In this document: positions 1 through 64,000 of the stretch, piece after piece
How the letters are laid out: every line of letters starts with the position of its first letter
How positions within the stretch are numbered: position 1 is the stretch's first letter
Origin: Accumulibacter sp.
GTDB taxonomy: Bacteria > Pseudomonadota > Gammaproteobacteria > Burkholderiales > Rhodocyclaceae
Direction of reading: 5' to 3'
DNA: 64,000 bases
Assembly (NCBI GenBank): GCA_024235715.1
Contig: JACKLW010000006.1
Span: forward strand, 310,001 to 374,000
Notes under the pieces: generated by a model
What the model saw: the letters and a program-made list of their open reading frames with translations, nothing else
The model's database searches: none
What the model was told of the DNA's origin: nothing
Translations under genes and position numbers: made by a program

Positions 1-68
1 CGCACTGCAGATTCGAAGATCGACTTGTGCGCTTCTGTATTGATTAGCTGTTCTACCAGGGTGCTCAT
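1..68 (-). CDS. N-terminal fragment of an unidentified protein, cut by window edge
   Basis: An ATG at 66-68 read leftwards opens a frame that runs off the window after 22 codons and begins MSTLVEQLINTEAHKSIFES. The upstream sequence on this strand carries AGAGGA about eight bases before the ATG, a good ribosome binding site, so this looks like a true gene start. It lies downstream of fba on the same strand, but the fba terminator at 209-243 separates them. Too little is visible to name a family. Confidence 0.5.
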   Translation of the reverse strand, partial: MSTLVEQLINTEAHKSIFESAV

Positions 69-208
69 GTTTGGGTCCTCTTTTGGCAGGAGTTGCGGTG
101 TCGGTGCATGCACGGCTCGCCGCGCTGTTCGGGCCGGCGCGCCAGCGTCGCGGCAAGGGCTCGCCGGCGACGTGGATCCTGCGCGTTCGCAGCGTCCTGG
201 CCCGACAC

Positions 209-243
209 AAAAAAGGGCCAGCCCAAGAGACTTGGGCCAGCCC
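209..243 (-). terminator. Rho-independent terminator of fba
   Basis: Read on the minus strand, a 13-bp stem with two G-U wobbles (arms 231-243 and 215-227), a three-base loop and then a run of six T (209-214) lie about 24 bases after the fba stop codon. This is a textbook intrinsic terminator and marks the end of the fba transcript. Confidence 0.85.
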
Positions 244-266
244 GTTTCGGAATCCTCAGCGCTCGC

Positions 267-1340
267 TTACGCCAGGGTCCCGACGTTGTTCAGATCCTTG
301 AAGGCCTGCGTCAGGCGGGCGCGGAAGGAATCTTCGCCCTTGCGCAGCCAGGCACGCGGATCGTAGTACTTCTTGTTCGGCTTGCTGTCGCCTTCGGGGT
401 TGCCGATCTGGCCTTGCAGATAGCCTTCATTCTTCTTGTAGAAGCCCATCACGCCTTCCCAGAACGCCCACTGCAGGTCGGTGTCGAGGTTCATCTTGAT
501 GACGCCGTAGGAGATCGCTTCGCGGATTTCCTCGAGGGTCGATCCCGAGCCGCCGTGGAAGACGAAGTTGACCGGCTGCGCCTTGGTAGCGAATTTCTTC
601 TGCACGTACTCCTGCGAGTTCTTGAGGATGATCGGCTGCAGCTTGACGTTGCCCGGCTTGTATACGCCATGCACGTTGCCGAAGGCGGCGGCGACGGTGA
701 AGCGATCGCTGACCTTGGACAGTTCTTCATAGGCCAGAGCCACGTCTTCAGGCTGGGTGTAGAGCTTCGAGCTGTCGACGTTGGTGTTGTCCACGCCGTC
801 CTCCTCGCCGCCCGTGACGCCGAGCTCGATTTCGAGGGTCATGCCCATCTTGCTCATCCGTTCGAGATAGCGCTTGCAGATCTCGATGTTCTCGGCGATC
901 GGCTCTTCGGAGAGGTCAAGCATGTGCGAGCTGTAGAGCGGCTTGCCGTGCACCTTGAAATACTGCTCGCCGGCGTCGAGCAGGCCGTCAATCCAGGGCA
1001 GCAGCTTTTTCGCGGCGTGGTCGGTATGGGTGACGACAGTGGCGCCGTACAGCTCGGCCATGTGATGGATGTGCATGGCAGCGGAGACGGCACCGGCAAC
1101 ACAGGCGCGCTGGCCGGCATTGTCGAGTCCCTTGCCGGCATAGAATTGCGCACCACCATTCGAGAGCTGGATGATGGCCGGGGAGTTGAGCTCGGCGGCA
1201 GTCTCGATGACGCCGTTTACGGTGCTCGTGTTGATGACGTTCACGGCCGGCAGGGCGAATTGCTTTTCCTTGGCCAGATCGAAGATTGCTTGCAGTTGGT
1301 CGCCGCTGGCGACACCTGGTTTAATGCCTTTTGCATTCAT
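267..1340 (-). CDS. fba: Class II fructose-bisphosphate aldolase
   Basis: Cytosolic enzyme that reversibly cleaves fructose-1,6-bisphosphate into dihydroxyacetone phosphate and glyceraldehyde-3-phosphate. The product is 357 residues, close to the usual ~359 of the FbaA type. Class II metal and substrate motifs are visible: THTDHAAKK, the GNVHGVYKPGNV segment with a metal-binding His, and FHGGSGS near the C-terminus. The open frame continues upstream, but the ATG at 1338-1340 (MNAKGIKPG) gives the family start; the 38 extra residues before it are unlike the family. An intrinsic terminator follows. The arsenic genes acr3 and arsR lie upstream on the same strand, with 150 bases between acr3 and fba, so fba probably has its own promoter. 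Confidence 0.95.
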   Translation of the reverse strand: MNAKGIKPGVASGDQLQAIFDLAKEKQFALPAVNVINTSTVNGVIETAAELNSPAIIQLSNGGAQFYAGKGLDNAGQRACVAGAVSAAMHIHHMAELYGATVVTHTDHAAKKLLPWIDGLLDAGEQYFKVHGKPLYSSHMLDLSEEPIAENIEICKRYLERMSKMGMTLEIELGVTGGEEDGVDNTNVDSSKLYTQPEDVALAYEELSKVSDRFTVAAAFGNVHGVYKPGNVKLQPIILKNSQEYVQKKFATKAQPVNFVFHGGSGSTLEEIREAISYGVIKMNLDTDLQWAFWEGVMGFYKKNEGYLQGQIGNPEGDSKPNKKYYDPRAWLRKGEDSFRARLTQAFKDLNNVGTLA

Positions 1341-1490
1341 GGGTTCAGGTCCAGATTCAGTTGATTGAGTGGGTTCAAAAACTAGAGGAAAGCGGCCGCT
1401 GAAGTTGACCGGTTCAATGGAAGTATCTCGTTCGCGCAGCAACTCGTCAAGCACCGGCTCGCCAAGCCTTGCAGGCTCTTGTCTCTTCGC

Positions 1491-2543
1491 TCAGGCTTGT
1501 TCGCCACTCGCCTGCGGGTGGCGCAGACCAGCCTCGTACCAGGGCCTGCTGCGATTCACGAGATGCACCAGCCAGAGCATCACCGGGACCTCGATAAGGA
1601 CCCCGACGACCGTGGCCAGTGCAGCTCCGGAATCGAAGCCGTACAGGACGATTGCCACTGCAACTGCCAGCTCGAAGAAGTTTGATGCCCCTATCATTGT
1701 TGACGGGCCAGCGACGGCATGCGCAACAGAGAACGTCCGGTTCAGCCAGTAGCCAAGGGCTGCGATGAGCAGTCCCTGCAGCAGGATCGGCACGGCGAGC
1801 ATGCCGATGACGAACGGTTGTTCGATGATGGCCTGGCCCTGGAAGGCAAAGAGCAGCACCAGGGTCGCCAGGAGGGCGAAGATCGAGAACGCGCCGACGC
1901 GGGCCAGCGCCTGCTGGAAATACGCCTCGCCACGCATGCGCAGGCGGTGGCGGACAAACTGGGCGATGGCCAGCGGCAGCACGATGTACATCACGACTGA
2001 CAGGAAAAGCGTTTCCCAGGGCACGGGAATCGCCGAGACGCCGAGCAGCAGGGCAACGATCGGGGCGAAGGCGAAGATCATCACCAGATCGTTGAGTGCC
2101 ACCTGCGTGAGTGTGAAGTTGGCGTCGCCACGGCACAGGTTGCTCCACACGAAAACCATCGCCGTGCACGGCGCCGCGCCAAGCAGGATCAGGCCGGCGA
2201 CGTAGCTGTCGACCTGTCCTGCGGGAAGAAAAGGGGCGAAAACGTGCCGGATGAATAGCCAGCCGAGCAGCGCCATCGAAAAAGGTTTGACTGCCCAGTT
2301 CACGATCAGCGTGATGGCGATAGCACGTTTCTGGCGCCGTACCTGATGCAGTGAAGCGAAGTCGACCTTCATCAGCATCGGGATGATCATCGCCCAGATC
2401 AGCAGGCCGACCGGCAGGTTGACCTGCGCAATCTGCAGCTGGCCGACCGTCTGCGCCAGCTCCGGGAGTGCAACGCCGGTCGCCGTTCCGGCGACGATGC
2501 ACAGGAAGACCCACAGCGTCAGCCAACGTTCGAAGAAGCTCAT
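1491..2543 (-). CDS. acr3: ACR3-family arsenite efflux permease
   Basis: Inner-membrane carrier that expels arsenite, As(III). The product is about 350 residues with roughly ten hydrophobic segments, the normal size for Acr3. Family signatures are visible: GAAPCTAMVFVWSNL, with the conserved Cys shown to be essential in studied Acr3 proteins, then LNDLVMIFAFAPI and GASNFFELAVAVAI. The start is the ATG at 2541-2543 (MSFFERWLT); a much longer open frame upstream on this strand is antisense to arsR and GAPDH and is not credible. It lies 83 bases downstream of arsR on the same strand, the usual arsR-acr3 unit. No arsenate reductase gene is in the window, so As(V) reduction would have to be encoded elsewhere. 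Confidence 0.93.
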   Translation of the reverse strand: MSFFERWLTLWVFLCIVAGTATGVALPELAQTVGQLQIAQVNLPVGLLIWAMIIPMLMKVDFASLHQVRRQKRAIAITLIVNWAVKPFSMALLGWLFIRHVFAPFLPAGQVDSYVAGLILLGAAPCTAMVFVWSNLCRGDANFTLTQVALNDLVMIFAFAPIVALLLGVSAIPVPWETLFLSVVMYIVLPLAIAQFVRHRLRMRGEAYFQQALARVGAFSIFALLATLVLLFAFQGQAIIEQPFVIGMLAVPILLQGLLIAALGYWLNRTFSVAHAVAGPSTMIGASNFFELAVAVAIVLYGFDSGAALATVVGVLIEVPVMLWLVHLVNRSRPWYEAGLRHPQASGEQA

Positions 2544-2626
2544 CGGCGTGCGAACTGCGGATGGCGGTCGCGACGCGCGGTAGTGCGTGCGGTCGCAGAT
2601 GCCTGGCGAGATCCGGGAAGCACCAT

Positions 2627-2941
2627 CTACGGGGCCGCGGGTTTGCAGATTTCGGGGTGGCCGCCGCAGCAGCTGTCGGTCAGGAAGCCGATCAGCGCAT
2701 CGATTCTGCGCATGTCCGCATGGCAGCGCACGAAGCGCCCTTCCTGGACGGTGCTGATCAGTCCGGCATGGGTAAGTGTCTTCAAGTGGAAGGACAGTGT
2801 CGGTGCGGGTAAGGCCAATTGCTCCGCAATGACACCGACGGTAAGGCCCTCGGGCGCATGCTGGACCAGCAAGCGGAAGATCGCCAGGCGGCTGTCTTGT
2901 GCCAGCGCGGCCAGTGCGGTGACGGCATTCGATTCGTTCAT
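2627..2941 (-). CDS. arsR: ArsR-family arsenic-responsive repressor
   Basis: Small winged-helix repressor of 104 residues that would release DNA when it binds As(III). The helix-turn-helix is at about residues 33-61 (LTVGVIAEQLALPAPTLSFH). The C-terminus has C91, C92 and C99 in the stretch DSCCGGHPEIC. That arrangement resembles the C-terminal three-Cys arsenite site of the Acidithiobacillus ferrooxidans type of ArsR rather than the helix-alpha-4 CxC site of plasmid R773 ArsR. The start is the ATG at 2939-2941, with GGAA six bases upstream; the longer open frame adds an Arg-rich leader that is not part of the family. It is transcribed away from GAPDH-arsJ and towards acr3, so it probably controls both arms from 2942-3206. 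Confidence 0.92.
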   Translation of the reverse strand: MNESNAVTALAALAQDSRLAIFRLLVQHAPEGLTVGVIAEQLALPAPTLSFHLKTLTHAGLISTVQEGRFVRCHADMRRIDALIGFLTDSCCGGHPEICKPAAP

Positions 2942-3084
2942 TGTTCCAAAGATACCGAAATATCGCCGCTGCCGCAAAGTGTTTGGGCCCACGTGGCAGC
3001 GTTCGTCTGCGGCGAGGGGCCGCCGGCCGATCGTCGAAGCAGACTTGCTGCGTCGCGGCGGTGCCACGAGCAGCGCCGGCAGGG

Positions 3085-3113
3085 TTTACATGATTCGAAT
3101 ATTCTAGCAATAT
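3085..3113 (+). promoter_or_regulatory. Candidate GAPDH-arsJ promoter with overlapping ArsR operator
   Basis: TTTACA (3085-3090) and CAATAT (3108-3113) are separated by 17 bases, a plausible sigma-70 arrangement reading towards GAPDH. The spacer holds two overlapping perfect palindromes, ATTCGAAT (3093-3100) and GAATATTC (3097-3104), where a bound ArsR would block RNA polymerase. A second short inverted repeat, GATA-N6-TATC at 2951-2964, sits close to the arsR start. This is a pattern reading only. Confidence 0.4.
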
Positions 3114-3206
3114 GGAAATGTCGCCCTGGCCGCTGCTGTCTCGGCATGCAGTTGCCGGCTCGCCGGCGTCCGGCGAAAGAGCGCTCACCACTCGGAGGAA
3201 CGAAAA

Positions 3207-4217
3207 ATGACGGTAAGGGTTGGCATCAACGGTTTCGGCCGCATGGGCAGGCTGGCGCTGCGCGCGGCCTGGGATTATCCGGAACTGGAATTCGTGCACA
3301 TCAACGAAGCAAACGGTCCGGTCGAGTCGGCGGCGCACCTGCTGGAGTTCGATTCGGTGCAGGGCCGTTGGCGGCGCGACATCGAAGTCCGTGACGGGCG
3401 CATGCTGGTGGACGGAAAGTCGATCACCTACAGCAGTGCAAAGGACGTGGCCGGCGGACCGTGGCGCGACGTCGGCGCGGATATCGTTCTCGAGGCCAGC
3501 GGCAAGTGGCGAACCGTCGATCAGCTGACACCCTATCTCGACGCGGGCGTCAGGAAAGTGGTCGTCGCTGCGCCGGTCAAGGATGGCGGTGTTCTGAACA
3601 TCGTCATGGGCATCAATGACCACCTCTACGATCCCGCCCGCGACCAGATCGTCACCGCGGCCTCTTGCACCACAAACTGCCTGGCGCCGGTGGTCAAGGT
3701 CGTCCATGAGGCGATCGGCATCGCACGCGGGATGATCACCACCATCCACAGTTCGACGAACACGCAGGTGGTGCACGACCAGATGCACAAGGACCTTCGC
3801 CGCGCCCGCTCGGCCAGCCTGTCACTGATCCCGACGACGACTGGTTCGGCGACGGCGATTGCGCTGATCTTCCCGGAACTGAAGGGCAAGCTCGATGGCC
3901 ATGCGGTACGCGTGCCTCTGCTCAATGCCTCGCTGACCGATTGCGTCTTCGAAATGCAGCGGCCGACGACGGCTGCTGAAGTGAATGGCCTGTTCAAGGC
4001 CGCCGCGGCCGGACCCCTGAACGGAATTCTGGGCTACGAGGAGCGGCCCCTGGTTTCGATGGACTATCTGGGCGACGCGCGTTCGTCGATCGTTGACGCG
4101 GCGCACACCCTGGTGGTCAACGACACGATGCTCAAGATCTACGCCTGGTATGACAACGAGTGGGGCTACGCCAACCGCTACGCCGAACTGGCGCGCAAGC
4201 TGGCGAGGTCGCTTTAG
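3207..4217 (+). CDS. Glyceraldehyde-3-phosphate dehydrogenase of the arsenate-resistance (ArsJ) type
   Basis: NAD-dependent GAPDH of 336 residues. The nucleotide-binding start [17 protein letters not shown], the catalytic Cys154 in ASCTTNC and His181 in TTIHSSTN are all present. In ArsJ modules the enzyme uses arsenate instead of phosphate and makes 1-arseno-3-phosphoglycerate. That role is inferred here from context: it is flanked by arsR-acr3 on one side and an ArsJ-like exporter 89 bases downstream. A strong ribosome binding site, GGAGGAA (3194-3200), precedes the ATG. It could also act in normal glycolysis if it is the only GAPDH in the genome, but the sequence around the active-site His ([11 protein letters not shown]) differs from common housekeeping GAPDHs, which favours the ars-specific paralogue. 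Confidence 0.88.
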
Positions 4218-4306
4218 GCGGTTAGGCCGTGCTACCCAGCGGCGGTTGGGCAAGCCGATGGCCGACTGCCCCGGCGCAGCGCGGCATACTGTAGAGGAAG
4301 AGGACC

Positions 4307-5605
4307 ATGAGCGATCCATCAGCAGCCAGCGGCGCCGCGCCGCGCGCCGGTCTGCGCAACTACGTCCTGGTTACCGGCGCCTACTGGGCCGATACGGTGA
4401 CCGACGGCGCGACGCGCATGCTGGTGCTGTTCTACTTCTACAATCTGGGCTACACGCCACTGGCGGTGGCTTCGCTGTTCATCTTCTACGAAGTCTTCGG
4501 CATTCTGACGAATCTCTTCGGCGGCTACATTGGCGCACGTTTCGGGCTCAAGACGACGCTGTTCATCGGGCTCGGCACGCAGTTGGTGGCGCTGTCGATG
4601 CTCGCCTTTGCGCCGCAGTCCTGGCTGGTCGTCGCCTGGGTGATGGTCTCGCAGGCCCTGAGCGGGATTGCCAAGGACATGACCAAGATGAGTTCCAAGA
4701 GCGCGGTCAAGCTGATCGTCCCGGAGGATGCTTCGGCAACGCTGTACCGCTGGGTGGCCGTTCTGACCGGGTCGAAGAACGCGCTGAAGGGTGTCGGCTT
4801 CTTCCTCGGTGGCCTGCTGCTGACCGTGCTCGATTTCCAGACTGCGCTGAGGCTGCTGGTGGTGCTGGTGGCGGTCGCCCTGGTCCTGGCCGCCACGCTG
4901 ATGCGCGGCGGCCTCGGGCAGGCCAACAAGAAGGCCAAATTCGGGCAGATGTTTTCACGCAACGCCTCGGTCAACAAGCTGGCGGCTGCGCGCATCTTTC
5001 TTTTCGGCGCCCGCGACGTCTGGTTCGTCGTCGGCCTGCCGGTATTCCTGTCGAGCGTCCTCGGCTGGACCTTCTGGCAATCGGGTGGCTTCCTGGCGAT
5101 CTGGGTGATCGGTTACGGCATCGTCCAGGCGGCGACTCCGCGTCTGCTGCGCAGCCGCGTCGAGGAACATCGCCAACCCGATGGGCGCACGGCGACGATC
5201 CTGGCCTTCGTTCTCGCCGCGCTGCCCGCCGGAATCGCCGTCGCGCTGAGCGCCGGTGTGGCGCCGGCGATCGTCGTCGTCGCCGGGCTGATCGTCTTCG
5301 GCGCCGTCTTCGCGCTCAACTCGGCGGTGCACTCCTACCTGATTCTGGCCTATACCGACAGTGACAAGGTGGCGATGAGCGTCGGTTTCTACTACATGGC
5401 CAATGCTGCCGGGCGCCTGGCCGGCACGGTTCTCTCGGGTGCGCTCTACCAGTGGGGAGTGCAAAGTGGACCGAACAGCGGTCTGGTTGCCTGCCTGTGG
5501 GCGTCTTCGGCATTCGTTCTCGTCGCCGGTCTGCTGTCGCTGCTGCTGCCGCGTCAGCCCGGCGCAGGCAGCAAGCCGATCAAGCTCGGCGACCTCGGCG
5601 AGTGA
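4307..5605 (+). CDS. arsJ: ArsJ-like MFS exporter of 1-arseno-3-phosphoglycerate
   Basis: Major-facilitator membrane protein of 432 residues with about twelve hydrophobic segments, starting near LRNYVLVTGAYWADTVTDGA. Its place directly after an ars-linked GAPDH matches the described ArsJ-GAPDH pair, in which GAPDH makes the unstable 1-arseno-3-phosphoglycerate and ArsJ expels it, giving arsenate resistance without prior reduction. The ATG at 4307 has a purine-rich AGAGGAAGAGG just upstream. A long perfect hairpin at 5623-5659 ends the transcript. The family call rests on size, topology and strong context; a generic MFS drug exporter is the alternative. Confidence 0.87.
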   Translation: MSDPSAASGAAPRAGLRNYVLVTGAYWADTVTDGATRMLVLFYFYNLGYTPLAVASLFIFYEVFGILTNLFGGYIGARFGLKTTLFIGLGTQLVALSMLAFAPQSWLVVAWVMVSQALSGIAKDMTKMSSKSAVKLIVPEDASATLYRWVAVLTGSKNALKGVGFFLGGLLLTVLDFQTALRLLVVLVAVALVLAATLMRGGLGQANKKAKFGQMFSRNASVNKLAAARIFLFGARDVWFVVGLPVFLSSVLGWTFWQSGGFLAIWVIGYGIVQAATPRLLRSRVEEHRQPDGRTATILAFVLAALPAGIAVALSAGVAPAIVVVAGLIVFGAVFALNSAVHSYLILAYTDSDKVAMSVGFYYMANAAGRLAGTVLSGALYQWGVQSGPNSGLVACLWASSAFVLVAGLLSLLLPRQPGAGSKPIKLGDLGE

Positions 5606-5622
5606 TCCACCGCGCGCGGGTG

Positions 5623-5659
5623 AACGAGAAAGGCATCGCCAGGCGATGCCTTTCTCGTT
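5623..5659. terminator. Bidirectional terminator between arsJ and eno
   Basis: A perfect 18-bp inverted repeat (arms 5623-5640 and 5642-5659) sits in the 68 bases between the convergent arsJ and eno stop codons. The stem itself carries the AT-rich part (GAAA/TTTC), so either strand could fold and terminate. Confidence 0.75.
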
Positions 5660-5673
5660 ACTTCCGCCCCGAC

Positions 5674-7038
5674 TTAGAAGCCGGCGCCCTTGATCGACTT
5701 GAGGCCCTTGTAGACCGCCTTGCTGCCCAGTTGCTCCTCGATACGCAGCAGCTGGTTGTACTTGCAGATACGGTCGGTTCGCGACAGGGAGCCGGTCTTG
5801 ATCTGGCCGGCGCCGGTGCCGACAGCCAGGTCCGCGATGAACGCGTCTTCGGTCTCGCCCGAGCGGTGCGAGGAAATGACGCCGTAGCCTGCCTTCTGCG
5901 CCATCTTGATCGCGTCCAGCGTCTCGGTAACCGTGCCGATCTGGTTGACCTTGATCAGGATGGCATTCGCCGCCTTCATGTCGATGCCCTGCTTGAGGCG
6001 TACCGGATTGGTGACGAAGAAGTCGTCGCCGACGATCTGCACCTTCTCGCCGAGTTCCCTGGTCAGCTTGACGTAACCTTCCCAGTCGCTCTGGTCGAGA
6101 CCGTCTTCGATCGAGACGATCGGGTACTTCTTGCACCAGTCGCTGTACACCTTGATCATGTCGTCGTCGCTGAACAGCTTGTCCGGGTTCGACTTCCAGA
6201 ACTTGTAACCCTTGCGGTCGCCTTCGTCGAAGAGCTCGGAGGACGCGCAGTCGAGCGCGATGCCGATCTGCTTGCCGGGCTTGTAGCCGGCGGCGACGAT
6301 CGCTTCCATGATCACTTCGAGCGACTGGTCGTTGGTCAGGTTGGGCGCGAAACCGCCTTCGTCGCCGACCGCGGTCACATGGCCGCCCTTTTTCAGAATG
6401 CTCTTCAGCGCGTGGAAGATTTCGGTGATCCAGCGCAGGCCTTCCGAGAAGGATGGCGCGCCCACCGGCATGATCATGAATTCCTGGAAATCGATCAGGT
6501 TGTCGGCGTGCTTGCCCCCGTTGATGATGTTAGCCATCGGCGTCGGCAGGCAGAAATCACGGTTGCGGTGGATCTTGCCAATGTATTTCCAGAGCGGCAT
6601 CTTGCTGACGTTGGCGCCGCACAGGGTGATCGCCATCGATGCGCCGAGCAGCGCGTTGGCGCCCAGGTTCGACTTGTTGGCCGTGCCGTCGAGCGCGATC
6701 ATCGCCTCGTCGAGCTCGCGCTGGTCGAGCGGGTTCCTGCCCTTGAGCAGTTTTGCGATCGGGCCGTTGACCGCGGCAACGGCTTTCAGGACGCCTTTGC
6801 CAAGGTAGGCCTTCTTGTCGCCATCGCGCAGTTCGCAGGCTTCGAACTCACCTGTCGAGGCACCCGACGGGACGGCAGCGCGAGCCATGTAGCCATTGTC
6901 GAGGGTGATATCGACCTCCACTGTCGGGTTGCCGCGTGAGTCGAGGATTTGCCGCCCGACGACTTTGGTGATTTTGACAGTGGACTCTTCCGCTTCTTCG
7001 CTATTCTTCAGTTTCTTGACTTTTTCGGCTTTTGCCAT
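5674..7038 (-). CDS. eno: Enolase with a short Lys/Glu-rich N-terminal extension
   Basis: Converts 2-phosphoglycerate to phosphoenolpyruvate in glycolysis; Mg-dependent and cytosolic. The product is 454 residues against the usual ~430. Visible signatures are [27 protein letters not shown], the catalytic-Lys region LIKVNQIGT and [18 protein letters not shown]. The extra ~20 residues are a charged leader, [19 protein letters not shown]. No alternative ATG or GTG lies between it and the conserved core, so the ATG at 7036-7038 seems real; CGGAG lies about ten bases upstream. It converges with arsJ and lies downstream of the frameshifted cupin on the same strand. The 226 bases upstream of it (7039-7264) hold only a doubled GGCGTTCACTCGAA at about 7199-7226. 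Confidence 0.95.
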
Positions 7039-7264
7039 AATGGAACTCCGTGGGAGTGGTTTGGTGGAAACGACGTCGGAAACTTCTCCCGCGGATCATA
7101 CCGAATTCAGATCGCGCCGTGCAATGTTTGCCACCGGCAAGATGGTCCAATCCGGCAGTAGTCCGGCAATCGCCGGGTCCTCCGCCGCCGGGGAGGAAGG
7201 CGTTCACTCGAAGGCGTTCACTCGAACGTTGCCATGCCGGCCCGGCAGTTCCGAATCACGTCGT

Positions 7265-7679
7265 TCAGTATTCCGCCGAGTCGCCGTCAGACCTGTTCTC
7301 CGCCTTGCCTCGCACGCCCTGCTTGAGTTCGATCATGATCACCCGCGTATCGGTCGGGCCAACGTTTTCGCCGCTAATGCTTGTGCTTCTGACCACATTG
7401 CTCTCCCGCCTCGAACTCGCGCAGGATCATCTTGCCATCCGGCAGGGTGATCGTGCGTTTGAACGGCGTTATCGCGTAGAGAACGAATGCCGGGCGCCGG
7501 TGCTGATGGGTCTTTTCGCCAGGCGGGTCGTGATACGCCAATACCCGAACGTTTTCGTTCTCGAGAAGATCCTGGTATTTGTCAGGGTCCCTATTGACCG
7601 CGTCCCGGGCACTGCCTGGCGCCGCCAGTGCGAGGCCGGCAGTGATGATAAGAATTTGCGTGATCAGGGATCGCGTCAT
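7265..7679 (-). pseudogene. Frameshifted periplasmic BauB-like cupin
   Basis: The frame opens at the ATG 7677-7679 behind an AAAGGA ribosome binding site. It has a signal peptide (MTRSLITQILIITAGLALAA), then a small cupin fold with NENVRVLAYHDPPGEKTHQH, whose His residues are typical cupin metal ligands. The frame stops at 7374-7376 after EAGEQCGQKHKH. Deleting one base from about 7383 joins it to KHSISGENVGPTDTRVIMIELK in another frame, ending at 7265. The segment GENVG-TDTRVIMIELK is the usual end of this family, so one extra A has broken the gene, unless it is an assembly error. The intact family is small and mostly uncharacterised; BauB is linked to beta-alanine metabolism in Pseudomonas. 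Confidence 0.72.
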
Positions 7680-7999
7680 GGCCGGTCCTTTGCAGATGGC
7701 GTCAAGCCATTTCTTGCAGGCCAAGTATCCGTTTCGACGAAGACCGGTTCGCCGTCGCGTCTGAACTTCCGTTCCCTGAAAACGTCGCAGCATGGCTCGT
7801 GCTTCTTGAAGCGAGGCGACAGTGAAGCCGCTGCCCGGACCTTGGGCGCCCACCCACCGCGCAGATGCCGTTACCGCAACTCGGCGCGGAGGAGTCCCGT
7901 ACCGGCGTGGTACTTGCTCGCCGTCATACAACTGCAACCTTGGCGGCCAAGAATATCTCCCCTGGCAGGACCATTTCAAAACTATTGGGGAGAGCAGGC
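7680..7999. other. Intergenic region between divergent cupin and pyruvate kinase
   Basis: About 320 bases without a gene I can support. It must hold the promoters for the leftward cupin and the rightward pyk. I see no clear -35/-10 pair or operator, only the pyk ribosome binding site at its right end. Open frames crossing it lack initiation signals and family similarity. Confidence 0.5.
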
Positions 8000-9910
8000 G
8001 TGGCAAGCGAGCAAAATCAGAGCCCGAATGAGCTGTCGCTCATCAGCCTTGTGCGGCGTGTGGCACTTGCGGTCGAGCGCCTTCGCGAAGACGCGATGGC
8101 GATCGAGGACGAATTCGACGACGAACTGCGCATCGTCGCTCCGGGCTTCACGGCGAGTGCGCGCAACCTGGCGCACTATCTGGCCGTGCGACGGGTCGAT
8201 ATCCGGGTTCTGCAGCGCGAACTGGGGCGTCTGGGACTGAGTTCCCTGGGGCGCATGGAAGCGCATGTCATGGCCTCGCTCGACAACGTCGCCGACGTAC
8301 TTCGCCTGCTGGGCAAGAGCACTTTTCCCGATCGTGTCAAGGTCGCGCCAACCATCATGTTCCACGAGGGTGATCAGGTGCTCGCCAGGCACGCGAAGGC
8401 GATCCTCGGACCACTTCCACGCGATCGCAAGACACGGATCATGGTCACCATGCCCAGTGAAGCGGCCGCAGATCCGTCGTTCATCAGCAACCTGCTGGCA
8501 CAGGGCATGAACATCATGCGCATCAATTGCGCCCATGACAATGCCGAGGTCTGGGGACGCATGGTCGGGCAACTGCGGCGTGCGGAAAAGACGCTTGGGC
8601 GTTCGTGCAAGGTGTGCTGCGATCTCGCCGGGCCAAAACTGCGAACCGGCGCGGTAGAGTCGATCGAGGGTGTCGTCAAGTGGCGGCCACAGCGGAATGC
8701 CTTCGGCCGGACGATCGCGCCGGCACTCGTTCGCTTCGTCAAGGACGGCAGCGAAGCCGCGAATGAAGGAAACATCGTCCCGGTTCAAGGGGATCTCCTC
8801 GACAAGGCGAGAGAGGGCGATTTCGTCGAGTTGCACGACGCACGGGGGCGTGCCCGGACCCTCGAAGTCATCGCTGTTTCTGCCGATGCCTGCCTGTGCC
8901 AGGGGGTGCGTACCGCCTATGTCATCGAAGGCACCCGCCTGCACCTGCGTCGAAAAACGAAAAGGATCGGCAAGGCCCGGGTGGGCGTCCTGCCAACGAT
9001 GCCGCAAGCCGTGTTGCTCAAACCCGGGGATACGCTCGATGTGGTCAAGGGCGACATTCTCGGTCGCAACGCCGTATTCGACGACGCCGGCAATCTCGTT
9101 GAAGCTGCACGCATCGCCTGCTCGCTCGAGGAAGCCTTCGTCAGCGTACGTGAAGGCGAAAGAATCTTTCTTGATGACGGCAAGATCGCGGGAACGATCC
9201 GGAAGGTGCTGCCCGATCGCTTCGCCGTCGAGATCACGCACGCGGCAGGAGGCGCGGCAAAGCTGCGTGGCGAAAAGGGGATCAATCTGCCGGATACCGA
9301 CATCGACATGGCGGCGCTTGGCGCGACAGACATCGAAAACCTCGCTTTCGCCGCCCGCTACGCGGACATGGTGGCCATGTCATTCGTGCAGCGTCCGCAG
9401 GACATCGAGGATCTGCTGGCCGCCCTTGATCGGCTCGATGCCTCCCATCTCGGAATCGTGCTCAAGATCGAGACGAAGAACGCTTTCAGCCGTCTGCCCA
9501 GCCTGCTGTTTGCGGTCATGCGCCACTCATCCGCCGCAGTCATGGTGGCCCGCGGCGATCTCGGCGTAGAGCTTGGCTTTGAACGCCTGTCGGAGGTGCA
9601 GGAGGAAATCCTCTGGATGTGCGAGGCTGCGCACATCCCGGTGATCTGGGCAACGCAGGTGCTCGAATCGCTGGCCAAGGGAGGCATGCCGTCGCGTGCG
9701 GAAGTGACCGACGCGGCGATGGGGGTTCGTGCAGAATGCGTAATGCTCAACAAGGGACCGTACATCATGCAAACGCTGCGCTTCCTGCGCGACGTGCTGA
9801 CACGGATGGAAACCCACCATGAGAAGAAGACGGCCATGTTGCGTCGGCTGAGCATCTCGGATCTGCCGGTCAATGAGAAAGAGAATGCGCGTCGCCTCGA
9901 GCGGGTCTGA
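8000..9910 (+). CDS. pyk: Divergent pyruvate kinase, long N-terminus and no C-terminal domain
   Basis: Phosphoenolpyruvate to pyruvate with ATP formation. The product is 636 residues if it starts at GTG 8000-8002, which has GGGGAGAG six bases upstream; the open frame extends further but has no better start. Residues 1 to ~140 are an extra, probably helical domain (RRVALAVERLREDAMAIEDE). The barrel begins near RKTRIMVTMPSEAAADP. KVCCDLAGPKLRTG, the catalytic-Lys/metal segment LKIETKNAFSRLP, VMVARGDLGVELGFERL and PVIWATQVLESLAKGGMPSR are all readable, so activity is plausible. A second, beta-like insert interrupts the barrel. It ends ~40 residues after CVMLNKGPYI, so the usual C-terminal effector domain is missing, and allosteric control by sugar phosphates is not expected in its usual form. 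Confidence 0.85.
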   Translation: MASEQNQSPNELSLISLVRRVALAVERLREDAMAIEDEFDDELRIVAPGFTASARNLAHYLAVRRVDIRVLQRELGRLGLSSLGRMEAHVMASLDNVADVLRLLGKSTFPDRVKVAPTIMFHEGDQVLARHAKAILGPLPRDRKTRIMVTMPSEAAADPSFISNLLAQGMNIMRINCAHDNAEVWGRMVGQLRRAEKTLGRSCKVCCDLAGPKLRTGAVESIEGVVKWRPQRNAFGRTIAPALVRFVKDGSEAANEGNIVPVQGDLLDKAREGDFVELHDARGRARTLEVIAVSADACLCQGVRTAYVIEGTRLHLRRKTKRIGKARVGVLPTMPQAVLLKPGDTLDVVKGDILGRNAVFDDAGNLVEAARIACSLEEAFVSVREGERIFLDDGKIAGTIRKVLPDRFAVEITHAAGGAAKLRGEKGINLPDTDIDMAALGATDIENLAFAARYADMVAMSFVQRPQDIEDLLAALDRLDASHLGIVLKIETKNAFSRLPSLLFAVMRHSSAAVMVARGDLGVELGFERLSEVQEEILWMCEAAHIPVIWATQVLESLAKGGMPSRAEVTDAAMGVRAECVMLNKGPYIMQTLRFLRDVLTRMETHHEKKTAMLRRLSISDLPVNEKENARRLERV

Positions 9911-10002
9911 AATCTGCCCGAGCGGGGCCGTGCCGACGGCGCGGTCGCTACCGGGCGGCGCGTGGTCGTTGCCGCTCAGCAATTCCTCCAGCACCTGCAT
10001 TG

Positions 10003-10668
10003 TCATGCCAGTCGCGCAACCTGTGGCTGCAACAGGGAGTTGTCGAGAACGCGATGCGCGAGCGGTTTTTGGCGAAGGCTCGCAAACATTTCGCCAAGCA
10101 GGCGAAAATCGCGATCCGCTCGATCCCTGACCGAAACCACTACCCCGGCCACGCCGGCTTGATTGGCGTACGCATGGCGAATGCAGAAGGCGGCATCGAG
10201 ATTGCCGATGTACGCGACCTCGCCGGCTGAAAGGTCGAACCGCAGTGGCCGTTCAAGCTCGATCTTCTGTTGCGTTCCTTCGATCTGGAAGAAATGGAGC
10301 TGGTAGCTGCCCGCGGGCAGTTGGACGGCAAACAGCTTGCCGTTTACATCCTCAAGGCCACGGTCGGCCATCGCGTGGTTCGGTGGTCCGAGCAGCGGTC
10401 GCTCGATCCGTGCCGAGTCGAGCCGGAAGCGAGTTCCTCCGGCGGTGTCGCTGAAATAGAACATTGCCCGCTCGTGGAACGGCGACGGCTTGCCGTCGCT
10501 GGTCTGACTGACGGATCCGACCAGCAGTGCCGTGTTCGGCTGAAGCACCTGTTGGCCGCGTTCGATGTTGACTGCGTGAAAAGAGCAGCCGCCGACCACG
10601 AGAGCGCACAGCACCAGGTACTCTGGCCGGAGTTGCCCGGCAGCGTTCGTCGGGCTTCGTGTGCGCAT
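10003..10668 (-). CDS. Putative lipoprotein of unknown function
   Basis: 221 residues. The N-terminus has a hydrophobic stretch ending in a lipobox (LVLCALVVGGC), so the mature protein would be lipid-anchored at the inner or outer membrane. The rest is soluble and moderately beta-rich, with PAGSYQLHFFQIEG and LRFDLSAGEVAYIGNLDA. Those lines recall lipoproteins that measure cell-surface or stress parameters, but I cannot name the family. The ATG at 10666-10668 is chosen because GGGGAG lies about ten bases upstream; earlier in-frame Met codons lie in an Arg-rich non-coding-like leader. It diverges from tamA-tamB, so a role at the outer membrane is conceivable but not shown. Confidence 0.65.
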   Translation of the reverse strand: MRTRSPTNAAGQLRPEYLVLCALVVGGCSFHAVNIERGQQVLQPNTALLVGSVSQTSDGKPSPFHERAMFYFSDTAGGTRFRLDSARIERPLLGPPNHAMADRGLEDVNGKLFAVQLPAGSYQLHFFQIEGTQQKIELERPLRFDLSAGEVAYIGNLDAAFCIRHAYANQAGVAGVVVSVRDRADRDFRLLGEMFASLRQKPLAHRVLDNSLLQPQVARLA

Positions 10669-10979
10669 CGTATTCGTGCTCCCCGGAGAACCGCGCCTGC
10701 TGGAAGTCGGACGCCGCCGGCCGCCGGCAAGTTGTCTGCCTGTTGCGTTGATGAGATCGGCAGGCATGGCCGCAGTGCCAGTCTTCGGATATCGCGACCT
10801 GACCGCGTTGTCTGTCCTTCGCGGCGCGAATCTTGCCAAGGTCGGACGCAAATGCTCTATTCTATGCCGCCCGCGGTAATAGCGTCAGGCCTTCCGGTCG
10901 ATCGCGCGATTCCCGCCGCCTCGGCGCAAGAAGGTCCAAGATCACGACACCCCGTTTGGCACGCCCGCTTCCTCCGCAC
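10669..10979. other. Divergent upstream region of lipoprotein gene and tamA
   Basis: About 310 bases with no supported gene. It should hold the promoters of the leftward lipoprotein and rightward tamA. I found no convincing consensus promoter. No clear ribosome binding site precedes the tamA ATG. Confidence 0.5.
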
Positions 10980-12686
10980 ATGTACAGACTCGTCGCTCTG
11001 GCAGCGCTGCTGCTGACCCTGCCGGTCTCGGCCGCCGTGCCGCAACTGCAGGCGCCGGAGGCGGTCCGCGAACTGCTGACCAGATATCTGGACCTGGGCG
11101 ATGTCACCGACGCGCCGGAAAAGGCCGCTTTCGAGCGTCGGATGCGACGTGAAGTGCCTGCCCTGCTGGCCACCGAAGGTTATTTCTCGCCGGTCCTTGT
11201 GGTCAGCGAGCGTGCCGGCTCGCTGTGGCTCGACGTCGACCCTGGCCCGCGTTCGCACGTCGACAGCGTGCGCATCGTGATCGACGGCGACGTCGAACCG
11301 GCACGTCGGGAGGCCTTGATCGAGAGCTGGAAGCTGAAGAGTGGCGAACCGTTCCGTCAGAGCGCCTGGGATGACGCCAAGCAATCGCTGCTGGCCGATT
11401 TGATCGCCGTGGATTTCGCGGCTGGTCGTCTGCAGGACAGCCGGGCCGAAGTCCACCCCGAGACGCAGCGGGTCGATCTGCAGGTCGTACTGGTTGCCGG
11501 TCCGTCCTACAGTTTCGGCGAACTCAAGATCAGTGGCCTGAAGCGCTACTCTGCGGCGCTGATCGAGCGCTACAACCGTAGCGTCGAACCCGGCAGACCC
11601 TACAGCGAGGACCGGTTGCTGGCCTTGCAGACCGCCTTGCAGGACACGCCCTACTTCGGATCGGTCACCGTTGCGCTCGATCGCACTGATGATACTGGTG
11701 CGCCCGCGACTGCCGATGGGCGGGTGAAGGTGCCGGTGCTGGTACATGTCCGCGAGCGTGCGCCCTACCAGGTGTCGCTGGGCGCCGGCTTCAGCACCAA
11801 CACCGGCGCGCGCGTCGAAGCCAACTATCGAAACGCCGATCTGTTAGGTCGCGCCTGGGAGCTGCACAGTGGTGTGCGTATCGAGCAACTGCGCCAGACG
11901 GCCTACGCCGACGTCTTCCTGCCGCCCGACCAGCGACGTCGGCGCGATGGCGTCGGCGCGGCGTTCGAGAAATCGGACATCGAAGATCTGGCGCTCGAGG
12001 GCTACTCGATTGGCGCGACCCGTGTTCAGAAGCGCGGCAGCATCGAGCAGCGCCTGGCGCTCAACTGGCTGCAGGAAAAGCAGACCCCGAAGGGTTCGCC
12101 GACCACTACCAACCGTGCCCTGACCGCGCAGGCCGGCTGGACCTGGCGGCACGCGCCGGATCCGCTGAATCCGGCGGAGGGCATCGCGCTTCAGGCTCAG
12201 CTCGGCGGCGGCAGCAAGCAGCTGCTCTCCGATCAGGATTTCCTGCGTACCTATTTTCGCTATGCTCAGGGGCTGCCCCTTGGCGTCAGTGACGGCCTGT
12301 TTCTGCGTGCAGAGCTTGGCGTGACCTTCGCGCCTTCGAGCGACGGCATTCCGCAGAGTTTCCTCTTCCGAACCGGCGGCAGCAACTCGGTGCGCGGTTA
12401 CGCCTATCAAAGTCTCGGCGTGCCGGACGGCTCGGCGGTCGTCGGCGGGCGTTATATGATGACCATGAGCGCCGAATACACGCACTGGATCACGCCCGCA
12501 TGGGGCGCCGCAGCCTTCGTCGATGCCGGTGACGCCCAGGACAGCCGTGACGCCTTCGATCTGGCGCTCGGCTACGGCGTCGGCGCGCGCTGGAAAAGTC
12601 CGCTTGGACCACTGGGTATAGACCTCGCTTACGGGCAGCGAGTGGGCAAGCTGCGCGTCGATTTTTCCCTGGCGGTGCCATTTTGA
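10980..12686 (+). CDS. tamA: TamA, Omp85-family outer-membrane assembly protein
   Basis: Outer-membrane half of the translocation and assembly module, which works with TamB. The product is 568 residues: signal peptide (MYRLVALAALLLTLPVSA), about three POTRA domains in the first ~270 residues (for example YFSPVLVVSERAG and SFGELKISGLKRY), then a barrel with the Omp85 signature FLFRTGGSNSVRGYAYQSLG and a C-terminal Phe in VDFSLAVPF, as expected for an outer-membrane barrel. The ATG at 10980 is chosen because it gives a clean signal peptide; the frame is open further upstream but has no signal there, and no good ribosome binding site precedes 10980. Its stop overlaps the tamB start. Confidence 0.92.
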   Translation: MYRLVALAALLLTLPVSAAVPQLQAPEAVRELLTRYLDLGDVTDAPEKAAFERRMRREVPALLATEGYFSPVLVVSERAGSLWLDVDPGPRSHVDSVRIVIDGDVEPARREALIESWKLKSGEPFRQSAWDDAKQSLLADLIAVDFAAGRLQDSRAEVHPETQRVDLQVVLVAGPSYSFGELKISGLKRYSAALIERYNRSVEPGRPYSEDRLLALQTALQDTPYFGSVTVALDRTDDTGAPATADGRVKVPVLVHVRERAPYQVSLGAGFSTNTGARVEANYRNADLLGRAWELHSGVRIEQLRQTAYADVFLPPDQRRRRDGVGAAFEKSDIEDLALEGYSIGATRVQKRGSIEQRLALNWLQEKQTPKGSPTTTNRALTAQAGWTWRHAPDPLNPAEGIALQAQLGGGSKQLLSDQDFLRTYFRYAQGLPLGVSDGLFLRAELGVTFAPSSDGIPQSFLFRTGGSNSVRGYAYQSLGVPDGSAVVGGRYMMTMSAEYTHWITPAWGAAAFVDAGDAQDSRDAFDLALGYGVGARWKSPLGPLGIDLAYGQRVGKLRVDFSLAVPF

Positions 12687-15600
12687 ACGCCGCCCCCGAG
12701 CCGCCCGAGCGAAGCGCTGCGGAGCGCGCCGCCGAAACGGCACAAGGCGCGCCGACGCGCAGGACGCGCCGCTGGCCGTGGCTGATTCCGCCTGGCGTCT
12801 TGTTGACGTTCCTTGCCGCGGTTGCCTGCCTGCTTGGCACCGACACCGGTTTTCGGCTCGCCTGCCGGGGTCTGGAGCAACTTGCCGGTGGGCAGCTGAC
12901 GCTGGCTGCGCCGAGCGGGTCGCTCGCCGGCTCGTTCGCCGTGCAGTCGATACACTGGCGGAATGCGACGCTCGACGTCCAGCTGCAGGATCTGCAGTTT
13001 GACTGGCGCCCGGCCCAACTGCTGCAGAAGCGACTTTCGGTAAGCCGTCTTGCCGCGGCAAGCCTGCGCGTTGCGAGCCTGCCCAGCGATGAGCCTTCGA
13101 CGCTGCCGGACAGCCTGCGCCTGCCGCTGCAGGTCGACATTGCGCAGTTGAGAGTGGGCAGCATCGAAGTCGGCGACCACGCTGATCCGGACGGCAAGGG
13201 GGCGACCGTCGTCGAAGCGCTGGAAGCGACGCTGAGCAGCGACGGCGAGCTGCATCGCGTGTCCGCACTGCATGCCAGCGTCAGCAAGCTGGCGGTCAGC
13301 GGCGAAGTCTCCCTGGCTGCCGACAAGCCCTTTGCTCTGGAGGCGAAGGCCGCTGTCGAGGGTGAGGCGGCCGGACGAACGCTGGCCTTCGATCTGGCCG
13401 CCGACGGCTCGCTCGAAGAGCTGGCCATCCGCGGCAGTGGCCGGCCGCTGGACGCGAAGGCCGGTGAAAACTTCGCCGGCGAGCTCACGGCGAGGATCAA
13501 TCCTCTCGGGGCGCAACCGATCCGCGAACTCGTCGCCAGGCTGTCGGGTGTCGACCCGGCGGCGTGGAGCAGGGGCGCGCCGCAGGCGGCCCTAGATCTG
13601 AGCATCGATTTGCGGCCACTCGGCGAATCGTCGGAGGGGCTGGGAGGGCGGCTGACGCTGCGCAATGGCCGTCCGGGCGCGGTTGACCGGCAGTTGCTGC
13701 CGGTCGAAGCGCTGCATGCCGGCGTGCGCCTGAGCGACGATGCGTTGCAGTTGTCCGATATCGATCTGCGTCTGTCGGGCGGCGGTCGACTGCGCGGTAG
13801 CGGCCTGCTGCGTGCCAGCGAACTGACACTGCGCCTGGCGGCGACCGCGCTCGACGCGAGTGCCCTGTACAGCACCCTGCGGCCCACGAAACTTGCCGGT
13901 CCCTTGCGCGCCACCCTGAGCGCGGATCGGCAGTTGTTCGAGGCCGAGCTGCGTGATCCGCAGTTCTCTGTGGACGGCAAGATCGCCGTCCAGCCCGCCG
14001 AGATTGTCGTCGACAAGCTGCGACTGCAGGCCGGCGACGCGGGCCTCGTTGCCAGCGGCAAGATAGGCCTGGTCGACAGCGGCAAGTTTGCGCTGCAGGG
14101 AAAACTGAAGAATTTCGACCCCAGCCGCTTTGCCGACGTGCCGGCGGCACGTCTGAACGCCGAGTTCGAGGTCAAGGGCAACAGCCAGCCGCAGCTCGTT
14201 CTCGGCATGCAGTTTCAACTGCACGACAGTCGTTTTCGTGGCCAGTCGGTAAGCGGACAAGGCGATGTCGATCTCGCCGGCGAGCGGTTGCGCAAGGCCG
14301 ATATCGAACTGAACGCGGCCGGCAACCGGCTGCTGGCAAAAGGCGCGTTTGGTGCTCGTGGCGACCGCTTGACGGTGACCATCGCTGCGCCGAAACTCGA
14401 TCCGCTGGGCGTCGATGGTGATGTCGACGGTACGCTTGTTCTCGGCGGCAGCAGCAAATCGCCCGAACTGTCGGCGACGCTGCGGTCGACGCGCCTGTCG
14501 GCGGAGGGTTTTGGCGCGATCCGCGGGCTTGATTTCAGTGCCCGCCTCGGCGATGGCAAGGACGGCGCTCTGTCGGGCAAGCTGCAACTCGCCGGGCTTG
14601 AGCTGTCCGGCGGTACGCTGGTCGGCAAGCTCCTGTTCGAGGCCGATGGCGTCCGCAGCGCACATCGCTTGCGCGGAGAGATTGCCCTGCCGCGCCAGCG
14701 CGATCTGCGCCTGCTGCTCGAAGGGGGGCTGACGACCCCGGCCAGCGGCATGGTGTGGACCGGCACTCTGAGCGAGCTGAGCCTGTCTTCGCTGGTCGAC
14801 AAGGACAAGCCCTTCGTTCGTCTCGCCGGACCACTGCCGCTGCAGGCTGCCGCAGAGCGCATCAGCGCCGGTCCCGCCGAGTTCGTCGGCCCCGCCTGGT
14901 CGGCGCGTCTCGAGCGTGCGCTGTACGCCGGGCTGAGCTGGCAGACGGCCGGTAGCTTGCAGGGCCTGCCGCTGGTTGCGACCCTCGCCGAGTTCCCGGA
15001 GTGGTTCGACGACTCGGCCATCGGGGCGGCCAAGGGCAGCAGCGAGGCGCTGCGTCTGAATGCCGAATGGGACCTTGGCAATCGCGGCAGCGGCCGTTCC
15101 GCGGGTAAACAGACTGCGCCGAAAGGTGCCTTGCCGACGGGCCAGCTGCGGCTGTGGCGGGCGAGCGGCGACCTGGCGATCGGTGCGGTGCCGCTCGGCC
15201 TGCAGGAGGGCAGTGTCGGACTGCTGCTCAAGAACGGCCGTCTCGACGCCGAAGTCAGCTTGCGCGGCAAGAAGCTCGGAGAGATCTCCGGTCAGCTGAG
15301 CGCGGCAGGTGCGACGGACACCCCGATCAATCCGCGGGCGCCATGGCAAGGTCAGCTCAAGGTTGACGTTCCGGACCTGGCCTGGGCGGCGCGGCTGCTG
15401 GGTGCAGGCTGGCAATTGGGTGGTCGCCTTGCAGGCGAAGCACAGCTTGCCGGAACGCCCGCCAAACCCCAGATCAGCGGTGAATTGCGTGGTGATGGAC
15501 TGGCTGTGCGCGCCCTGGATTACGGCATGCGGCTGGAACGTGGCAAGCTGTTGCTGCAATTGGCCGGTGACCAGCCGGGTGACGTGCGTCTCCTGCTCCG

Positions 15601-16747
15601 GCAGCTTCTTTTCGAGAGCGATTTCCAGCCGATGCCGCGTGTGCTGGCGCTCGATCCCGGAGTCGATGTTGCTGCCCTGACAGGCAAACCCGGGAGTATC
15701 GAGGCCAGCGGCGAGTTGCATCTGGGGAGCACCGACGGCGTTCTTACCCTGCGCGCCGATCGTCTCGGCGTGACGCAGCGGGCGAATCAATGGATGCTCG
15801 TTTCCGGCGACGCCAGGCTGACCCTGGGCCAGAAACTCCTCGACGTCCTCGGCAAGTTCAAGGTCGACGCAGGGTACTGGGAGTTGGCCAGGAGCGGTAC
15901 ACCGCAGCTGTCGGACGACGTCGTGATCGTCCGCCAGGGAGCGAGCAAGGCGAAGGCGCCGCCAGCGGCTCGTCTGCTGTCGCTGGACATCGACGCCGAC
16001 TTGGGAGGCCACTTCCGTTTTCGCGGCGCTGGCGTCGAAAGCCGTCTGGCCGGCTCGCTCAAGATCGAGTCGGATGGATCGGGATTGCCGCGGGCGGTCG
16101 GTTCGATCCGTACCGTTGGCGGTCGTTTCGACGCCTATGGCCAGAAGTTGGCTATCGAGCGCGGCATTCTCAACTTCCAGGGCCTGATCGACAACCCGGG
16201 CCTGAACATCCGGGCAATTCGTACCAACCTGCCGGTGGAAGCGGGAGTCGAGGTCACCGGAACCGCCAGACGACCGATCATCAAACTGGTTTCCGACCCC
16301 GTCGTGCCCGACGCCGAGAAGCTTTCGTGGCTGGTTCTCGGGCACGCGTCCGATCAGGAGGGGGGAGGTGGCTCATCGGTGCTGCTGGCTGCCGCGCAAA
16401 CGATCTTCGGCGGCCAGGATGGCGGGGAACTGGGCAAGCTGCAGCGCGGGCTGGGCATCGACGAGTTCGGCGTCAGCAGTGGCTCGATCGACGGCTCCAG
16501 CCGCTCGCAGACCAGCAGCATTGCCGACACCGGATCATTCGGCTCGAGCAATACGACGACCGGGCAGATCGTCAGCGTCGGCAAGCGGCTGTCATCGAAT
16601 GTACAGATCGGCTACGAGCAGTCTCTGAACACGGCGGAAAGCGTCGTCAAGCTGACCGTCTATCTCAACCGCAACTTCTTTCTCGTCGGCCGCGCCGGTT
16701 CCGACAATGCGCTGGACTTCTTCTGGAAATACCGCTTCGGGCGCTAG
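12683..16747 (+). CDS. tamB: TamB, translocation and assembly module subunit
   Basis: Very long periplasm-spanning protein of 1354 residues, anchored in the inner membrane by one segment near residues 35-55 (WLIPPGVLLTFLAAVACLL). The body is a repetitive beta-strand structure of the AsmA/TamB type, thought to form a groove linking the inner membrane to TamA; the family is implicated in outer-membrane protein assembly and phospholipid transport. The C-terminal DUF490 domain is readable: GSIRTVGGRFDAYGQKL, ERGILNFQGLIDNPGLNIRA, and the end YLNRNFFLVGRAGSDNALDF. The start is a TTG whose last bases are shared with the TGA of tamA (TTGA at 12683-12686), so translation is probably coupled. Confidence 0.94.
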   Translation: MNAAPEPPERSAAERAAETAQGAPTRRTRRWPWLIPPGVLLTFLAAVACLLGTDTGFRLACRGLEQLAGGQLTLAAPSGSLAGSFAVQSIHWRNATLDVQLQDLQFDWRPAQLLQKRLSVSRLAAASLRVASLPSDEPSTLPDSLRLPLQVDIAQLRVGSIEVGDHADPDGKGATVVEALEATLSSDGELHRVSALHASVSKLAVSGEVSLAADKPFALEAKAAVEGEAAGRTLAFDLAADGSLEELAIRGSGRPLDAKAGENFAGELTARINPLGAQPIRELVARLSGVDPAAWSRGAPQAALDLSIDLRPLGESSEGLGGRLTLRNGRPGAVDRQLLPVEALHAGVRLSDDALQLSDIDLRLSGGGRLRGSGLLRASELTLRLAATALDASALYSTLRPTKLAGPLRATLSADRQLFEAELRDPQFSVDGKIAVQPAEIVVDKLRLQAGDAGLVASGKIGLVDSGKFALQGKLKNFDPSRFADVPAARLNAEFEVKGNSQPQLVLGMQFQLHDSRFRGQSVSGQGDVDLAGERLRKADIELNAAGNRLLAKGAFGARGDRLTVTIAAPKLDPLGVDGDVDGTLVLGGSSKSPELSATLRSTRLSAEGFGAIRGLDFSARLGDGKDGALSGKLQLAGLELSGGTLVGKLLFEADGVRSAHRLRGEIALPRQRDLRLLLEGGLTTPASGMVWTGTLSELSLSSLVDKDKPFVRLAGPLPLQAAAERISAGPAEFVGPAWSARLERALYAGLSWQTAGSLQGLPLVATLAEFPEWFDDSAIGAAKGSSEALRLNAEWDLGNRGSGRSAGKQTAPKGALPTGQLRLWRASGDLAIGAVPLGLQEGSVGLLLKNGRLDAEVSLRGKKLGEISGQLSAAGATDTPINPRAPWQGQLKVDVPDLAWAARLLGAGWQLGGRLAGEAQLAGTPAKPQISGELRGDGLAVRALDYGMRLERGKLLLQLAGDQPGDVRLLLRQLLFESDFQPMPRVLALDPGVDVAALTGKPGSIEASGELHLGSTDGVLTLRADRLGVTQRANQWMLVSGDARLTLGQKLLDVLGKFKVDAGYWELARSGTPQLSDDVVIVRQGASKAKAPPAARLLSLDIDADLGGHFRFRGAGVESRLAGSLKIESDGSGLPRAVGSIRTVGGRFDAYGQKLAIERGILNFQGLIDNPGLNIRAIRTNLPVEAGVEVTGTARRPIIKLVSDPVVPDAEKLSWLVLGHASDQEGGGGSSVLLAAAQTIFGGQDGGELGKLQRGLGIDEFGVSSGSIDGSSRSQTSSIADTGSFGSSNTTTGQIVSVGKRLSSNVQIGYEQSLNTAESVVKLTVYLNRNFFLVGRAGSDNALDFFWKYRFGR

Positions 16748-16783
16748 CGCCGTTCGCCCGCTGCCGGTTTCGGTGCCGACAGC

Positions 16784-17830
16784 TCAGTGCCGAGAGCGGG
16801 CCGGATCCTGTTTCTGGCCCGCGCCGACGGCCGCCCGGCGCAGGCGGTCGGCAACCGCAGCCCAGGCGCGTGTCGCTGGAACGTCTTCGACGACGATCAG
16901 GTCGACGGCCATCTGATCGAGCTCGCGCAGTGCGGCGTAGAGCGCACGGGCGTAACCGCGGGGATCGGCGGCCAGCTTGCGAACGGCAGGCGTCGCGACG
17001 CCGCCCGGCAACTCGCTGTGGCAGAGGATGGCGCTGCGGCGACCCGCCTGCCGGAGTTCATCGACAAGGCCGGCCAGCCGTGCCGACGCCACCAGGCGCA
17101 GCGGTGTTGCCGGCGCGTAGTGCGCGGCCAGCGAACCCGAGACGCGCGGTGCGCCATCGTCTGCCTGCGGCGTCGCCGTCTCTGGCAGCACGCCGATGAC
17201 CGCCGCGATCTGTTCCGGCGTCACGCGTCCCGGACGCAAAAGACGTGGCGGCTCCCCGTCGTCGCGCGTGAGGTCGAGAATCGTCGACTCGATTCCGACC
17301 TGGCAGCGGCCGCCGTCGAGCACCAGGGACACCGAGTTGCCCAGCTCCTCGCGCACATGTGCGGCGTCGGTCGGGCTGATCCTGCCGAAACGGTTGGCCG
17401 ATGGTGCGGCCAGTCCGCACATGCCGCCAAGACCACCGCCGGCTTCGGCGTAGGCGCGCAGCAGGGCGAGGGCGACCGGATGTGCCGGTACGCGCACGCC
17501 GACGCTGTCCTGGCCGCCGGTGACCGCGGTCGGTACCGCCCCGGCACGCTTGAGGATCAAGGTCAGGGGGCCCGGCCAGAAGGCTTCGGCGAGTTCCCAC
17601 GCTGAAGCCGGGATGTCGCGTGCCCAGCGGTCGAGACAGCCGCCGCCGGCCAGATGGACGATCAGCGGGTGGTCGGCAGGCCGGCCCTTGGCGGCAAAGA
17701 TCCTGCGCACCGCCAGCGGGTTGGCGGCATCGGCAGCGAGGCCATAGACTGTCTCGGTCGGAAAGGCGACCAGTTCGCCCGCCTGCAGCAGCGCGACGGC
17801 GCGATCGATGTCGGCCTGCTCAGGCGGCAT
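16784..17830 (-). CDS. tsaC: L-threonylcarbamoyladenylate synthase, Sua5 type
   Basis: Makes threonylcarbamoyl-AMP from threonine, bicarbonate and ATP, the first step of t6A37 tRNA modification. The product is 348 residues: an N-terminal YrdC-like domain (LVAFPTETVYGLAADA, KGRPADHPLIVH, LAAPSANRFGRISPTDA) and a C-terminal Sua5 domain starting near GAPRVSGSLAAHYAP. This is the long Sua5 architecture rather than the short TsaC. The ATG at 17828-17830 overlaps the last 11 bases of purK, so it is the last gene of a folD-purE-purK-Sua5 operon. Confidence 0.93.
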   Translation of the reverse strand: MPPEQADIDRAVALLQAGELVAFPTETVYGLAADAANPLAVRRIFAAKGRPADHPLIVHLAGGGCLDRWARDIPASAWELAEAFWPGPLTLILKRAGAVPTAVTGGQDSVGVRVPAHPVALALLRAYAEAGGGLGGMCGLAAPSANRFGRISPTDAAHVREELGNSVSLVLDGGRCQVGIESTILDLTRDDGEPPRLLRPGRVTPEQIAAVIGVLPETATPQADDGAPRVSGSLAAHYAPATPLRLVASARLAGLVDELRQAGRRSAILCHSELPGGVATPAVRKLAADPRGYARALYAALRELDQMAVDLIVVEDVPATRAWAAVADRLRRAAVGAGQKQDPARSRH

Positions 17831-18977
17831 CGACGATGCCGATCGCGGCACGCGCCGCCAGCGCCACTGCGCGGGCTTTTTCCGGGTCGTCGTCGACCAC
17901 CGTGAAGTGCCCCATCTTGCGGCCGTGCCTGGCGTGGTGCTTGCCATAGAGGTGCAGCTTGAGGCCGGGAAAAGCGTGCAGTCGCGACCAGTCGGGTTCA
18001 CGGTAGCGACTGCCGGCTGGACCGTCCTCGTACCAGATGTCACCGAGCAGGTTGACCATCGCCGCCGCCGAGTGCGCACGCGGGTCACCGAGCGGCAAGC
18101 CGCACAGCGCGCGTACCTGCTGCTCGTACTGGCTGGTCAGGCAGGCGTCGAGCGTGTAGTGGCCGCTGTTGTGCGGACGCGGCGCCATTTCGTTGACCAC
18201 CAGTTCGCCATCCACCACAAAGAATTCGACCGCCAGGGTGCCGATATAGGCCAGGCCGTCGGCGACCTTTTCGGCCAGTTCGGCGGCACGGGCGCGCAGC
18301 GTCGGCGCAACGCGCGCTGGTACCAGAGATACGTCGAGGATGCCCTTGCGGTGGCTGTTTTCGACGGCCGGGAAGCATTTCACCTGGCCGTCCTGGTCAC
18401 GCGTCAGGACCACCGACACTTCGCTGCCGAGCACGAGTTTCTGTTCGAGGACACAGGTCTCGCCCCTGAAGTGCCGGAAGGCGGCGATCGCCTCGTCACG
18501 GCCGGCGACGACCGCTTGCCCCTTGCCGTCGTAGCCGAAACGGGCGACCTTCAGGATGGCCGGGAACAGGCCGGCCGGGGCGTCACGCAGGTCCTGCTCG
18601 CCGTGCACTGCAACGAAGTCGGCAATCGGCAGCGCGTTCTCGCGCAGGAAGTTCTTTTCGGCGATGCGATTCTGGCAGATGCTCACCGCCGCCGCCGCCG
18701 GGCGCACGAGAACGAATTTTGCGAGGTAGTCCAGGGTGCCGGCCGGGACGTTCTCGAACTCGGTGCTGATCGCCGTACAGCCCTGCGCCAGTTCGTCGAG
18801 CGCCGGGTAATCGTCGTAGCCCGCGATCAGATGACGATCGGCGATCATTCCGGCGGGACTGTGCGGGTCGGGGTCGAGAACCCACACCGGGTAGCCCAGT
18901 TCGTGCGCCGCAGCGACGAAAAAGCGGCCGAGCTGGCCACCGCCGAGCATGCCGAGAGTCGCGGGGGGAAGAATCAT
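17820..18977 (-). CDS. purK: N5-carboxyaminoimidazole ribonucleotide synthase
   Basis: ATP-grasp enzyme of purine synthesis that carboxylates aminoimidazole ribonucleotide to N5-CAIR, the substrate of PurE. The product is 385 residues, a normal length. ATP-grasp features are readable: TLGMLGGGQLGRFF at the N-terminus, ILKVARFGYDGKGQ, and the metal-binding region FFVVDGELVVNEMAPRPHNS. It lies 67 bases downstream of purE and overlaps the following Sua5 gene by 11 bases. Confidence 0.96.
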   Translation of the reverse strand: MILPPATLGMLGGGQLGRFFVAAAHELGYPVWVLDPDPHSPAGMIADRHLIAGYDDYPALDELAQGCTAISTEFENVPAGTLDYLAKFVLVRPAAAAVSICQNRIAEKNFLRENALPIADFVAVHGEQDLRDAPAGLFPAILKVARFGYDGKGQAVVAGRDEAIAAFRHFRGETCVLEQKLVLGSEVSVVLTRDQDGQVKCFPAVENSHRKGILDVSLVPARVAPTLRARAAELAEKVADGLAYIGTLAVEFFVVDGELVVNEMAPRPHNSGHYTLDACLTSQYEQQVRALCGLPLGDPRAHSAAAMVNLLGDIWYEDGPAGSRYREPDWSRLHAFPGLKLHLYGKHHARHGRKMGHFTVVDDDPEKARAVALAARAAIGIVDAA

Positions 18978-19044
18978 CGCCCCGTGCTCGGCTGGCGCGT
19001 GCGGATCGCGGTCGCAGGCGCGCCTGTGTTCTTGCAGCGTCCGC

Positions 19045-19542
19045 TCACACTTCCGGCAGTTTCATGGCCATTACCTTGGCCGCCTGGGATTGCCGGAATG
19101 CGCCGAGACGCTGCGCCAGTGCAGCGTCGCCGGTGGCCAGCATGGCGACGGCAAACAGCGCCGCATTGGCTGCCCCGGCCTCTCCGATCGCAAAAGTGGC
19201 GACCGGAATGCCTTTCGGCATCTGCACGATCGAGAGCAGCGAGTCCTGACCGGACAGCGCCTTTGACTGCACCGGCACCCCGAGTATCGGCAGCGTGCTC
19301 TTGGCGGCGAGCATGCCCGGCAGATGCGCGGCACCGCCGGCGCCGGCGATGATCGCCTTCAGGCCACGTTCGGCGGCGGTCGCCGCATACTCGAAGAGCA
19401 GATCGGGGGTGCGATGCGCGGAAACGACGCGGGCCTCGAAGGGCACGCCGAACTCCTTGAGCATCACCGCCGCTGCCTGCATCGTCGGCCAGTCGGAATC
19501 GGAACCCATGACGACGCCGACCAGCGGTGCCTGCTGCGCCAT
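19045..19542 (-). CDS. purE: N5-CAIR mutase, class I PurE
   Basis: Converts N5-CAIR to CAIR in purine synthesis. The product is 165 residues, the normal size of bacterial class I PurE. Conserved segments [29 protein letters not shown] and [16 protein letters not shown] are intact. The start codon overlaps the folD stop by one base (TGATG at about 19540-19544), showing translational coupling; purK follows. Confidence 0.96.
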
Positions 19543-20393
19543 CAGTGTGCCCCTCTTTCCGCAGCTTCGAGGGTGTTGGCGAGCAGCATGGTGATGGTCA
19601 TCGGCCCGACGCCACCGGGGACCGGCGTGATCGCCGCGGCGATTTCGCTGACCGGACCGAAGTCGACGTCGCCGCAGAGTTTGCCGTCCGGCAGGCGATT
19701 GATGCCGACGTCGATGACCACCGCACCGGGTTTGACCATCTCGGCAGTGACGAAACGTGCGCGGCCGAGCGCGGCAACCAGGATATCGGCGCGCCGGGTG
19801 TGGAAGAGCAGGTCACGGGTCTGCGAGTGGCAGATGGTGACCGTCGCGCTGGCCTGCATCAGCAGCATTGCCATCGGCTTGCCGACGATGTTCGAGCGCC
19901 CCAGGACGACAGCCTCCTTGCCTTTCAGTTCGATGCCGGCGTCGGCGAAGAACTTCATGATGCCGTAGGGCGTACACGGGATGAAACGGGGATTGCCCTG
20001 CATCAGCGCGCCGACGTTCTCGGCATGAAAACCGTCGACGTCCTTTTCGGGAGCGATGGCCTTGAGCACCGCGTCGCTGTCAAAATGCCTGGGTAGCGGC
20101 AGTTGCACCAGAATGCCGTGGATTTCCGGGTCGGCGTTGAGTTCGGCGATCTTCGCCAGCACCAGCCCGGGCTCGACTTCAGGGGGGTAACTGATCTTCT
20201 CCGAGTGAAAGCCGGCCTGCGCGCAGGCGTTCACCTTGTTGCGCACGTAGACCTGCGAAGCGGCGTCTTCGCCGACCAGGATCACCGCCAGCCCGGGGCG
20301 GGTGCCGCGGGCAGCGAGCGCTTCGGCGCGGGTCTTGAAATCGGCGCGCAGCTTTTTTGCCAGCACGGTGCCGTCGAGTATTTTTGCCGTCAT
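19542..20393 (-). CDS. folD: Bifunctional methylenetetrahydrofolate dehydrogenase/cyclohydrolase
   Basis: Interconverts 5,10-methylene-, methenyl- and 10-formyl-tetrahydrofolate, supplying formyl groups for purine synthesis. The product is 283 residues, a normal length. Visible motifs are the substrate-site segment [34 protein letters not shown] of the NADP-binding domain and [15 protein letters not shown]. It is the first gene of the leftward folD-purE-purK-Sua5 operon; AGGA lies about 11 bases before the ATG at 20391-20393. Confidence 0.96.
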
Positions 20394-20504
20394 TTCGGAG
20401 TTTCCTGGGGTGGCCAGCGGGCAAAGGGGCGAATGGCGAAACGCCGCAGGTGCGCGCTTGGCCTCTTCACATCGATCTTGGAGGAGGGGGATTCTATCGC
20501 AAAA

Positions 20505-21149
20505 TCAGGCGGCGTCCGATGCTGCGTCTGCGTTCGCCGCCTGCGCGGCAGCCGTGCGTCCGGCAGCGAAGGCCAGCCGGTTGAGTTCGACGAGTGCAGC
20601 CTTCTTGTGCGCAAAGCGTTTGAGGACGCAGCGTTCGAGGATTTCTGCCGGGAACGACAGGTGGTCGGAGATGGCGCCGAGCATCACCGTATTTCCCAGC
20701 CGGATATCGCCGAGTTCCTGGGCGATGGTCGAGGCATCGAAGGAGAAGACGCGGCTGCCGGCGGCGCGAATGCTGGCCACCGGATCCTCGGGATAGTCGT
20801 AGAGTCCAAGTTCGACGACCGGCGGCACCAGGCGGCCGCTGTTCATCAGCACCAGTCCCCGCGGCCGCAACATGTGCCGCCAGCGCATGGCCTCCGCGGC
20901 TTCGAAACCGAGCAGCACATCGGCCGAGCCGGGGTCTATCTGCGGCGACAGCACTTTCCGGCCAAAGCGCAGGTGCGAGGAGACGACGCCGCCACGCTGC
21001 GCCATGCCGGCGACCTCGGTTTTCTTGACGTCGTGACCGAGTTCGATCGCTGCCTCGGCGAGGATTTCGGTGGCGGTCATGACGCCCTGGCCACCGGTGC
21101 CGACGACGAGAATGTTGGTGGTCTCGAACCTGCCTGCTGCTGCGGACAT
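20505..21149 (-). CDS. iorB: Indolepyruvate ferredoxin oxidoreductase, beta subunit
   Basis: Gamma-domain-like subunit of the thiamine-dependent aryl-pyruvate oxidoreductase, working with IorA to turn indolepyruvate or phenylpyruvate into aryl-acetyl-CoA with reduction of ferredoxin. The product is 214 residues from ATG 21147-21149. Visible features are ILVVGTGGQGVMTATEILA, KKTEVAGMAQRGGVVSSHLR and DVLLGFEAAEAMRW, typical of the family. A GTG seven codons upstream is possible, but AAAGG is better placed for the ATG. It follows iorA on the same strand after 166 bases. The C-terminus is Ala-rich. Confidence 0.92.
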   Translation of the reverse strand: MSAAAGRFETTNILVVGTGGQGVMTATEILAEAAIELGHDVKKTEVAGMAQRGGVVSSHLRFGRKVLSPQIDPGSADVLLGFEAAEAMRWRHMLRPRGLVLMNSGRLVPPVVELGLYDYPEDPVASIRAAGSRVFSFDASTIAQELGDIRLGNTVMLGAISDHLSFPAEILERCVLKRFAHKKAALVELNRLAFAAGRTAAAQAANADAASDAA

Positions 21150-21315
21150 CTGCTGGCTACCTTTCAGCACTGCGCTTCAAGTCGCCTGGGCGACTCACGA
21201 AGCGCCCTTCTCCCTCGCACGGGAGACGGGTCGGTCTTGCGGGAAACGGTCATCGCTTTCATGACCGTCGAGGGGCGCGCCGGCCATTTCCCGGCGCCGC
21301 CTGCCGTACGCCTGC

Positions 21316-23199
21316 TCAGCTTTTTCTGACCACCTTGATCGGCATGGCCAGCGTATCGACATGGACGATTGCATCCGGTGCGCAGGGCTTCAGGCACAAG
21401 CCGCAGCCGGTGCATGCGGCGCTCTCGATGCGCACGAAGGCGAGCTCGACCTCGCGACCGCTGGCTTTCGTGACGCGGTCGCGGCGGGTGACGTGGATCG
21501 CCGGGCAGCCGACATCGACGCAGTTGCCGCAGCCGGTGCATCTGTCCTCGACCACCGTGTACGGCTTGAGCGCGTGGTAGTCCTTGATCAGCACGCAGGG
21601 CTGGCTGGTGATGATCACCGAGGGTTCGGGAATCTTCGTCTCGTCGCGCAGCGTGCGCAGCAGTACCGGCAATTCGTAGGCGTCTACGACGTGCACGCGT
21701 TCCTCGCGCACCCCGAGTGCCTTCACCAGGGTCGCGAAATCGACGCGCGGCGCTTCGTTGCCGTGAATGTCGCGGCCGTTGCCGGGATTGTCCTGGCCGC
21801 CGGTCATGCCGACCGCGCGGTTGTCGAGCAGCAGCACGGTAACGTTGCCGCGGTTGTAGACGATGTCCAGCAGGCCCTGCATCCCCATGTGCAGGAAGGT
21901 CGAATCGCCGATCACGGCGACGATCTTCTGCTTCTCTTCGCTGGCGCTGCGGCCCTTGTCGAGTCCCAGCGCCATGCCCATCGAGGCGCCCATCGAGATG
22001 CATGCGTCGAGCGCGTTCCACGGCTGACCGAAGCCCAGCGTATAGCAGCCGATGTCGCCCGAGATGGTGACGTTTCGCAACTGCGAGAGCGTGTAGTAAA
22101 CGCCCAGGTGCGGACAGGCGACACACATCGTCGGCGGACGCGGAAAGACCGGCATCGGTGCTGCTCTGGCGGAGTCGGGCAGTGCCTCGCCGAGCAGCCG
22201 GGCCATGGCCGGCTTGAGTACCTGCGGCGAAAGCTCGCCGGACTGCGGCAGGATGTCCTTGCCGCTGACCGTGATGCCTTGCGCCTTGAGTTCCGTCTCG
22301 ATCAGCGGCTCGACCTCTTCAACGACGACCAGGGTGTCGCACTGGCCGGCGAACTCGCGGACGCTGTCGAACGGAACGGGGAACGACAGGCCGAGCTTGA
22401 ATACCGGCGCCTCGGGGAAGCTCTCGCGGACATGCATGTACGCCGGGCCGGAAGTGACGAAACCGACCCGGCGGTCGCTGCCCGCCTCGATGACGTTGAG
22501 CGCCGAGACCTCGGCTTCGGCGCGCAGGCGGCGCTCGCGGTCGAACACCATCGGCAGGCGGCGGCCAGCGGCGCTCGGCACCATCACCCAGCGCCCGACA
22601 TCCTTGTGGAAGCCGGCCACCGGTCGTTCATTGCGCAGGCCAACGCCGACCAGCCCCTTCACATGACAGATGCGCGTCGTCATGCGCAGGATCACCGGCG
22701 TCTCGAAGCGCTCGGAGAGTTCGAACGCGGCCAGCGCGAAATCGTGCGCTTCCTGGGAATCTGCCGGTTCGAGAATCGGCACATGCGCGAAGCGGCCCCA
22801 GAAGCGCGAATCCTGCTCGTTCTGCGACGACGAGAGGCCGACGTCGTCGGCGATGGCGATCACCAGACCGGCGGCAACGCCGGTCAGGGTCATGGTCATC
22901 AAGGCATCCGAAGCGACGTTCATGCCCACGTGCTTCATGGCGCAGAAGCTGCGCGAACCGGCCATCGCGGCGCCGAAAGCGACTTCCAGCGAGACCTTCT
23001 CGTTTACCGACCACTCGGCGTAGATATCCGGATAGGTGGCCACGCACTCGAGCATCTCGGTCGCCGGCGTTCCCGGATAGGCCGCCGCAACGCGCACGCC
23101 AGCCTCCCAGACGGCGCGTGCCACGGCCTCGTTTCCGGACATCAGAAGCCGGCTCGGTGCCTCGACGGGGCGGTTTGACAGCACTGCTTCTGCGCTCAT
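21316..23199 (-). CDS. iorA: Indolepyruvate ferredoxin oxidoreductase, alpha subunit
   Basis: Thiamine-diphosphate subunit of 627 residues. The N-terminal pyrimidine-binding domain contains RVAAAYPGTPATEML and EWSVNEKVSLEVAFGAAMAG. The pyrophosphate-binding domain has GDIGCYTLGFGQPWNALD and AVIGDSTFLHMG. Two 4Fe-4S clusters end the protein (CTGCGNCVDVGCP and CTGCGLCLKPCAP). This is a route for aromatic amino-acid breakdown that passes electrons to ferredoxin, usually used when oxygen is low. It is transcribed away from aceE. Confidence 0.95.
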   Translation of the reverse strand: MSAEAVLSNRPVEAPSRLLMSGNEAVARAVWEAGVRVAAAYPGTPATEMLECVATYPDIYAEWSVNEKVSLEVAFGAAMAGSRSFCAMKHVGMNVASDALMTMTLTGVAAGLVIAIADDVGLSSSQNEQDSRFWGRFAHVPILEPADSQEAHDFALAAFELSERFETPVILRMTTRICHVKGLVGVGLRNERPVAGFHKDVGRWVMVPSAAGRRLPMVFDRERRLRAEAEVSALNVIEAGSDRRVGFVTSGPAYMHVRESFPEAPVFKLGLSFPVPFDSVREFAGQCDTLVVVEEVEPLIETELKAQGITVSGKDILPQSGELSPQVLKPAMARLLGEALPDSARAAPMPVFPRPPTMCVACPHLGVYYTLSQLRNVTISGDIGCYTLGFGQPWNALDACISMGASMGMALGLDKGRSASEEKQKIVAVIGDSTFLHMGMQGLLDIVYNRGNVTVLLLDNRAVGMTGGQDNPGNGRDIHGNEAPRVDFATLVKALGVREERVHVVDAYELPVLLRTLRDETKIPEPSVIITSQPCVLIKDYHALKPYTVVEDRCTGCGNCVDVGCPAIHVTRRDRVTKASGREVELAFVRIESAACTGCGLCLKPCAPDAIVHVDTLAMPIKVVRKS

Positions 23200-23352
23200 C
23201 TGCGCTCCTCGAACAGGAAAAAATTACCGACAAAGCGGGAAACTTAGCCGTTCATTGACGATTTCACGTTGACGCAGATCAACTTCCTTGGCGCGTTACG
23301 GTCAATAGGGGGTGCCAAGGCGCGTGCAGGGGGGCCGGGAACGGCCAAAAAA

Positions 23353-23381
23353 TTGCACGATACAAAACCATGTTTTACAAT
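23353..23381 (+). promoter_or_regulatory. Sigma-70 promoter of the aceE-aceF-lpdA operon
   Basis: TTGCAC (23353-23358) and TACAAT (23376-23381) are separated by exactly 17 bases, close to consensus. Transcription would start near 23388 and leave about 120 bases of untranslated leader before the aceE ATG. The rest of the 310-base gap 23200-23509 shows no gene and must also contain the iorA promoter on the other strand, which I could not pick out. Confidence 0.65.
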
Positions 23382-23509
23382 GCGGCAAGCACAAGATTGG
23401 TGCGCTGCGGTACTTTGCGGCGAAACAAGGTACTACCCTTGCGCTTGCCGTGCATTTTGGCGCGCAGCACACTTTCACTTCACGATTCTGCAGATCAGGA
23501 GACAAGTTC

Positions 23510-26203
<2,694 letters not shown>

Positions 26204-26215
26204 GGGAGCGCTCTG

Positions 26216-27832
26216 ATGAGTCAATTGATCGAAGTAAAAGTCCCTGACATCGGCGATTACACCGACGTGCCGGTGATCGACGTCTGTGTCAAGGCCGGTG
26301 ACGTCGTCAAGGTCGATGACGCGCTGGTGACCCTGGAGTCCGACAAGGCGACCATGGACGTGCCGTCTTCGGCGGCCGGCGTGGTCAAGGAGGTGCGGGT
26401 CAAGCTTGGCGACAAGCTCTCGGAGGGTGCGGTGGTCGTCGTCCTCGAAGCGACCGGCGAAAGCGCCGCAGCCGCGCCGCAGGCCGCCGCGCCCGGCGCT
26501 CCCGCTGCCGCGCCGGCAGCTGCTCCCGTAGCCGCCGCTGGCGCGCCTGTCGAGGTCAGCGTGCCCGATATCGGTGACTACACTGATGTGCCGGTGATCG
26601 ACATCTGCGTCAAGGTGGGTGACACGGTCAAGGTCGATGATGCGCTGGTGACACTGGAGTCCGACAAGGCGACCATGGACGTGCCGTCATCGGCGGCTGG
26701 CGTGGTCCGGGAGATCAAGGTCAAGCTCGGCGACAAGATCTCCGCAGGCGCGGTGGTCGTCGTTCTCGACAGTGGCGGCGCAGCGACAGCTGCCGTTGCC
26801 GCCGCTCCGGAAAGTGCCCCGGCGAGTGCCCCGGCAGCGCTCCCTGCCGCCAGCGCGCCGTCGGCGGCTGCCGCACCGCCGGCCGCCGGACCGGCCCTCG
26901 GCGCCAGGACGCACGCCAGTCCCTCGGTACGCCTGCTGGCCCGCGAACTCGGTGTTGACCTCGCCAGGGTCACGCCGAGTGGTCCCAAGTCCCGCATTCT
27001 CAAGGAAGATGTCAGCGCCTACGTCAAGAGCGCGCTGAGCGCCGCTCCGGCCGCCTCGGCGGCCGCCGGGGCTTCGCTCGGCGGTGGCCTCGACCTGCTG
27101 CCCTGGCCGAAAGTCGACTTCGCCAAGTTCGGCGCGGTCGAGGTCAAGCCCCTGTCGCGGATCAAGAAGATTTCGGCGCAGAACCTGGCGCGCAACTGGG
27201 TGATGATCCCGGCGGTGACCTATCACGAAGACGCCGACATCACCGAGCTCGAAGCCTTCCGCGTGGCGATGAACAAGGAGAACGAAAAGTCTGGAACCAA
27301 GATCACCATGCTCGCTTTCCTGATCAAGGCCTGCGTCATGGCGCTGAAGAAGTTCCCGGAGTTCAACAGCTCGCTCGACGTCCAGAACGGCGAAATGAGT
27401 CTGGTCATGAAGCAGTACTTCAACATCGCCTTCGCTGCCGACACGCCGAACGGCCTGGTCGTACCGGTGGTCAAGAACGCCGACCAGAAATCGGTGACGC
27501 AGCTCGCCGTCGAAAGCGGCGAGCTGGCGAGGAAGGCGCGTGACGGCAAGCTCGGCCCCGCCGAAATGTCGGGTGCCTGTTTCACCATTTCCAGCCTTGG
27601 CGGAATCGGCGGGACCTACTTCTCGCCGATCGTCAATGCACCCGAAGTGGCCATCCTGGGGGTCAACAAGTCGGTGATGAAAGCGGTCTGGAACGGCCGC
27701 GAGTTCGCGCCGCGGCTGATCCTGCCCCTGTCGCTGACCGCCGACCATCGCGTCATCGACGGCGCGCTGGCCACCCGCTTCAATGTCTACCTTGCCCAGT
27801 TGCTCGCCGACATGCGACGCGTGCTGCTTTGA
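26216..27832 (+). CDS. aceF: Pyruvate dehydrogenase E2, dihydrolipoyl acetyltransferase with two lipoyl domains
   Basis: Core of the pyruvate dehydrogenase complex, moving acetyl groups to CoA. The product is 538 residues: two nearly identical lipoyl domains (lipoyl-Lys44 and Lys151, both in LESDKATMDVPSS) separated and followed by Ala/Pro linkers, a peripheral subunit-binding domain around SVRLLARELGVDL, and a catalytic domain ending with His511 in TADHRVIDG. GGGAG precedes the ATG. Only 12 bases separate it from aceE and 13 from lpdA. The two lipoyl-coding stretches are near-repeats at the DNA level. Confidence 0.96.
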   Translation: MSQLIEVKVPDIGDYTDVPVIDVCVKAGDVVKVDDALVTLESDKATMDVPSSAAGVVKEVRVKLGDKLSEGAVVVVLEATGESAAAAPQAAAPGAPAAAPAAAPVAAAGAPVEVSVPDIGDYTDVPVIDICVKVGDTVKVDDALVTLESDKATMDVPSSAAGVVREIKVKLGDKISAGAVVVVLDSGGAATAAVAAAPESAPASAPAALPAASAPSAAAAPPAAGPALGARTHASPSVRLLARELGVDLARVTPSGPKSRILKEDVSAYVKSALSAAPAASAAAGASLGGGLDLLPWPKVDFAKFGAVEVKPLSRIKKISAQNLARNWVMIPAVTYHEDADITELEAFRVAMNKENEKSGTKITMLAFLIKACVMALKKFPEFNSSLDVQNGEMSLVMKQYFNIAFAADTPNGLVVPVVKNADQKSVTQLAVESGELARKARDGKLGPAEMSGACFTISSLGGIGGTYFSPIVNAPEVAILGVNKSVMKAVWNGREFAPRLILPLSLTADHRVIDGALATRFNVYLAQLLADMRRVLL

Positions 27833-27845
27833 TCAGGAGAAGACC

Positions 27846-29597
27846 ATGAGCCAGATCATTGAAGCAAAAGTGCCCGATATCGGCGACTACCACGACGTCC
27901 CGGTCATCGACGTCTGCGTTGCGGTTGGCGATACCGTCCAGGTCGACGACGCGCTGGTCACCCTCGAATCCGACAAGGCGACGATGGATGTGCCGAGCAA
28001 CGTGGCCGGCGTCGTCAAGGAAGTGAAGGTCAAGCTGGGCGACAAGATCTCCGAAGGCGCGGTGGTGGTGCTGATCGAGACCAGTGACGCCGTCCCGGCT
28101 TCGGCTGCAGCGTCGCCAGCGGCCACGGCTGCCACCCCGGCTGCGGCAACTGCGCCGGCGCCACAGGCGGCGGCCGCGATCGGCGGCAGCGCCGACATCG
28201 AGTGCGAGATGCTCGTTCTCGGTGCCGGCCCGGGCGGCTATTCGGCCGCCTTCCGCAGTGCCGACCTGGGCATGAAGACGGTCCTCATCGAGCGCTACGC
28301 GACGCTCGGCGGCGTCTGCCTGAACGTTGGTTGCATCCCGTCGAAAGCGCTGCTGCACATCGCCGGGGTCATGGACGAAGCGCAGCACATGGGCGACTGC
28401 GGGGTCAGCTTCGCTGCCCCCAGTGTCGATCTCGACAAGCTGCGGGCGCACAAGGACAAGGTCGTCGGCAAGCTGACCGGCGGTCTGGCGGGCATGGCCA
28501 AGGGGCGCAAGGTCGAAGTCGTGCAGGGCGTCGGGCAGTTTCTCGACCCCAACCACGTCGAAGTGACGCTTGCCGACGGCGGCAGGAAGACCGTCAGGTT
28601 CCAGAAAGCGATCATCGCCGCCGGCTCGCAAGCCGTCGCGCTGCCGTTCATGCCCAATGACGATCCGCGGGTGGTCGACTCGACCGGTGCCCTCGAGCTG
28701 CGGCAGATTCCGAAAAGCATGCTGGTCATCGGTGGCGGCATCATCGGCCTTGAAATGGCCAGTGTCTATTCCGCGCTCGGCTCGCGCATCACCGTCGTCG
28801 AACTGGGGCCGGTACTGATGCCCGGCGCCGATCGCGACCTGGTCAAGGTCTGGGAGAAGAAGAACGCCCACCGCTTCGATCGTATCCTGCTCAACACCGG
28901 CGTCGTTGCTTCCAGCGCAAGCGGCGACGGCATCGAAGTCACCTACAGCAACGACGAGAAGGAAAGCTTCGATCTGGTTCTGGTCGCCGTCGGGCGTTCC
29001 CCCAATGGCCGGAAACTGGCGGCCGAGAACGCCGGCGTCGCGGTCAGCGATCGTGGCTTCATTGCGGTCGATGCGCAACAGCGTACCAACGTGCCGCACA
29101 TCTTCGCCGTCGGCGACATCGTCGGGCAGCCAATGCTGGCGCACAAGGGCGTTCATGAAGCGCACGTCGCCGCCGAGGCCGCGAATGGCAGCAAGCGCTG
29201 TTTCGACGCCCTGCAGATCCCGTCGGTCGCCTATACCGACCCGGAGATCGCCTGGGCCGGCAAGACCGAGGAGCAGTGCCGTGCCGAAGGCGTCAAGTAT
29301 GGCAAGAGCGTCTTCCCCTGGGCCGCTTCGGGTCGGGCGCTGGCCAACGGTCGCGAGGAGGGTTTCACCAAGCTGATCTTCGACGAGGAAACGCACCGCA
29401 TCATCGGCGGCAGCATCGTCGGCACCGAAGCCGGCGACCTGATCGGTGAAATCTGCCTGGCCATAGAAATGGGCTGCGACGCTGCCGACATCGGCCACAC
29501 CATCCACCCGCACCCGACACTCGGCGAGTCGGTGGGCATGGCTGCCGAGGTGTACGAAGGTGTGTGCACCGACCTGCCGGCGATGAAGAAGAAGTAG
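27846..29597 (+). CDS. lpdA: Dihydrolipoamide dehydrogenase (E3) with an N-terminal lipoyl domain
   Basis: FAD enzyme that reoxidises the lipoyl groups of E2 with NAD+. The product is 583 residues, about 110 more than a plain E3, because a lipoyl domain (Lys44 in LESDKATMDVPS) and an Ala/Pro linker precede the flavoprotein. The FAD site (VLGAGPGGYSAAFRSADLG), the redox disulfide C158/C163 in GGVCLNVGCIPSKAL, the NAD site (LVIGGGIIGLEMASVYSALG) and the active-site IHPHPTLGE are intact. Fused lipoyl-E3 proteins are known in betaproteobacteria and Neisseria. CAGGAGAAG precedes the ATG at 27846. It completes the operon, giving three lipoyl domains in total. Confidence 0.96.
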   Translation: MSQIIEAKVPDIGDYHDVPVIDVCVAVGDTVQVDDALVTLESDKATMDVPSNVAGVVKEVKVKLGDKISEGAVVVLIETSDAVPASAAASPAATAATPAAATAPAPQAAAAIGGSADIECEMLVLGAGPGGYSAAFRSADLGMKTVLIERYATLGGVCLNVGCIPSKALLHIAGVMDEAQHMGDCGVSFAAPSVDLDKLRAHKDKVVGKLTGGLAGMAKGRKVEVVQGVGQFLDPNHVEVTLADGGRKTVRFQKAIIAAGSQAVALPFMPNDDPRVVDSTGALELRQIPKSMLVIGGGIIGLEMASVYSALGSRITVVELGPVLMPGADRDLVKVWEKKNAHRFDRILLNTGVVASSASGDGIEVTYSNDEKESFDLVLVAVGRSPNGRKLAAENAGVAVSDRGFIAVDAQQRTNVPHIFAVGDIVGQPMLAHKGVHEAHVAAEAANGSKRCFDALQIPSVAYTDPEIAWAGKTEEQCRAEGVKYGKSVFPWAASGRALANGREEGFTKLIFDEETHRIIGGSIVGTEAGDLIGEICLAIEMGCDAADIGHTIHPHPTLGESVGMAAEVYEGVCTDLPAMKKK

Positions 29598-29623
29598 CCG
29601 GAGCGACTCCCGGCCGTACGATG

Positions 29624-29652
29624 GTGCCGCCGCACTTCAAGTGCGGCGGCAC
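29624..29652. terminator. Strong hairpin after lpdA, possible terminator
   Basis: A 14-bp perfect inverted repeat (GTGCCGCCGCACTT, C, AAGTGCGGCGGCAC) lies 27 bases beyond the lpdA stop. There is no T run, so it may stabilise the mRNA end rather than terminate by itself. The gap 29598-29907 between the convergent lpdA and PEP-CTERM genes otherwise holds only a small 8-bp hairpin at 29832-29849. Confidence 0.5.
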
Positions 29653-29907
29653 GCAGCTTGGGACCGGGCTTGCCCGTCCCCATGAGTGCAGAAAACACGA
29701 CATTGGCGTCGGAAAGCAGTCGCCCGCACTGTCTGTCGCTGCACGCGCCTTGCGGAAGCTTCGTCGGCGATTTTCTGTTCGCTGACTCGCGTTTCACGTT
29801 ACCGTAACCTGTGATTCCCGTGCTGCGACGACGGGCAGGTCCCTGCCCGGAGACCAGTGCCGGCAACCTGTCTCACGGCTTGCATCGCAACGCCCGTCTT
29901 TCGCTTG

Positions 29908-30672
29908 CTACGAGACCACCCTGCGCCGCATCGCCCAGAGCGCAGGCAACACGAGCAGCCAGGTGGCAGGTTCCGGAACGTTGGAAGTGGGCAACGGCGT
30001 CGAGCCAAAGAACAGGTCGTCTGCGTAACCTACCTGATAAACGCCAGCGGGACTGAAATTCGGTACCACGTCGAACAGGCCGTCCATTTCGATTCTCGTG
30101 ATCGGATTTGCTGCGTCTGAAATAAAGCCGACGAATTCCTCGATCGCCGTGTTCTGATGCTCACCGAGCAAGGTCGCACCACTGTAGAAGCGGGTGAGCA
30201 TCAAGGTGTTGAAGAAGGTCCTGGTCAATCCGGCGCGCATTTGTCCGGTGTCGAAGGTAATCTCGTATACCGATTGACCGTCGGTAACACCGCCCTGTCT
30301 GACGCCACCAATGAGGCGATTCGCAGAACCAGGAGCAGACCCGCACGACGTGCTGAACGGATTGCCAAGGGAACAGATCACGTTGACTTCCAGATTGACG
30401 GGCGTGCCGCGCGAGCCCCCGGGGGGAGGGGCATGGAACCCGGTGCCGTCAACCGTCGTACGAAACGTGAGGCCAGGTATCTGGGTGGTCAGCTTGGTCT
30501 GGGCTGCGAAGCCGTTGAAGGTCTCGTGCGTGTCACCCAGCGTGGCGGCATAGTCTTCGAACTGCGTACGCGCGGCGGTACCGTATACGATCCCGGCATT
30601 CGACGGCAAACTGGTTGCAAGAAGTGCCGGCACAGCGGCCAGGCTGATCAACTGTCTTATCGAGGTTTTCAT
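29908..30672 (-). CDS. PEP-CTERM sorting-domain protein of unknown function
   Basis: Exported protein of 254 residues. The signal peptide is MKTSIRQLISLAAVPALLAT plus a few residues, followed by a Thr/Gly-rich beta-type domain (for example YEITFDTGQMRAGLTRTFFN and GVYQVGYADDLFFG). The C-terminus is VPEPATWLLVLPALWAMRRR: the Pro-Glu-Pro motif, one membrane segment and an Arg cluster that exosortase recognises. The mature protein is expected to be cut from the membrane and released or attached to exopolysaccharide. The ATG at 30670-30672 has GGAG eight bases before it. A sigma-54-type promoter lies at 30822-30837. No exosortase gene is in the window. Confidence 0.9.
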   Translation of the reverse strand: MKTSIRQLISLAAVPALLATSLPSNAGIVYGTAARTQFEDYAATLGDTHETFNGFAAQTKLTTQIPGLTFRTTVDGTGFHAPPPGGSRGTPVNLEVNVICSLGNPFSTSCGSAPGSANRLIGGVRQGGVTDGQSVYEITFDTGQMRAGLTRTFFNTLMLTRFYSGATLLGEHQNTAIEEFVGFISDAANPITRIEMDGLFDVVPNFSPAGVYQVGYADDLFFGSTPLPTSNVPEPATWLLVLPALWAMRRRVVS

Positions 30673-30821
30673 AACTATCTCCAAGATTAAGGAATGAATC
30701 GATCGGAACTACTTGTGGATTACTCAGGTTGGCGATTGCGTACCGCCGGCGATTGCCCAAAACCGGGACGACGGCCAGAGCGAAGATGACACCGGCAAGT
30801 TGCCCTCGCTTTCGTTGACAA

Positions 30822-30837
30822 GGCAAAAGCCATGCCA
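30822..30837 (-). promoter_or_regulatory. Sigma-54 (-24/-12) promoter of the PEP-CTERM gene
   Basis: On the minus strand TGGCATGGCTTTTGCC matches the RpoN consensus TGGCAC-N5-TTGC with one change; the GG and GC pairs are exactly 12 bases apart. Transcription would start near 30810, about 138 bases before the ATG. An inverted repeat TTGTA-N7-TACAA lies just upstream (30850-30866). PEP-CTERM genes in related bacteria are known to be controlled by RpoN with the PrsK/PrsR pair, which fits. Confidence 0.6.
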
Positions 30838-31252
30838 CTAGTAGATGTATTGTATGTTGTTTACAATTATTCAATGGCTTGCGTTTGATGCCAGGTTTCG
30901 CAATAGGCGAATGGGTTGAAAGGTGTAAAGGATCTCGACACCTTTTCGAAGAGTGCGACGCGCTGGCGGCGGGGTCACCAGGATGCCGATTTCACCCCTT
31001 GGCCACTCCCGGCGGCCCTTTGGTTCGCCGCAGATCCTCGGCGACGTGCCGCACGATCCTTGTAAGAGCGGTTGGCACAGAGGCGACCGTTTCGTTGGCT
31101 GGTCGACAGCCGGAGCGGCTGCCCGATGGCAGCGGACGTTCGTCGGGAAGGCCTGGGAAGCAGCTGTTCGGCCGTGGCTGGCGCAGCAGTTCCTTTGCCC
31201 CTAAGATGACAGCTGGTCACTGATCCCGTCGTACAACCACCGGAGATGTCCC
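30838..31252. other. Intergenic region, no gene seen
   Basis: About 415 bases between the divergent PEP-CTERM and glutathione-transferase genes. The left part is AT-richer than the surroundings and contains the inverted repeat at 30850-30866. A short repeat GGTGT...ACACC sits around 30920-30945. The open frames here lack start signals and recognisable protein features. Confidence 0.5.
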
Positions 31253-31873
31253 ATGAAACTGTACACCTACGATCGCGCTCCAAACCCCCGTCGCCTGGCG
31301 ATGTTCATGAAATACAAGGGTATCGAGCTCGACAGCCAGCAGGTAGACCTGATGAAAGGCGAGCAACTCGGCGAGCAGTATCGGGCGATCAATCCGCACC
31401 AAACGGTGCCGGCACTGAAACTGGATGACGGCAGCGTGCTCAGTGAGGTGATCGGCATCTGTACGTATCTCGAGGCGCTCTACCCCGACAGGCCCCTGCT
31501 CGGGACCAGCGCCATTGAAAAGGCGCGCGTCATCAGCTGGGATCATCGCCTCTTCGCCGCCCTGGTCGTGCCCATTGCCGACATGCTGAGGAACAGCGCC
31601 GAGGCCTTCCGCAACCGCGCCCTGCCTGGCCCGTACAATGTTCCCCAACTCCCCGAGATGGTCGAGCGTGGGCGCCTGCAGGTGCACTGCATACTGCCCG
31701 ACCTGGACGCCCACCTGGCGGGAAGCGCGTGGCTGGCCGGTGAAAACTTCACTTTCGCCGATATCGACCTCGTGGCCGCCGTCGATTTCATGGCCTGGGT
31801 GAAGGAGTCCGTACCGGCGGAGTGCGGAAATCTAAAGGCCTGGTATGAGCGCGCGCAGGCCGAGTTGGCCTGA
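31253..31873 (+). CDS. Glutathione S-transferase family protein
   Basis: Cytosolic protein of 206 residues with an N-terminal thioredoxin-like domain (MKLYTYDRAPNPRRLAMFMK) containing NPHQTVPALKLDDGSVLSEV, the cis-Pro and glutathione-binding segment, and a helical C-terminal domain with GENFTFADIDLVAAVDF. It would conjugate glutathione to electrophiles; the substrate cannot be told from sequence. The start is the ATG at 31253, preceded by CCGGAGATGTCCC. It stands alone between two gaps of several hundred bases. Confidence 0.9.
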   Translation: MKLYTYDRAPNPRRLAMFMKYKGIELDSQQVDLMKGEQLGEQYRAINPHQTVPALKLDDGSVLSEVIGICTYLEALYPDRPLLGTSAIEKARVISWDHRLFAALVVPIADMLRNSAEAFRNRALPGPYNVPQLPEMVERGRLQVHCILPDLDAHLAGSAWLAGENFTFADIDLVAAVDFMAWVKESVPAECGNLKAWYERAQAELA

Positions 31874-32208
31874 TTTTGCGGTGCAGCCGGCTCAGACCGC
31901 CGGCGCTTCCTGACCGTTTTGCCGCCAGGCCTGCCTGGCGAGTCGGGATTGCGCGACACGCCGGATCTGGCCGTTTGCCCCACATCTTTTCCCATCCGCG
32001 GCTGTCGCGATGGGTCGCCTTCGCTGTGACTGCAAGGCGGCGGGTTCACGCTCCCGGGCGATCTCGTTCAGCGTTGGGCGGCCACAAGGGGGCGAAGGGT
32101 GCGCCTTTCCCTGCCGCCCTGGATTTCGTGCGGCCACTCCCCGCTGACAGGACGTGCCATCGAGGCTCGGCCCTCGCGCCGCACAGCGAATGACTGGAGG
32201 ACTCTCCC
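31874..32208. other. Intergenic region with a small hairpin
   Basis: About 335 bases without a supported gene. CGCCAGGC-CT-GCCTGGCG at 31923-31940 could form an eight-bp hairpin after the glutathione-transferase gene but has no T run. The right end contains the GGAGG ribosome binding site (32196-32200) of the next gene. No clear promoter was found. Confidence 0.45.
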
Positions 32209-35200
32209 ATGACCGTACCAGAAGCGTTTGAAGGATCGTTGCACGGCCTGTCGCTAAGATCAGTACGTCTGGCCAACGTGGTCAACAATGAATTCGTCGT
32301 CGTAGACACGCCCGAGGTGCGGCTGGCAACAGCGGCACCGCCCGCCAGAGCGAGAACCGTGACCGCGCAGCGGGCAGACCTGGCCCCGCTTGTCGCGACA
32401 CCCGGCGGCAAGGCGCTTGTCGCCAGCACCGACGCCCTGGGCAGGAAGGACGTCGCCATTCGTGTCGCTCGGCTGGACGACGGAACTGCCCGCGCGAGCC
32501 TCGATATCCAGGAAAACGATTTCACCTTCGATCTTCTCTTCGCAGATTTCGCCAGCAGCAGCAACGCGTATTTCGTCTTCGATCAGGTAAGCGTCATCCT
32601 GAAGACGGACAGGGAGAAGTCGCGGCTGATTTTCAGCGGTGTCCTGAAAATGCGTGGTGCCCTGCTGCAGCCTTTGCAGAAATTCATCAAGCAGGACCAG
32701 GGTTTGCTTGTCGGCGGCACGCTCGACGTCAGCCATCAGGACTTGTCGCAAAAACTCAGGCCGTCGAGCATGACCCTGACCAGCGCCGCCAGCTTCCACG
32801 TCGCCGTCAGCGACGATGTGCTGTTCAGTGACCTGCAGCTGATTGTGGAAATCAAGGCCGATGATCCGGCGAAGGGTGCAGCGACGACCTGGAACGTGGT
32901 GCCGAGTCTTGCCGGCAAGGTGACGCTCGGCAATCTCGGCTACGGCGCCGTCGACCTCGCCTGTCGAATCGAATACGTCGGGAAGACGCTCAAGGTCAGC
33001 GCGCAGACTGCGCGGGCGGACGGGCTGTTCGCCATCTCCACTTTATCGCTCGCCGATCTGCAGGCGAATTTCGCGCTGGGGCGCGAGAAGTCCATCGAGT
33101 TGCAGGCGGCGATTGATGTCGCCGGCAAGAGCTACGCGCTTGGCGGCGTCCTGAATCAGAAATTCAGTGCATTGCACGCGTCGATCAATGCCTTCTCGCT
33201 GACGGAACTGCGAGCCCTCTTTCACGAAATCACTTCCCTGGATCTGGCTTTGCCCGATTTCGACGTGGCCTTCAGTGACGTTTGCCTGGGCCTGGCGACG
33301 GCGAAGTGCAAAGTGGGAGAACAGGCGTTGGCCGAGGGCGTGACCCTCGCTGGGCGCCTGCAGGTGCACGGGCATCATTGCCAGGCTCTGGCGCAGATAT
33401 CCCCCAGCGGCATTGCCTTCACGGGCGCCCTGGGGGACCTGCAGATCGGGCCAGTGGCCTTGAAGAAGGCACAATTGCAGATGCAGTTTTTCACTGCTGC
33501 CAGTGGCCGGGCGAGTCATTTCGCGATCATCGGGCAGGCTGTCATTGAAGGACTGAAGCTCGACTGCAAGGTGGCCTACGAAAAGAGCGCTGATGGCTGG
33601 GCGGCGATTGTCTATGCGGCAATACAGGCCGAGAGTTTCGCTTTTTCGGCGATCATTCCGGCAGCGAAGAATACCTTTGTCGATTCGCTGACATTCTCGA
33701 AAGCGGCGTTCATTTACGCGTCGCAGGACGGCCGGAGCAAGGATCCCGATCTCGCCTTTGAGGTACGCAAGGGTCTGCAGTTGATGTGCGTCCTGCAGGA
33801 GATCCCGGCGCTTTCGGATCTCACCGGAAACAGGCAGGTCGGGCTTGAACTGTCGGCCTACTACGGCAAATCCCTTGACATTGGAATCGCGCTGCCCGAC
33901 ACGCGGCTGCACCTGGGCAACTCGGTGACCTGCAATCCGTTTCAGATCAGGATCGTCGTCCTGCCAAAGCCGTCGTTCAACCTGATCTTCAGCCTCGATG
34001 TCACCGTTCCCAGGCAGGATGAGGCCTTGCATTTCGATGCCCAGTTGGCGGTTGGCATCGAGGGTGCTTCGGGTTCCGGGACGATGAAGGCCTACTGGGC
34101 GAACCCGTTCGGATTGCAGGGCGTCAAGGTCGGACCTGCGCTGGCACTGGAACTGGGCATACTCTATCCGGTCTTTCTGACGACCGGCACGCCTTCGGAC
34201 TTCGGCTTCGTCGGCGGTCTCGCGCTGGGCGAGGTTACGGCCAATATGGCCGTGAAAATCTCGGAGGATCCGAGCGAGGAGATCCTCTATGGCGAGTTGC
34301 AGGAGCTGTCGCCAGCCAACCTGGTGAGCTTTGCCGAACAGGTGTCGAAGCTGAAACTGCCGGCGGACGCGGTACCCGATTTCTTCGCCTTGCATGCGCT
34401 CAAGATCTACTGTGCGCCGGCCGGTGGAAGCATCGGCACGGTCAGCTTCGAGCGCGGCTTCAGCTTCGCCTGTGACCTCGTCCTGTTCGGAAAGAAGGCC
34501 TCCGCCTATACCCGCCTGTCGGACGACGGGGTGCTAGCGAAAGGCCATCTGGACAGGCTCGAAATCGGTCCGCTCAAGATATGCGGCGAGGCTGGACAGA
34601 ATGCGACGCTGGACCTGGAGCTGACGACGACGAGGCAGTCGGTTCTGATCGATGGTGAAATCGAGTTTCTCGGTTCCAGATCGGGTGTGATGGTCGACAT
34701 CTCCAATCGCGGCATAGAGTTTCATTTCAACCAGAGTTTTCTCGGCCTGCTCGGCTACCGCATCGACGGCGTCAGCAAAGGCTCGATCGGCGAACCGGCA
34801 ACGCTGGATTTCCTGCTCTCCGGCGAGTTCGACAATCAGCTGACCGACTATCTGAAGAACGACCTGACACGGAAACTGCATACGGCGATAAGCGTGGTTG
34901 AAACCGACGTCAACGCGGCGAAGAAGCAGCTTGACCAGGCCGAGCGGATCTACAGGGCGGAGTTCGAAAAAGCCAGCAAAACGCTGACTCGGGCGCGGGC
35001 CGATGCCAGTCGCTTTCTCGAGCAGTGCCGACAGGCGGTGGCTGTCGAAGAAAAGAGATACGCAGAAGCGTTGAACAAGGCGCAACGCGACGTCGCCAGG
35101 GCAAAGCGGGACTTCGACAAGGCGCTGGCGAACGCCGAGAAAGCACTGAGCAAGGCGCAGGCTGACTACGACACGGCAATGCGCAGCGCGCAGGCAGCGG

Positions 35201-36156
35201 TCAGCAAGGCTCAGCGCGATTACGACGCTGCGATGACCGCTGCCAGAAACGAGGTGATCCGCGCCCAGAAGGCCTACGGCACCGCCATCGGAGGAGCGGC
35301 AAGCAAAGTCAGGGCGGCAAGAGAAGCGGTCGGTTCGCTGGTGCGGGAGCGCGATGCCGCGGTGAAGGAACTCAAGCACCTGAATTGGGCGAAAGCCTAC
35401 AAGGCACCTTACCTGGCGGCGAAGATTGCCGGCCTTGAAACCGCCATGCGTACCGCGCAGGGCGCGCTGTATGCTGCCGAAGGCGTGCTCACGGCGGTGC
35501 AGAAAGGTGGCGAATTCGGCGCCTTCGAAGCGGCCAAGGCAGCGCTCGAGGCGGTGCGTTTTGGTGGTGAGTACGGTGCCCTGGAAGCCGCCAGGCAAAC
35601 CCTCGAGGCGACTCGCATGGGTGGCAGCCATGGCCTGCTCGAAGCGGCCAGGAGAGGCCTGGCCGCGGTACAGTCGGGAACGGATTACACCGCCTGGCAG
35701 GCGGCGAATCAGGCGCTGAAGGCCGTTCAGACTGGCGGTCGCCTGGCCCTCGATGCCGCCGAACAAAGCCTCGCCGGGGTCGGCCAGTCATCGCTGTACC
35801 TGGCCCTGGAAGCCGCCAGACAGTCGCTCGACCTGGTCAGGCAGGGTTCCAGCGCGCTGGCATTCGAGAGCGCCAAGGCAAGCCTGGAAGGCATCAAGCA
35901 GGGTTCCCAGGCGATGTTGCGGGTGTCGGCGTACGCGGCCGCGCACGCCGGGGGGCTGATCGACGTCAGGCACGTCAGCCTTGCGGCCCAACTGAAAGCC
36001 ATCGAACGCGGCGAGTTGTTCAAGGCGGACGTCGATGCGGCGATATTTTCCAGGCCGGTGCACTGGAAAGTGAACTTTGACGTCAGAGAGCCGCTCAGGT
36101 TTGTCGAGACGCTGCTGAGCAATGCGCTGAGCGAAGCGAAGCGACTCGCTGCGTGA
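32209..36156 (+). CDS. Large protein of unknown function: beta-rich body, coiled coil, eight 19-residue repeats
   Basis: 1315 residues, ATG behind GGAGG eight bases upstream. I do not recognise a named family. There is no signal peptide or membrane segment, so it is probably cytosolic or exported by a signal-independent route. Residues 1 to ~880 are a long series of alternating beta-strand-like stretches (for example FALGREKSIELQAAIDVAG, VLIDGEIEFLGSRSGVMVDI) with a conserved-looking TTGTPSDFGFVGGLALG near 658. Residues ~885-1060 are a charged Ala-rich coiled coil (KAQRDVARAKRDFDKALANA). Residues 1086-1236 hold eight tandem 19-residue units. A compact end follows (VDAAIFSRPVHWKVNFDVRE). It stands alone between a glutathione transferase and a membrane protein. 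A scaffold or lipid-handling role can be imagined from the shape, but nothing shows it. Confidence 0.85.
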   Translation: MTVPEAFEGSLHGLSLRSVRLANVVNNEFVVVDTPEVRLATAAPPARARTVTAQRADLAPLVATPGGKALVASTDALGRKDVAIRVARLDDGTARASLDIQENDFTFDLLFADFASSSNAYFVFDQVSVILKTDREKSRLIFSGVLKMRGALLQPLQKFIKQDQGLLVGGTLDVSHQDLSQKLRPSSMTLTSAASFHVAVSDDVLFSDLQLIVEIKADDPAKGAATTWNVVPSLAGKVTLGNLGYGAVDLACRIEYVGKTLKVSAQTARADGLFAISTLSLADLQANFALGREKSIELQAAIDVAGKSYALGGVLNQKFSALHASINAFSLTELRALFHEITSLDLALPDFDVAFSDVCLGLATAKCKVGEQALAEGVTLAGRLQVHGHHCQALAQISPSGIAFTGALGDLQIGPVALKKAQLQMQFFTAASGRASHFAIIGQAVIEGLKLDCKVAYEKSADGWAAIVYAAIQAESFAFSAIIPAAKNTFVDSLTFSKAAFIYASQDGRSKDPDLAFEVRKGLQLMCVLQEIPALSDLTGNRQVGLELSAYYGKSLDIGIALPDTRLHLGNSVTCNPFQIRIVVLPKPSFNLIFSLDVTVPRQDEALHFDAQLAVGIEGASGSGTMKAYWANPFGLQGVKVGPALALELGILYPVFLTTGTPSDFGFVGGLALGEVTANMAVKISEDPSEEILYGELQELSPANLVSFAEQVSKLKLPADAVPDFFALHALKIYCAPAGGSIGTVSFERGFSFACDLVLFGKKASAYTRLSDDGVLAKGHLDRLEIGPLKICGEAGQNATLDLELTTTRQSVLIDGEIEFLGSRSGVMVDISNRGIEFHFNQSFLGLLGYRIDGVSKGSIGEPATLDFLLSGEFDNQLTDYLKNDLTRKLHTAISVVETDVNAAKKQLDQAERIYRAEFEKASKTLTRARADASRFLEQCRQAVAVEEKRYAEALNKAQRDVARAKRDFDKALANAEKALSKAQADYDTAMRSAQAAVSKAQRDYDAAMTAARNEVIRAQKAYGTAIGGAASKVRAAREAVGSLVRERDAAVKELKHLNWAKAYKAPYLAAKIAGLETAMRTAQGALYAAEGVLTAVQKGGEFGAFEAAKAALEAVRFGGEYGALEAARQTLEATRMGGSHGLLEAARRGLAAVQSGTDYTAWQAANQALKAVQTGGRLALDAAEQSLAGVGQSSLYLALEAARQSLDLVRQGSSALAFESAKASLEGIKQGSQAMLRVSAYAAAHAGGLIDVRHVSLAAQLKAIERGELFKADVDAAIFSRPVHWKVNFDVREPLRFVETLLSNALSEAKRLAA
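35464..35916 (+). repeat. Eight tandem 19-residue repeats in the unknown large protein
   Basis: Units such as ALYAAEGVLTAVQKGGEFG, AFEAAKAALEAVRFGGEYG, ALEAARQTLEATRMGGSHG and AFESAKASLEGIKQGSQAM follow one another without gaps; one of the eight has 18 residues. Consensus: A-L-E-A-A-R-x-x-L-E-A-V-R-x-G-G-x-Y-G. Each unit should be a short amphipathic helix plus a Gly-rich turn, giving a regular helical array. Confidence 0.85.
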
Positions 36157-36334
36157 CGCAGTGAATGGGTCCGCGACGCGTTCGCTGCGCGCTGTCGACC
36201 AAGGCGTTGAGCAAAGGCGTGTGGGGAAGCGCAGAGTGTGCGCCGGCGCGTGATAGTATGCGCCGGGCCTGCCGCTGATCGGAGGGGGCCGCAGCCAGTT
36301 TCGTATCCGGCACTTCGGACAGCATGATGCAGTG

Positions 36335-37069
36335 ATGAATACACAGGAAAATCCGTTCTTGCCAGCGAGTCCGGGGGCGACCGGGTCCCGTCATCCGCCG
36401 CGTGGGGACTTCCTGGCCGGGGGGCGGCGCGTGCCAGCCAGTCATGGTCCTCAATGGTTGCTGCGTGGCTGGACGATGTTTCGCATGGCGCCGGGCACCT
36501 GGATGACCATCGCCGCAGCCTTCATGGCGCTGACGCTTGTCGTCAGCGCCAGTCGCTTGCTCAATATCGGGGTGAACCTGCTGATCCCTGTCCTGATCGG
36601 CGGCGTCTGCATCGGCTGCCGGGCGATCGAGGATGGTCAGGGGATACATTTCACTCACCTGCTTGCCGGTTTCACGCGCAAGCCTCGCGGGCTCTTGCTG
36701 GTCGGCCTGCTGTACATGCTGGCGGTGATGCTGCTGGCCGTGACGATCGGCGTCGTGGTGGCGCTGAGCAGGTCCGGGAACTCCCTACTGCCCTTGCTGA
36801 CGGCGGTCCTGCTCTTCGTGCCGCTGGCCATGGCCTTCTGGCTGGCACCACCGCTGGTGGTCTTTCACGACTTTTCTGCGCTCGAAGCACTCAGGACAAG
36901 TTTCGTCGTCGCCTGGCGAAACTTTCCTCCCTTCCTGTTCTACGGCGCGCTGGTGCTCTGCGCCGCGGTGATCGCCAGCCTGCCGCTGCTGCTCGGCTGG
37001 CTGGTCTTGCTGCCGGTGCTCTACGCCTCGCAATACGCTTTCTATTGCGACGTGTTCTTCGAGCAATGA
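36335..37069 (+). CDS. BPSS1780-family membrane protein
   Basis: Inner-membrane protein of 244 residues with about five or six hydrophobic segments. The order ASHGPQWLLRGWTMFRMAP, then LLIPVLIGGVCIGCRAIEDG and FWLAPPLVVFHDFSALEAL, is the pattern of the betaproteobacterial BPSS1780 family, whose function is unknown. The ATG at 36335 directly follows a GTG at 36332; neither has a strong ribosome binding site, so the start is uncertain by a codon. The N-terminal ~35 residues are polar and likely cytoplasmic. MAPEG and ABC-exporter genes follow on the same strand within about 70 bases each. Confidence 0.82.
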   Translation: MNTQENPFLPASPGATGSRHPPRGDFLAGGRRVPASHGPQWLLRGWTMFRMAPGTWMTIAAAFMALTLVVSASRLLNIGVNLLIPVLIGGVCIGCRAIEDGQGIHFTHLLAGFTRKPRGLLLVGLLYMLAVMLLAVTIGVVVALSRSGNSLLPLLTAVLLFVPLAMAFWLAPPLVVFHDFSALEALRTSFVVAWRNFPPFLFYGALVLCAAVIASLPLLLGWLVLLPVLYASQYAFYCDVFFEQ

Positions 37070-37136
37070 CTGCCGGCGCATCCGGGTGCAGGCAGGTTCC
37101 GATTCCTCCATGCCTGACGCTTGACCGATCGACATC

Positions 37137-37532
37137 ATGACTGCCTACCCAGGACCAACCCTCGTGACGCTGGGCACCTCGCTCCTGCTTTTCGCCTGCA
37201 CTGCTTACGTCGGTCGTTGCCGGATCAAGTTCGGGATCAAGGCGCCGGCGGTCAGCGGCCATCCGCAATTCGACATCGCCTACCGGATTCAGTCGAATAC
37301 CCTGGAAAACAGCGTCGCTTTCCTGCCCGTGCTGTGGGTTTTCGCACTCAACCTGTCGAGCCAGTGGGCGACCGTCTTCGGTGCTGGCTGGCTGGCGGCG
37401 CGCGTCTGGTACGCGCTGGCCTACGCGCGCCAACCGCAGGCGCGTGCTGGTGGTTTCGTTCTGTCGATGCTCTGCTTCGCTGCCCTTGGCCTGGGTGGCG
37501 CCTGGGGCGTCCTGCGCGGGCTGCTGGTCTGA
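37137..37532 (+). CDS. MAPEG-family membrane protein
   Basis: 131 residues with four hydrophobic segments. The segment APAVSGHPQFDIAYRIQSNT followed by LENSVAFLPVLWVFAL contains the Arg/Asn/Glu pattern of the MAPEG superfamily (membrane-associated proteins in eicosanoid and glutathione metabolism). Bacterial members are mostly uncharacterised, with some showing glutathione transferase activity. The ATG is at 37137-37139. It lies between the BPSS1780-family gene and the ABC exporter and may be co-transcribed with them. Confidence 0.85.
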   Translation: MTAYPGPTLVTLGTSLLLFACTAYVGRCRIKFGIKAPAVSGHPQFDIAYRIQSNTLENSVAFLPVLWVFALNLSSQWATVFGAGWLAARVWYALAYARQPQARAGGFVLSMLCFAALGLGGAWGVLRGLLV

Positions 37533-37558
37533 AACCCGACGCTTCCCGGGAACCATCC

Positions 37559-39373
37559 GTGGCGCTTGCCGACGCGGCCGCCGCCGGCGGCACGCAACGC
37601 TCGGCGGCAGCGCCGAGACTGCGGCCACTGCGTGCGCTGCTGCCCTACGTGGCGCCATACGGCAGGCAGATCGCCGTGGCCCTGTCGCTGTTGCTGCTCG
37701 CGGCCGCGGCGACCCTGACCCTGCCATACGCGGTGAAACTGCTGGTCGACGGCGGCCTGGTGCTGCCGCCTGGCACTGATCTCGGGCAGCGCATGCTGTC
37801 GATTCGCGATCACTTCCTGCTCCTGTTCGCGGTCGCCGTGGTGCTCGGCCTGGCGACCGCTGCGCGCTACTACATGGTCAGCTGGATCGGCGAGCGGGTG
37901 ACCACCGACCTGCGCCAGGCGGTCTACGCGCACGTCCTGCGGCAGAGTCCGCAGTTTTTCGAGACGCTGAAATCAGGCGAGGTGCTGTCGCGCCTGACAA
38001 CCGACACCACGGTGATCCACAATGCGGTCGGCTCGAGCATCAGCATGGGTCTGCGCAACATCGTGCTGTTTGCCGGCGGCCTGACGATGCTGGTGACGAC
38101 GACGCCGCGACTGATGCTCACCGTCGCCGGGATCATTGTCCTCTTCGTGCTGCCGGCGGGAATCATCGGCCGCCGCGTGCGCAAGCTCTCGCGCGCCAGC
38201 CAGGACCGCATTGCCGATACCAGCGGCATTGCCGGCGAGATTCTCAATGCCATTTCCGTCGTCCAGAGCTATACCCAGGAGAACACCGAAGCGGCACGCT
38301 TTTCGGCGGCCAACGAAAAGGCTTTCTCGACCTCGATCCGGCGCACCGGCACGCGTGCGGCGTTCACCGCGTTTGTCATCATCGGTGTCTTCGGTTCGCT
38401 GCTCTACGGCCTGTACGGCGGCGTGCAGGCGGTGCTCGCCGGCGAGATGAGCGCCGGTCAATTGAGCCAGACGGCGCTCTACGTGATGGTCGTCGCGGGC
38501 AGCGTGGCGGTACTCGCCGAGGTCTGGGGCGAACTGCTGCGCGCTTCGGGGGCAACCGAGCGGCTGATGGAACTGCTCAGTCTGCGTTCGCCGATTGCCG
38601 AACCGGCAGTGGCGCTCGCCCTGCCGGCGCCGGCGGGCGGTTTGCACGTCGCCTTCGAGCAAGTGCGCTTCGCCTATCCCTCACGCCCGGCCCAGCCGGT
38701 ACTGCACGGCCTCGATCTGCGCATCGAAGCCGGTCAGACGGTGGCCCTGGTCGGTCCGTCCGGCGCCGGCAAGACGACCGTCTTCCAGTTGCTGCAGCGC
38801 TTCTACGACGTCAGCGAAGGGGTCATCCGGATAGACGGCATCGACCTGCGCCATGTGCGCCTGGCCGAACTGCGCGCGCGCATCGCGGTGGTGCCGCAGG
38901 AGGCAGTGATCTTCTCGGGCAGCGTTGCCGACAACATCCGCTACGGCCGGCCCGAGGCCAGCGACGAGGAAATGCGTGCCGCCGCCGCTGCCGCCTTCGT
39001 CGACGAATTCGTGCACCGGCTGCCGGAAGGCTATGCCACTTTCGTCGGTGAGCGTGGCGTTCGCCTGTCCGGCGGCCAGCGGCAACGCATCGCCATCGCC
39101 CGCGCGATCCTCAAGAACGCGCCCCTGTTGCTGCTCGACGAAGCGACCAGCAGTCTCGACGCCGAAAGCGAGCGGGTCGTGCAGGCAGCTCTGGAAGCGG
39201 CGATGAGCGGCCGGACGACGATCGTCATCGCCCACCGGCTGGCCACCGTGCAACGCGCCGACCGGATCATCGTCCTCGACCACGGGCGCCTGATCGACGC
39301 CGGCACGCACCTTGAACTGGTCGAGCGCGGCGGCCTCTACGCGCGCCTGGCGGCGTTGCAGTTCGCCGTCTGA
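37559..39373 (+). CDS. ABC exporter half-transporter (MsbA/MDR type)
   Basis: 604 residues with an N-terminal six-helix export domain (~1-320) and a C-terminal ATPase. ATPase motifs are complete: Walker A GPSGAGKTT, signature LSGGQRQRIAIARA, Walker B LLLLDEATSSLD and the switch His in IVIAHRL. It should act as a homodimer in the inner membrane, exporting a lipid or drug-like compound; the substrate is unknown. The frame is open back into the MAPEG gene, but the GTG at 37559-37561 gives the first residues (VALADAAAAGG) before the family region. It converges with the antiporter gene 24 bases further on. Confidence 0.9.
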   Translation: MALADAAAAGGTQRSAAAPRLRPLRALLPYVAPYGRQIAVALSLLLLAAAATLTLPYAVKLLVDGGLVLPPGTDLGQRMLSIRDHFLLLFAVAVVLGLATAARYYMVSWIGERVTTDLRQAVYAHVLRQSPQFFETLKSGEVLSRLTTDTTVIHNAVGSSISMGLRNIVLFAGGLTMLVTTTPRLMLTVAGIIVLFVLPAGIIGRRVRKLSRASQDRIADTSGIAGEILNAISVVQSYTQENTEAARFSAANEKAFSTSIRRTGTRAAFTAFVIIGVFGSLLYGLYGGVQAVLAGEMSAGQLSQTALYVMVVAGSVAVLAEVWGELLRASGATERLMELLSLRSPIAEPAVALALPAPAGGLHVAFEQVRFAYPSRPAQPVLHGLDLRIEAGQTVALVGPSGAGKTTVFQLLQRFYDVSEGVIRIDGIDLRHVRLAELRARIAVVPQEAVIFSGSVADNIRYGRPEASDEEMRAAAAAAFVDEFVHRLPEGYATFVGERGVRLSGGQRQRIAIARAILKNAPLLLLDEATSSLDAESERVVQAALEAAMSGRTTIVIAHRLATVQRADRIIVLDHGRLIDAGTHLELVERGGLYARLAALQFAV

Positions 39374-39397
39374 GCGCCGTGCCGGGACAGCGGTCGG

Positions 39398-41008
39398 CTA
39401 ACCGCGGTCGACGCTGATCGAGGAAACCAATTCGCGCTCGTCGAGTTCGCCTTCGATGAGGCGCAAGGTGTCGTCGTTGATCACGTTGGCGGCGCGCAAT
39501 TCGCGCAGACGCTGCCGTTCGGCGTTGATCGCGGCCAGGCGCAGTCGTCTGCGCAGGCCGATATGGGTCGCCCGCAGCGAAGCGTGCCCGGGATCGCCCT
39601 CGTGCAGTTCGAGCTTGCCGCGGTAACGGCGCAGCAGTTGCTCGACGAAAGCAATATCCTCGGGATCGGTCAGGTCGCCGGCAACGTCGGCGACGGCAGC
39701 GAGTGCCGCGCGCGCAATTTCGGCGCGCGCCCGGTGTTCCTCGTTGGGGTTGTCTGCGCTGCTGTCCAGTGCGAGTTTGCGGATCAGCCAGGGGAGCGGA
39801 ACGCCGTTGAACGCCAGTGTCAGGATGATCGTTGCCGCCGCCAGAAAGACCACCAGGTTGCGCTCGGGAAAAGGCATTCCCCCGGCAACCACGGCCGGTA
39901 CCGAGAGCGCCGTGGCCAGGGTGATCGAGCCGCGCACCGCCGCCCAGCTGACCAGGAGCAGGCGTTTCGGGTCGGGACCCGTCGGTGCGCCGGTCCACCC
40001 CCAGTGCAGACGAAAGCGCAGGTGCGCCGACGCCCATACCCAGCCGATGCGCAGGACCATCAACAGCGCCCACAGAAGCAGCGCATACAGCATCAGGTCG
40101 AGCGGCGAGAAATCGTCGACGCCGCTCAGCATGCGCCGCAACTGCAGGCCGAGGAGAACGAATACCGCGCCATTCAGAACATACGAAAGCATCCGCCAGA
40201 CCTCGCGTGCGTGCTGGCGTGCATCGGCTGTCAGCCCTTTTATTTCCTGGCCGCTGGCCCATAGTCCGGCAGCGACCACCGCCAGGATTCCGGAAACGTG
40301 CAACGCCTCGGCGGCAAGGTACGCACCGTAGGGAATCAGGACCGTCAGCAGCGTCTGCAACACCGGGTCGCCAGCGTGCAGACGAATCAGGCGTTGTCGC
40401 AATTCTCGCCCGACCCACTCGATGGTTATGCCGATGAGGATGCCGCCGCCAGCCAGGTGTACGAAGTTCCCGGCGACAGTGGCCGACGAGAACAGCCCGG
40501 TGGCGGCCGCGGCGACGGCGAGCTTGAAGGCCACCAGTCCCGACGCATCATTGAGCAGGCTCTCGGCATTGACGATATGCACGATGCGTGCGGGCAGGGG
40601 CAGCAGTTGGGTGGTCGCGACCGTTGCCACGGCGTCGGTGGGCGAAACGATCGCTCCGAGCGTGAAAGCGACCGCCAGCGGCATTGCCGGGATCAGCCAG
40701 TGCATTGCGTAGCCGACGACGATGACGGTCAGGACCACCAGGCCGAGCGCCAGCAGCAGCACCGGCTTGAGCGTATGGACGAAGTCGCGGCGCGGCAAGA
40801 CCCAGGCGTCGGCAAAGAGAATCGGCGGGATGAACAGGAGCAGGAAGAGTTCCGGATCGACGGCGACGTTGCCGAGTCCGGGCAGGAAAGAGGCCACGAC
40901 GCCGACGACGACCAACAGGATCGGCAATGGCAGCGGCGTCCAGTGGACGAGGGCGCCGCCGACGGCGATTGCCAGGAGAAGAAGCAGGCTTAGTTCGATG
41001 AGTGGCAT
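39398..41008 (-). CDS. Na+/H+ antiporter, CPA1 family
   Basis: Inner-membrane cation/proton exchanger of 536 residues with about 12 hydrophobic segments in the first ~410. The conserved regions FTLGAIVSPTDAVATVAT and HIVNAESLLNDASGLVAFK hold the acidic residues used for ion exchange in NhaP/NHE carriers. The C-terminal ~115 residues are a soluble helical tail (RYRGKLELHEGDPGHASLRA). The ATG at 41006-41008 (MPLIELSLLLL) is chosen because a longer open frame adds a polar, unlikely leader. Confidence 0.92.
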   Translation of the reverse strand: MPLIELSLLLLLAIAVGGALVHWTPLPLPILLVVVGVVASFLPGLGNVAVDPELFLLLFIPPILFADAWVLPRRDFVHTLKPVLLLALGLVVLTVIVVGYAMHWLIPAMPLAVAFTLGAIVSPTDAVATVATTQLLPLPARIVHIVNAESLLNDASGLVAFKLAVAAAATGLFSSATVAGNFVHLAGGGILIGITIEWVGRELRQRLIRLHAGDPVLQTLLTVLIPYGAYLAAEALHVSGILAVVAAGLWASGQEIKGLTADARQHAREVWRMLSYVLNGAVFVLLGLQLRRMLSGVDDFSPLDLMLYALLLWALLMVLRIGWVWASAHLRFRLHWGWTGAPTGPDPKRLLLVSWAAVRGSITLATALSVPAVVAGGMPFPERNLVVFLAAATIILTLAFNGVPLPWLIRKLALDSSADNPNEEHRARAEIARAALAAVADVAGDLTDPEDIAFVEQLLRRYRGKLELHEGDPGHASLRATHIGLRRRLRLAAINAERQRLRELRAANVINDDTLRLIEGELDERELVSSISVDRG

Positions 41009-41325
41009 GCGAGATTCCCGTTCGGAAACATGACCATTGTGAGTGCTGGAAAGGGTCGGCGGCAAAGCGCGGGCAAGGGAGCACGGCCGGCAGCAAGGTG
41101 AGGGGCGCGTGTCCCGCCTGGCGGGCATGATACTCTCAAACAGGGGCGAAGGCCGGGCCAGGCGCTGGCCGCCAGAGGGCACGGCGAGGCGGCGCCACGC
41201 GAGTTCGACAGGAGCCTGTCCTGGCCGCTGTCCTGCTCGCCCTGTCCTCGGTACAAGCGCTTGTTCGCTGGCTCCCGGGCCGCCTTCCCGGGCTCCCGCC
41301 AGCCATTCATGAACGGAGAAAAAAG
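41009..41325. other. Divergent intergenic region, no gene seen
   Basis: About 317 bases between the leftward antiporter and the rightward glutathione-transferase gene. It should contain both promoters. I see no clear promoter boxes or repeats. Confidence 0.45.
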
Positions 41326-41967
41326 ATGAGCGATTCGACCGGCAGCACACGCTACAAGCTTCTCGGACTCTATGATTCGCCCTTCACGCGGCGCGTGGCA
41401 GTCACCATGAATTGCTACGGAATGCCTTTCGAGCACTGTTCGCTGTCGGTTTTCCGGCACATGGATGCCATGCGGCCGATGAATCCGCTGTTCAAGGTGC
41501 CGATGCTGACGCTGCCCGGTGGCGAGAAACTGTACGAGAGCGCCTATGTGCTCGACTACCTCGACGAAAGCGCAGCCGCCGCTGGCCTCGCGCCGCTCAC
41601 GCCGCCCGCCGGCGCGGCGCGGCGGCAGGTGCAGCAACTGGTGGCGCTGGCCATGGTGGCCACCGAGAAAGCGGTGTCCATCGCCTACGAGCGGCAGCGT
41701 CCGAGCGAGCGGCAGTGGGCCGAGTGGATGGGCCGCGTGCGTGCCCAGATGCGCCAGGCTTTCGCCATGCTCGAGGAGCGGCTGCACGGCGACTTCCTTT
41801 TCGCCGACCGCCTGACGCAGGCCGACATCAGCACCGTCGTCGGCATTGGTTTCGTGCGCTTCGTCCTCCCGGACGAATGGCCGAACGATGAGTATCCGGC
41901 GCTCGAGGCGCTCGCTGCCAGGCTGGAAGACAGCGAAGCCTTCAAGGCCGTACCGATCGACGAGTGA
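41326..41967 (+). CDS. Glutathione S-transferase family protein (second copy)
   Basis: 213 residues. N-terminal thioredoxin-like domain: LLGLYDSPFTRRVAVTMNCY, then NPLFKVPMLTLPGGEKLYES, which has the cis-Pro and the Glu-Ser glutathione contact. C-terminal helical domain with FLFADRLTQADISTVVGIGF. AACGGAGAAAA precedes the ATG at 41326. It is only distantly similar to the transferase at 31253-31873, so it is not a recent duplicate. It converges with the MocR regulator gene. Confidence 0.9.
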   Translation: MSDSTGSTRYKLLGLYDSPFTRRVAVTMNCYGMPFEHCSLSVFRHMDAMRPMNPLFKVPMLTLPGGEKLYESAYVLDYLDESAAAAGLAPLTPPAGAARRQVQQLVALAMVATEKAVSIAYERQRPSERQWAEWMGRVRAQMRQAFAMLEERLHGDFLFADRLTQADISTVVGIGFVRFVLPDEWPNDEYPALEALAARLEDSEAFKAVPIDE

Positions 41968-41991
41968 ACGGCGGCGGCGAGGCGGCGGGGG

Positions 41992-43410
41992 TCACGCCGC
42001 CATCAGCCTGCCAAGACGGCGAACGGCATCCTCGATTTCCGGCGTATGCGGGTTGCCGCAGTTGAGCCGCAGGCAGTTGCGGTACATGCCGCTGGCCGAA
42101 AAGAGCTCGCCCGGCACGTAGGCGATGCCGGCCGCAATTGCCTGGTCGTAACGCGCGGTGGTGTCGACGTCGTCCGGCAGCTCGACCCAGAGCACGAAGC
42201 CACCGAGCGGCTGGGTGATCCGCGTCGCTGGCGGGAAGTGTCGGGCGACCGCCGCGCGCATGGCGTCGACCTGGCGCTCGTAGGTCCGCCGCAGACCGCG
42301 CAGGTGACGTTCGTAGGATCCCGATTCGAGGTACTCGGCGAGGACCAGCTGGGTGATCGGGTTGGTCCCGCCGCTGCTCACCGTCTTGTGCAGCGCCACC
42401 TGTCGCCGATAGCGACCGGCGGCGACGAAACCGATGCGCAGTGCCGGCGAGAGGGATTTGGAAAAGGACGAGCAGAGCATCACATTGCCCGCCTTGTCGA
42501 AAGCCTTGATCGGTCTCGGCGGCTTGCTGCCGAAATACAGGTCGCCGTAGATGTCGTCTTCGATCACTGCGACGGCACGTTCTGCGGTCAGTTTCGCGAG
42601 TCGGCGCTTGTGCTCGTCGGGCATGATGCTGCCGAGTGGATTGCTGGCGTTGGGTACCAGCAGGCAGGCGGTCACCTGGCCATCGCGGGTGGCCATGTCG
42701 AGCGCCTCGATCGACAGGCCGGTGCGCGGATCGGTCGGGATCTCCAGCGCTTTCAGTCCCAGCGTTTCCAGGAGCTGGAGCATCAGGTGATAGCTCGGCG
42801 ACTCGACGGCGACCGTGTCGCCGCGGCGGGTCACCGCACGCAGGCATAGTCCCAGGGCCTCGGTACAGGAGTTGGTGATGACGAACTCGCTTGCCGCCAG
42901 CGGCCCGGCCCAGCCGACCGCGCGCAGCACCAGCTGACGGATCAGCGCCGCCTCGTCCATGTTGATGTGGCTGGCGCCTTCGAGCAGCCGCGGGTGACGG
43001 CGGGCGACGCCGCCGTAGAGCCGCTGCAGTGCGGCCAGCGGCAGCAGGCTCGATGCGGGCAGGGCGGCGCCCAGCGGCGCGACGCCCGGCTGGCCGCCAG
43101 TCTGCAGCACCCGTAGCAGGCGCTGGCTGACGTCTACCGGCACCGCTTCGTCCGGGGTCGAGCGTACGTGCGGTTGCGCGCGCGGCGCCTGCGCATGGCG
43201 GACGAAGTAGCCGGATTGTGGCCGCGCTTCCACCAGGCCGCGGTCCTCGAGTTGATGCAGCGCCTGCAGTACGGTCGAAACGGACAGCCGCCGTTCGCGC
43301 GACAGGCGTCGCACCGAGGGCAGGCGCTCACCCGGACGCAGATTGCCGCCGGCGATGATGGAGCTCAGGTCTTCCGCCAGTTGTTCGTAACGCAGGAGTT
43401 CACTTTCCAT
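41992..43410 (-). CDS. MocR-type regulator (GntR winged helix fused to aminotransferase fold)
   Basis: 472 residues. Residues 1 to ~75 are a GntR winged helix (LRPGERLPSVRRLSRERRLS), and the rest is a class I aminotransferase fold with the PLP Lys in SSFSKSLSPALRIGF and the phosphate and substrate segments NASNPLGSIMPDEHKRRL and EDDIYGDLYF. MocR proteins are transcription factors that sense PLP or an amine or amino-acid ligand. The start is the ATG at 43408-43410 (MESELLRYEQ); the longer frame would antisense its neighbour. It diverges from a DUF2917 gene across an intergenic region with repeated TACAGTTG boxes. Confidence 0.92.
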   Translation of the reverse strand: MESELLRYEQLAEDLSSIIAGGNLRPGERLPSVRRLSRERRLSVSTVLQALHQLEDRGLVEARPQSGYFVRHAQAPRAQPHVRSTPDEAVPVDVSQRLLRVLQTGGQPGVAPLGAALPASSLLPLAALQRLYGGVARRHPRLLEGASHINMDEAALIRQLVLRAVGWAGPLAASEFVITNSCTEALGLCLRAVTRRGDTVAVESPSYHLMLQLLETLGLKALEIPTDPRTGLSIEALDMATRDGQVTACLLVPNASNPLGSIMPDEHKRRLAKLTAERAVAVIEDDIYGDLYFGSKPPRPIKAFDKAGNVMLCSSFSKSLSPALRIGFVAAGRYRRQVALHKTVSSGGTNPITQLVLAEYLESGSYERHLRGLRRTYERQVDAMRAAVARHFPPATRITQPLGGFVLWVELPDDVDTTARYDQAIAAGIAYVPGELFSASGMYRNCLRLNCGNPHTPEIEDAVRRLGRLMAA

Positions 43411-43422
43411 CGCATTCACCAA

Positions 43423-43504
43423 TACAGTTGTCGCCGCTCGCGACAGGTACAGTTGTGGACAGGCAATTTTGTGCTGGTCACAATTTTGCCAATTTGTAAC
43501 TGTA
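43423..43504. promoter_or_regulatory. Candidate MocR operators: repeated TACAGTTG boxes
   Basis: TACAGTTG occurs at 43423-43430 and again at 43448-43455, 25 bases apart in the same direction. The inverted core AACTGTA is at 43498-43504. MocR proteins are known to bind paired direct or inverted boxes in divergent promoters, and these lie between the MocR start (43410) and the DUF2917 ATG (43564). Confidence 0.5.
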
Positions 43505-43563
43505 TTATCAACTGCCGGAGGCCTACACTGCTTCGCATCGACACGGAAACGCAGGAGGCTGCC

Positions 43564-43923
43564 ATGAACTTCGATCTGTACAACAGCGAGTTGTGTCTCG
43601 CCCATAACGCACCGGTCAGGCTGATGTCGGCCAGGGGAGTGCGCATCTGCTGCACCGCCGGTCGTGTCTGGCTGACCGTCGACGGCGAAGCCGGCGACAT
43701 CCTGCTCACCGCAGGCGGGAGCCATCTGGTGCGCGGCCGCGGCCTGGCCTTGCTGGAAGCCATCGGCAGCGGGCGTGTGCGCTTCGAGAAAGCGGCGCAT
43801 CCCTTGCGCAGGATCGTGCTCGCCCCATTGCAAGGCGTCTGGCGCTGGCATCGTGACCTGCCGCTGCGCGACAAACACCCGGCGCACCCGCTGCCCGTGT
43901 GTTCCCGGCGCGCCGGCGCCTAG
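43564..43923 (+). CDS. DUF2917-family protein
   Basis: 119 residues. The body VRLMSARGVRICCTAGRVWLTVDGEAGD... with the turn HLVRGRGLALLEAIGSGRVR has the shape of DUF2917, a short beta-rich, cupin-like domain common in betaproteobacteria and often divergent from a MocR regulator; its function is not known. The ATG at 43564 is preceded by AGGAGG. The C-terminal ~25 residues are basic and His/Pro-rich. Regulation by the adjacent MocR protein is likely. Confidence 0.8.
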   Translation: MNFDLYNSELCLAHNAPVRLMSARGVRICCTAGRVWLTVDGEAGDILLTAGGSHLVRGRGLALLEAIGSGRVRFEKAAHPLRRIVLAPLQGVWRWHRDLPLRDKHPAHPLPVCSRRAGA

Positions 43924-44054
43924 GCTTCCTGCGCCTGCGGCGGAGTCGGTCACCGCCTTCCGCAGGCGTGGGGGTGAACAAGGGGAAATATTGAACGTTT
44001 CACGATCTCCGTTCATAATCGGCTTCTGTTCACGAGTGGCGATGGGGGCCGGGA

Positions 44055-45128
44055 ATGAGCGAGCAGGAGCAGATCACGCTTCTCGAAAGGGTGGTACAGG
44101 CCCTGCAGGGGCATGGCCTGACCGTCAGAATGCGCAATGAAGCCTCGGGGCGCGGCGCCGAAAAGCGCCCAGGGACCTGGCTGGGTCTCGGCAAGGACAG
44201 TGCCGCTGTCGACTACGCCGCGCAGGTCAAGGGTCGGCTGACCCCAGGGACCCTCGGGGCAGTGGTGGCGCAGCTGCGTCACCCGGTCGACGCGGGTGGG
44301 CCGGTGCCGCTGCTGCTCGCCGATTATGTAAGTCCGCCGCTGGCCAGTCAGTTGCGCGAATACGGGCAGCAATTCGCCGATTCCGCGGGCAACGCGTATC
44401 TCGAAGGACGCGGTCTTTTTGTTTTCGTCAGCGGTCGCAAGCTGCACCCCAAACAGCGTGAACTGCGGGCGAGCACCAGTTTCAGCACCACCAGGCTCAA
44501 GGTGCTGTTTGCCCTGATCTGCGATCCCGAGCTGGCCGGCGCGCCCTACCGCAAGATCGCTGCAGCTGCTGACGTCGCTCTCGGCGCCATGCCGGCGGTG
44601 GTCGCCGACCTGCGGCAGCATGGTTCGCTGATCGTCACCGACAAACAGCGCTGTCTCGATGCCAGCAAGCGCGTGCTCGACGAATGGGCTCAGGCCTATG
44701 CGCTCGGTCTGCGTGGCAAGACGCTGAGCGAACGCTATCGGGCCGAGCACTTCGACAGCTGGCGGGACTGGCAGCTGAACCCGGCACACACGCGCTGGGG
44801 CGGCGAAGCCGCCGCAAACCTGCTGCTCGGCGGATTGCTGTTGAACGGCCTGGCGCCAAGCGTGCTGACCCTCTACGGGGACAAATTGCCGGCGCGACTG
44901 ACTGAAAAACAGGGCCTCGAGGTGGCCAGCCCGGCTGCCTACGAGCATCTGGTCGAGCTACGCAAGCCCTTCTGGGGGCCGTCGCTGATGGCGGCTGCGG
45001 AGGAGTCCGCGACGGTACCGGCGGAACTGGTCTACGCCGACCTCTTGGCGACCGGTAACGCGCGCTGTATCGAAGCGGCCGAGCTGCTCTACCGCAGCCG
45101 TCTCATCGATCGCTTTCCGCCGTACTGA
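44055..45128 (+). CDS. AbiEi-antitoxin-like protein without a neighbouring toxin
   Basis: 357 residues. The layout resembles type IV AbiEi-family antitoxin proteins: an N-terminal region of ~125 residues with QFADSAGNAYLEGRGLFVFV, then a winged helix (FSTTRLKVLFALICDPELAG... RKIAAAADVALGAM), then a C-terminal domain with LNPAHTRWGGEAAANLLLGG. In true AbiE systems the antitoxin represses an operon whose second gene is the nucleotidyltransferase toxin AbiEii. Here the next gene (yaeQ) is on the other strand, so no toxin partner is present. The central GNAYLE resembles a nuclease-like core, but I cannot confirm it. Family call from memory of the pattern. Confidence 0.6.
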   Translation: MSEQEQITLLERVVQALQGHGLTVRMRNEASGRGAEKRPGTWLGLGKDSAAVDYAAQVKGRLTPGTLGAVVAQLRHPVDAGGPVPLLLADYVSPPLASQLREYGQQFADSAGNAYLEGRGLFVFVSGRKLHPKQRELRASTSFSTTRLKVLFALICDPELAGAPYRKIAAAADVALGAMPAVVADLRQHGSLIVTDKQRCLDASKRVLDEWAQAYALGLRGKTLSERYRAEHFDSWRDWQLNPAHTRWGGEAAANLLLGGLLLNGLAPSVLTLYGDKLPARLTEKQGLEVASPAAYEHLVELRKPFWGPSLMAAAEESATVPAELVYADLLATGNARCIEAAELLYRSRLIDRFPPY

Positions 45129-45252
45129 GCGCACACAGCCGCTACGAAGGCCCGCACGGCGCGGCAGCCGACCCTGGCGCTCTCCTTGGCCGCCGCCCCG
45201 ACACCGCCAATGGCGCCCTCGCCGGGGGGCAGGCCTTAGCGCCGCTGCGCAC

Positions 45253-45828
45253 TCAACGCGCGCTGGCGGATTCGTGCCTGCCAGGGCGGGCGGTCTTCCA
45301 CACCGCCGGTTCCACGCAGAGGTTTTTCGTCGTGTCGCTCAACCAGATACTGCCATCACTGATCATGCACGCGATGCTCATCCCGCGTTTGGCCAGCGCG
45401 GCAAGTTCGTTCGTCGCTTCGCGCGGTAGCTGGAAGACGCTGAGGTTGTCGAGGCGGCTCAGGGCGTCGCCTACCCTGGCCCACCAGATGCCCGCCCTGT
45501 TGCCGCCGTAGGCATAGACGACGACCTGCCGGGCACGACCGCAGGCCCTGCGGAGATGTTTTTCGTCAGGCAGGCCAACATCGATCCATAAATCGATTTC
45601 ATTGCTCGGCGATCTCTGCCAGAGATCGGGTTCGCCCTCGGTCGACAGCCCGGTGGTGAACTGCAGGCTTTCGCCGGCATGCACTGCAAAGGCCAGCAGG
45701 CGCACCATCATTCGTTCGTCGGTTTCGGACGGGTGGCGGGCGATGGTCAGCGCGTGCGTTGCGTAATAGCCGCGATCGGTATCGGAGACGGTCAGTTCTG
45801 CTTTGAAGATGGTGGCTTTCAGCGCCAT
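45253..45828 (-). CDS. yaeQ: YaeQ family protein
   Basis: 191 residues. The sequence MALKATIFKAELTVSDTDRG, HPSETDERMMVRLLAFAVHA and PSNEIDLWIDVGLPDEKHLR matches YaeQ, a small nuclease-like-fold protein that in E. coli was found as a suppressor of a haemolysin-transcription defect; its biochemical role is unsettled. The ATG is at 45826-45828. It stands alone and converges with the AbiEi-like gene. Confidence 0.92.
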   Translation of the reverse strand: MALKATIFKAELTVSDTDRGYYATHALTIARHPSETDERMMVRLLAFAVHAGESLQFTTGLSTEGEPDLWQRSPSNEIDLWIDVGLPDEKHLRRACGRARQVVVYAYGGNRAGIWWARVGDALSRLDNLSVFQLPREATNELAALAKRGMSIACMISDGSIWLSDTTKNLCVEPAVWKTARPGRHESASAR

Positions 45829-45945
45829 GCGTGGTCTCCCTTGAAGGCGGCCAGTGTGCGGGAAACGCGGCCAGCGAACAAGCTGCCGACAGGGGCCGTG
45901 GAGGGATCACAGCGGTGACGGCAACGCGCAAACCCGGCGCAGCGA

Positions 45946-45973
45946 TTGACCACCGTTGCGCAACCTCTATACT
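45946..45973 (+). promoter_or_regulatory. Sigma-70 promoter of the signalling cluster
   Basis: TTGACC (45946-45951) and TATACT (45968-45973) are 16 bases apart, close to consensus. Transcription would start near 45981, about 93 bases before the first kinase gene. Confidence 0.6.
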
Positions 45974-46073
45974 CAGCATAAGGCTACTGAATATTCCCCG
46001 CCTGCGGGGAGGACAGCGCAGTCAGGGTGGCCGGGTTTCGCGATAGTCGCCAGGGCAGGCGCGGAGAGTGGCA

Positions 46074-48614
46074 ATGGCATGGTTCAGCGTTCAAGGCAGC
46101 GCGCTGGCTTCGCTGGTCGGTGGACTGGCTCTGACCGCCTGGGCTGCGCAATGGGCCGCAGGCGTCGCCGAAAGCGAGGCCCGGCACGAATTCACGCAGG
46201 CGGCGGCCATACGTGTGCTGCAGCTCAAGGAGAGACTCGACGCCTACGAAGGCGTCCTGCGCGGGCTGCAGGGTTTCTTTGCCGGGTCGGTCGATGTGGA
46301 CCGCGACGAGTTCCGTCGCTACGTCGTCCGCCTCGGCCTCGGGACGCGCCTTCCCGGCGTTCAGGTCGTCGGTTTCGCACGCCGTGTGCCGCTCTCCGGG
46401 CGCGAAAGTTATCTCGAGTCGGTCGCCTCCGATCACCGGCTCGCTGACCACGGTTATCCGGCGTTCGCGATTCGCCCGGCAGGCGATCGCCCGGAGTACC
46501 TCGTGATTGAATATACCGAGCCAGCCAGGGGTAACGAGGCGGCTTTCGGCTTTGATCTGTTCAGCGAAAGCGCCCGTCGGAGTGCCGCCGAGCGCGCGCG
46601 CGCGAAGGGTGCACCGGCCGCAACCGAGCCGGTAACCCTGGTGCAGGAGACCGGAAATCAGGCCAGCTTCCTGCTGATGCTGCCGATCTACCGCAACGAC
46701 GCCCGGATCGCGACCGCGGACGAGCGGCAGGATGCCTTCGCTGGCGTCGTCTACGCGGCGTTCCGCATGGGCGACCTGGCCCGTGGCGTCTACGGCGACG
46801 ACGTCGACCGTCTCGACATGACCGTCGACGATGCCGGCCCCGTTGCTGGCGCGGCTGGCGAAGCGCTGCCGCTGCTGCGCCTGACGCCGTCGCCGCCGCG
46901 TGCCTCATCAGCACCTTTCCGCAGCGAGGCGCTGCTTGATTTTGCCGGCCGGCGATGGCGTTTGCGGAGCACGGCGGTTGATGCGCCGACGGCGGTAAAG
47001 CGAACGGCGACGGCAGTGCTCGCCGGTGGCGCCTTGATCAGCGTCCTTGTTTTCGGTCTGTTGCAGTCCTTTGCCGGGTCGCGCGCGCGTGCGCTCAAGC
47101 TGGCCGACGGCATGACGCACGAACTGCGTGAATCCGAGGCGCACACCCGCGCGGTGCTCGACAATACGCTTGACGCGATCATCACCATCGACGAGCAGGG
47201 GCTGATCGAGAGCTTCAACCTCGCCGCCGAGAAGCTCTTTCGCTACGGCAGCGAGGACGTGCTCGGCCGCAACGTCAAGATGCTGATGCCCGAACCCTAC
47301 GCCGGCGAGCATGATGGCTACCTCAGCGCCTATCGCAGGACCGGCCAGCGCAAGATCATCGGTCGCGAGCGCGAAGTCGTCGGCAAGCGCGCCGACGACA
47401 GCTGCTTTCCGATGGAACTGGCGGTTACCGAAGTGATGGTGAACGACCGCCGTCGTTTCATCGGCTTGATGCGCGACAAGACCGAACGTAAGAAGATGGA
47501 GCAACTCAAGAACGAGTTCGTGTCTACCGTCAGCCATGAGTTGCGCACGCCGCTGACATCGATCCGCGGTTCGCTTGGTCTGCTCGAGGGCGGACTCGCC
47601 GGCGAACTGCCAGGCCAGGCCCGATCGCTGATTGGCATCGCTGCCAGCAACTGCGAGCGGCTGGTGGTACTGATCAACGACATTCTCGATATGGAGAGGA
47701 TGGCCTCGGACGGGATGAGCTTCCAGTCCTTGACGCTGCCACTCATGCCGCTCATCGAGCAGGCCGTCGAGGCCAACCAGGGTTTTGCCGTGCAGCACGA
47801 AGTGCGGTTCGAACTCGTTGCGCGCCTCGCCGAGGGCAGCGCACGCATCGATCCCGATCGCTTTCTGCAGGTGCTCGCCAACCTGCTGTCCAACGCCGCC
47901 AAGTTCTCCCCTGCGGGCGAGACGGTCGATGTTTCCCTGCGGCGTCATGGCGCGCGCCTGCGCGTCGAAGTCGTCGATCGCGGCCCAGGCATCCCGGAGG
48001 ATTTCCGCGCGCGAATCTTCGAAAAGTTCTCGCAGGCCGACGCATCGACGACGCGCGCCAGGGGCGGGTCCGGGCTTGGCTTGTCGATCGCTCGGGCACT
48101 GGTCGAACGTATGGGCGGCGAGATTGGCTTTTGCAGCGAGCCGGGTCGCGGCAGCTGCTTCTGGTTCGAACTGCCCGAGGTGGCGGCGGGGGCCGCGCCG
48201 CTGGAAGGTGGCGTGACCCCTGGCAACGAAACCGACGGCCGATCGCCCGCCGCCGTGCTTCGTATTCTTCATGTCGAGGACGATGCCGATCTGGTTCGCG
48301 TCGTCGCTGCCCAATTCGGCAGCTCGGCGGAAATTATCGAAGCGCGTACGCTGTCAACTGCCAGGGAAGCAGTGGCCGGCAAGACCTTCGACGTGGTGAT
48401 TCTCGATATCGGCTTGCCGGACGGATCCGGCCTGGATCTCCTGCCGGTGATACAAGGCCTGGCCCGCTCGCCGCCGGTCGTCGTTTTCTCCGCCAGCGAC
48501 GCCGAATCGCGGCTGGCGACCGAGCACGAAGTTGCCGCCAGCCTGGTCAAGTCGCGAACCTCGAACGAGCGGCTGGTGCAGATCGTGCGCGAACTTGCGC
48601 AGCCGGGCGCCTGA
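46074..48614 (+). CDS. Hybrid sensor histidine kinase: CHASE, FixL-like PAS, HisKA, HATPase, REC
   Basis: 846 residues in the inner membrane. A first hydrophobic segment (~9-30), a periplasmic CHASE domain (~50-250, with LQGFFAGSVDVDRDEFRRYV and NEAAFGFDLFSESARRSAA), a second segment (~312-333), then a PAS domain (~350-460) very like that of FixL, with His413 in EHDGY and Arg433 20 residues later. The kinase core has the phospho-His488 in SHELRTPLTSI, ATP-site ANLLSNAAKFS, DRGPGIP and GGSGLGLSI, and the receiver ends with Asp778 in VILDIGLPDGSG. The ATG at 46074 is preferred over the GTG six bases upstream because GGAG (46063-46066) is seven bases before the ATG but only one base before the GTG. 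It is the first of six signalling genes. Confidence 0.93.
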   Translation: MAWFSVQGSALASLVGGLALTAWAAQWAAGVAESEARHEFTQAAAIRVLQLKERLDAYEGVLRGLQGFFAGSVDVDRDEFRRYVVRLGLGTRLPGVQVVGFARRVPLSGRESYLESVASDHRLADHGYPAFAIRPAGDRPEYLVIEYTEPARGNEAAFGFDLFSESARRSAAERARAKGAPAATEPVTLVQETGNQASFLLMLPIYRNDARIATADERQDAFAGVVYAAFRMGDLARGVYGDDVDRLDMTVDDAGPVAGAAGEALPLLRLTPSPPRASSAPFRSEALLDFAGRRWRLRSTAVDAPTAVKRTATAVLAGGALISVLVFGLLQSFAGSRARALKLADGMTHELRESEAHTRAVLDNTLDAIITIDEQGLIESFNLAAEKLFRYGSEDVLGRNVKMLMPEPYAGEHDGYLSAYRRTGQRKIIGREREVVGKRADDSCFPMELAVTEVMVNDRRRFIGLMRDKTERKKMEQLKNEFVSTVSHELRTPLTSIRGSLGLLEGGLAGELPGQARSLIGIAASNCERLVVLINDILDMERMASDGMSFQSLTLPLMPLIEQAVEANQGFAVQHEVRFELVARLAEGSARIDPDRFLQVLANLLSNAAKFSPAGETVDVSLRRHGARLRVEVVDRGPGIPEDFRARIFEKFSQADASTTRARGGSGLGLSIARALVERMGGEIGFCSEPGRGSCFWFELPEVAAGAAPLEGGVTPGNETDGRSPAAVLRILHVEDDADLVRVVAAQFGSSAEIIEARTLSTAREAVAGKTFDVVILDIGLPDGSGLDLLPVIQGLARSPPVVVFSASDAESRLATEHEVAASLVKSRTSNERLVQIVRELAQPGA

Positions 48615-48665
48615 GACACGCCGCGCCCGCAGCCCCGCCCGCAATGGAAGTGAAGAAGGAGAAAG

Positions 48666-49058
48666 ATGATGAGCGCTACCCTGCAACGCATTCTCTACGT
48701 CGAGGATGACGTTGATATTCGCACGGTGAGCAAGCTGGCGCTCGAAGCCGTGGGCGGCTTCGAGGTCGAGGTCGCCGCTTCCGGCGAGGAGGCGCTGGTG
48801 CGGGTGCGCGAATTCGTCCCCGACCTGCTCTTGCTCGACGTCATGATGCCGGGCATGGACGGGCCGACGACCCTGCGCGCCCTGCGCACGCTGCCAGATA
48901 CCGAGGCGGTGCCGGCGATCTTCATGACTGCACGTGCGCTCCCCGGCGAGATTTTGGCACTCAAGGCCGAGGGCGCGGTGGGCGTGATCACCAAGCCCTT
49001 CGATCCGATGACCCTGGCCGATCAGCTGCGCGCCCTCTGGGAGACGCAGGATGTCTGA
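48666..49058 (+). CDS. Stand-alone receiver-domain protein (CheY-like)
   Basis: About 129 residues made of a single receiver domain: acidic pocket VEDDVDIR, phospho-Asp57 in LLLLDVMMPGMDGP, Thr in IFMTARALP and Lys in GVITKPFDP. There is no output domain, so it probably relays phosphate to a histidine phosphotransfer protein or binds a target directly. Two ATGs lie in tandem (48666 and 48669); AAGGAG ends at 48661, and the second ATG has the better spacing. Its last 8 bases overlap the next gene, whose N-terminus carries an Hpt domain. Confidence 0.92.
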   Translation: MMSATLQRILYVEDDVDIRTVSKLALEAVGGFEVEVAASGEEALVRVREFVPDLLLLDVMMPGMDGPTTLRALRTLPDTEAVPAIFMTARALPGEILALKAEGAVGVITKPFDPMTLADQLRALWETQDV

Positions 49059-51501
49059 ACGGTCCGCAGCCGATCTGCTCGCCCAACTGGCTGCACTGGC
49101 CGACGAATTCCAGCGTTCGCTGCCGAACAGAGTGGACGAGGTCAAAGCCGCGATGGTAGCCATCGTCGACGACTGGGAGCCCGCGGCGCTGGTCGATCTG
49201 CGTTGCGCAGCGCATCGCCTTGTCGGTGCGGCCGGAACCTTTGGCCGCCCGGTGCTGGGAGAAGCGGCGCGCCGGATCGAGGAACTGGCGTGCCGGCTGG
49301 ATGCGGATCCGGCGGCGCATGACGAAGGCGTGCGCCTGGTGTTCGATGAGCTTCTGGCGAGCCTGAATTCCGCCGCCAGTACGCCGACTGCTGCCGAAAC
49401 GGCGTTCAGTCCGCCGGACGCTTCGGCGCAGCAGCGGGGCGGCCCGCTCGATTGCCCGGATGATCCTGTCGATCGCGTCGGCCACCCGTCGGCGCGCATC
49501 CTGATCGTCGAGGACGACCCGCTCATTGCCCGCGAACTGGTCCTGCGGCTGACGGCCATGGGCTACGCCACCGCTGGTCCGGTGGCCACCGGCGATGAGG
49601 CGGTGGCGTGGGCGGCGCGTGAACCACCCGACCTGGTGTTGATGGACATCGTACTGCCCGGCGCTGTAGACGGCATCGCGGCGGCGCGGGTGATCCTCGA
49701 CGAGCAACGGCTGCCGCTGCTCTACCTGACCGCGCACGCCGACGAGGAGCGTTTTGCTCGCGCCCGGATTACCGCCCCTTACGCCTACCTGATCAAGCCC
49801 TGCAACGATCGCGAACTGCAGCTGGCGATCGAGCTCGCCTTGCAGCGGCACCAGCGCGATGCCCTGTTGCGTGCCGAAGCCGAGCGCCAGGATAGGCGCA
49901 TCGACGAACTGGCGAGCACGCTCTCGGCGCTGGTCGAGGGAGCGACCGACTGCATTTTCGCCAAGGATCTCGATGGTCGCTACATCCTCTGCAACCGCGC
50001 CGTCGAGCAGCTTCTCGGACGGTCGCGCGAGGAAATTCTCGGGCGTCGCGACGAGGATCTTCTTGCCGCCGATCTGGCCGCACGGCGGCGCGCCGATGAG
50101 CAGCGAATCATCGCTGCGGCGACCACCGAGACCTGCGAGGAGGTGATCAGCGGTGCCGACGGCGAGGAGCGCACCTGTCTGACAACCAGAGGTTGCCTGC
50201 AGATCGCTGGCGAGCGGGCCGGGGTCTTTGCCATTGCCCGCGACATCAGCGCGCGCAAGGCCGCCGAACGGCGTCTGCGTCGCCTGAGTGGCTTTTTCAA
50301 TGCGCTGGCGCTGACCAATCAGGCGATCATGCACGCCGAGTCGGCCGAGGCGCTGCTGGCGCGTGCCTGCGAGATCGTCGTCCGTCACGGCGAAGTCGAT
50401 GGCGCGTGGATCGGCCTGCTCGATGCCGAAGGCTGGATCCGTGTCGTCGCCGATTCGGGTTCTGCCGGGGAGTACCTCACTGGCCTGCGCATTTCGATCG
50501 ACGCGCAGCGAGAGGAGGGGCATGGCCCGAACGGTGCCGCGATGCGCGACGGTCGCCCGGCGATCTGCAATGATTTTCTCACCGACCCTCGTACCCGGCC
50601 CTGGCAGGGACGGGCACGAGCGGCGGGAATCCGGGCCTCGGCAGCGTTTCCGGTCCGTCGCGCCGGTGCGGTAGTCGGCGTCTTCAGCCTCTATGCCGCG
50701 CAGGTCGGCTTCTTCGACCAGGAACTCATAGAACTGCTCGGTGAACTTGCCAGCGACATCTCGTTCGCACTCGACAAGTTCGGCGACGATAGTCGGCGAC
50801 GCCGTGCGGAGGCGGGCCTGCAGGGGGCTCTCGAGCGCCTGCACGAGGTTTCGGCGCGCCTGATCGGCGTGCAGGAGGACGAGCGACGTCGGCTGGCCCG
50901 CGATCTGCACGACGACATCGGGCAGAACCTGACCATGATCAAGATCGTACTGCTGGGCATGACCCAGTCGGGCGCGTACGGCGCGAACGAGGAAATCCGC
51001 GAAGCCGCGGAAATCGCCGACCGGACGCTGCAGCGGGTACGCGCCCTGTCGGTCGCGCTGCGCCCGCCGCAGCTCGACGATCTCGGCCTGGTGCCAGCGC
51101 TGCGGGCGCATCTCGACACGACCTGTCACCACGCCGGAATCAAGGCCAGCTTTGTTGGCGGCGAGGGGTTGCCGCGAGTGCCGGAGAATATCGCCATCGC
51201 CTGCTTTCGCATTGCCCAGGAGGCGCTGAACAATGTCGTTCGCCATGCACGTGCGACCGCGGTCGTGCTCGAGTTGCGGCTCGCCGACGGCGTGCTGGCG
51301 CTTTCCCTGCGCGACGACGGTTGCGGCTTCGATGCCGCAGCGGCGTTTGCCCACGCAGCGCGCGCCAGGAGTCTTGGCCTGCTCTCGATGCAGGAGCGTG
51401 CAGCACTCGCCGGCGGGCAACTGGCGGTGCTCTCGGCGCCCGAGCGGCGCGTCGGCAGCGAGGTGCGCGTGACTTTTCCCTTGCCCGGAGCGATGTCGTG
51501 A
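49051..51501 (+). CDS. Multi-domain kinase: Hpt-REC-PAS-GAF-HisKA_3-HATPase
   Basis: 816 residues with no membrane segment, so cytosolic. Domains in order: an Hpt-like domain with His55 in AAHRLVGAAGTFG; a receiver (~150-260) with Asp199 in LVLMDIVLPGAVDG; PAS (~290-410); GAF (~430-590, VDGAWIGLLDAEGW and SAAFPVRRAGAVVGVFS); and a NarX-type kinase with His620 in ARDLHDDIGQNLTMI, ALRPPQLDDLGLVPAL and the ATP site AQEALNNVVRHA and RDDGCGFD. Having both an Hpt and a receiver before the kinase core is uncommon and suits a hub that takes phosphate from the hybrid kinase and passes it to the NarL regulator that follows. It overlaps both neighbours by a few bases. Confidence 0.92.
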   Translation: MSERSAADLLAQLAALADEFQRSLPNRVDEVKAAMVAIVDDWEPAALVDLRCAAHRLVGAAGTFGRPVLGEAARRIEELACRLDADPAAHDEGVRLVFDELLASLNSAASTPTAAETAFSPPDASAQQRGGPLDCPDDPVDRVGHPSARILIVEDDPLIARELVLRLTAMGYATAGPVATGDEAVAWAAREPPDLVLMDIVLPGAVDGIAAARVILDEQRLPLLYLTAHADEERFARARITAPYAYLIKPCNDRELQLAIELALQRHQRDALLRAEAERQDRRIDELASTLSALVEGATDCIFAKDLDGRYILCNRAVEQLLGRSREEILGRRDEDLLAADLAARRRADEQRIIAAATTETCEEVISGADGEERTCLTTRGCLQIAGERAGVFAIARDISARKAAERRLRRLSGFFNALALTNQAIMHAESAEALLARACEIVVRHGEVDGAWIGLLDAEGWIRVVADSGSAGEYLTGLRISIDAQREEGHGPNGAAMRDGRPAICNDFLTDPRTRPWQGRARAAGIRASAAFPVRRAGAVVGVFSLYAAQVGFFDQELIELLGELASDISFALDKFGDDSRRRRAEAGLQGALERLHEVSARLIGVQEDERRRLARDLHDDIGQNLTMIKIVLLGMTQSGAYGANEEIREAAEIADRTLQRVRALSVALRPPQLDDLGLVPALRAHLDTTCHHAGIKASFVGGEGLPRVPENIAIACFRIAQEALNNVVRHARATAVVLELRLADGVLALSLRDDGCGFDAAAAFAHAARARSLGLLSMQERAALAGGQLAVLSAPERRVGSEVRVTFPLPGAMS

Positions 51502-52154
51502 GCGACCGCATTCGCGTCGTTCTCGCCGACGATCACTGCCTGGTGCGAGCGGGCATTCGCTCTTTGCTCGGCGGCTTTGCCGGCGTCGAGGTGGTGGGCG
51601 AAGCCGACGACGGGCGCGGTGCAGTCGGCTGCGTCGGCGATTGCCTGCCGGACGTGCTGTTGATCGATATTGCCATGAAGGACATGAACGGCTTGCTGGC
51701 AGCGGCCGAGATCCGCCGCCTTTATCCGCACGTGCGGGTGGTGGTGCTGTCGATGCATGCCGACCCCGAGTACGTGCTGCAGGCGCTGCAGGCCGGCGCT
51801 GCAGGCTATCTCATCAAGGACGCCGCGCCAGTCGAACTCGACCTCGCCCTGCACGCGGTGATGCGCGGCGAAACCTGGCTGTCGCCGCGTGTTTCACGAA
51901 CGGTGGTCGACGGCTACGTCGCGCGTCTCAATGCCCAGCCGGCTGCAGACGACGTCCTGACACCTCGCCAGCGCGAGATCCTGCGCCGCATCGCCGCCGG
52001 CAACGCGGCAAAGGAAATCGCGTTCGATCTGGGAATCAGCGCCAAGACCGTCGAGTCGCATCGTGCCCAGATCATGGAACGGCTCGGAATTCACGACGTG
52101 GCGGGCTTGACCCGATACGCGATCCGGACCGGCCTTGTTTCAGCCGCCGACTAG
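51498..52154 (+). CDS. NarL/FixJ-type response regulator
   Basis: 218 residues. Receiver (VVLADDHCLVRAGIRSLL, phospho-Asp57 in LLIDIAMKDMNG, Lys in GAAGYLIKDAAP) and a C-terminal LuxR-type helix-turn-helix (LTPRQREILRRIAAGNAAKE, KTVESHRAQIMERLG). The GTG start overlaps the stop of the preceding kinase (GTGA at 51498-51501), with GGAG seven bases upstream, so translation is coupled and that kinase is almost certainly its partner. The DNA target is unknown. Confidence 0.93.
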   Translation: MSDRIRVVLADDHCLVRAGIRSLLGGFAGVEVVGEADDGRGAVGCVGDCLPDVLLIDIAMKDMNGLLAAAEIRRLYPHVRVVVLSMHADPEYVLQALQAGAAGYLIKDAAPVELDLALHAVMRGETWLSPRVSRTVVDGYVARLNAQPAADDVLTPRQREILRRIAAGNAAKEIAFDLGISAKTVESHRAQIMERLGIHDVAGLTRYAIRTGLVSAAD

Positions 52155-52281
52155 CTGTCTGCCCGGCCAGGGGGCGATTGTCGACCGGGATTTCTCTGGC
52201 CGCCGCTGGGGGATCGCCCGATGGCGCGCGGCCGTTGCGGCCGTCAAGCTGCCCGCGTGTTCAAGTGATGGAATTGCCGTC

Positions 52282-52647
52282 ATGAGTGTGCGCAGGGTGT
52301 TGCTGGTCGATGACTGTCCCGAATTCCGCAGGTTGCTGGCACGCCTGCTGCGCGGCCGGGGTATGGAAATTGCGGGTAGCGTGGCCTCCGGCGAAGAGGC
52401 TCTGGTGGCGCTGGCAAGCGAGCGTCCCGATGTCGTGATTCTCGACGTCGCGATGGCGGGCCTCAATGGTCTAGAAACCGCCAAGCGGATCCGCGCAGAC
52501 TACGCCGACGTCAAGCTGTTGATCCTTTCGCTGCACGCGACGCCGGAGTATCGCGAGGCGGCGGCTGAAATTGGCGTCGACGCCTATGTCTGCAAGGCCA
52601 ATCTGGTGCCCGAATTGCCACGCGCTCTGGCGGCGCTGAACGAATGA
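52282..52647 (+). CDS. Second stand-alone receiver-domain protein
   Basis: 121 residues: acidic pocket LLVDDCPEF, phospho-Asp55 in VVILDVAMAGLNG, Ser in LLILSLHA and Lys in AYVCKANL. It resembles the receiver of the preceding NarL regulator (similar spacing and LSLHATPEY/LSMHADPEY), which suggests a duplication that lost its DNA-binding domain. It overlaps the start of the cyclic-di-GMP gene by four bases (ATGA at 52644-52647), so its target may be that protein. The ATG at 52282 lies ~130 bases after the NarL gene. Confidence 0.9.
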   Translation: MSVRRVLLVDDCPEFRRLLARLLRGRGMEIAGSVASGEEALVALASERPDVVILDVAMAGLNGLETAKRIRADYADVKLLILSLHATPEYREAAAEIGVDAYVCKANLVPELPRALAALNE

Positions 52648-55600
52648 AAGCCGACGTCGTGTTGACGACAGGCGACTACGCCACCGGGCCGCCAGATAGC
52701 GACCGGCAGCTCGCGGCGCTGCTGCGCCGGTTCCTTGCCGCCACGGCGCGCAGGAAGGGCCCGGAATTCTATGCTGCATTGGTCAGCGAGCTGGCCGTCG
52801 GGCTGCATGCCAAGGCTGTCCTCGTCGATGAGATCGTGGTTGCCGACGTCGTGGAAGCGAGGATGCTGGCGGGCTGGGTTGACGGCAAGCTGCTCCTGGA
52901 ATGTCGTTTTCCGGTCGCCGAGACGCCGGCTGCAGAGGTCCTGCGCACCAACGGCTTCGTGCGGCTGCCGCGGCCGGGAGCACGCACAGCGGGCGATCCG
53001 CGGCTCGCCGACCTGGCTTTCGCCAGCTACCTTGCGGCTCCTCTGACTTCGGCCGACGGCACGGCAATCGGTGTCCTGGCAGTGGTCAGTGCCGATCTCG
53101 CGCAGGATGATGATCGTGCCCGCCCGGTGCTCGGTTTCTTTGCCAGCTGCGCCGCCGCCGAACTCGAGCGCCAGCGGGTCATCACCGCGCTGGCGGCCGG
53201 CGAGGCGCGCTATCGCAGCGTGCTCGAGACCGCGGCCGATGCGATCCTTCTGGTCGATTCCGGCGGCACCATCGTCCTTGCCAATACCAGCGCCGAGCTG
53301 ATGTTCGCTTACCCTCCCGGCTCTCTGGAGGGGCAGTGCATCGACCTGCTGGTCCCGGAATCCAGGCGTGCCGGCCACGCTGCTCACCGTGCCCGCTTCG
53401 ACGCGCAGCCGCGCCACGGCAGCATGCGTGCCGCGCGACTCGAAGGCCAGCGCCGCGATGGCAGCGTATTTCCGGCTGAAATCAGCCTGAGCTACGTGCA
53501 TCACGACTCGGGACGAATCATCACCTGCGCGGTTCGTGACGTCAGCGAACGCGACCACCAGGCATTGGCACTGCGCCGCCTGAACGCGTCGTTGCGCCTG
53601 CTCCACGCGTGCAATGCCGCGCTGGTGCGCGCCGGCAGCGAGAGCGAAATCATCGCCGCCATCGTTGACCTGCTGCATCGGCAGGGCGGGTATTCAGCAG
53701 TCTGGGTCGATCGCCTCGGCGGCGACGGCGAAATGGCGGCCGAGCCGGCCGCCGCCATCGCCGCGGCGGCGCTCGATGGCGTCTGCTGGCACCGCGCTTT
53801 CCGCGCGCAGCTGTCGTCGCCGGCTCTGGCGCAGGGCAGGGCATTGACCTGCCTGTTTGCTGCGGCTGATGCTGACGCCAGCTGGATCGCCGACCTCGCC
53901 GGGCGCGGGCAGCGCGCGGCGATCGCCCTGCCGCTGGTCGCTCGTGGCGTGGCGGTCGGTGTGCTGAATCTGCTGACACCCGACCCGCAAGGTTTCGATG
54001 ACGACGCATGCGAGCTGCTTGGCGAACTCGCCGACGATCTCGCCTGCGGCATTGCCGCGCAGCGCGCCGAAGCCGGCATGTTGCTCCTGCAGCGCGCCGT
54101 CGAAGCGTCGGCAAACGGTGTCATGATCACCGATGCGGTGGCGCCCGATCATCCGATCACCTATGTCAACCCCGGATTTGAAGCCATCACCGGCTATTTG
54201 TCTGCCGACGTTCTCGGTGGCAGCGGCCGTTGTCTGCTCGGCGCCGGGCGCGATCAGCTGGCGCTCAACGAGTTGCGCCAGGCGCTGCGCGAGCGACGTG
54301 GCACGCAGGTCACGCTGCGCTGTTTGCGCAAGGATGGTGCGCCGCTGTGGACCGAACTGAATCTGTCGCCGGTATTTTCGCCGGATGGCACGCTCGGGCA
54401 TTTCGTCAGCGTCTTCCACGATATCAGCGAGCGCCAGCGCTACGAAGAGGAGCTCGAACACCAGGCCAACCACGATTCGCTGACCGGGCTGGCGAACCGG
54501 AACCTCCTGCGCGACCGCCAGCAGCAGGCGATCGCCTACGCCGAACGGCACGACGCCAGCCTGGCGGTGCTGGCCGTCGACGTTGACCAGTTCAAGCGGG
54601 TCAACGACAGCCTGGGTCACGGCCACGGCGACCAACTGCTGCGCGTCGTCGCCGAGCGGCTCGCCGAAAGCGTTCGTGACGGTGATACCGTGGCCCGCCT
54701 TGGCGGCGACGAATTCGTGATTGTCCTTGCCGATCCGCTCGCTGAGGACGAGTCGGCGAGGGTGATTGCGCGCATCCTGGAACGGGTTGCGCGACCACTC
54801 GACGTCGGCGGCCAGCAACTGACGATGAGCTGCAGCATCGGCGCCAGCATCTACCCGCGCGATGGCCGCGATCCCGAGACCCTGCTGAAGAACGCCGACG
54901 CCGCGATGCATCGTGCCAAGCTTGCCGGCCGTGGATCCTTCCACTTCTATCAGGCCGAGATGAACGAGCGCATCGCCGATCAGTTGACGCTCGAAGCGGA
55001 CCTGGCGCGTGCGGTCGAGCGTGGCGAGCTCGAACTTCACTACCAGCCGCAGGTCGACCTGCGCAGCGGCGAGATCGTCGGTGCCGAAGCGCTGCTCCGC
55101 TGGCGGCATGCCACGCGCGGCATGATTGCACCAGACGATTTCATCGCGCTCGCCGAAGACACCGGCCTGATCGTCCCGATCGGCCAGTGGGTGATCGACT
55201 CCGCCTGTCAGCAACTCCGCATCTGGCGGGATGCCGGCCTGAAAGCGCCACGCCTGGCGGTCAACCTTTCCGCGCGACAGTTCCAGAGTGACGATCTGGC
55301 CGATCAGATCGTCGCCGCGATCGAGCGTGCCGGGCTGGCGGCGGGCGCGCTGGAAGTCGAACTGACCGAGAGTCTCGCGTTACAGGAAATTGCTCGGGTC
55401 GACGCGATGCTGAGAAAGATCCGGGCCGCCGGCGTGACGACGGCGATCGATGACTTTGGCACCGGCTTCTCTTCGCTTTCCCAGCTGATGCGAATCACGG
55501 TCGACCGCATCAAGATCGATCGCTGCTTCGTCCGCGACATCCTCACCGACCGCACCGCGGCCGCCGTCTCGCTGGCAGTGATGGCAATGGCGAGGAGCCT

Positions 55601-55760
55601 CGACGTGAAGGTCGTCGCCGAGGGTGTCGAGAGCGAGGGGCAACTGCGCTTCCTTCGTGACCGTGGCTGCGATGAAATGCAGGGCTTCTACTTCAGTCGT
55701 CCGCTGCCCTTGCAGGACTTCGAGCGACTGCTGCGCGAGGCTCGCTGCCTGCGCTCCTGA
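52644..55760 (+). CDS. Cyclic-di-GMP signalling protein: GAF-PAS-GAF-PAS-GGDEF-EAL
   Basis: 1038 residues with no membrane segment. An N-terminal GAF-like domain (~20-180), PAS (~190-310), GAF (~325-480), PAS (~485-600), then a diguanylate cyclase with intact RLGGDEF (687-691) and an RxxD inhibitory site (RDGD) five residues before the motif, then a phosphodiesterase with intact EALLRW (815-817), ELTESLAL and DDFGTGFSSLSQL. Both catalytic motifs look competent, so the net direction (synthesis or breakdown) cannot be told. The ATGA overlap couples it to the receiver gene before it. It ends the six-gene cluster and would translate sensory input into biofilm or motility control. Confidence 0.93.
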   Translation: MKADVVLTTGDYATGPPDSDRQLAALLRRFLAATARRKGPEFYAALVSELAVGLHAKAVLVDEIVVADVVEARMLAGWVDGKLLLECRFPVAETPAAEVLRTNGFVRLPRPGARTAGDPRLADLAFASYLAAPLTSADGTAIGVLAVVSADLAQDDDRARPVLGFFASCAAAELERQRVITALAAGEARYRSVLETAADAILLVDSGGTIVLANTSAELMFAYPPGSLEGQCIDLLVPESRRAGHAAHRARFDAQPRHGSMRAARLEGQRRDGSVFPAEISLSYVHHDSGRIITCAVRDVSERDHQALALRRLNASLRLLHACNAALVRAGSESEIIAAIVDLLHRQGGYSAVWVDRLGGDGEMAAEPAAAIAAAALDGVCWHRAFRAQLSSPALAQGRALTCLFAAADADASWIADLAGRGQRAAIALPLVARGVAVGVLNLLTPDPQGFDDDACELLGELADDLACGIAAQRAEAGMLLLQRAVEASANGVMITDAVAPDHPITYVNPGFEAITGYLSADVLGGSGRCLLGAGRDQLALNELRQALRERRGTQVTLRCLRKDGAPLWTELNLSPVFSPDGTLGHFVSVFHDISERQRYEEELEHQANHDSLTGLANRNLLRDRQQQAIAYAERHDASLAVLAVDVDQFKRVNDSLGHGHGDQLLRVVAERLAESVRDGDTVARLGGDEFVIVLADPLAEDESARVIARILERVARPLDVGGQQLTMSCSIGASIYPRDGRDPETLLKNADAAMHRAKLAGRGSFHFYQAEMNERIADQLTLEADLARAVERGELELHYQPQVDLRSGEIVGAEALLRWRHATRGMIAPDDFIALAEDTGLIVPIGQWVIDSACQQLRIWRDAGLKAPRLAVNLSARQFQSDDLADQIVAAIERAGLAAGALEVELTESLALQEIARVDAMLRKIRAAGVTTAIDDFGTGFSSLSQLMRITVDRIKIDRCFVRDILTDRTAAAVSLAVMAMARSLDVKVVAEGVESEGQLRFLRDRGCDEMQGFYFSRPLPLQDFERLLREARCLRS

Positions 55761-55838
55761 TTCATCGGCTCGACGACCGGGCGCTGATCACCATCGCTCT
55801 GCGGCCGCTGCGCTTGGGCGACCGCTACCTTCACCCGG

Positions 55839-56891
55839 CTAGCCGTCGGGCGAGACAGCGGCAGCGGTGCCCGGCATCCATTCGTCGCCGAGCTGGACCA
55901 GCACCTTGCCGGTATTGGTGCCGGCGAACAGCTTGTTCAGCGCGGCCGGCGCCGATTGCAGCCCTCTGGATACGTCCAGCCGGTAGTGCATGTGCCCGGC
56001 CAGGTGCCAGGCGACAAGCTTCTCCGCGGCCTCCTGCGCGCGGTCCAGATAGTCGAGCACTATAAAGCCCTGGATACGGCCGCGCTGCATCAGCAGGTTC
56101 GGGAGGTTGGCGGGTCCCGGCTCGGGCTCGCTTGTGTTGTACTGAGAAATCAGACCGCACAGGGCAATGCGCGCGCCGAGCCTGATGCGCCCCAGTACCG
56201 CGTCGAGTGTGCGCCCGCCGACGTTCTCGAAGCCTACGTCGATGCCCTCCGGGCAGGCGCGCGCCAGCCCGCTGGCGACGTCCTCGGCCTTGTAGTCGAT
56301 GACTGCGTCAGCGCCGAGTTCCTGGCTCAGCCAGCGGCACTTTTCGGCACCGCCGGCGATGGCCACGACGCGCATGCCGAGATTCTTGCCGATCTGAACG
56401 GCCAGCGAGCCGACGGCGCCGGCTGCCGCCGAGACCACCAGGGTCTCGCCGGCCCGGGCCTGAGCGACGTCGGTCAGCCCGAAGTAGGCGGTCAGGCCGA
56501 TGTGGCCGAGCAGGCCGAAATGTGCGCTCAGCGGCAGCGGGATCGGCGGCAGCCTGCTCAGCGCCCTGGCCGGGCTGACGCAGTACTGCTGCCAGCCGAG
56601 CATTCCCTGCACCACGTCACCGACACGCAGGTTGGCGTCGCGCGACTCCTCGATGCGGCCGATGCCGATGCCGCGCATCACCTCGCCGAGTTCGAGCTTT
56701 GGCAGGTAGCTGTCGGCGTCGTTCATCCAGATGCGGTTGGTGGGGTCGATCGACAACCAGATCGTGCGCACCCTGACCTGGCCGTCGGCCAGTTCCGGCA
56801 GCGTCGTTTCGCGCCACTCGAAGTTCGCGGCCGTCGGTGGTCCCGCGGGCCTCGACGCCAGATGCCAGGCGGTGTTGATTGTCGCGCTCAT
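55839..56891 (-). CDS. NADP-dependent oxidoreductase, medium-chain family (CurA/PTGR type)
   Basis: 350 residues. Zinc-free medium-chain reductase fold: IWLSIDPTNRIWMNDADSY at the N-terminus, LGHIGLTAYFGLTDVA, then the nucleotide site VVSAAAGAVGSLAVQIGKN and GFENVGGRTLDAVL. Relatives reduce the C=C bond of enones or aldehydes using NADPH (E. coli CurA, mammalian prostaglandin reductase). The natural substrate is unknown. The ATG at 56889-56891 has GGAG before it; the longer open frame adds an implausible leader. It converges with the end of the signalling cluster. Confidence 0.92.
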   Translation of the reverse strand: MSATINTAWHLASRPAGPPTAANFEWRETTLPELADGQVRVRTIWLSIDPTNRIWMNDADSYLPKLELGEVMRGIGIGRIEESRDANLRVGDVVQGMLGWQQYCVSPARALSRLPPIPLPLSAHFGLLGHIGLTAYFGLTDVAQARAGETLVVSAAAGAVGSLAVQIGKNLGMRVVAIAGGAEKCRWLSQELGADAVIDYKAEDVASGLARACPEGIDVGFENVGGRTLDAVLGRIRLGARIALCGLISQYNTSEPEPGPANLPNLLMQRGRIQGFIVLDYLDRAQEAAEKLVAWHLAGHMHYRLDVSRGLQSAPAALNKLFAGTNTGKVLVQLGDEWMPGTAAAVSPDG

Positions 56892-57469
56892 TGTGTCTCC
56901 GCGTTCTCGTTGGTCGGATTGCCGGTCGCCCGCAGGCTGGCGCCGTCCCTGCTCTCCAGAGCCCGTATGCGTGCCGACTGTCGGCAATTCTTGCACAGAT
57001 CCTGCAACGCCCGCTGTCGTGGCGCGGACAGATGCCTCCCTGAGCGTGAATTGACAGCGGTTGCTGAGTTGTGTTCGGCAAGTGCATTCCGTTGAAATGG
57101 ATCGTGCTTGTCGTGCGCAGTTCGGGAGATTGTCCCTGCTTCCGCCCCCGACAGGTGGCATGTTGAAGATGCTCGCTCCGTTGCAGCTTGGCAAAGGGAA
57201 CCCCACGAAAGGATCCATCGTCTCGGCCCGCGCCGCCCGCCGACCCGCGATGCAGGGGCGTAGCCGGAATCGGCATGCGCCTGATGGCGGTCCGGGCTGA
57301 TGTCGCCAGGCAGCCGCTGTTCCCTGATGCAAGCCGTGGCGAGGTGGCCGCCAGAGCCTGTTATCATGCCGCCCTTCGCAGCGTTCACCGGCCGTGCTGC
57401 GCCAGCCACCTTGGCGTGCTGCCAGCCTGACAGGATTGCGCGTCTCAACCCATATCCATGAGAAAAGAC
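56892..57469. other. Intergenic region, no supported gene
   Basis: About 580 bases between the leftward oxidoreductase and the rightward amino-acid transporter operon. TGTTATCAT near 57359 could be an extended -10 element for the transporter, with no clear -35. The open frames crossing it lack ribosome binding sites and recognisable features. Confidence 0.4.
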
Positions 57470-58276
57470 ATGAAAAAACAGACCTCGATACTGACCATTG
57501 CGCTGCTGGCCGGCGTACTGCTGACCGCCTGCGGGAAGCAGGAAGGCGCCCCGGCGGCGAGCGCCGCAGCGGCTCCGGTTGCGGCGGCCGTGATCGTCGT
57601 CGGGCTGGACGACAACTTCCCACCGATGGGATTCCGCGACGAGAACAACGTCCTGGTCGGCTTCGACATCGACCTTGCCAGCGAGGCCGGCAAGCGGCTC
57701 GGTGCCGAGGTGCAGTTCAAGCCGATCGACTGGAATGCCAAGGAAGCCGAATTGAGCAGCAAGCGGGTGGACGTGCTGTGGAACGGACTGACCATCACCG
57801 ACGCCCGCAAGGAGAAGATCCTGTTCACCACGCCGTATCTCGAAAACCGGCAGATCATCATCGTCACCGACAAGTCGCCGATCAACAGCAAGGCCGACCT
57901 GGCCGGCAAGGTGGTTGGCGTTCAGGACGGCAGCAGCGCGATCGAGGCCGTCGAGAAGGATGGCGCCACGGCCAAGTCGCTGAAAGAACTCAAGAAGTTC
58001 GGCGACAACGTGACGGCCTTGATGGATCTCAGCGTTGGCCGGCTCGACGCGCTGGTGGTCGATGAAGTCGTCGGTCGCTACTACACGACCAGGAAGCCCG
58101 GTGAATATCGCGTTCTCGAGGAGAACTTCGGCACCGAAGACTATGGCGTCGGCACGCGCAAGGACGATACCGCACTGATGGCCAGGCTGCAGACGGCGAT
58201 GGACGACATGAAGCGCGATGGTTCGGCCGCCGCGATTTCGACGAAGTGGTTCGGCAAGGACATCGTCAAGAAGTGA
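57470..58276 (+). CDS. Amino-acid ABC transporter substrate-binding lipoprotein
   Basis: 268 residues. Lipoprotein signal (MKKQTSILTIALLAGVLLTAC) and then a type II periplasmic binding fold: VGLDDNFPPMGFRDENNVLV, GFDIDLASEAGKRLGAEVQF, DVLWNGLTITDARKEKILFT. It belongs to the polar amino-acid (HisJ/GlnH-like) family; the specific amino acid is not evident. A nearby ATG at 57458 is in the same frame; 57470 is preferred because the signal then starts at the usual Met-Lys-Lys. Permease and ATPase genes follow. Confidence 0.93.
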   Translation: MKKQTSILTIALLAGVLLTACGKQEGAPAASAAAAPVAAAVIVVGLDDNFPPMGFRDENNVLVGFDIDLASEAGKRLGAEVQFKPIDWNAKEAELSSKRVDVLWNGLTITDARKEKILFTTPYLENRQIIIVTDKSPINSKADLAGKVVGVQDGSSAIEAVEKDGATAKSLKELKKFGDNVTALMDLSVGRLDALVVDEVVGRYYTTRKPGEYRVLEENFGTEDYGVGTRKDDTALMARLQTAMDDMKRDGSAAAISTKWFGKDIVKK

Positions 58277-58452
58277 CGCGGTCGCTGCCGTGCCCAGCTC
58301 GCCGACGCCAGCACCCGCAGGCCTGCCCGTCGTATCAGCGGCCTCCGCCAGCTCCGGCAGGCTGACTGCCGCAGGCCGCGCTGGGCGGCCCCGCCAGGCA
58401 GCCGCGCTCGCCGCGCGGGCGCGCCAGGATGCCGGGCAGGGAGATGCAGAAC

Positions 58453-59106
58453 ATGAACTATGTAATCCAGATAATGGGTCCCCTGCTCGAAGGCACGGGG
58501 GTCACCCTGCAGGTTTTCCTCATTACCTTCGTTCTGGCGGTTCCGCTGGGCCTGTCTCTGGCGCTGCTCAGAGTCTCGGGTTTCGCCGTCGTCGGCGGAC
58601 TGGTCAATGGCTACATCTGGCTGATGCGCGGCACGCCGCTGATGCTGCAGATGCTGTTCATCTACTTCGCCCTGCCCTTCGTGCCGGTGATCGGCGTTCG
58701 CCTGCCGGACTTTACGGCGGCAATCGTCGCTTTCGTCCTGAACTACGCGGCCTACTTTGCCGAGATCTTTCGCGCCGGCATCCAGTCCATCGACCGCGGC
58801 CAGTACGAGGGCGCGCGCGTGCTCGGCCTGAGCTACACGCAGACCATGCGCCGCATCGTCCTGCCGCAGGTCTTCAAGCGCATCCTGCCGCCGATGAGCA
58901 ACGAGACGATCACCCTGGTCAAGGACACGTCGCTGATCTACGTCCTGGCGATGAACGACCTGCTGCGCGCGGCGCGCGGCATCGTGCAGCGCGATTTCAC
59001 GACGACGCCCTTCGTCGTCGCCGCTGCCTTCTATCTGGTGATGACGCTGGTCCTGACGCTGGCCTTCCAGCATCTGGAGAAGAAGTACGCGGTGTACGAT
59101 GAGTAG
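58453..59106 (+). CDS. Amino-acid ABC transporter permease
   Basis: 217 residues with about five membrane segments. TLQVFLITFVLAVPLGLSLA and the family loop EIFRAGIQSIDRGQYEGARV, with LGLSYTQTMRRIVLPQ, are the ATPase-docking region of the HisM/GlnP family. One permease gene suggests a homodimeric channel. The ATG at 58453 is chosen because AGGGAG is nine bases upstream, while the ATG at 58444 directly abuts it. It overlaps the ATPase gene by eight bases. Confidence 0.93.
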   Translation: MNYVIQIMGPLLEGTGVTLQVFLITFVLAVPLGLSLALLRVSGFAVVGGLVNGYIWLMRGTPLMLQMLFIYFALPFVPVIGVRLPDFTAAIVAFVLNYAAYFAEIFRAGIQSIDRGQYEGARVLGLSYTQTMRRIVLPQVFKRILPPMSNETITLVKDTSLIYVLAMNDLLRAARGIVQRDFTTTPFVVAAAFYLVMTLVLTLAFQHLEKKYAVYDE

Positions 59107-59863
59107 ACCGATGATCCATGCCCTCGACGTGCACAAGCGCTTCGGCGCGATGGAAGTGCTCAAGGGCGTTTCGCTGGATGTCGGCAAGGGCGAGGTGCTG
59201 GCCGTCATCGGTCCCTCGGGTTCGGGCAAGAGCACCTTCCTGCGCTGCCTCAACCATCTCGAGACGATTGACCGCGGGCGCATCGACATCGAAGGCGAAA
59301 CCCTGGTCGCTCCCGGCGAGAACCATCTCAGCCGTTACGTCGCCGACGCCGACATCCGGCGCATCTGCCGCAAGATGGGCATGGTCTTTCAGCACTTCAA
59401 TCTCTTTCCGCATCTGACCGTGCTGCAGAACCTCATCGAGGCGCCGCTGACCGTGAAGGGATTACCCCGTGCGGATGCCGTCGCGAAGGCCGACGCGCTG
59501 TTGCGCAAGGTCGGCCTGCTGGACAAGCGCGAAAGCTATCCCGCGCGGCTTTCGGGGGGGCAGAAGCAGCGTGTCGCCATTGCCCGGGCACTGGCCATGG
59601 AACCGGACATCATGCTCTTCGACGAGCCGACCTCGGCGCTCGACCCCGAACTCACCGGCGAGGTGTTGCGCACCATCCGCGAACTGGCGGAAGAACGCAT
59701 GACGATGCTGGTGGTAACGCACGAGATGGCCTTCGCGCGCGAGGTGGCGAGCCGTGTGGTGTTCATGGACGGTGGCGAAATCGTCGAGGCGCGTCCGGCG
59801 AGAGAGTTGTTTGCCGCTCCGGAACATCCGCGGACGCGGGCGTTTCTGGAGAACATGCTCTAA
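59099..59863 (+). CDS. Amino-acid ABC transporter ATP-binding protein
   Basis: 254 residues: Walker A GPSGSGKST, Q-loop MVFQHFNLFPHLTV, signature LSGGQKQRVAIARALA, Walker B IMLFDEPTSALDPE and switch His in VVTHEMAFA, all of the polar amino-acid (GlnQ/HisP) subfamily. It powers the importer with the permease just upstream; the overlap of start and stop codons shows coupled translation. Confidence 0.95.
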   Translation: MSRPMIHALDVHKRFGAMEVLKGVSLDVGKGEVLAVIGPSGSGKSTFLRCLNHLETIDRGRIDIEGETLVAPGENHLSRYVADADIRRICRKMGMVFQHFNLFPHLTVLQNLIEAPLTVKGLPRADAVAKADALLRKVGLLDKRESYPARLSGGQKQRVAIARALAMEPDIMLFDEPTSALDPELTGEVLRTIRELAEERMTMLVVTHEMAFAREVASRVVFMDGGEIVEARPARELFAAPEHPRTRAFLENML

Positions 59864-60212
59864 GGTCCGGGACCAAGCCAGCCACGCGGACGGCGTCGAG
59901 TGCCAAGGCAATCACCGTGGCACCGCGGGCGCTGAAGCAGGCCATCGAAGCAAAGGCGCCAGAGACCGGCGCCCACATTCCGATTTCGCCACCCATCTGG
60001 CCGGCATGTGGCCTCGGCTTCCTGCGTCGGGTGACGCGGGCAGTTTCGCCGGCCGCCGGATTCGGGCGCACGCCGCGCTGCGCATCATCGGCTTGAGCAT
60101 GTCGGAGTTCTTTACAGTACCCGCATTCCGATATGGTGCCACTGCGTGACTGGGCCTGAGTGGTGAAAATAAGCAATTGTTTTTATGATGGTATTTGGAC
60201 TTATCTCTGATC
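59864..60212. other. Intergenic region before the second PEP-CTERM gene, left part
   Basis: About 350 bases with no supported gene after the transporter ATPase. The first ~250 bases are GC-rich like coding sequence, but no family is recognisable; the last ~100 bases are clearly AT-richer and lead into the sigma-54 site at 60213. Confidence 0.45.
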
Positions 60213-60228
60213 GGGCACGAATTATGCT
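60213..60228 (+). promoter_or_regulatory. Sigma-54 (-24/-12) promoter of the second PEP-CTERM gene
   Basis: GGGCACGAATTATGCT matches TGGCAC-N5-TTGC with changes at the first base of each box; the essential GG and GC pairs are 12 bases apart. It lies in an AT-rich stretch that ends the intergenic gap 59864-60455. Transcription would start near 60240, about 215 bases before the ATG, which leaves a long leader. Its pairing with the site at 30822-30837 upstream of the other PEP-CTERM gene strengthens both calls. Confidence 0.58.
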
Positions 60229-60455
60229 TGGAAACATTCACCGATGATTCCCGCGCTGTCTGGATTGTCGGGGGCAAGCATCCCTGTCGTAATCCTGTTC
60301 GCTCCTTGCCCCGTAGCTATCCGCTGGTTGGCGTCTTCGAACCCAGATGTGGATAAGCATGGAGCCTGCTGTGCGGGACTGGCTATTGCTCCATTACTGC
60401 CGACCGGTAGGTCGGCCCGAACATCGAAAAACGTCTTTCTGGAGGCGAAACCGTC

Positions 60456-61043
60456 ATGAAGAAGAAGTCCGTTGTTATGCTGATTGCCGCACTCGGTGCT
60501 TTACCGGTTGCTGCGAATGCCTTTCCCATTGCCAGTAGTGGCGAGGGAGCCTCGGTGGTGGTAAGTGGTACGGGTTCGATCCTTGCGACATACCAGGGCA
60601 ACTCCGCCGCCTACAGTAACGACCTGTACTTGATGCTCGATGCCGCGGGAGATCCGGGCGATGATGGGATCGTCGGCAATGATCTGTTCATTTTCAATAA
60701 TCACGCATCAGCGGTTGGCAGCACGGTGGACCTCGGCTCCTTCCCGGTTGGCGTCGAGTTGATCTTCCGGCTACACGTCAACGACACTGGTGATGACTTC
60801 TTCACCGGCCCGGCAGCCCGCAATTCCGACGGTCACGCGCACGCGCGCGTCGAAGCTGACTGGGCGCCTAACGAAGCGCTGGTCAGTTTCGAGGATCTCA
60901 GGGGCGGGCCCTACGATTTCAACGATCTGAGCTTTTCTTTTACCAACACCCGCTCGTCGGTACCCGAGCCAGGCGCGCTGGCGCTGCTCGCACTTGGTCT
61001 GGTCGGCGTCGGGCTGGCACGCCACGGTCGCTGCAAGCGCTAA
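60456..61043 (+). CDS. PEP-CTERM protein with a DUF4114 domain
   Basis: 195 residues. Signal peptide MKKKSVVMLIAALGALPVAA, then a DUF4114-like domain (~95-165) with VSFEDLRGGPYDFNDLSFSF, and a PEP-CTERM tail, SVPEPGALALLALGLVGVGL, with a basic end. Asp/Asn-rich loops (AGDPGDDGIVGNDLF) might bind calcium. It would be exported and cut by an exosortase. DUF4114 is found in surface and matrix proteins, so a matrix role is likely but unproven. The ATG at 60456 follows CTGGAGGCGAAACCGTC. Confidence 0.9.
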   Translation: MKKKSVVMLIAALGALPVAANAFPIASSGEGASVVVSGTGSILATYQGNSAAYSNDLYLMLDAAGDPGDDGIVGNDLFIFNNHASAVGSTVDLGSFPVGVELIFRLHVNDTGDDFFTGPAARNSDGHAHARVEADWAPNEALVSFEDLRGGPYDFNDLSFSFTNTRSSVPEPGALALLALGLVGVGLARHGRCKR

Positions 61044-61424
61044 CCGTTTCGGCGCGCCGTGATGGCCGGTCGAGCGCCGCAGCAGCCCCGCCGGGGGTAC
61101 GGCTTTGGCATGCGCAGCTTTGCTGGGTGCTTCCGACAGTCATGACATGTCGAGATGCCCGAGGGCATGCGAGGCATGACCGCCCCCTCTACTTGCCGTG
61201 CGTATTCCGGCTTGAACGCCGGAATCACCTCGGAAGGTGGTACGGCTCATGCGTCGCGTTGGCGTATGAGGTCGACCAGGGGCGGCACTTTGCCGGTGGC
61301 GGTGAGTCGGTCGGGGAGGGCAGCCTGAAGCGCAGCTCCTGCGGCGTCAAAGGCCATCGCCGTGCCGGGGGTGTTTTCCCGGCACCCGCCGTCTGTTGCC
61401 CGTCGGCGTCGCCAGCAGGCGCGC
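61044..61424. other. Intergenic region with two hairpins, no gene
   Basis: About 380 bases between the PEP-CTERM gene and the convergent chemoreceptor gene. ATTCCGGC-TTGAAC-GCCGGAAT (61204-61225) is an eight-bp hairpin. GTGCCGGG-N8-CCCGGCAC (61362-61385) lies ~40 bases after the chemoreceptor stop on its own strand and could end that transcript, although neither has a T run. A 57-codon frame at 61155-61328 has no ribosome binding site and no recognisable product. Confidence 0.5.
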
Positions 61425-63065
61425 TCAGACTTTGAAATAAGCAACTGCGGCCTGCAGATCCCCGGCCAGCCGTTTCAGCTTCTCGGCGGCTTCGGCGTTG
61501 TTTTGCGTTGCCGCGTCGGCCTCCTCGGTCATCGCGGCGATGCTCTCGACGTGGCCGGCGATTTCGGTGGCGGCGATTGCCTGTTCCCTGGTCGCGCTGG
61601 CGACTTCACCCGCCTTGACCAGCGAATTCTCGGCGTGTTGCTGGATTTCGTCGAGCACGCCGGTAGCCTGCGCGGCGAGATCCTGTCCCTGGCGCACCTT
61701 GGGTTCAGCGCTCTGCATGGCCACCACCGCCTCACCGGTGTCGCCCTGAATGGTGGATACCATCGCGCTGATCTGGGCTGTGGCCTGGGTGGTTCGTTCG
61801 GCCAGCTTGCGTACCTCGTCGGCGACCACCGCGAAGCCGCGTCCCTGCTCGCCAGCGCGCGCCGCTTCGATGGCAGCGTTGAGGGCCAGCAGATTGGTCT
61901 GGTCGGCGATCTCCCTGATCACGTTGGTGATCGTGCTGATGTCCTGGGAACGGCCGACCAGCGCGTGAATGCGCACTGCGGAATCCTTCACCGAGGCAGC
62001 GATGCTTTCCAGTTCGCCGGCTGCCTGGCGCACGACGGCCGCGCCCCTGGTGGCCAGTTCGGCGGTCTTGCGCGAGTTGTCCTCGGTCAGGTGGGCGATT
62101 TCGGAGACTTCGTTGATGCTCACCGTCAGTTCTTCGATCGACGCCGCAGTGGCGGCGCTCGATTCGGCCTGCTTGCGTGCCGCGATACTGATTTCGCTGG
62201 CCGCCACGGACAGCTCGCCGGATTCCCTGGCCAGCATTTCGGTGCCCTCGTTGATCTGTCGCACGACACCGTTCAGCCTGCCCTGCATGGAAGCCAGTCT
62301 GCCCAGCAGGTTGCCGGGCAGCGTACTGCTGGAGCTGATGTTCTGCGTCAGGTCACCGCCGGCGATGTGTTCGACCTGCGCGGCGGCCAGTGCCGGTTCG
62401 CCGCCGATCTGCTGCTGGACGCTGCGGTTGATGGTCCAGCCGAGAATGCCGAGCAGCAGGCTGGTCAGCCCGATCAACGCAATGCTGCGGCTGGCGCTGG
62501 ACCAGAATGCGGCGTCCACGTCCTCGATGTACACCCCGGTGGCCAGCCACCAGCCCCAGGGCGCAAAGACCTTGGCGTAGGCGATCTTGGCGATCGGCTT
62601 GTCGGAGTCCGGTTTGGCGAACTTGTAATCCATTTCCGCCTCGCCGTTCGCCTTGAGCAGCTCGATCCAGTCCCTGATGTACGTCTTGCCGGTCGGGTCC
62701 CTGGCGTCGAGCGTGTTCTTGCCTTCGCGCTCGGGCCTGACGCCGTGCATCATCGTCGTGCCGCCCATATCGTAGATGAACAGGTAGTCGTCGCCGTTGA
62801 AGCGGCTCTTGCGCAGAGCGTCCTTGGCCAGTCGCTGCGCCTCGGCCTCGGTCAGTGCGCCCGTCTGCTGCAGCTCGTATTGCTGCTGCAGCACGCCGAG
62901 GGCCGAATCGACCACGGCGCGTATCGCCAGGCGCTTTTCCTGCAGCACCTGCTGGCGCAACTCGAACACCGACAGTCCGCCGAGGACCAGCAGTCCGAGC
63001 AGCATGCCGGTCAACAGCAGATAGAGGCGGGTGGTCAGTTTCAGTTTGCGTAGCAGGGCGAGCAT
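61425..63065 (-). CDS. Methyl-accepting chemotaxis protein with a Cache sensor domain
   Basis: 546 residues. A first membrane segment (~13-33), a periplasmic Cache-type domain (~40-190, with [36 protein letters not shown] and [16 protein letters not shown]), a second segment (~195-215), then the cytoplasmic signalling hairpin with the conserved [20 protein letters not shown] and [16 protein letters not shown]. The domain type usually senses small organic acids. No C-terminal NWETF-like tether is present, so CheR and CheB would bind elsewhere. The ATG at 63063-63065 has GGAGACC nine bases upstream. No chemotaxis genes lie nearby. Confidence 0.93.
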
Positions 63066-63376
63066 GCACAGGTCTCCAGGCGGTCGTTCGAGGAAGGCAG
63101 AATAGCCTCCATGGAGTAACGGCAGGAAAGCAGCATTTCTTGAGGGCCGTGTCGACACTTCTTGGGATGCCGCTCCTGCACCTGCCGGGGTTCCGCGGAG
63201 CGCAGCCGGAGAGCGGCAAAGGCCGGCCCGTGAACAACGCCGGCAGGTCGCTGATCGCGTTAGACTGTTGTCCTTGCCCAAACCTTGCCGCGTCGCCAGT
63301 TGCGTGAGTTGCATGCCATGGACTTTCCGGTCAAATCGCCGTCTTCACCTGTTGCACGCTTCCCGGTGTGCGGACG
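63066..63376. other. Divergent intergenic region, no gene seen
   Basis: About 310 bases between the leftward chemoreceptor and the rightward threonine ammonia-lyase. Both promoters should lie here. I see no clear promoter or repeat. Confidence 0.45.
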
Positions 63377-64000
63377 ATGAGCGCCGGGCGCGCCGCGCAG
63401 GCGGCGATTCCGCTGACGCTGGCCGATCTCGAAGCGGCGCGGACGCGCATTGCCGGCGCGGTGCTGCCGACGCCCCTGTGGCGCAATGATGCGCTGGCAC
63501 GCGACTTCGGCGTGCCGATTCATTTCAAGCTGGAGAATCTGCAGCCGACCGGCTCGTTCAAACTGCGCGGCGCGAGTCACAAGATCGATCGCCTGCTCGC
63601 GCGGCGCGGCCAATTGCGCGGGGTGATTGCCGCGTCGGCCGGCAACCATGCGCAGGGCGTCGCCCGCGCGGCGCTGGTCAACGCCTTGCCGGCGACGGTG
63701 GTGATGCCGCTGGCGGCGTCGCTGACCAAGATCGACGCGTGCCGCGGGCTCGCTGCCGAAGTCGTCCTCGCGGGCGCCAACCTTGAAGAGGCAAAGGTCC
63801 TCGCCGAGCGCCTGGCGGCCGAGCGCGGGCTCGAGTTCGTGCATCCCTACGACGACTGGGAAATCATCGCCGGGCAGGCCAGCGTCGGCCTGGAAATCAT
63901 CGAAACCTTGCCGGCCGCCAGCCTGGTCATCGTTCCGCTTGGCGGCGGCGGTCTGCTTTCGGGTGTCGCACTGGCGATCAAGCTGCAACGTCCGGACGTG
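63377..64000 (+). CDS. ilvA: Threonine ammonia-lyase, N-terminal part, cut by window edge
   Basis: 208 codons are visible and the gene runs off the right edge with no stop. PLP-dependent deamination of threonine to 2-oxobutyrate, the first step of isoleucine synthesis. The PLP Lys is in QPTGSFKLRGASHKI; AASAGNHAQGVARAA and PLGGGGLLSG are the cofactor-phosphate and glycine-loop regions. The ATG at 63377 begins MSAGRAAQAAIPL. Whether it has the C-terminal ACT-like regulatory domain of the biosynthetic form or is a shorter catabolic enzyme cannot be seen here. Confidence 0.9.
   Translation, partial: MSAGRAAQAAIPLTLADLEAARTRIAGAVLPTPLWRNDALARDFGVPIHFKLENLQPTGSFKLRGASHKIDRLLARRGQLRGVIAASAGNHAQGVARAALVNALPATVVMPLAASLTKIDACRGLAAEVVLAGANLEEAKVLAERLAAERGLEFVHPYDDWEIIAGQASVGLEIIETLPAASLVIVPLGGGGLLSGVALAIKLQRPDV

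What the first reader, a model, noticed from the sequence alone, without database searches (positions are those of the whole stretch)
32209..36156. Unrecognised 1315-residue protein: long beta-rich body, coiled coil and eight 19-residue repeats
This is the largest gene in the window that I cannot assign to a family. It has a good ribosome binding site, no signal peptide and a three-part layout: ~880 residues of beta-type repeats with a TTGTPSDFGFVGGLALG core, ~175 residues of charged coiled coil, then eight 19-residue helical repeats and a compact tail. The order is highly organised, so it is unlikely to be random. I have an unverified recollection of similar segments in large uncharacterised fungal proteins, which would make it a cross-kingdom family of unknown role. 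Its extended shape could suit a scaffold or a lipid- or membrane-associated filament, but nothing in the sequence shows this.
Basis: partly seen in the sequence, partly recalled or inferred. Interest (0 to 1): 0.75.

Follow-up and report, generated by a model that had tools for sequence, protein, structure and literature searches.

The report
Undescribed giant protein family, swappable tails
A very large protein in an Accumulibacter-type wastewater bacterium turns out to belong to an apparently uncatalogued protein family scattered across six bacterial phyla, with a conserved beta-rich body and fast-changing tails; its job is still unknown.

Summary
In detail: ORF 32209-36156 encodes 1315 residues with a good RBS, no signal peptide, a beta-type first two-thirds, a charged coil and eight 19-residue repeats. 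No Pfam or NCBIfam model reaches its cut-off, and nothing in PHROGs or PADLOC matches. An A. regalis homologue is 78% identical end to end, dN/dS 0.18 (0.09-0.10 in the core).

The new result is a family. A profile of six relatives that the window protein did not itself retrieve finds the window gene at E 6e-13; the best decoy is 8.7. The body is conserved and the tail varies (repeats of 16, 18/19 or 29 residues, or other domains). No member has a hydrophobic N-terminus. In Accumulibacter the gene is sporadic (2 of 28 genomes) and sits at two different loci.

Fold and function are not established; AlphaFold2 failed (pLDDT 27 and 39). The fungal claim could not be tested. My mechanism, a released platform with a swappable stalk, is inference at about 0.3.

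The parts
32196..32201 (+). ribosome binding site GGAGGA
   Evidence: read directly
32209..36156 (+). whole gene, 1315 aa, single unbroken ORF
   Evidence: 78% identical full-length homologue in A. regalis; dN/dS 0.178
32209..33564 (+). residues 1-452: N-terminal part of the body, no significant match outside A. regalis; faster evolving (residues 1-450 dN/dS 0.245)
33565..33996 (+). residues 453-596: weakly shared with Mycetohabitans and its group
   Evidence: A. regalis vs Mycetohabitans E 3.7e-5 at 453-846; hhalign 458-848 E 1.2e-13
33997..34761 (+). residues 597-851: family-wide conserved core, including the TTGTPSDFGF stretch and the YCAP...IG...F..GF...L.LFG module
   Evidence: hhalign E 4.4e-18; independent six-member profile E 6.2e-13; dN/dS 0.09-0.10 over 450-890
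34846..35388 (+). residues 880-1060: charged helical stretch with an 18-residue tandem repeat, clearest at 964-1035
   Evidence: long helices in the low-confidence model
35464..35919 (+). residues 1086-1237: eight 19-residue repeats
35920..36153 (+). residues 1238-1315: C-terminal tail; no relative found outside A. regalis

Best explanation
Shown: the gene encodes a conserved member of an uncatalogued family of large soluble-looking proteins, made of a beta-rich body followed by a lineage-specific tail that is usually a tandem helical repeat. It is under purifying selection and is sporadically distributed. Inferred: the body is a folded platform, and the tail is a quickly evolving stalk or binding region that sets what the protein contacts. 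The protein has no export signal and is released by cell lysis or by a muramidase-assisted, holin-type route, then acts outside the cell on surfaces or on other organisms. The family homology I put at about 0.97; the confidence below is for the mechanism.
For: Family: hhalign 4.4e-18; a four-member profile without the window hits the window gene at 6.4e-8 as the only match in 250 genomes; a six-member profile hits it at 6.2e-13 against a best decoy of 8.7 among 1187 targets. Purifying selection, dN/dS 0.178. Body kept, tail changed: tail periods 18/19, 16 and 29; a B_lectin-like domain next to the G614 body; a domain shared with a neighbouring gene in Calothrix. No hydrophobic N-terminal segment in any of 10 members. 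Muramidase GH108 beside the gene in Hymenobacter and about 2.3 kb away in Mycetohabitans, two phyla; a peptidoglycan-binding protein beside the Paenibacillus gene. The 29-residue repeats also occur in Deinococcus proteins that I read as lipoproteins. Mobility: 2 of 28 Accumulibacter genomes, two different loci.
Against: Window and A. regalis have no muramidase, nuclease or toxin-like neighbour, and GH108 was not found in either genome or in G614 (0 of 3, though the control genomes were silent too). GH108 is near only 2 of 10 members and an EEP-type gene near 2 of 10. The G614 lectin match is below Pfam's cut-off and lies in a different, overlapping frame. No export was shown, and no fold was obtained.
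Confidence: 0.3

Rival explanations
1. Lipid or membrane protein: the beta body is a long hydrophobic groove of the AsmA/TamB or VPS13 kind and the alanine-rich amphipathic tail lies on a membrane.
For: Beta-rich body with weakly repeated modules; alanine-rich tails; a TULIP-like (JHBP) sub-threshold match, E 0.0023, in the ORF just upstream of the Streptantibioticus member.
Against: No AsmA, TamB or VPS13 model matches in Pfam or NCBIfam; no N-terminal membrane anchor; no PDB match for the four-member profile at E <= 5.
Confidence: 0.22
2. Intracellular scaffold or filament: the coil and repeats oligomerise the body into a cytoplasmic structure.
For: Long charged coil and tandem repeats; coil-only resemblance of the Paenibacillus tail to the polarised-growth protein Scy (E 2.5e-7, 28.7 bits against a cut-off of 1040).
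Against: Absent from 26 of 28 Accumulibacter genomes searched, so not a core cell structure; coil matches are expected of any coiled coil.
Confidence: 0.22
3. Phage- or mobile-element-linked structural or passenger gene.
For: Seven of ten members found lie on plasmids (but they came from a plasmid search); IS elements near the Mycetohabitans, Calothrix and Paenibacillus genes; weak tape-measure matches in the Mycetohabitans tail (E 3.5e-4).
Against: No match in 50,697 phage records nor in four viral-contig scans; purifying selection; no transposase next to the window gene.
Confidence: 0.13

Closest known systems
Uncatalogued family: Haur_5003 (Herpetosiphon), NIES4101_25970 (Calothrix), MTX78_RS23185 (Hymenobacter), IHE29_RS16810 (Mycetohabitans), LIT34_RS30125 (Priestia), V6668_RS31345 (Paenibacillus), Streptantibioticus pSCAT ORF
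   Same: Conserved body core (window 597-851), body-then-tail order, large size (988-1527 aa), no hydrophobic N-terminus
   Different: Window and A. regalis have their own N-terminal 450 residues and an 18/19-residue tail instead of 16- or 29-residue repeats; different neighbours
DUF6603 proteins (PF20248)
   Same: Very large beta-rich-looking proteins; two sister DUF6603 proteins have an N-terminal extension that matches the family's N-terminal half (E 1e-5 to 3e-5; 3.7e-5 and 2.4e-4 with the profile lacking window sequences)
   Different: The DUF6603 domain itself is not found in any member scanned and does not align (best E 0.069); 6 of 8 DUF6603 proteins give no match, and the window pair gives none (E 0.49)
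AsmA/TamB and VPS13 (repeating beta-groove) lipid-transfer proteins
   Same: Long beta-rich body in general outline (recalled resemblance)
   Different: No sequence match, no anchor, fold untested

Membership tests
Uncatalogued body family (this work) | Sequence homology of the core to relatives not retrieved by the window query | tested here: met
   six-member profile, E 6.2e-13 for the window gene, next best 8.7; two three-member sub-profiles 3.9e-6 (decoy 0.084) and 1.7e-7 (decoy 3)
Uncatalogued body family (this work) | Tail after the body, often a tandem helical repeat | tested here: met
   window 0 of 300 shuffles; of the 8 tails tested, Herpetosiphon, Hymenobacter, Mycetohabitans, window and A. 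regalis 0 of 300, Priestia 1, Paenibacillus 10, Calothrix 39 of 300 (not repeated); G614 and Streptantibioticus not tested
DUF6603 (PF20248) | Match over the 27-bit cut-off | tested here: not met
   no match in the window protein nor in its genome
DUF6603 (PF20248) | Shared N-terminal extension module | tested here: inconclusive
   met for the Herpetosiphon group against 2 of 8 DUF6603 proteins; not met for the window pair
AsmA/TamB or repeating beta-groove proteins | Family profile match | tested here: not met
AsmA/TamB or repeating beta-groove proteins | Groove-shaped beta fold | tested here: inconclusive
   AlphaFold2 pLDDT 39 and 27
MARTX / polymorphic toxin | Curated model over cut-off or a recognisable toxin domain | tested here: not met
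   MARTX 13.7 bits against 700, on the coil only; no domain in the tail
Muramidase-assisted (type 10-like) export cargo | GH108-type muramidase in genome or locus | tested here: inconclusive
   near 2 of 10 members; 0 of 3 genomes G000, G001, G614, with silent controls

The most novel reading that the evidence does not exclude
A cross-phylum, and possibly cross-kingdom, family of horizontally moving giant proteins in which one conserved beta body is combined with interchangeable tails, released without a signal peptide to act on other organisms: a delivery or recognition platform not yet described.
Probability: 0.18. Interest if true: 0.75.

Novelty: new variant of a known kind. Interest (0 to 1): 0.45.

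Why it matters
It gives a first definition (members, core, conserved motifs, architecture) of a protein family of 1000-1500 residues found in six phyla that none of the libraries searched here names. That makes it directly testable: a body alignment for structure prediction, and a set of culturable hosts (Herpetosiphon, Hymenobacter, Priestia) in which the gene can be removed. If the released-platform reading is right, it would be a new class of mobile, tail-swapping protein; if not, it still removes a block of 'hypothetical protein'.

Tried and rejected
Tail-insertion idea (residues 1246-1315 as the last strand and helix of the body, the helices being an insertion): a profile of seven members' body ends gave no match to the window tail, so not supported. 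Direct DUF6603 membership: rejected. Weak hits examined and dropped: G429 (coil only, E 3.5e-4; I read it as PspA-like), G532 (RND-pump-like), G382 (TPR-like). G756 (E 0.0855, two stops) was not examined. In one search ten of the eleven plasmid hits at E <= 10 were not pursued; only Mycetohabitans was. Viral-contig scans: four, no relatives. Fold searches were not run because both models were of low confidence. GC3 of 'big_helical' was computed out of frame and is not used. Literature: a core peptide, Haur_5003/pHAU01, DUF6603 and two repeat peptides gave no paper on the family; one search listed one Herpetosiphon genome paper with no mention of Haur_5003. Searches gave nothing on this gene in the listings seen.
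Full report
What is there. The ORF at 32209-36156 (+) is a single unbroken 1315-residue reading frame with GGAGGA 7 nt before the ATG. The 19-mer periodicity (lag identity 0.43) is reached by 0 of 500 shuffles. The coil is also a tandem repeat, of 18 residues (0.25, 0 of 500), which the finding did not note. The body shows no repeat in the single sequence (192 of 500 shuffles reach its best lag).

It is a real, selected gene. The window genome is of the same genus as G001, whose contig matches the published Ca. Accumulibacter regalis contig JEMY01000001.1 in length and locus. The A. regalis copy has the same length and is 78% identical. dN/dS is 0.178 overall, 0.099 for residues 450-725 and 0.088 for 725-890, against 0.21-0.25 in the other four regions computed.

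It is sporadic and has moved. Of 28 genomes of the genus searched (own included), 2 have it; four of the 26 without it are under 90% complete. In the window it lies between a GST gene and a BPSS1780-family gene; in A. regalis between metH and glnS. In four other stretches around the BPSS1780 gene it is absent; in one of them (G011) GST and BPSS1780 flank 6.8 kb that includes transposase-like ORFs instead. In 18-kb stretches around glnS of G000, G010, G011 and G016 neither this gene nor metH is found. Gene GC is 0.616 against 0.649 for the window, and GC3 0.761 against 0.788-0.833 for the six neighbouring genes measured, so it looks largely adapted to its host.

No library names it. Pfam and NCBIfam give only sub-threshold matches on the coil; PHROGs and PADLOC give none at E <= 0.01 for the window protein; PDB gives one chance-level match. 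For the relatives, matches are likewise sub-threshold or on tails, e.g. Fibrinogen_BP on the Mycetohabitans repeat (35.0 bits against 50) and a weak PHROGs match in the Paenibacillus body (E 0.005).

The family. Profile A1 found one distant relative among 369 genomes of the class (G614, E 4.7e-6). BLASTP of the window against it gives 2e-8 as a single comparison, but only 0.001 when scaled to a large database. That protein found Hymenobacter (3e-119), Herpetosiphon (3e-102) and Calothrix (4e-48) plasmid proteins. The window protein itself reached Mycetohabitans rhizoxinica only at E 0.3, which in turn found Priestia (4e-18) and Paenibacillus (2e-6); Herpetosiphon found Streptantibioticus (2e-7; two records of one strain, counted once). 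All-against-all comparison ties these together. hhalign of the Accumulibacter pair against the eight others gives E 4.4e-18 over residues 598-851, against the Mycetohabitans group 1.2e-13 over 458-848, and against the Herpetosiphon group 1.1e-7 (pairwise values, not calibrated on a database).

Checks against circularity. A profile of four members without any Accumulibacter sequence (A4, which does include G614) finds the window gene at 6.4e-8 as the only match in 250 genomes of the order. A profile of six members that the window query did not retrieve finds A. regalis at 3.6e-14 and the window gene at 6.2e-13; the best of the remaining 1187 targets, real ORFs and 200 shuffles among them, is 8.7. 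Sub-profiles of three give 3.9e-6 (best decoy 0.084) and 1.7e-7 (best decoy 3). I take homology of the core as established and that of residues 1-452 as unknown.

Distribution caveat. Members lie in Pseudomonadota, Bacteroidota, Chloroflexota, Cyanobacteriota, Bacillota and Actinomycetota (G614 by kinship). Seven of the ten are plasmid-borne, but those seven came from a plasmid collection. The one scan of genome contigs used two short peptide patterns and found only A. regalis. Among Pseudomonadota the gene is rare: no further member in 398 genomes of the phylum (the same draw by handle and count) or 250 of the order.

Body versus tail. Of eight tails tested, period 29 is clear in Herpetosiphon and Hymenobacter (0 of 300 shuffles) and likely in Priestia (1 of 300), 16 in Mycetohabitans (0 of 300), 19 and 18 in the Accumulibacter pair (0 of 300); Paenibacillus (10 of 300) is doubtful and Calothrix (39 of 300) is not repetitive. 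The Calothrix tail instead shares a domain with its neighbour NIES4101_26030. Beside the G614 body, in an overlapping different frame, lies an ORF with a helical start and a B_lectin match below cut-off (23.9 against 32.4 bits). None of the ten members has a hydrophobic N-terminal stretch. Deinococcus plasmids carry the 29-residue repeats alone, in proteins that I read as lipoproteins from the sequence.

Neighbours. An EEP-type gene lies directly upstream in Herpetosiphon (Pfam 34.7 bits, cut-off 24.5) and Calothrix (homologous, E 1.7e-41, but itself without a Pfam match). GH108 muramidases lie downstream in Hymenobacter and about 2.3 kb upstream in Mycetohabitans (65 and 74 bits, cut-off 21.2; homologous, 7e-17). 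Other pairs in that comparison were transposases, one restriction endonuclease pair and general ABC or cyclase matches. The window and A. regalis show no such neighbour, and GH108 was not found in G000, G001 or G614 (0 of 3, control genomes silent). So the link to a muramidase route is suggestive only. That the muramidase TtsA exports typhoid toxin I saw in a search listing and abstract start (PMC6996933); that TtsA is of the GH108 type is recalled.

Relation to DUF6603. From memory I suspected PF20248. The domain is absent from the window genome, while 8 of 398 genomes have it, and it does not align (best E 0.069). The N-terminal extension of two sister DUF6603 proteins does match the family (9.7e-6 and 3e-5; 3.7e-5 and 2.4e-4 with the Herpetosiphon-group profile; best of 200 shuffles 8.5 and of 8 reversed 21 over the three profiles), but six of the eight do not, the Mycetohabitans-group profile does not, and the window pair does not. 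I treat this as a lead that the N-terminal module is shared by a wider set of giant proteins.

Fold. I ran no fold search on them. The idea that the tail closes the body was tested by profile and not supported.

Judgement. Family membership is secure; the mechanism is not. I favour a released platform with a variable stalk (0.3) over a lipid-groove protein (0.22), an intracellular scaffold (0.22) and a passenger gene (0.13).

Noticed in passing
window 31873-36332; L032 7626-14437: The GST to BPSS1780 interval is a variable spot: in G011 the same two genes flank 6.8 kb with transposase-like and other ORFs.
   Followed up: partly
L023 7975-10116; L024 6095-7978: Deinococcus plasmid proteins made largely of about 29-residue helical repeats, with a UBA_DHX29 Pfam match over cut-off (52.3 against 27 bits, scanned for the L023 protein).
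   Followed up: partly
L018 1469-8416: Calothrix plasmid cluster of hypothetical genes upstream of the family member; one (775 aa) shares a domain with the member's tail and with a further neighbour.
   Followed up: partly
L022 7833-8996: ORF just upstream of the Streptantibioticus member with a sub-threshold JHBP (TULIP) match, E 0.0023; the region carries no gene in the PLSDB table.
   Followed up: no
L045, L046 residues about 46-255: N-terminal extension of two DUF6603 proteins matches the N-terminal half of this family.
   Followed up: partly
window 29908-30684 (-): Small protein with a PEP-CTERM-like end, below cut-offs.
   Followed up: no
L009 1266-2456: Gene directly upstream of the G614 member without Pfam or NCBIfam match; I read a nitrilase-like Cys motif from memory.
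   Followed up: no
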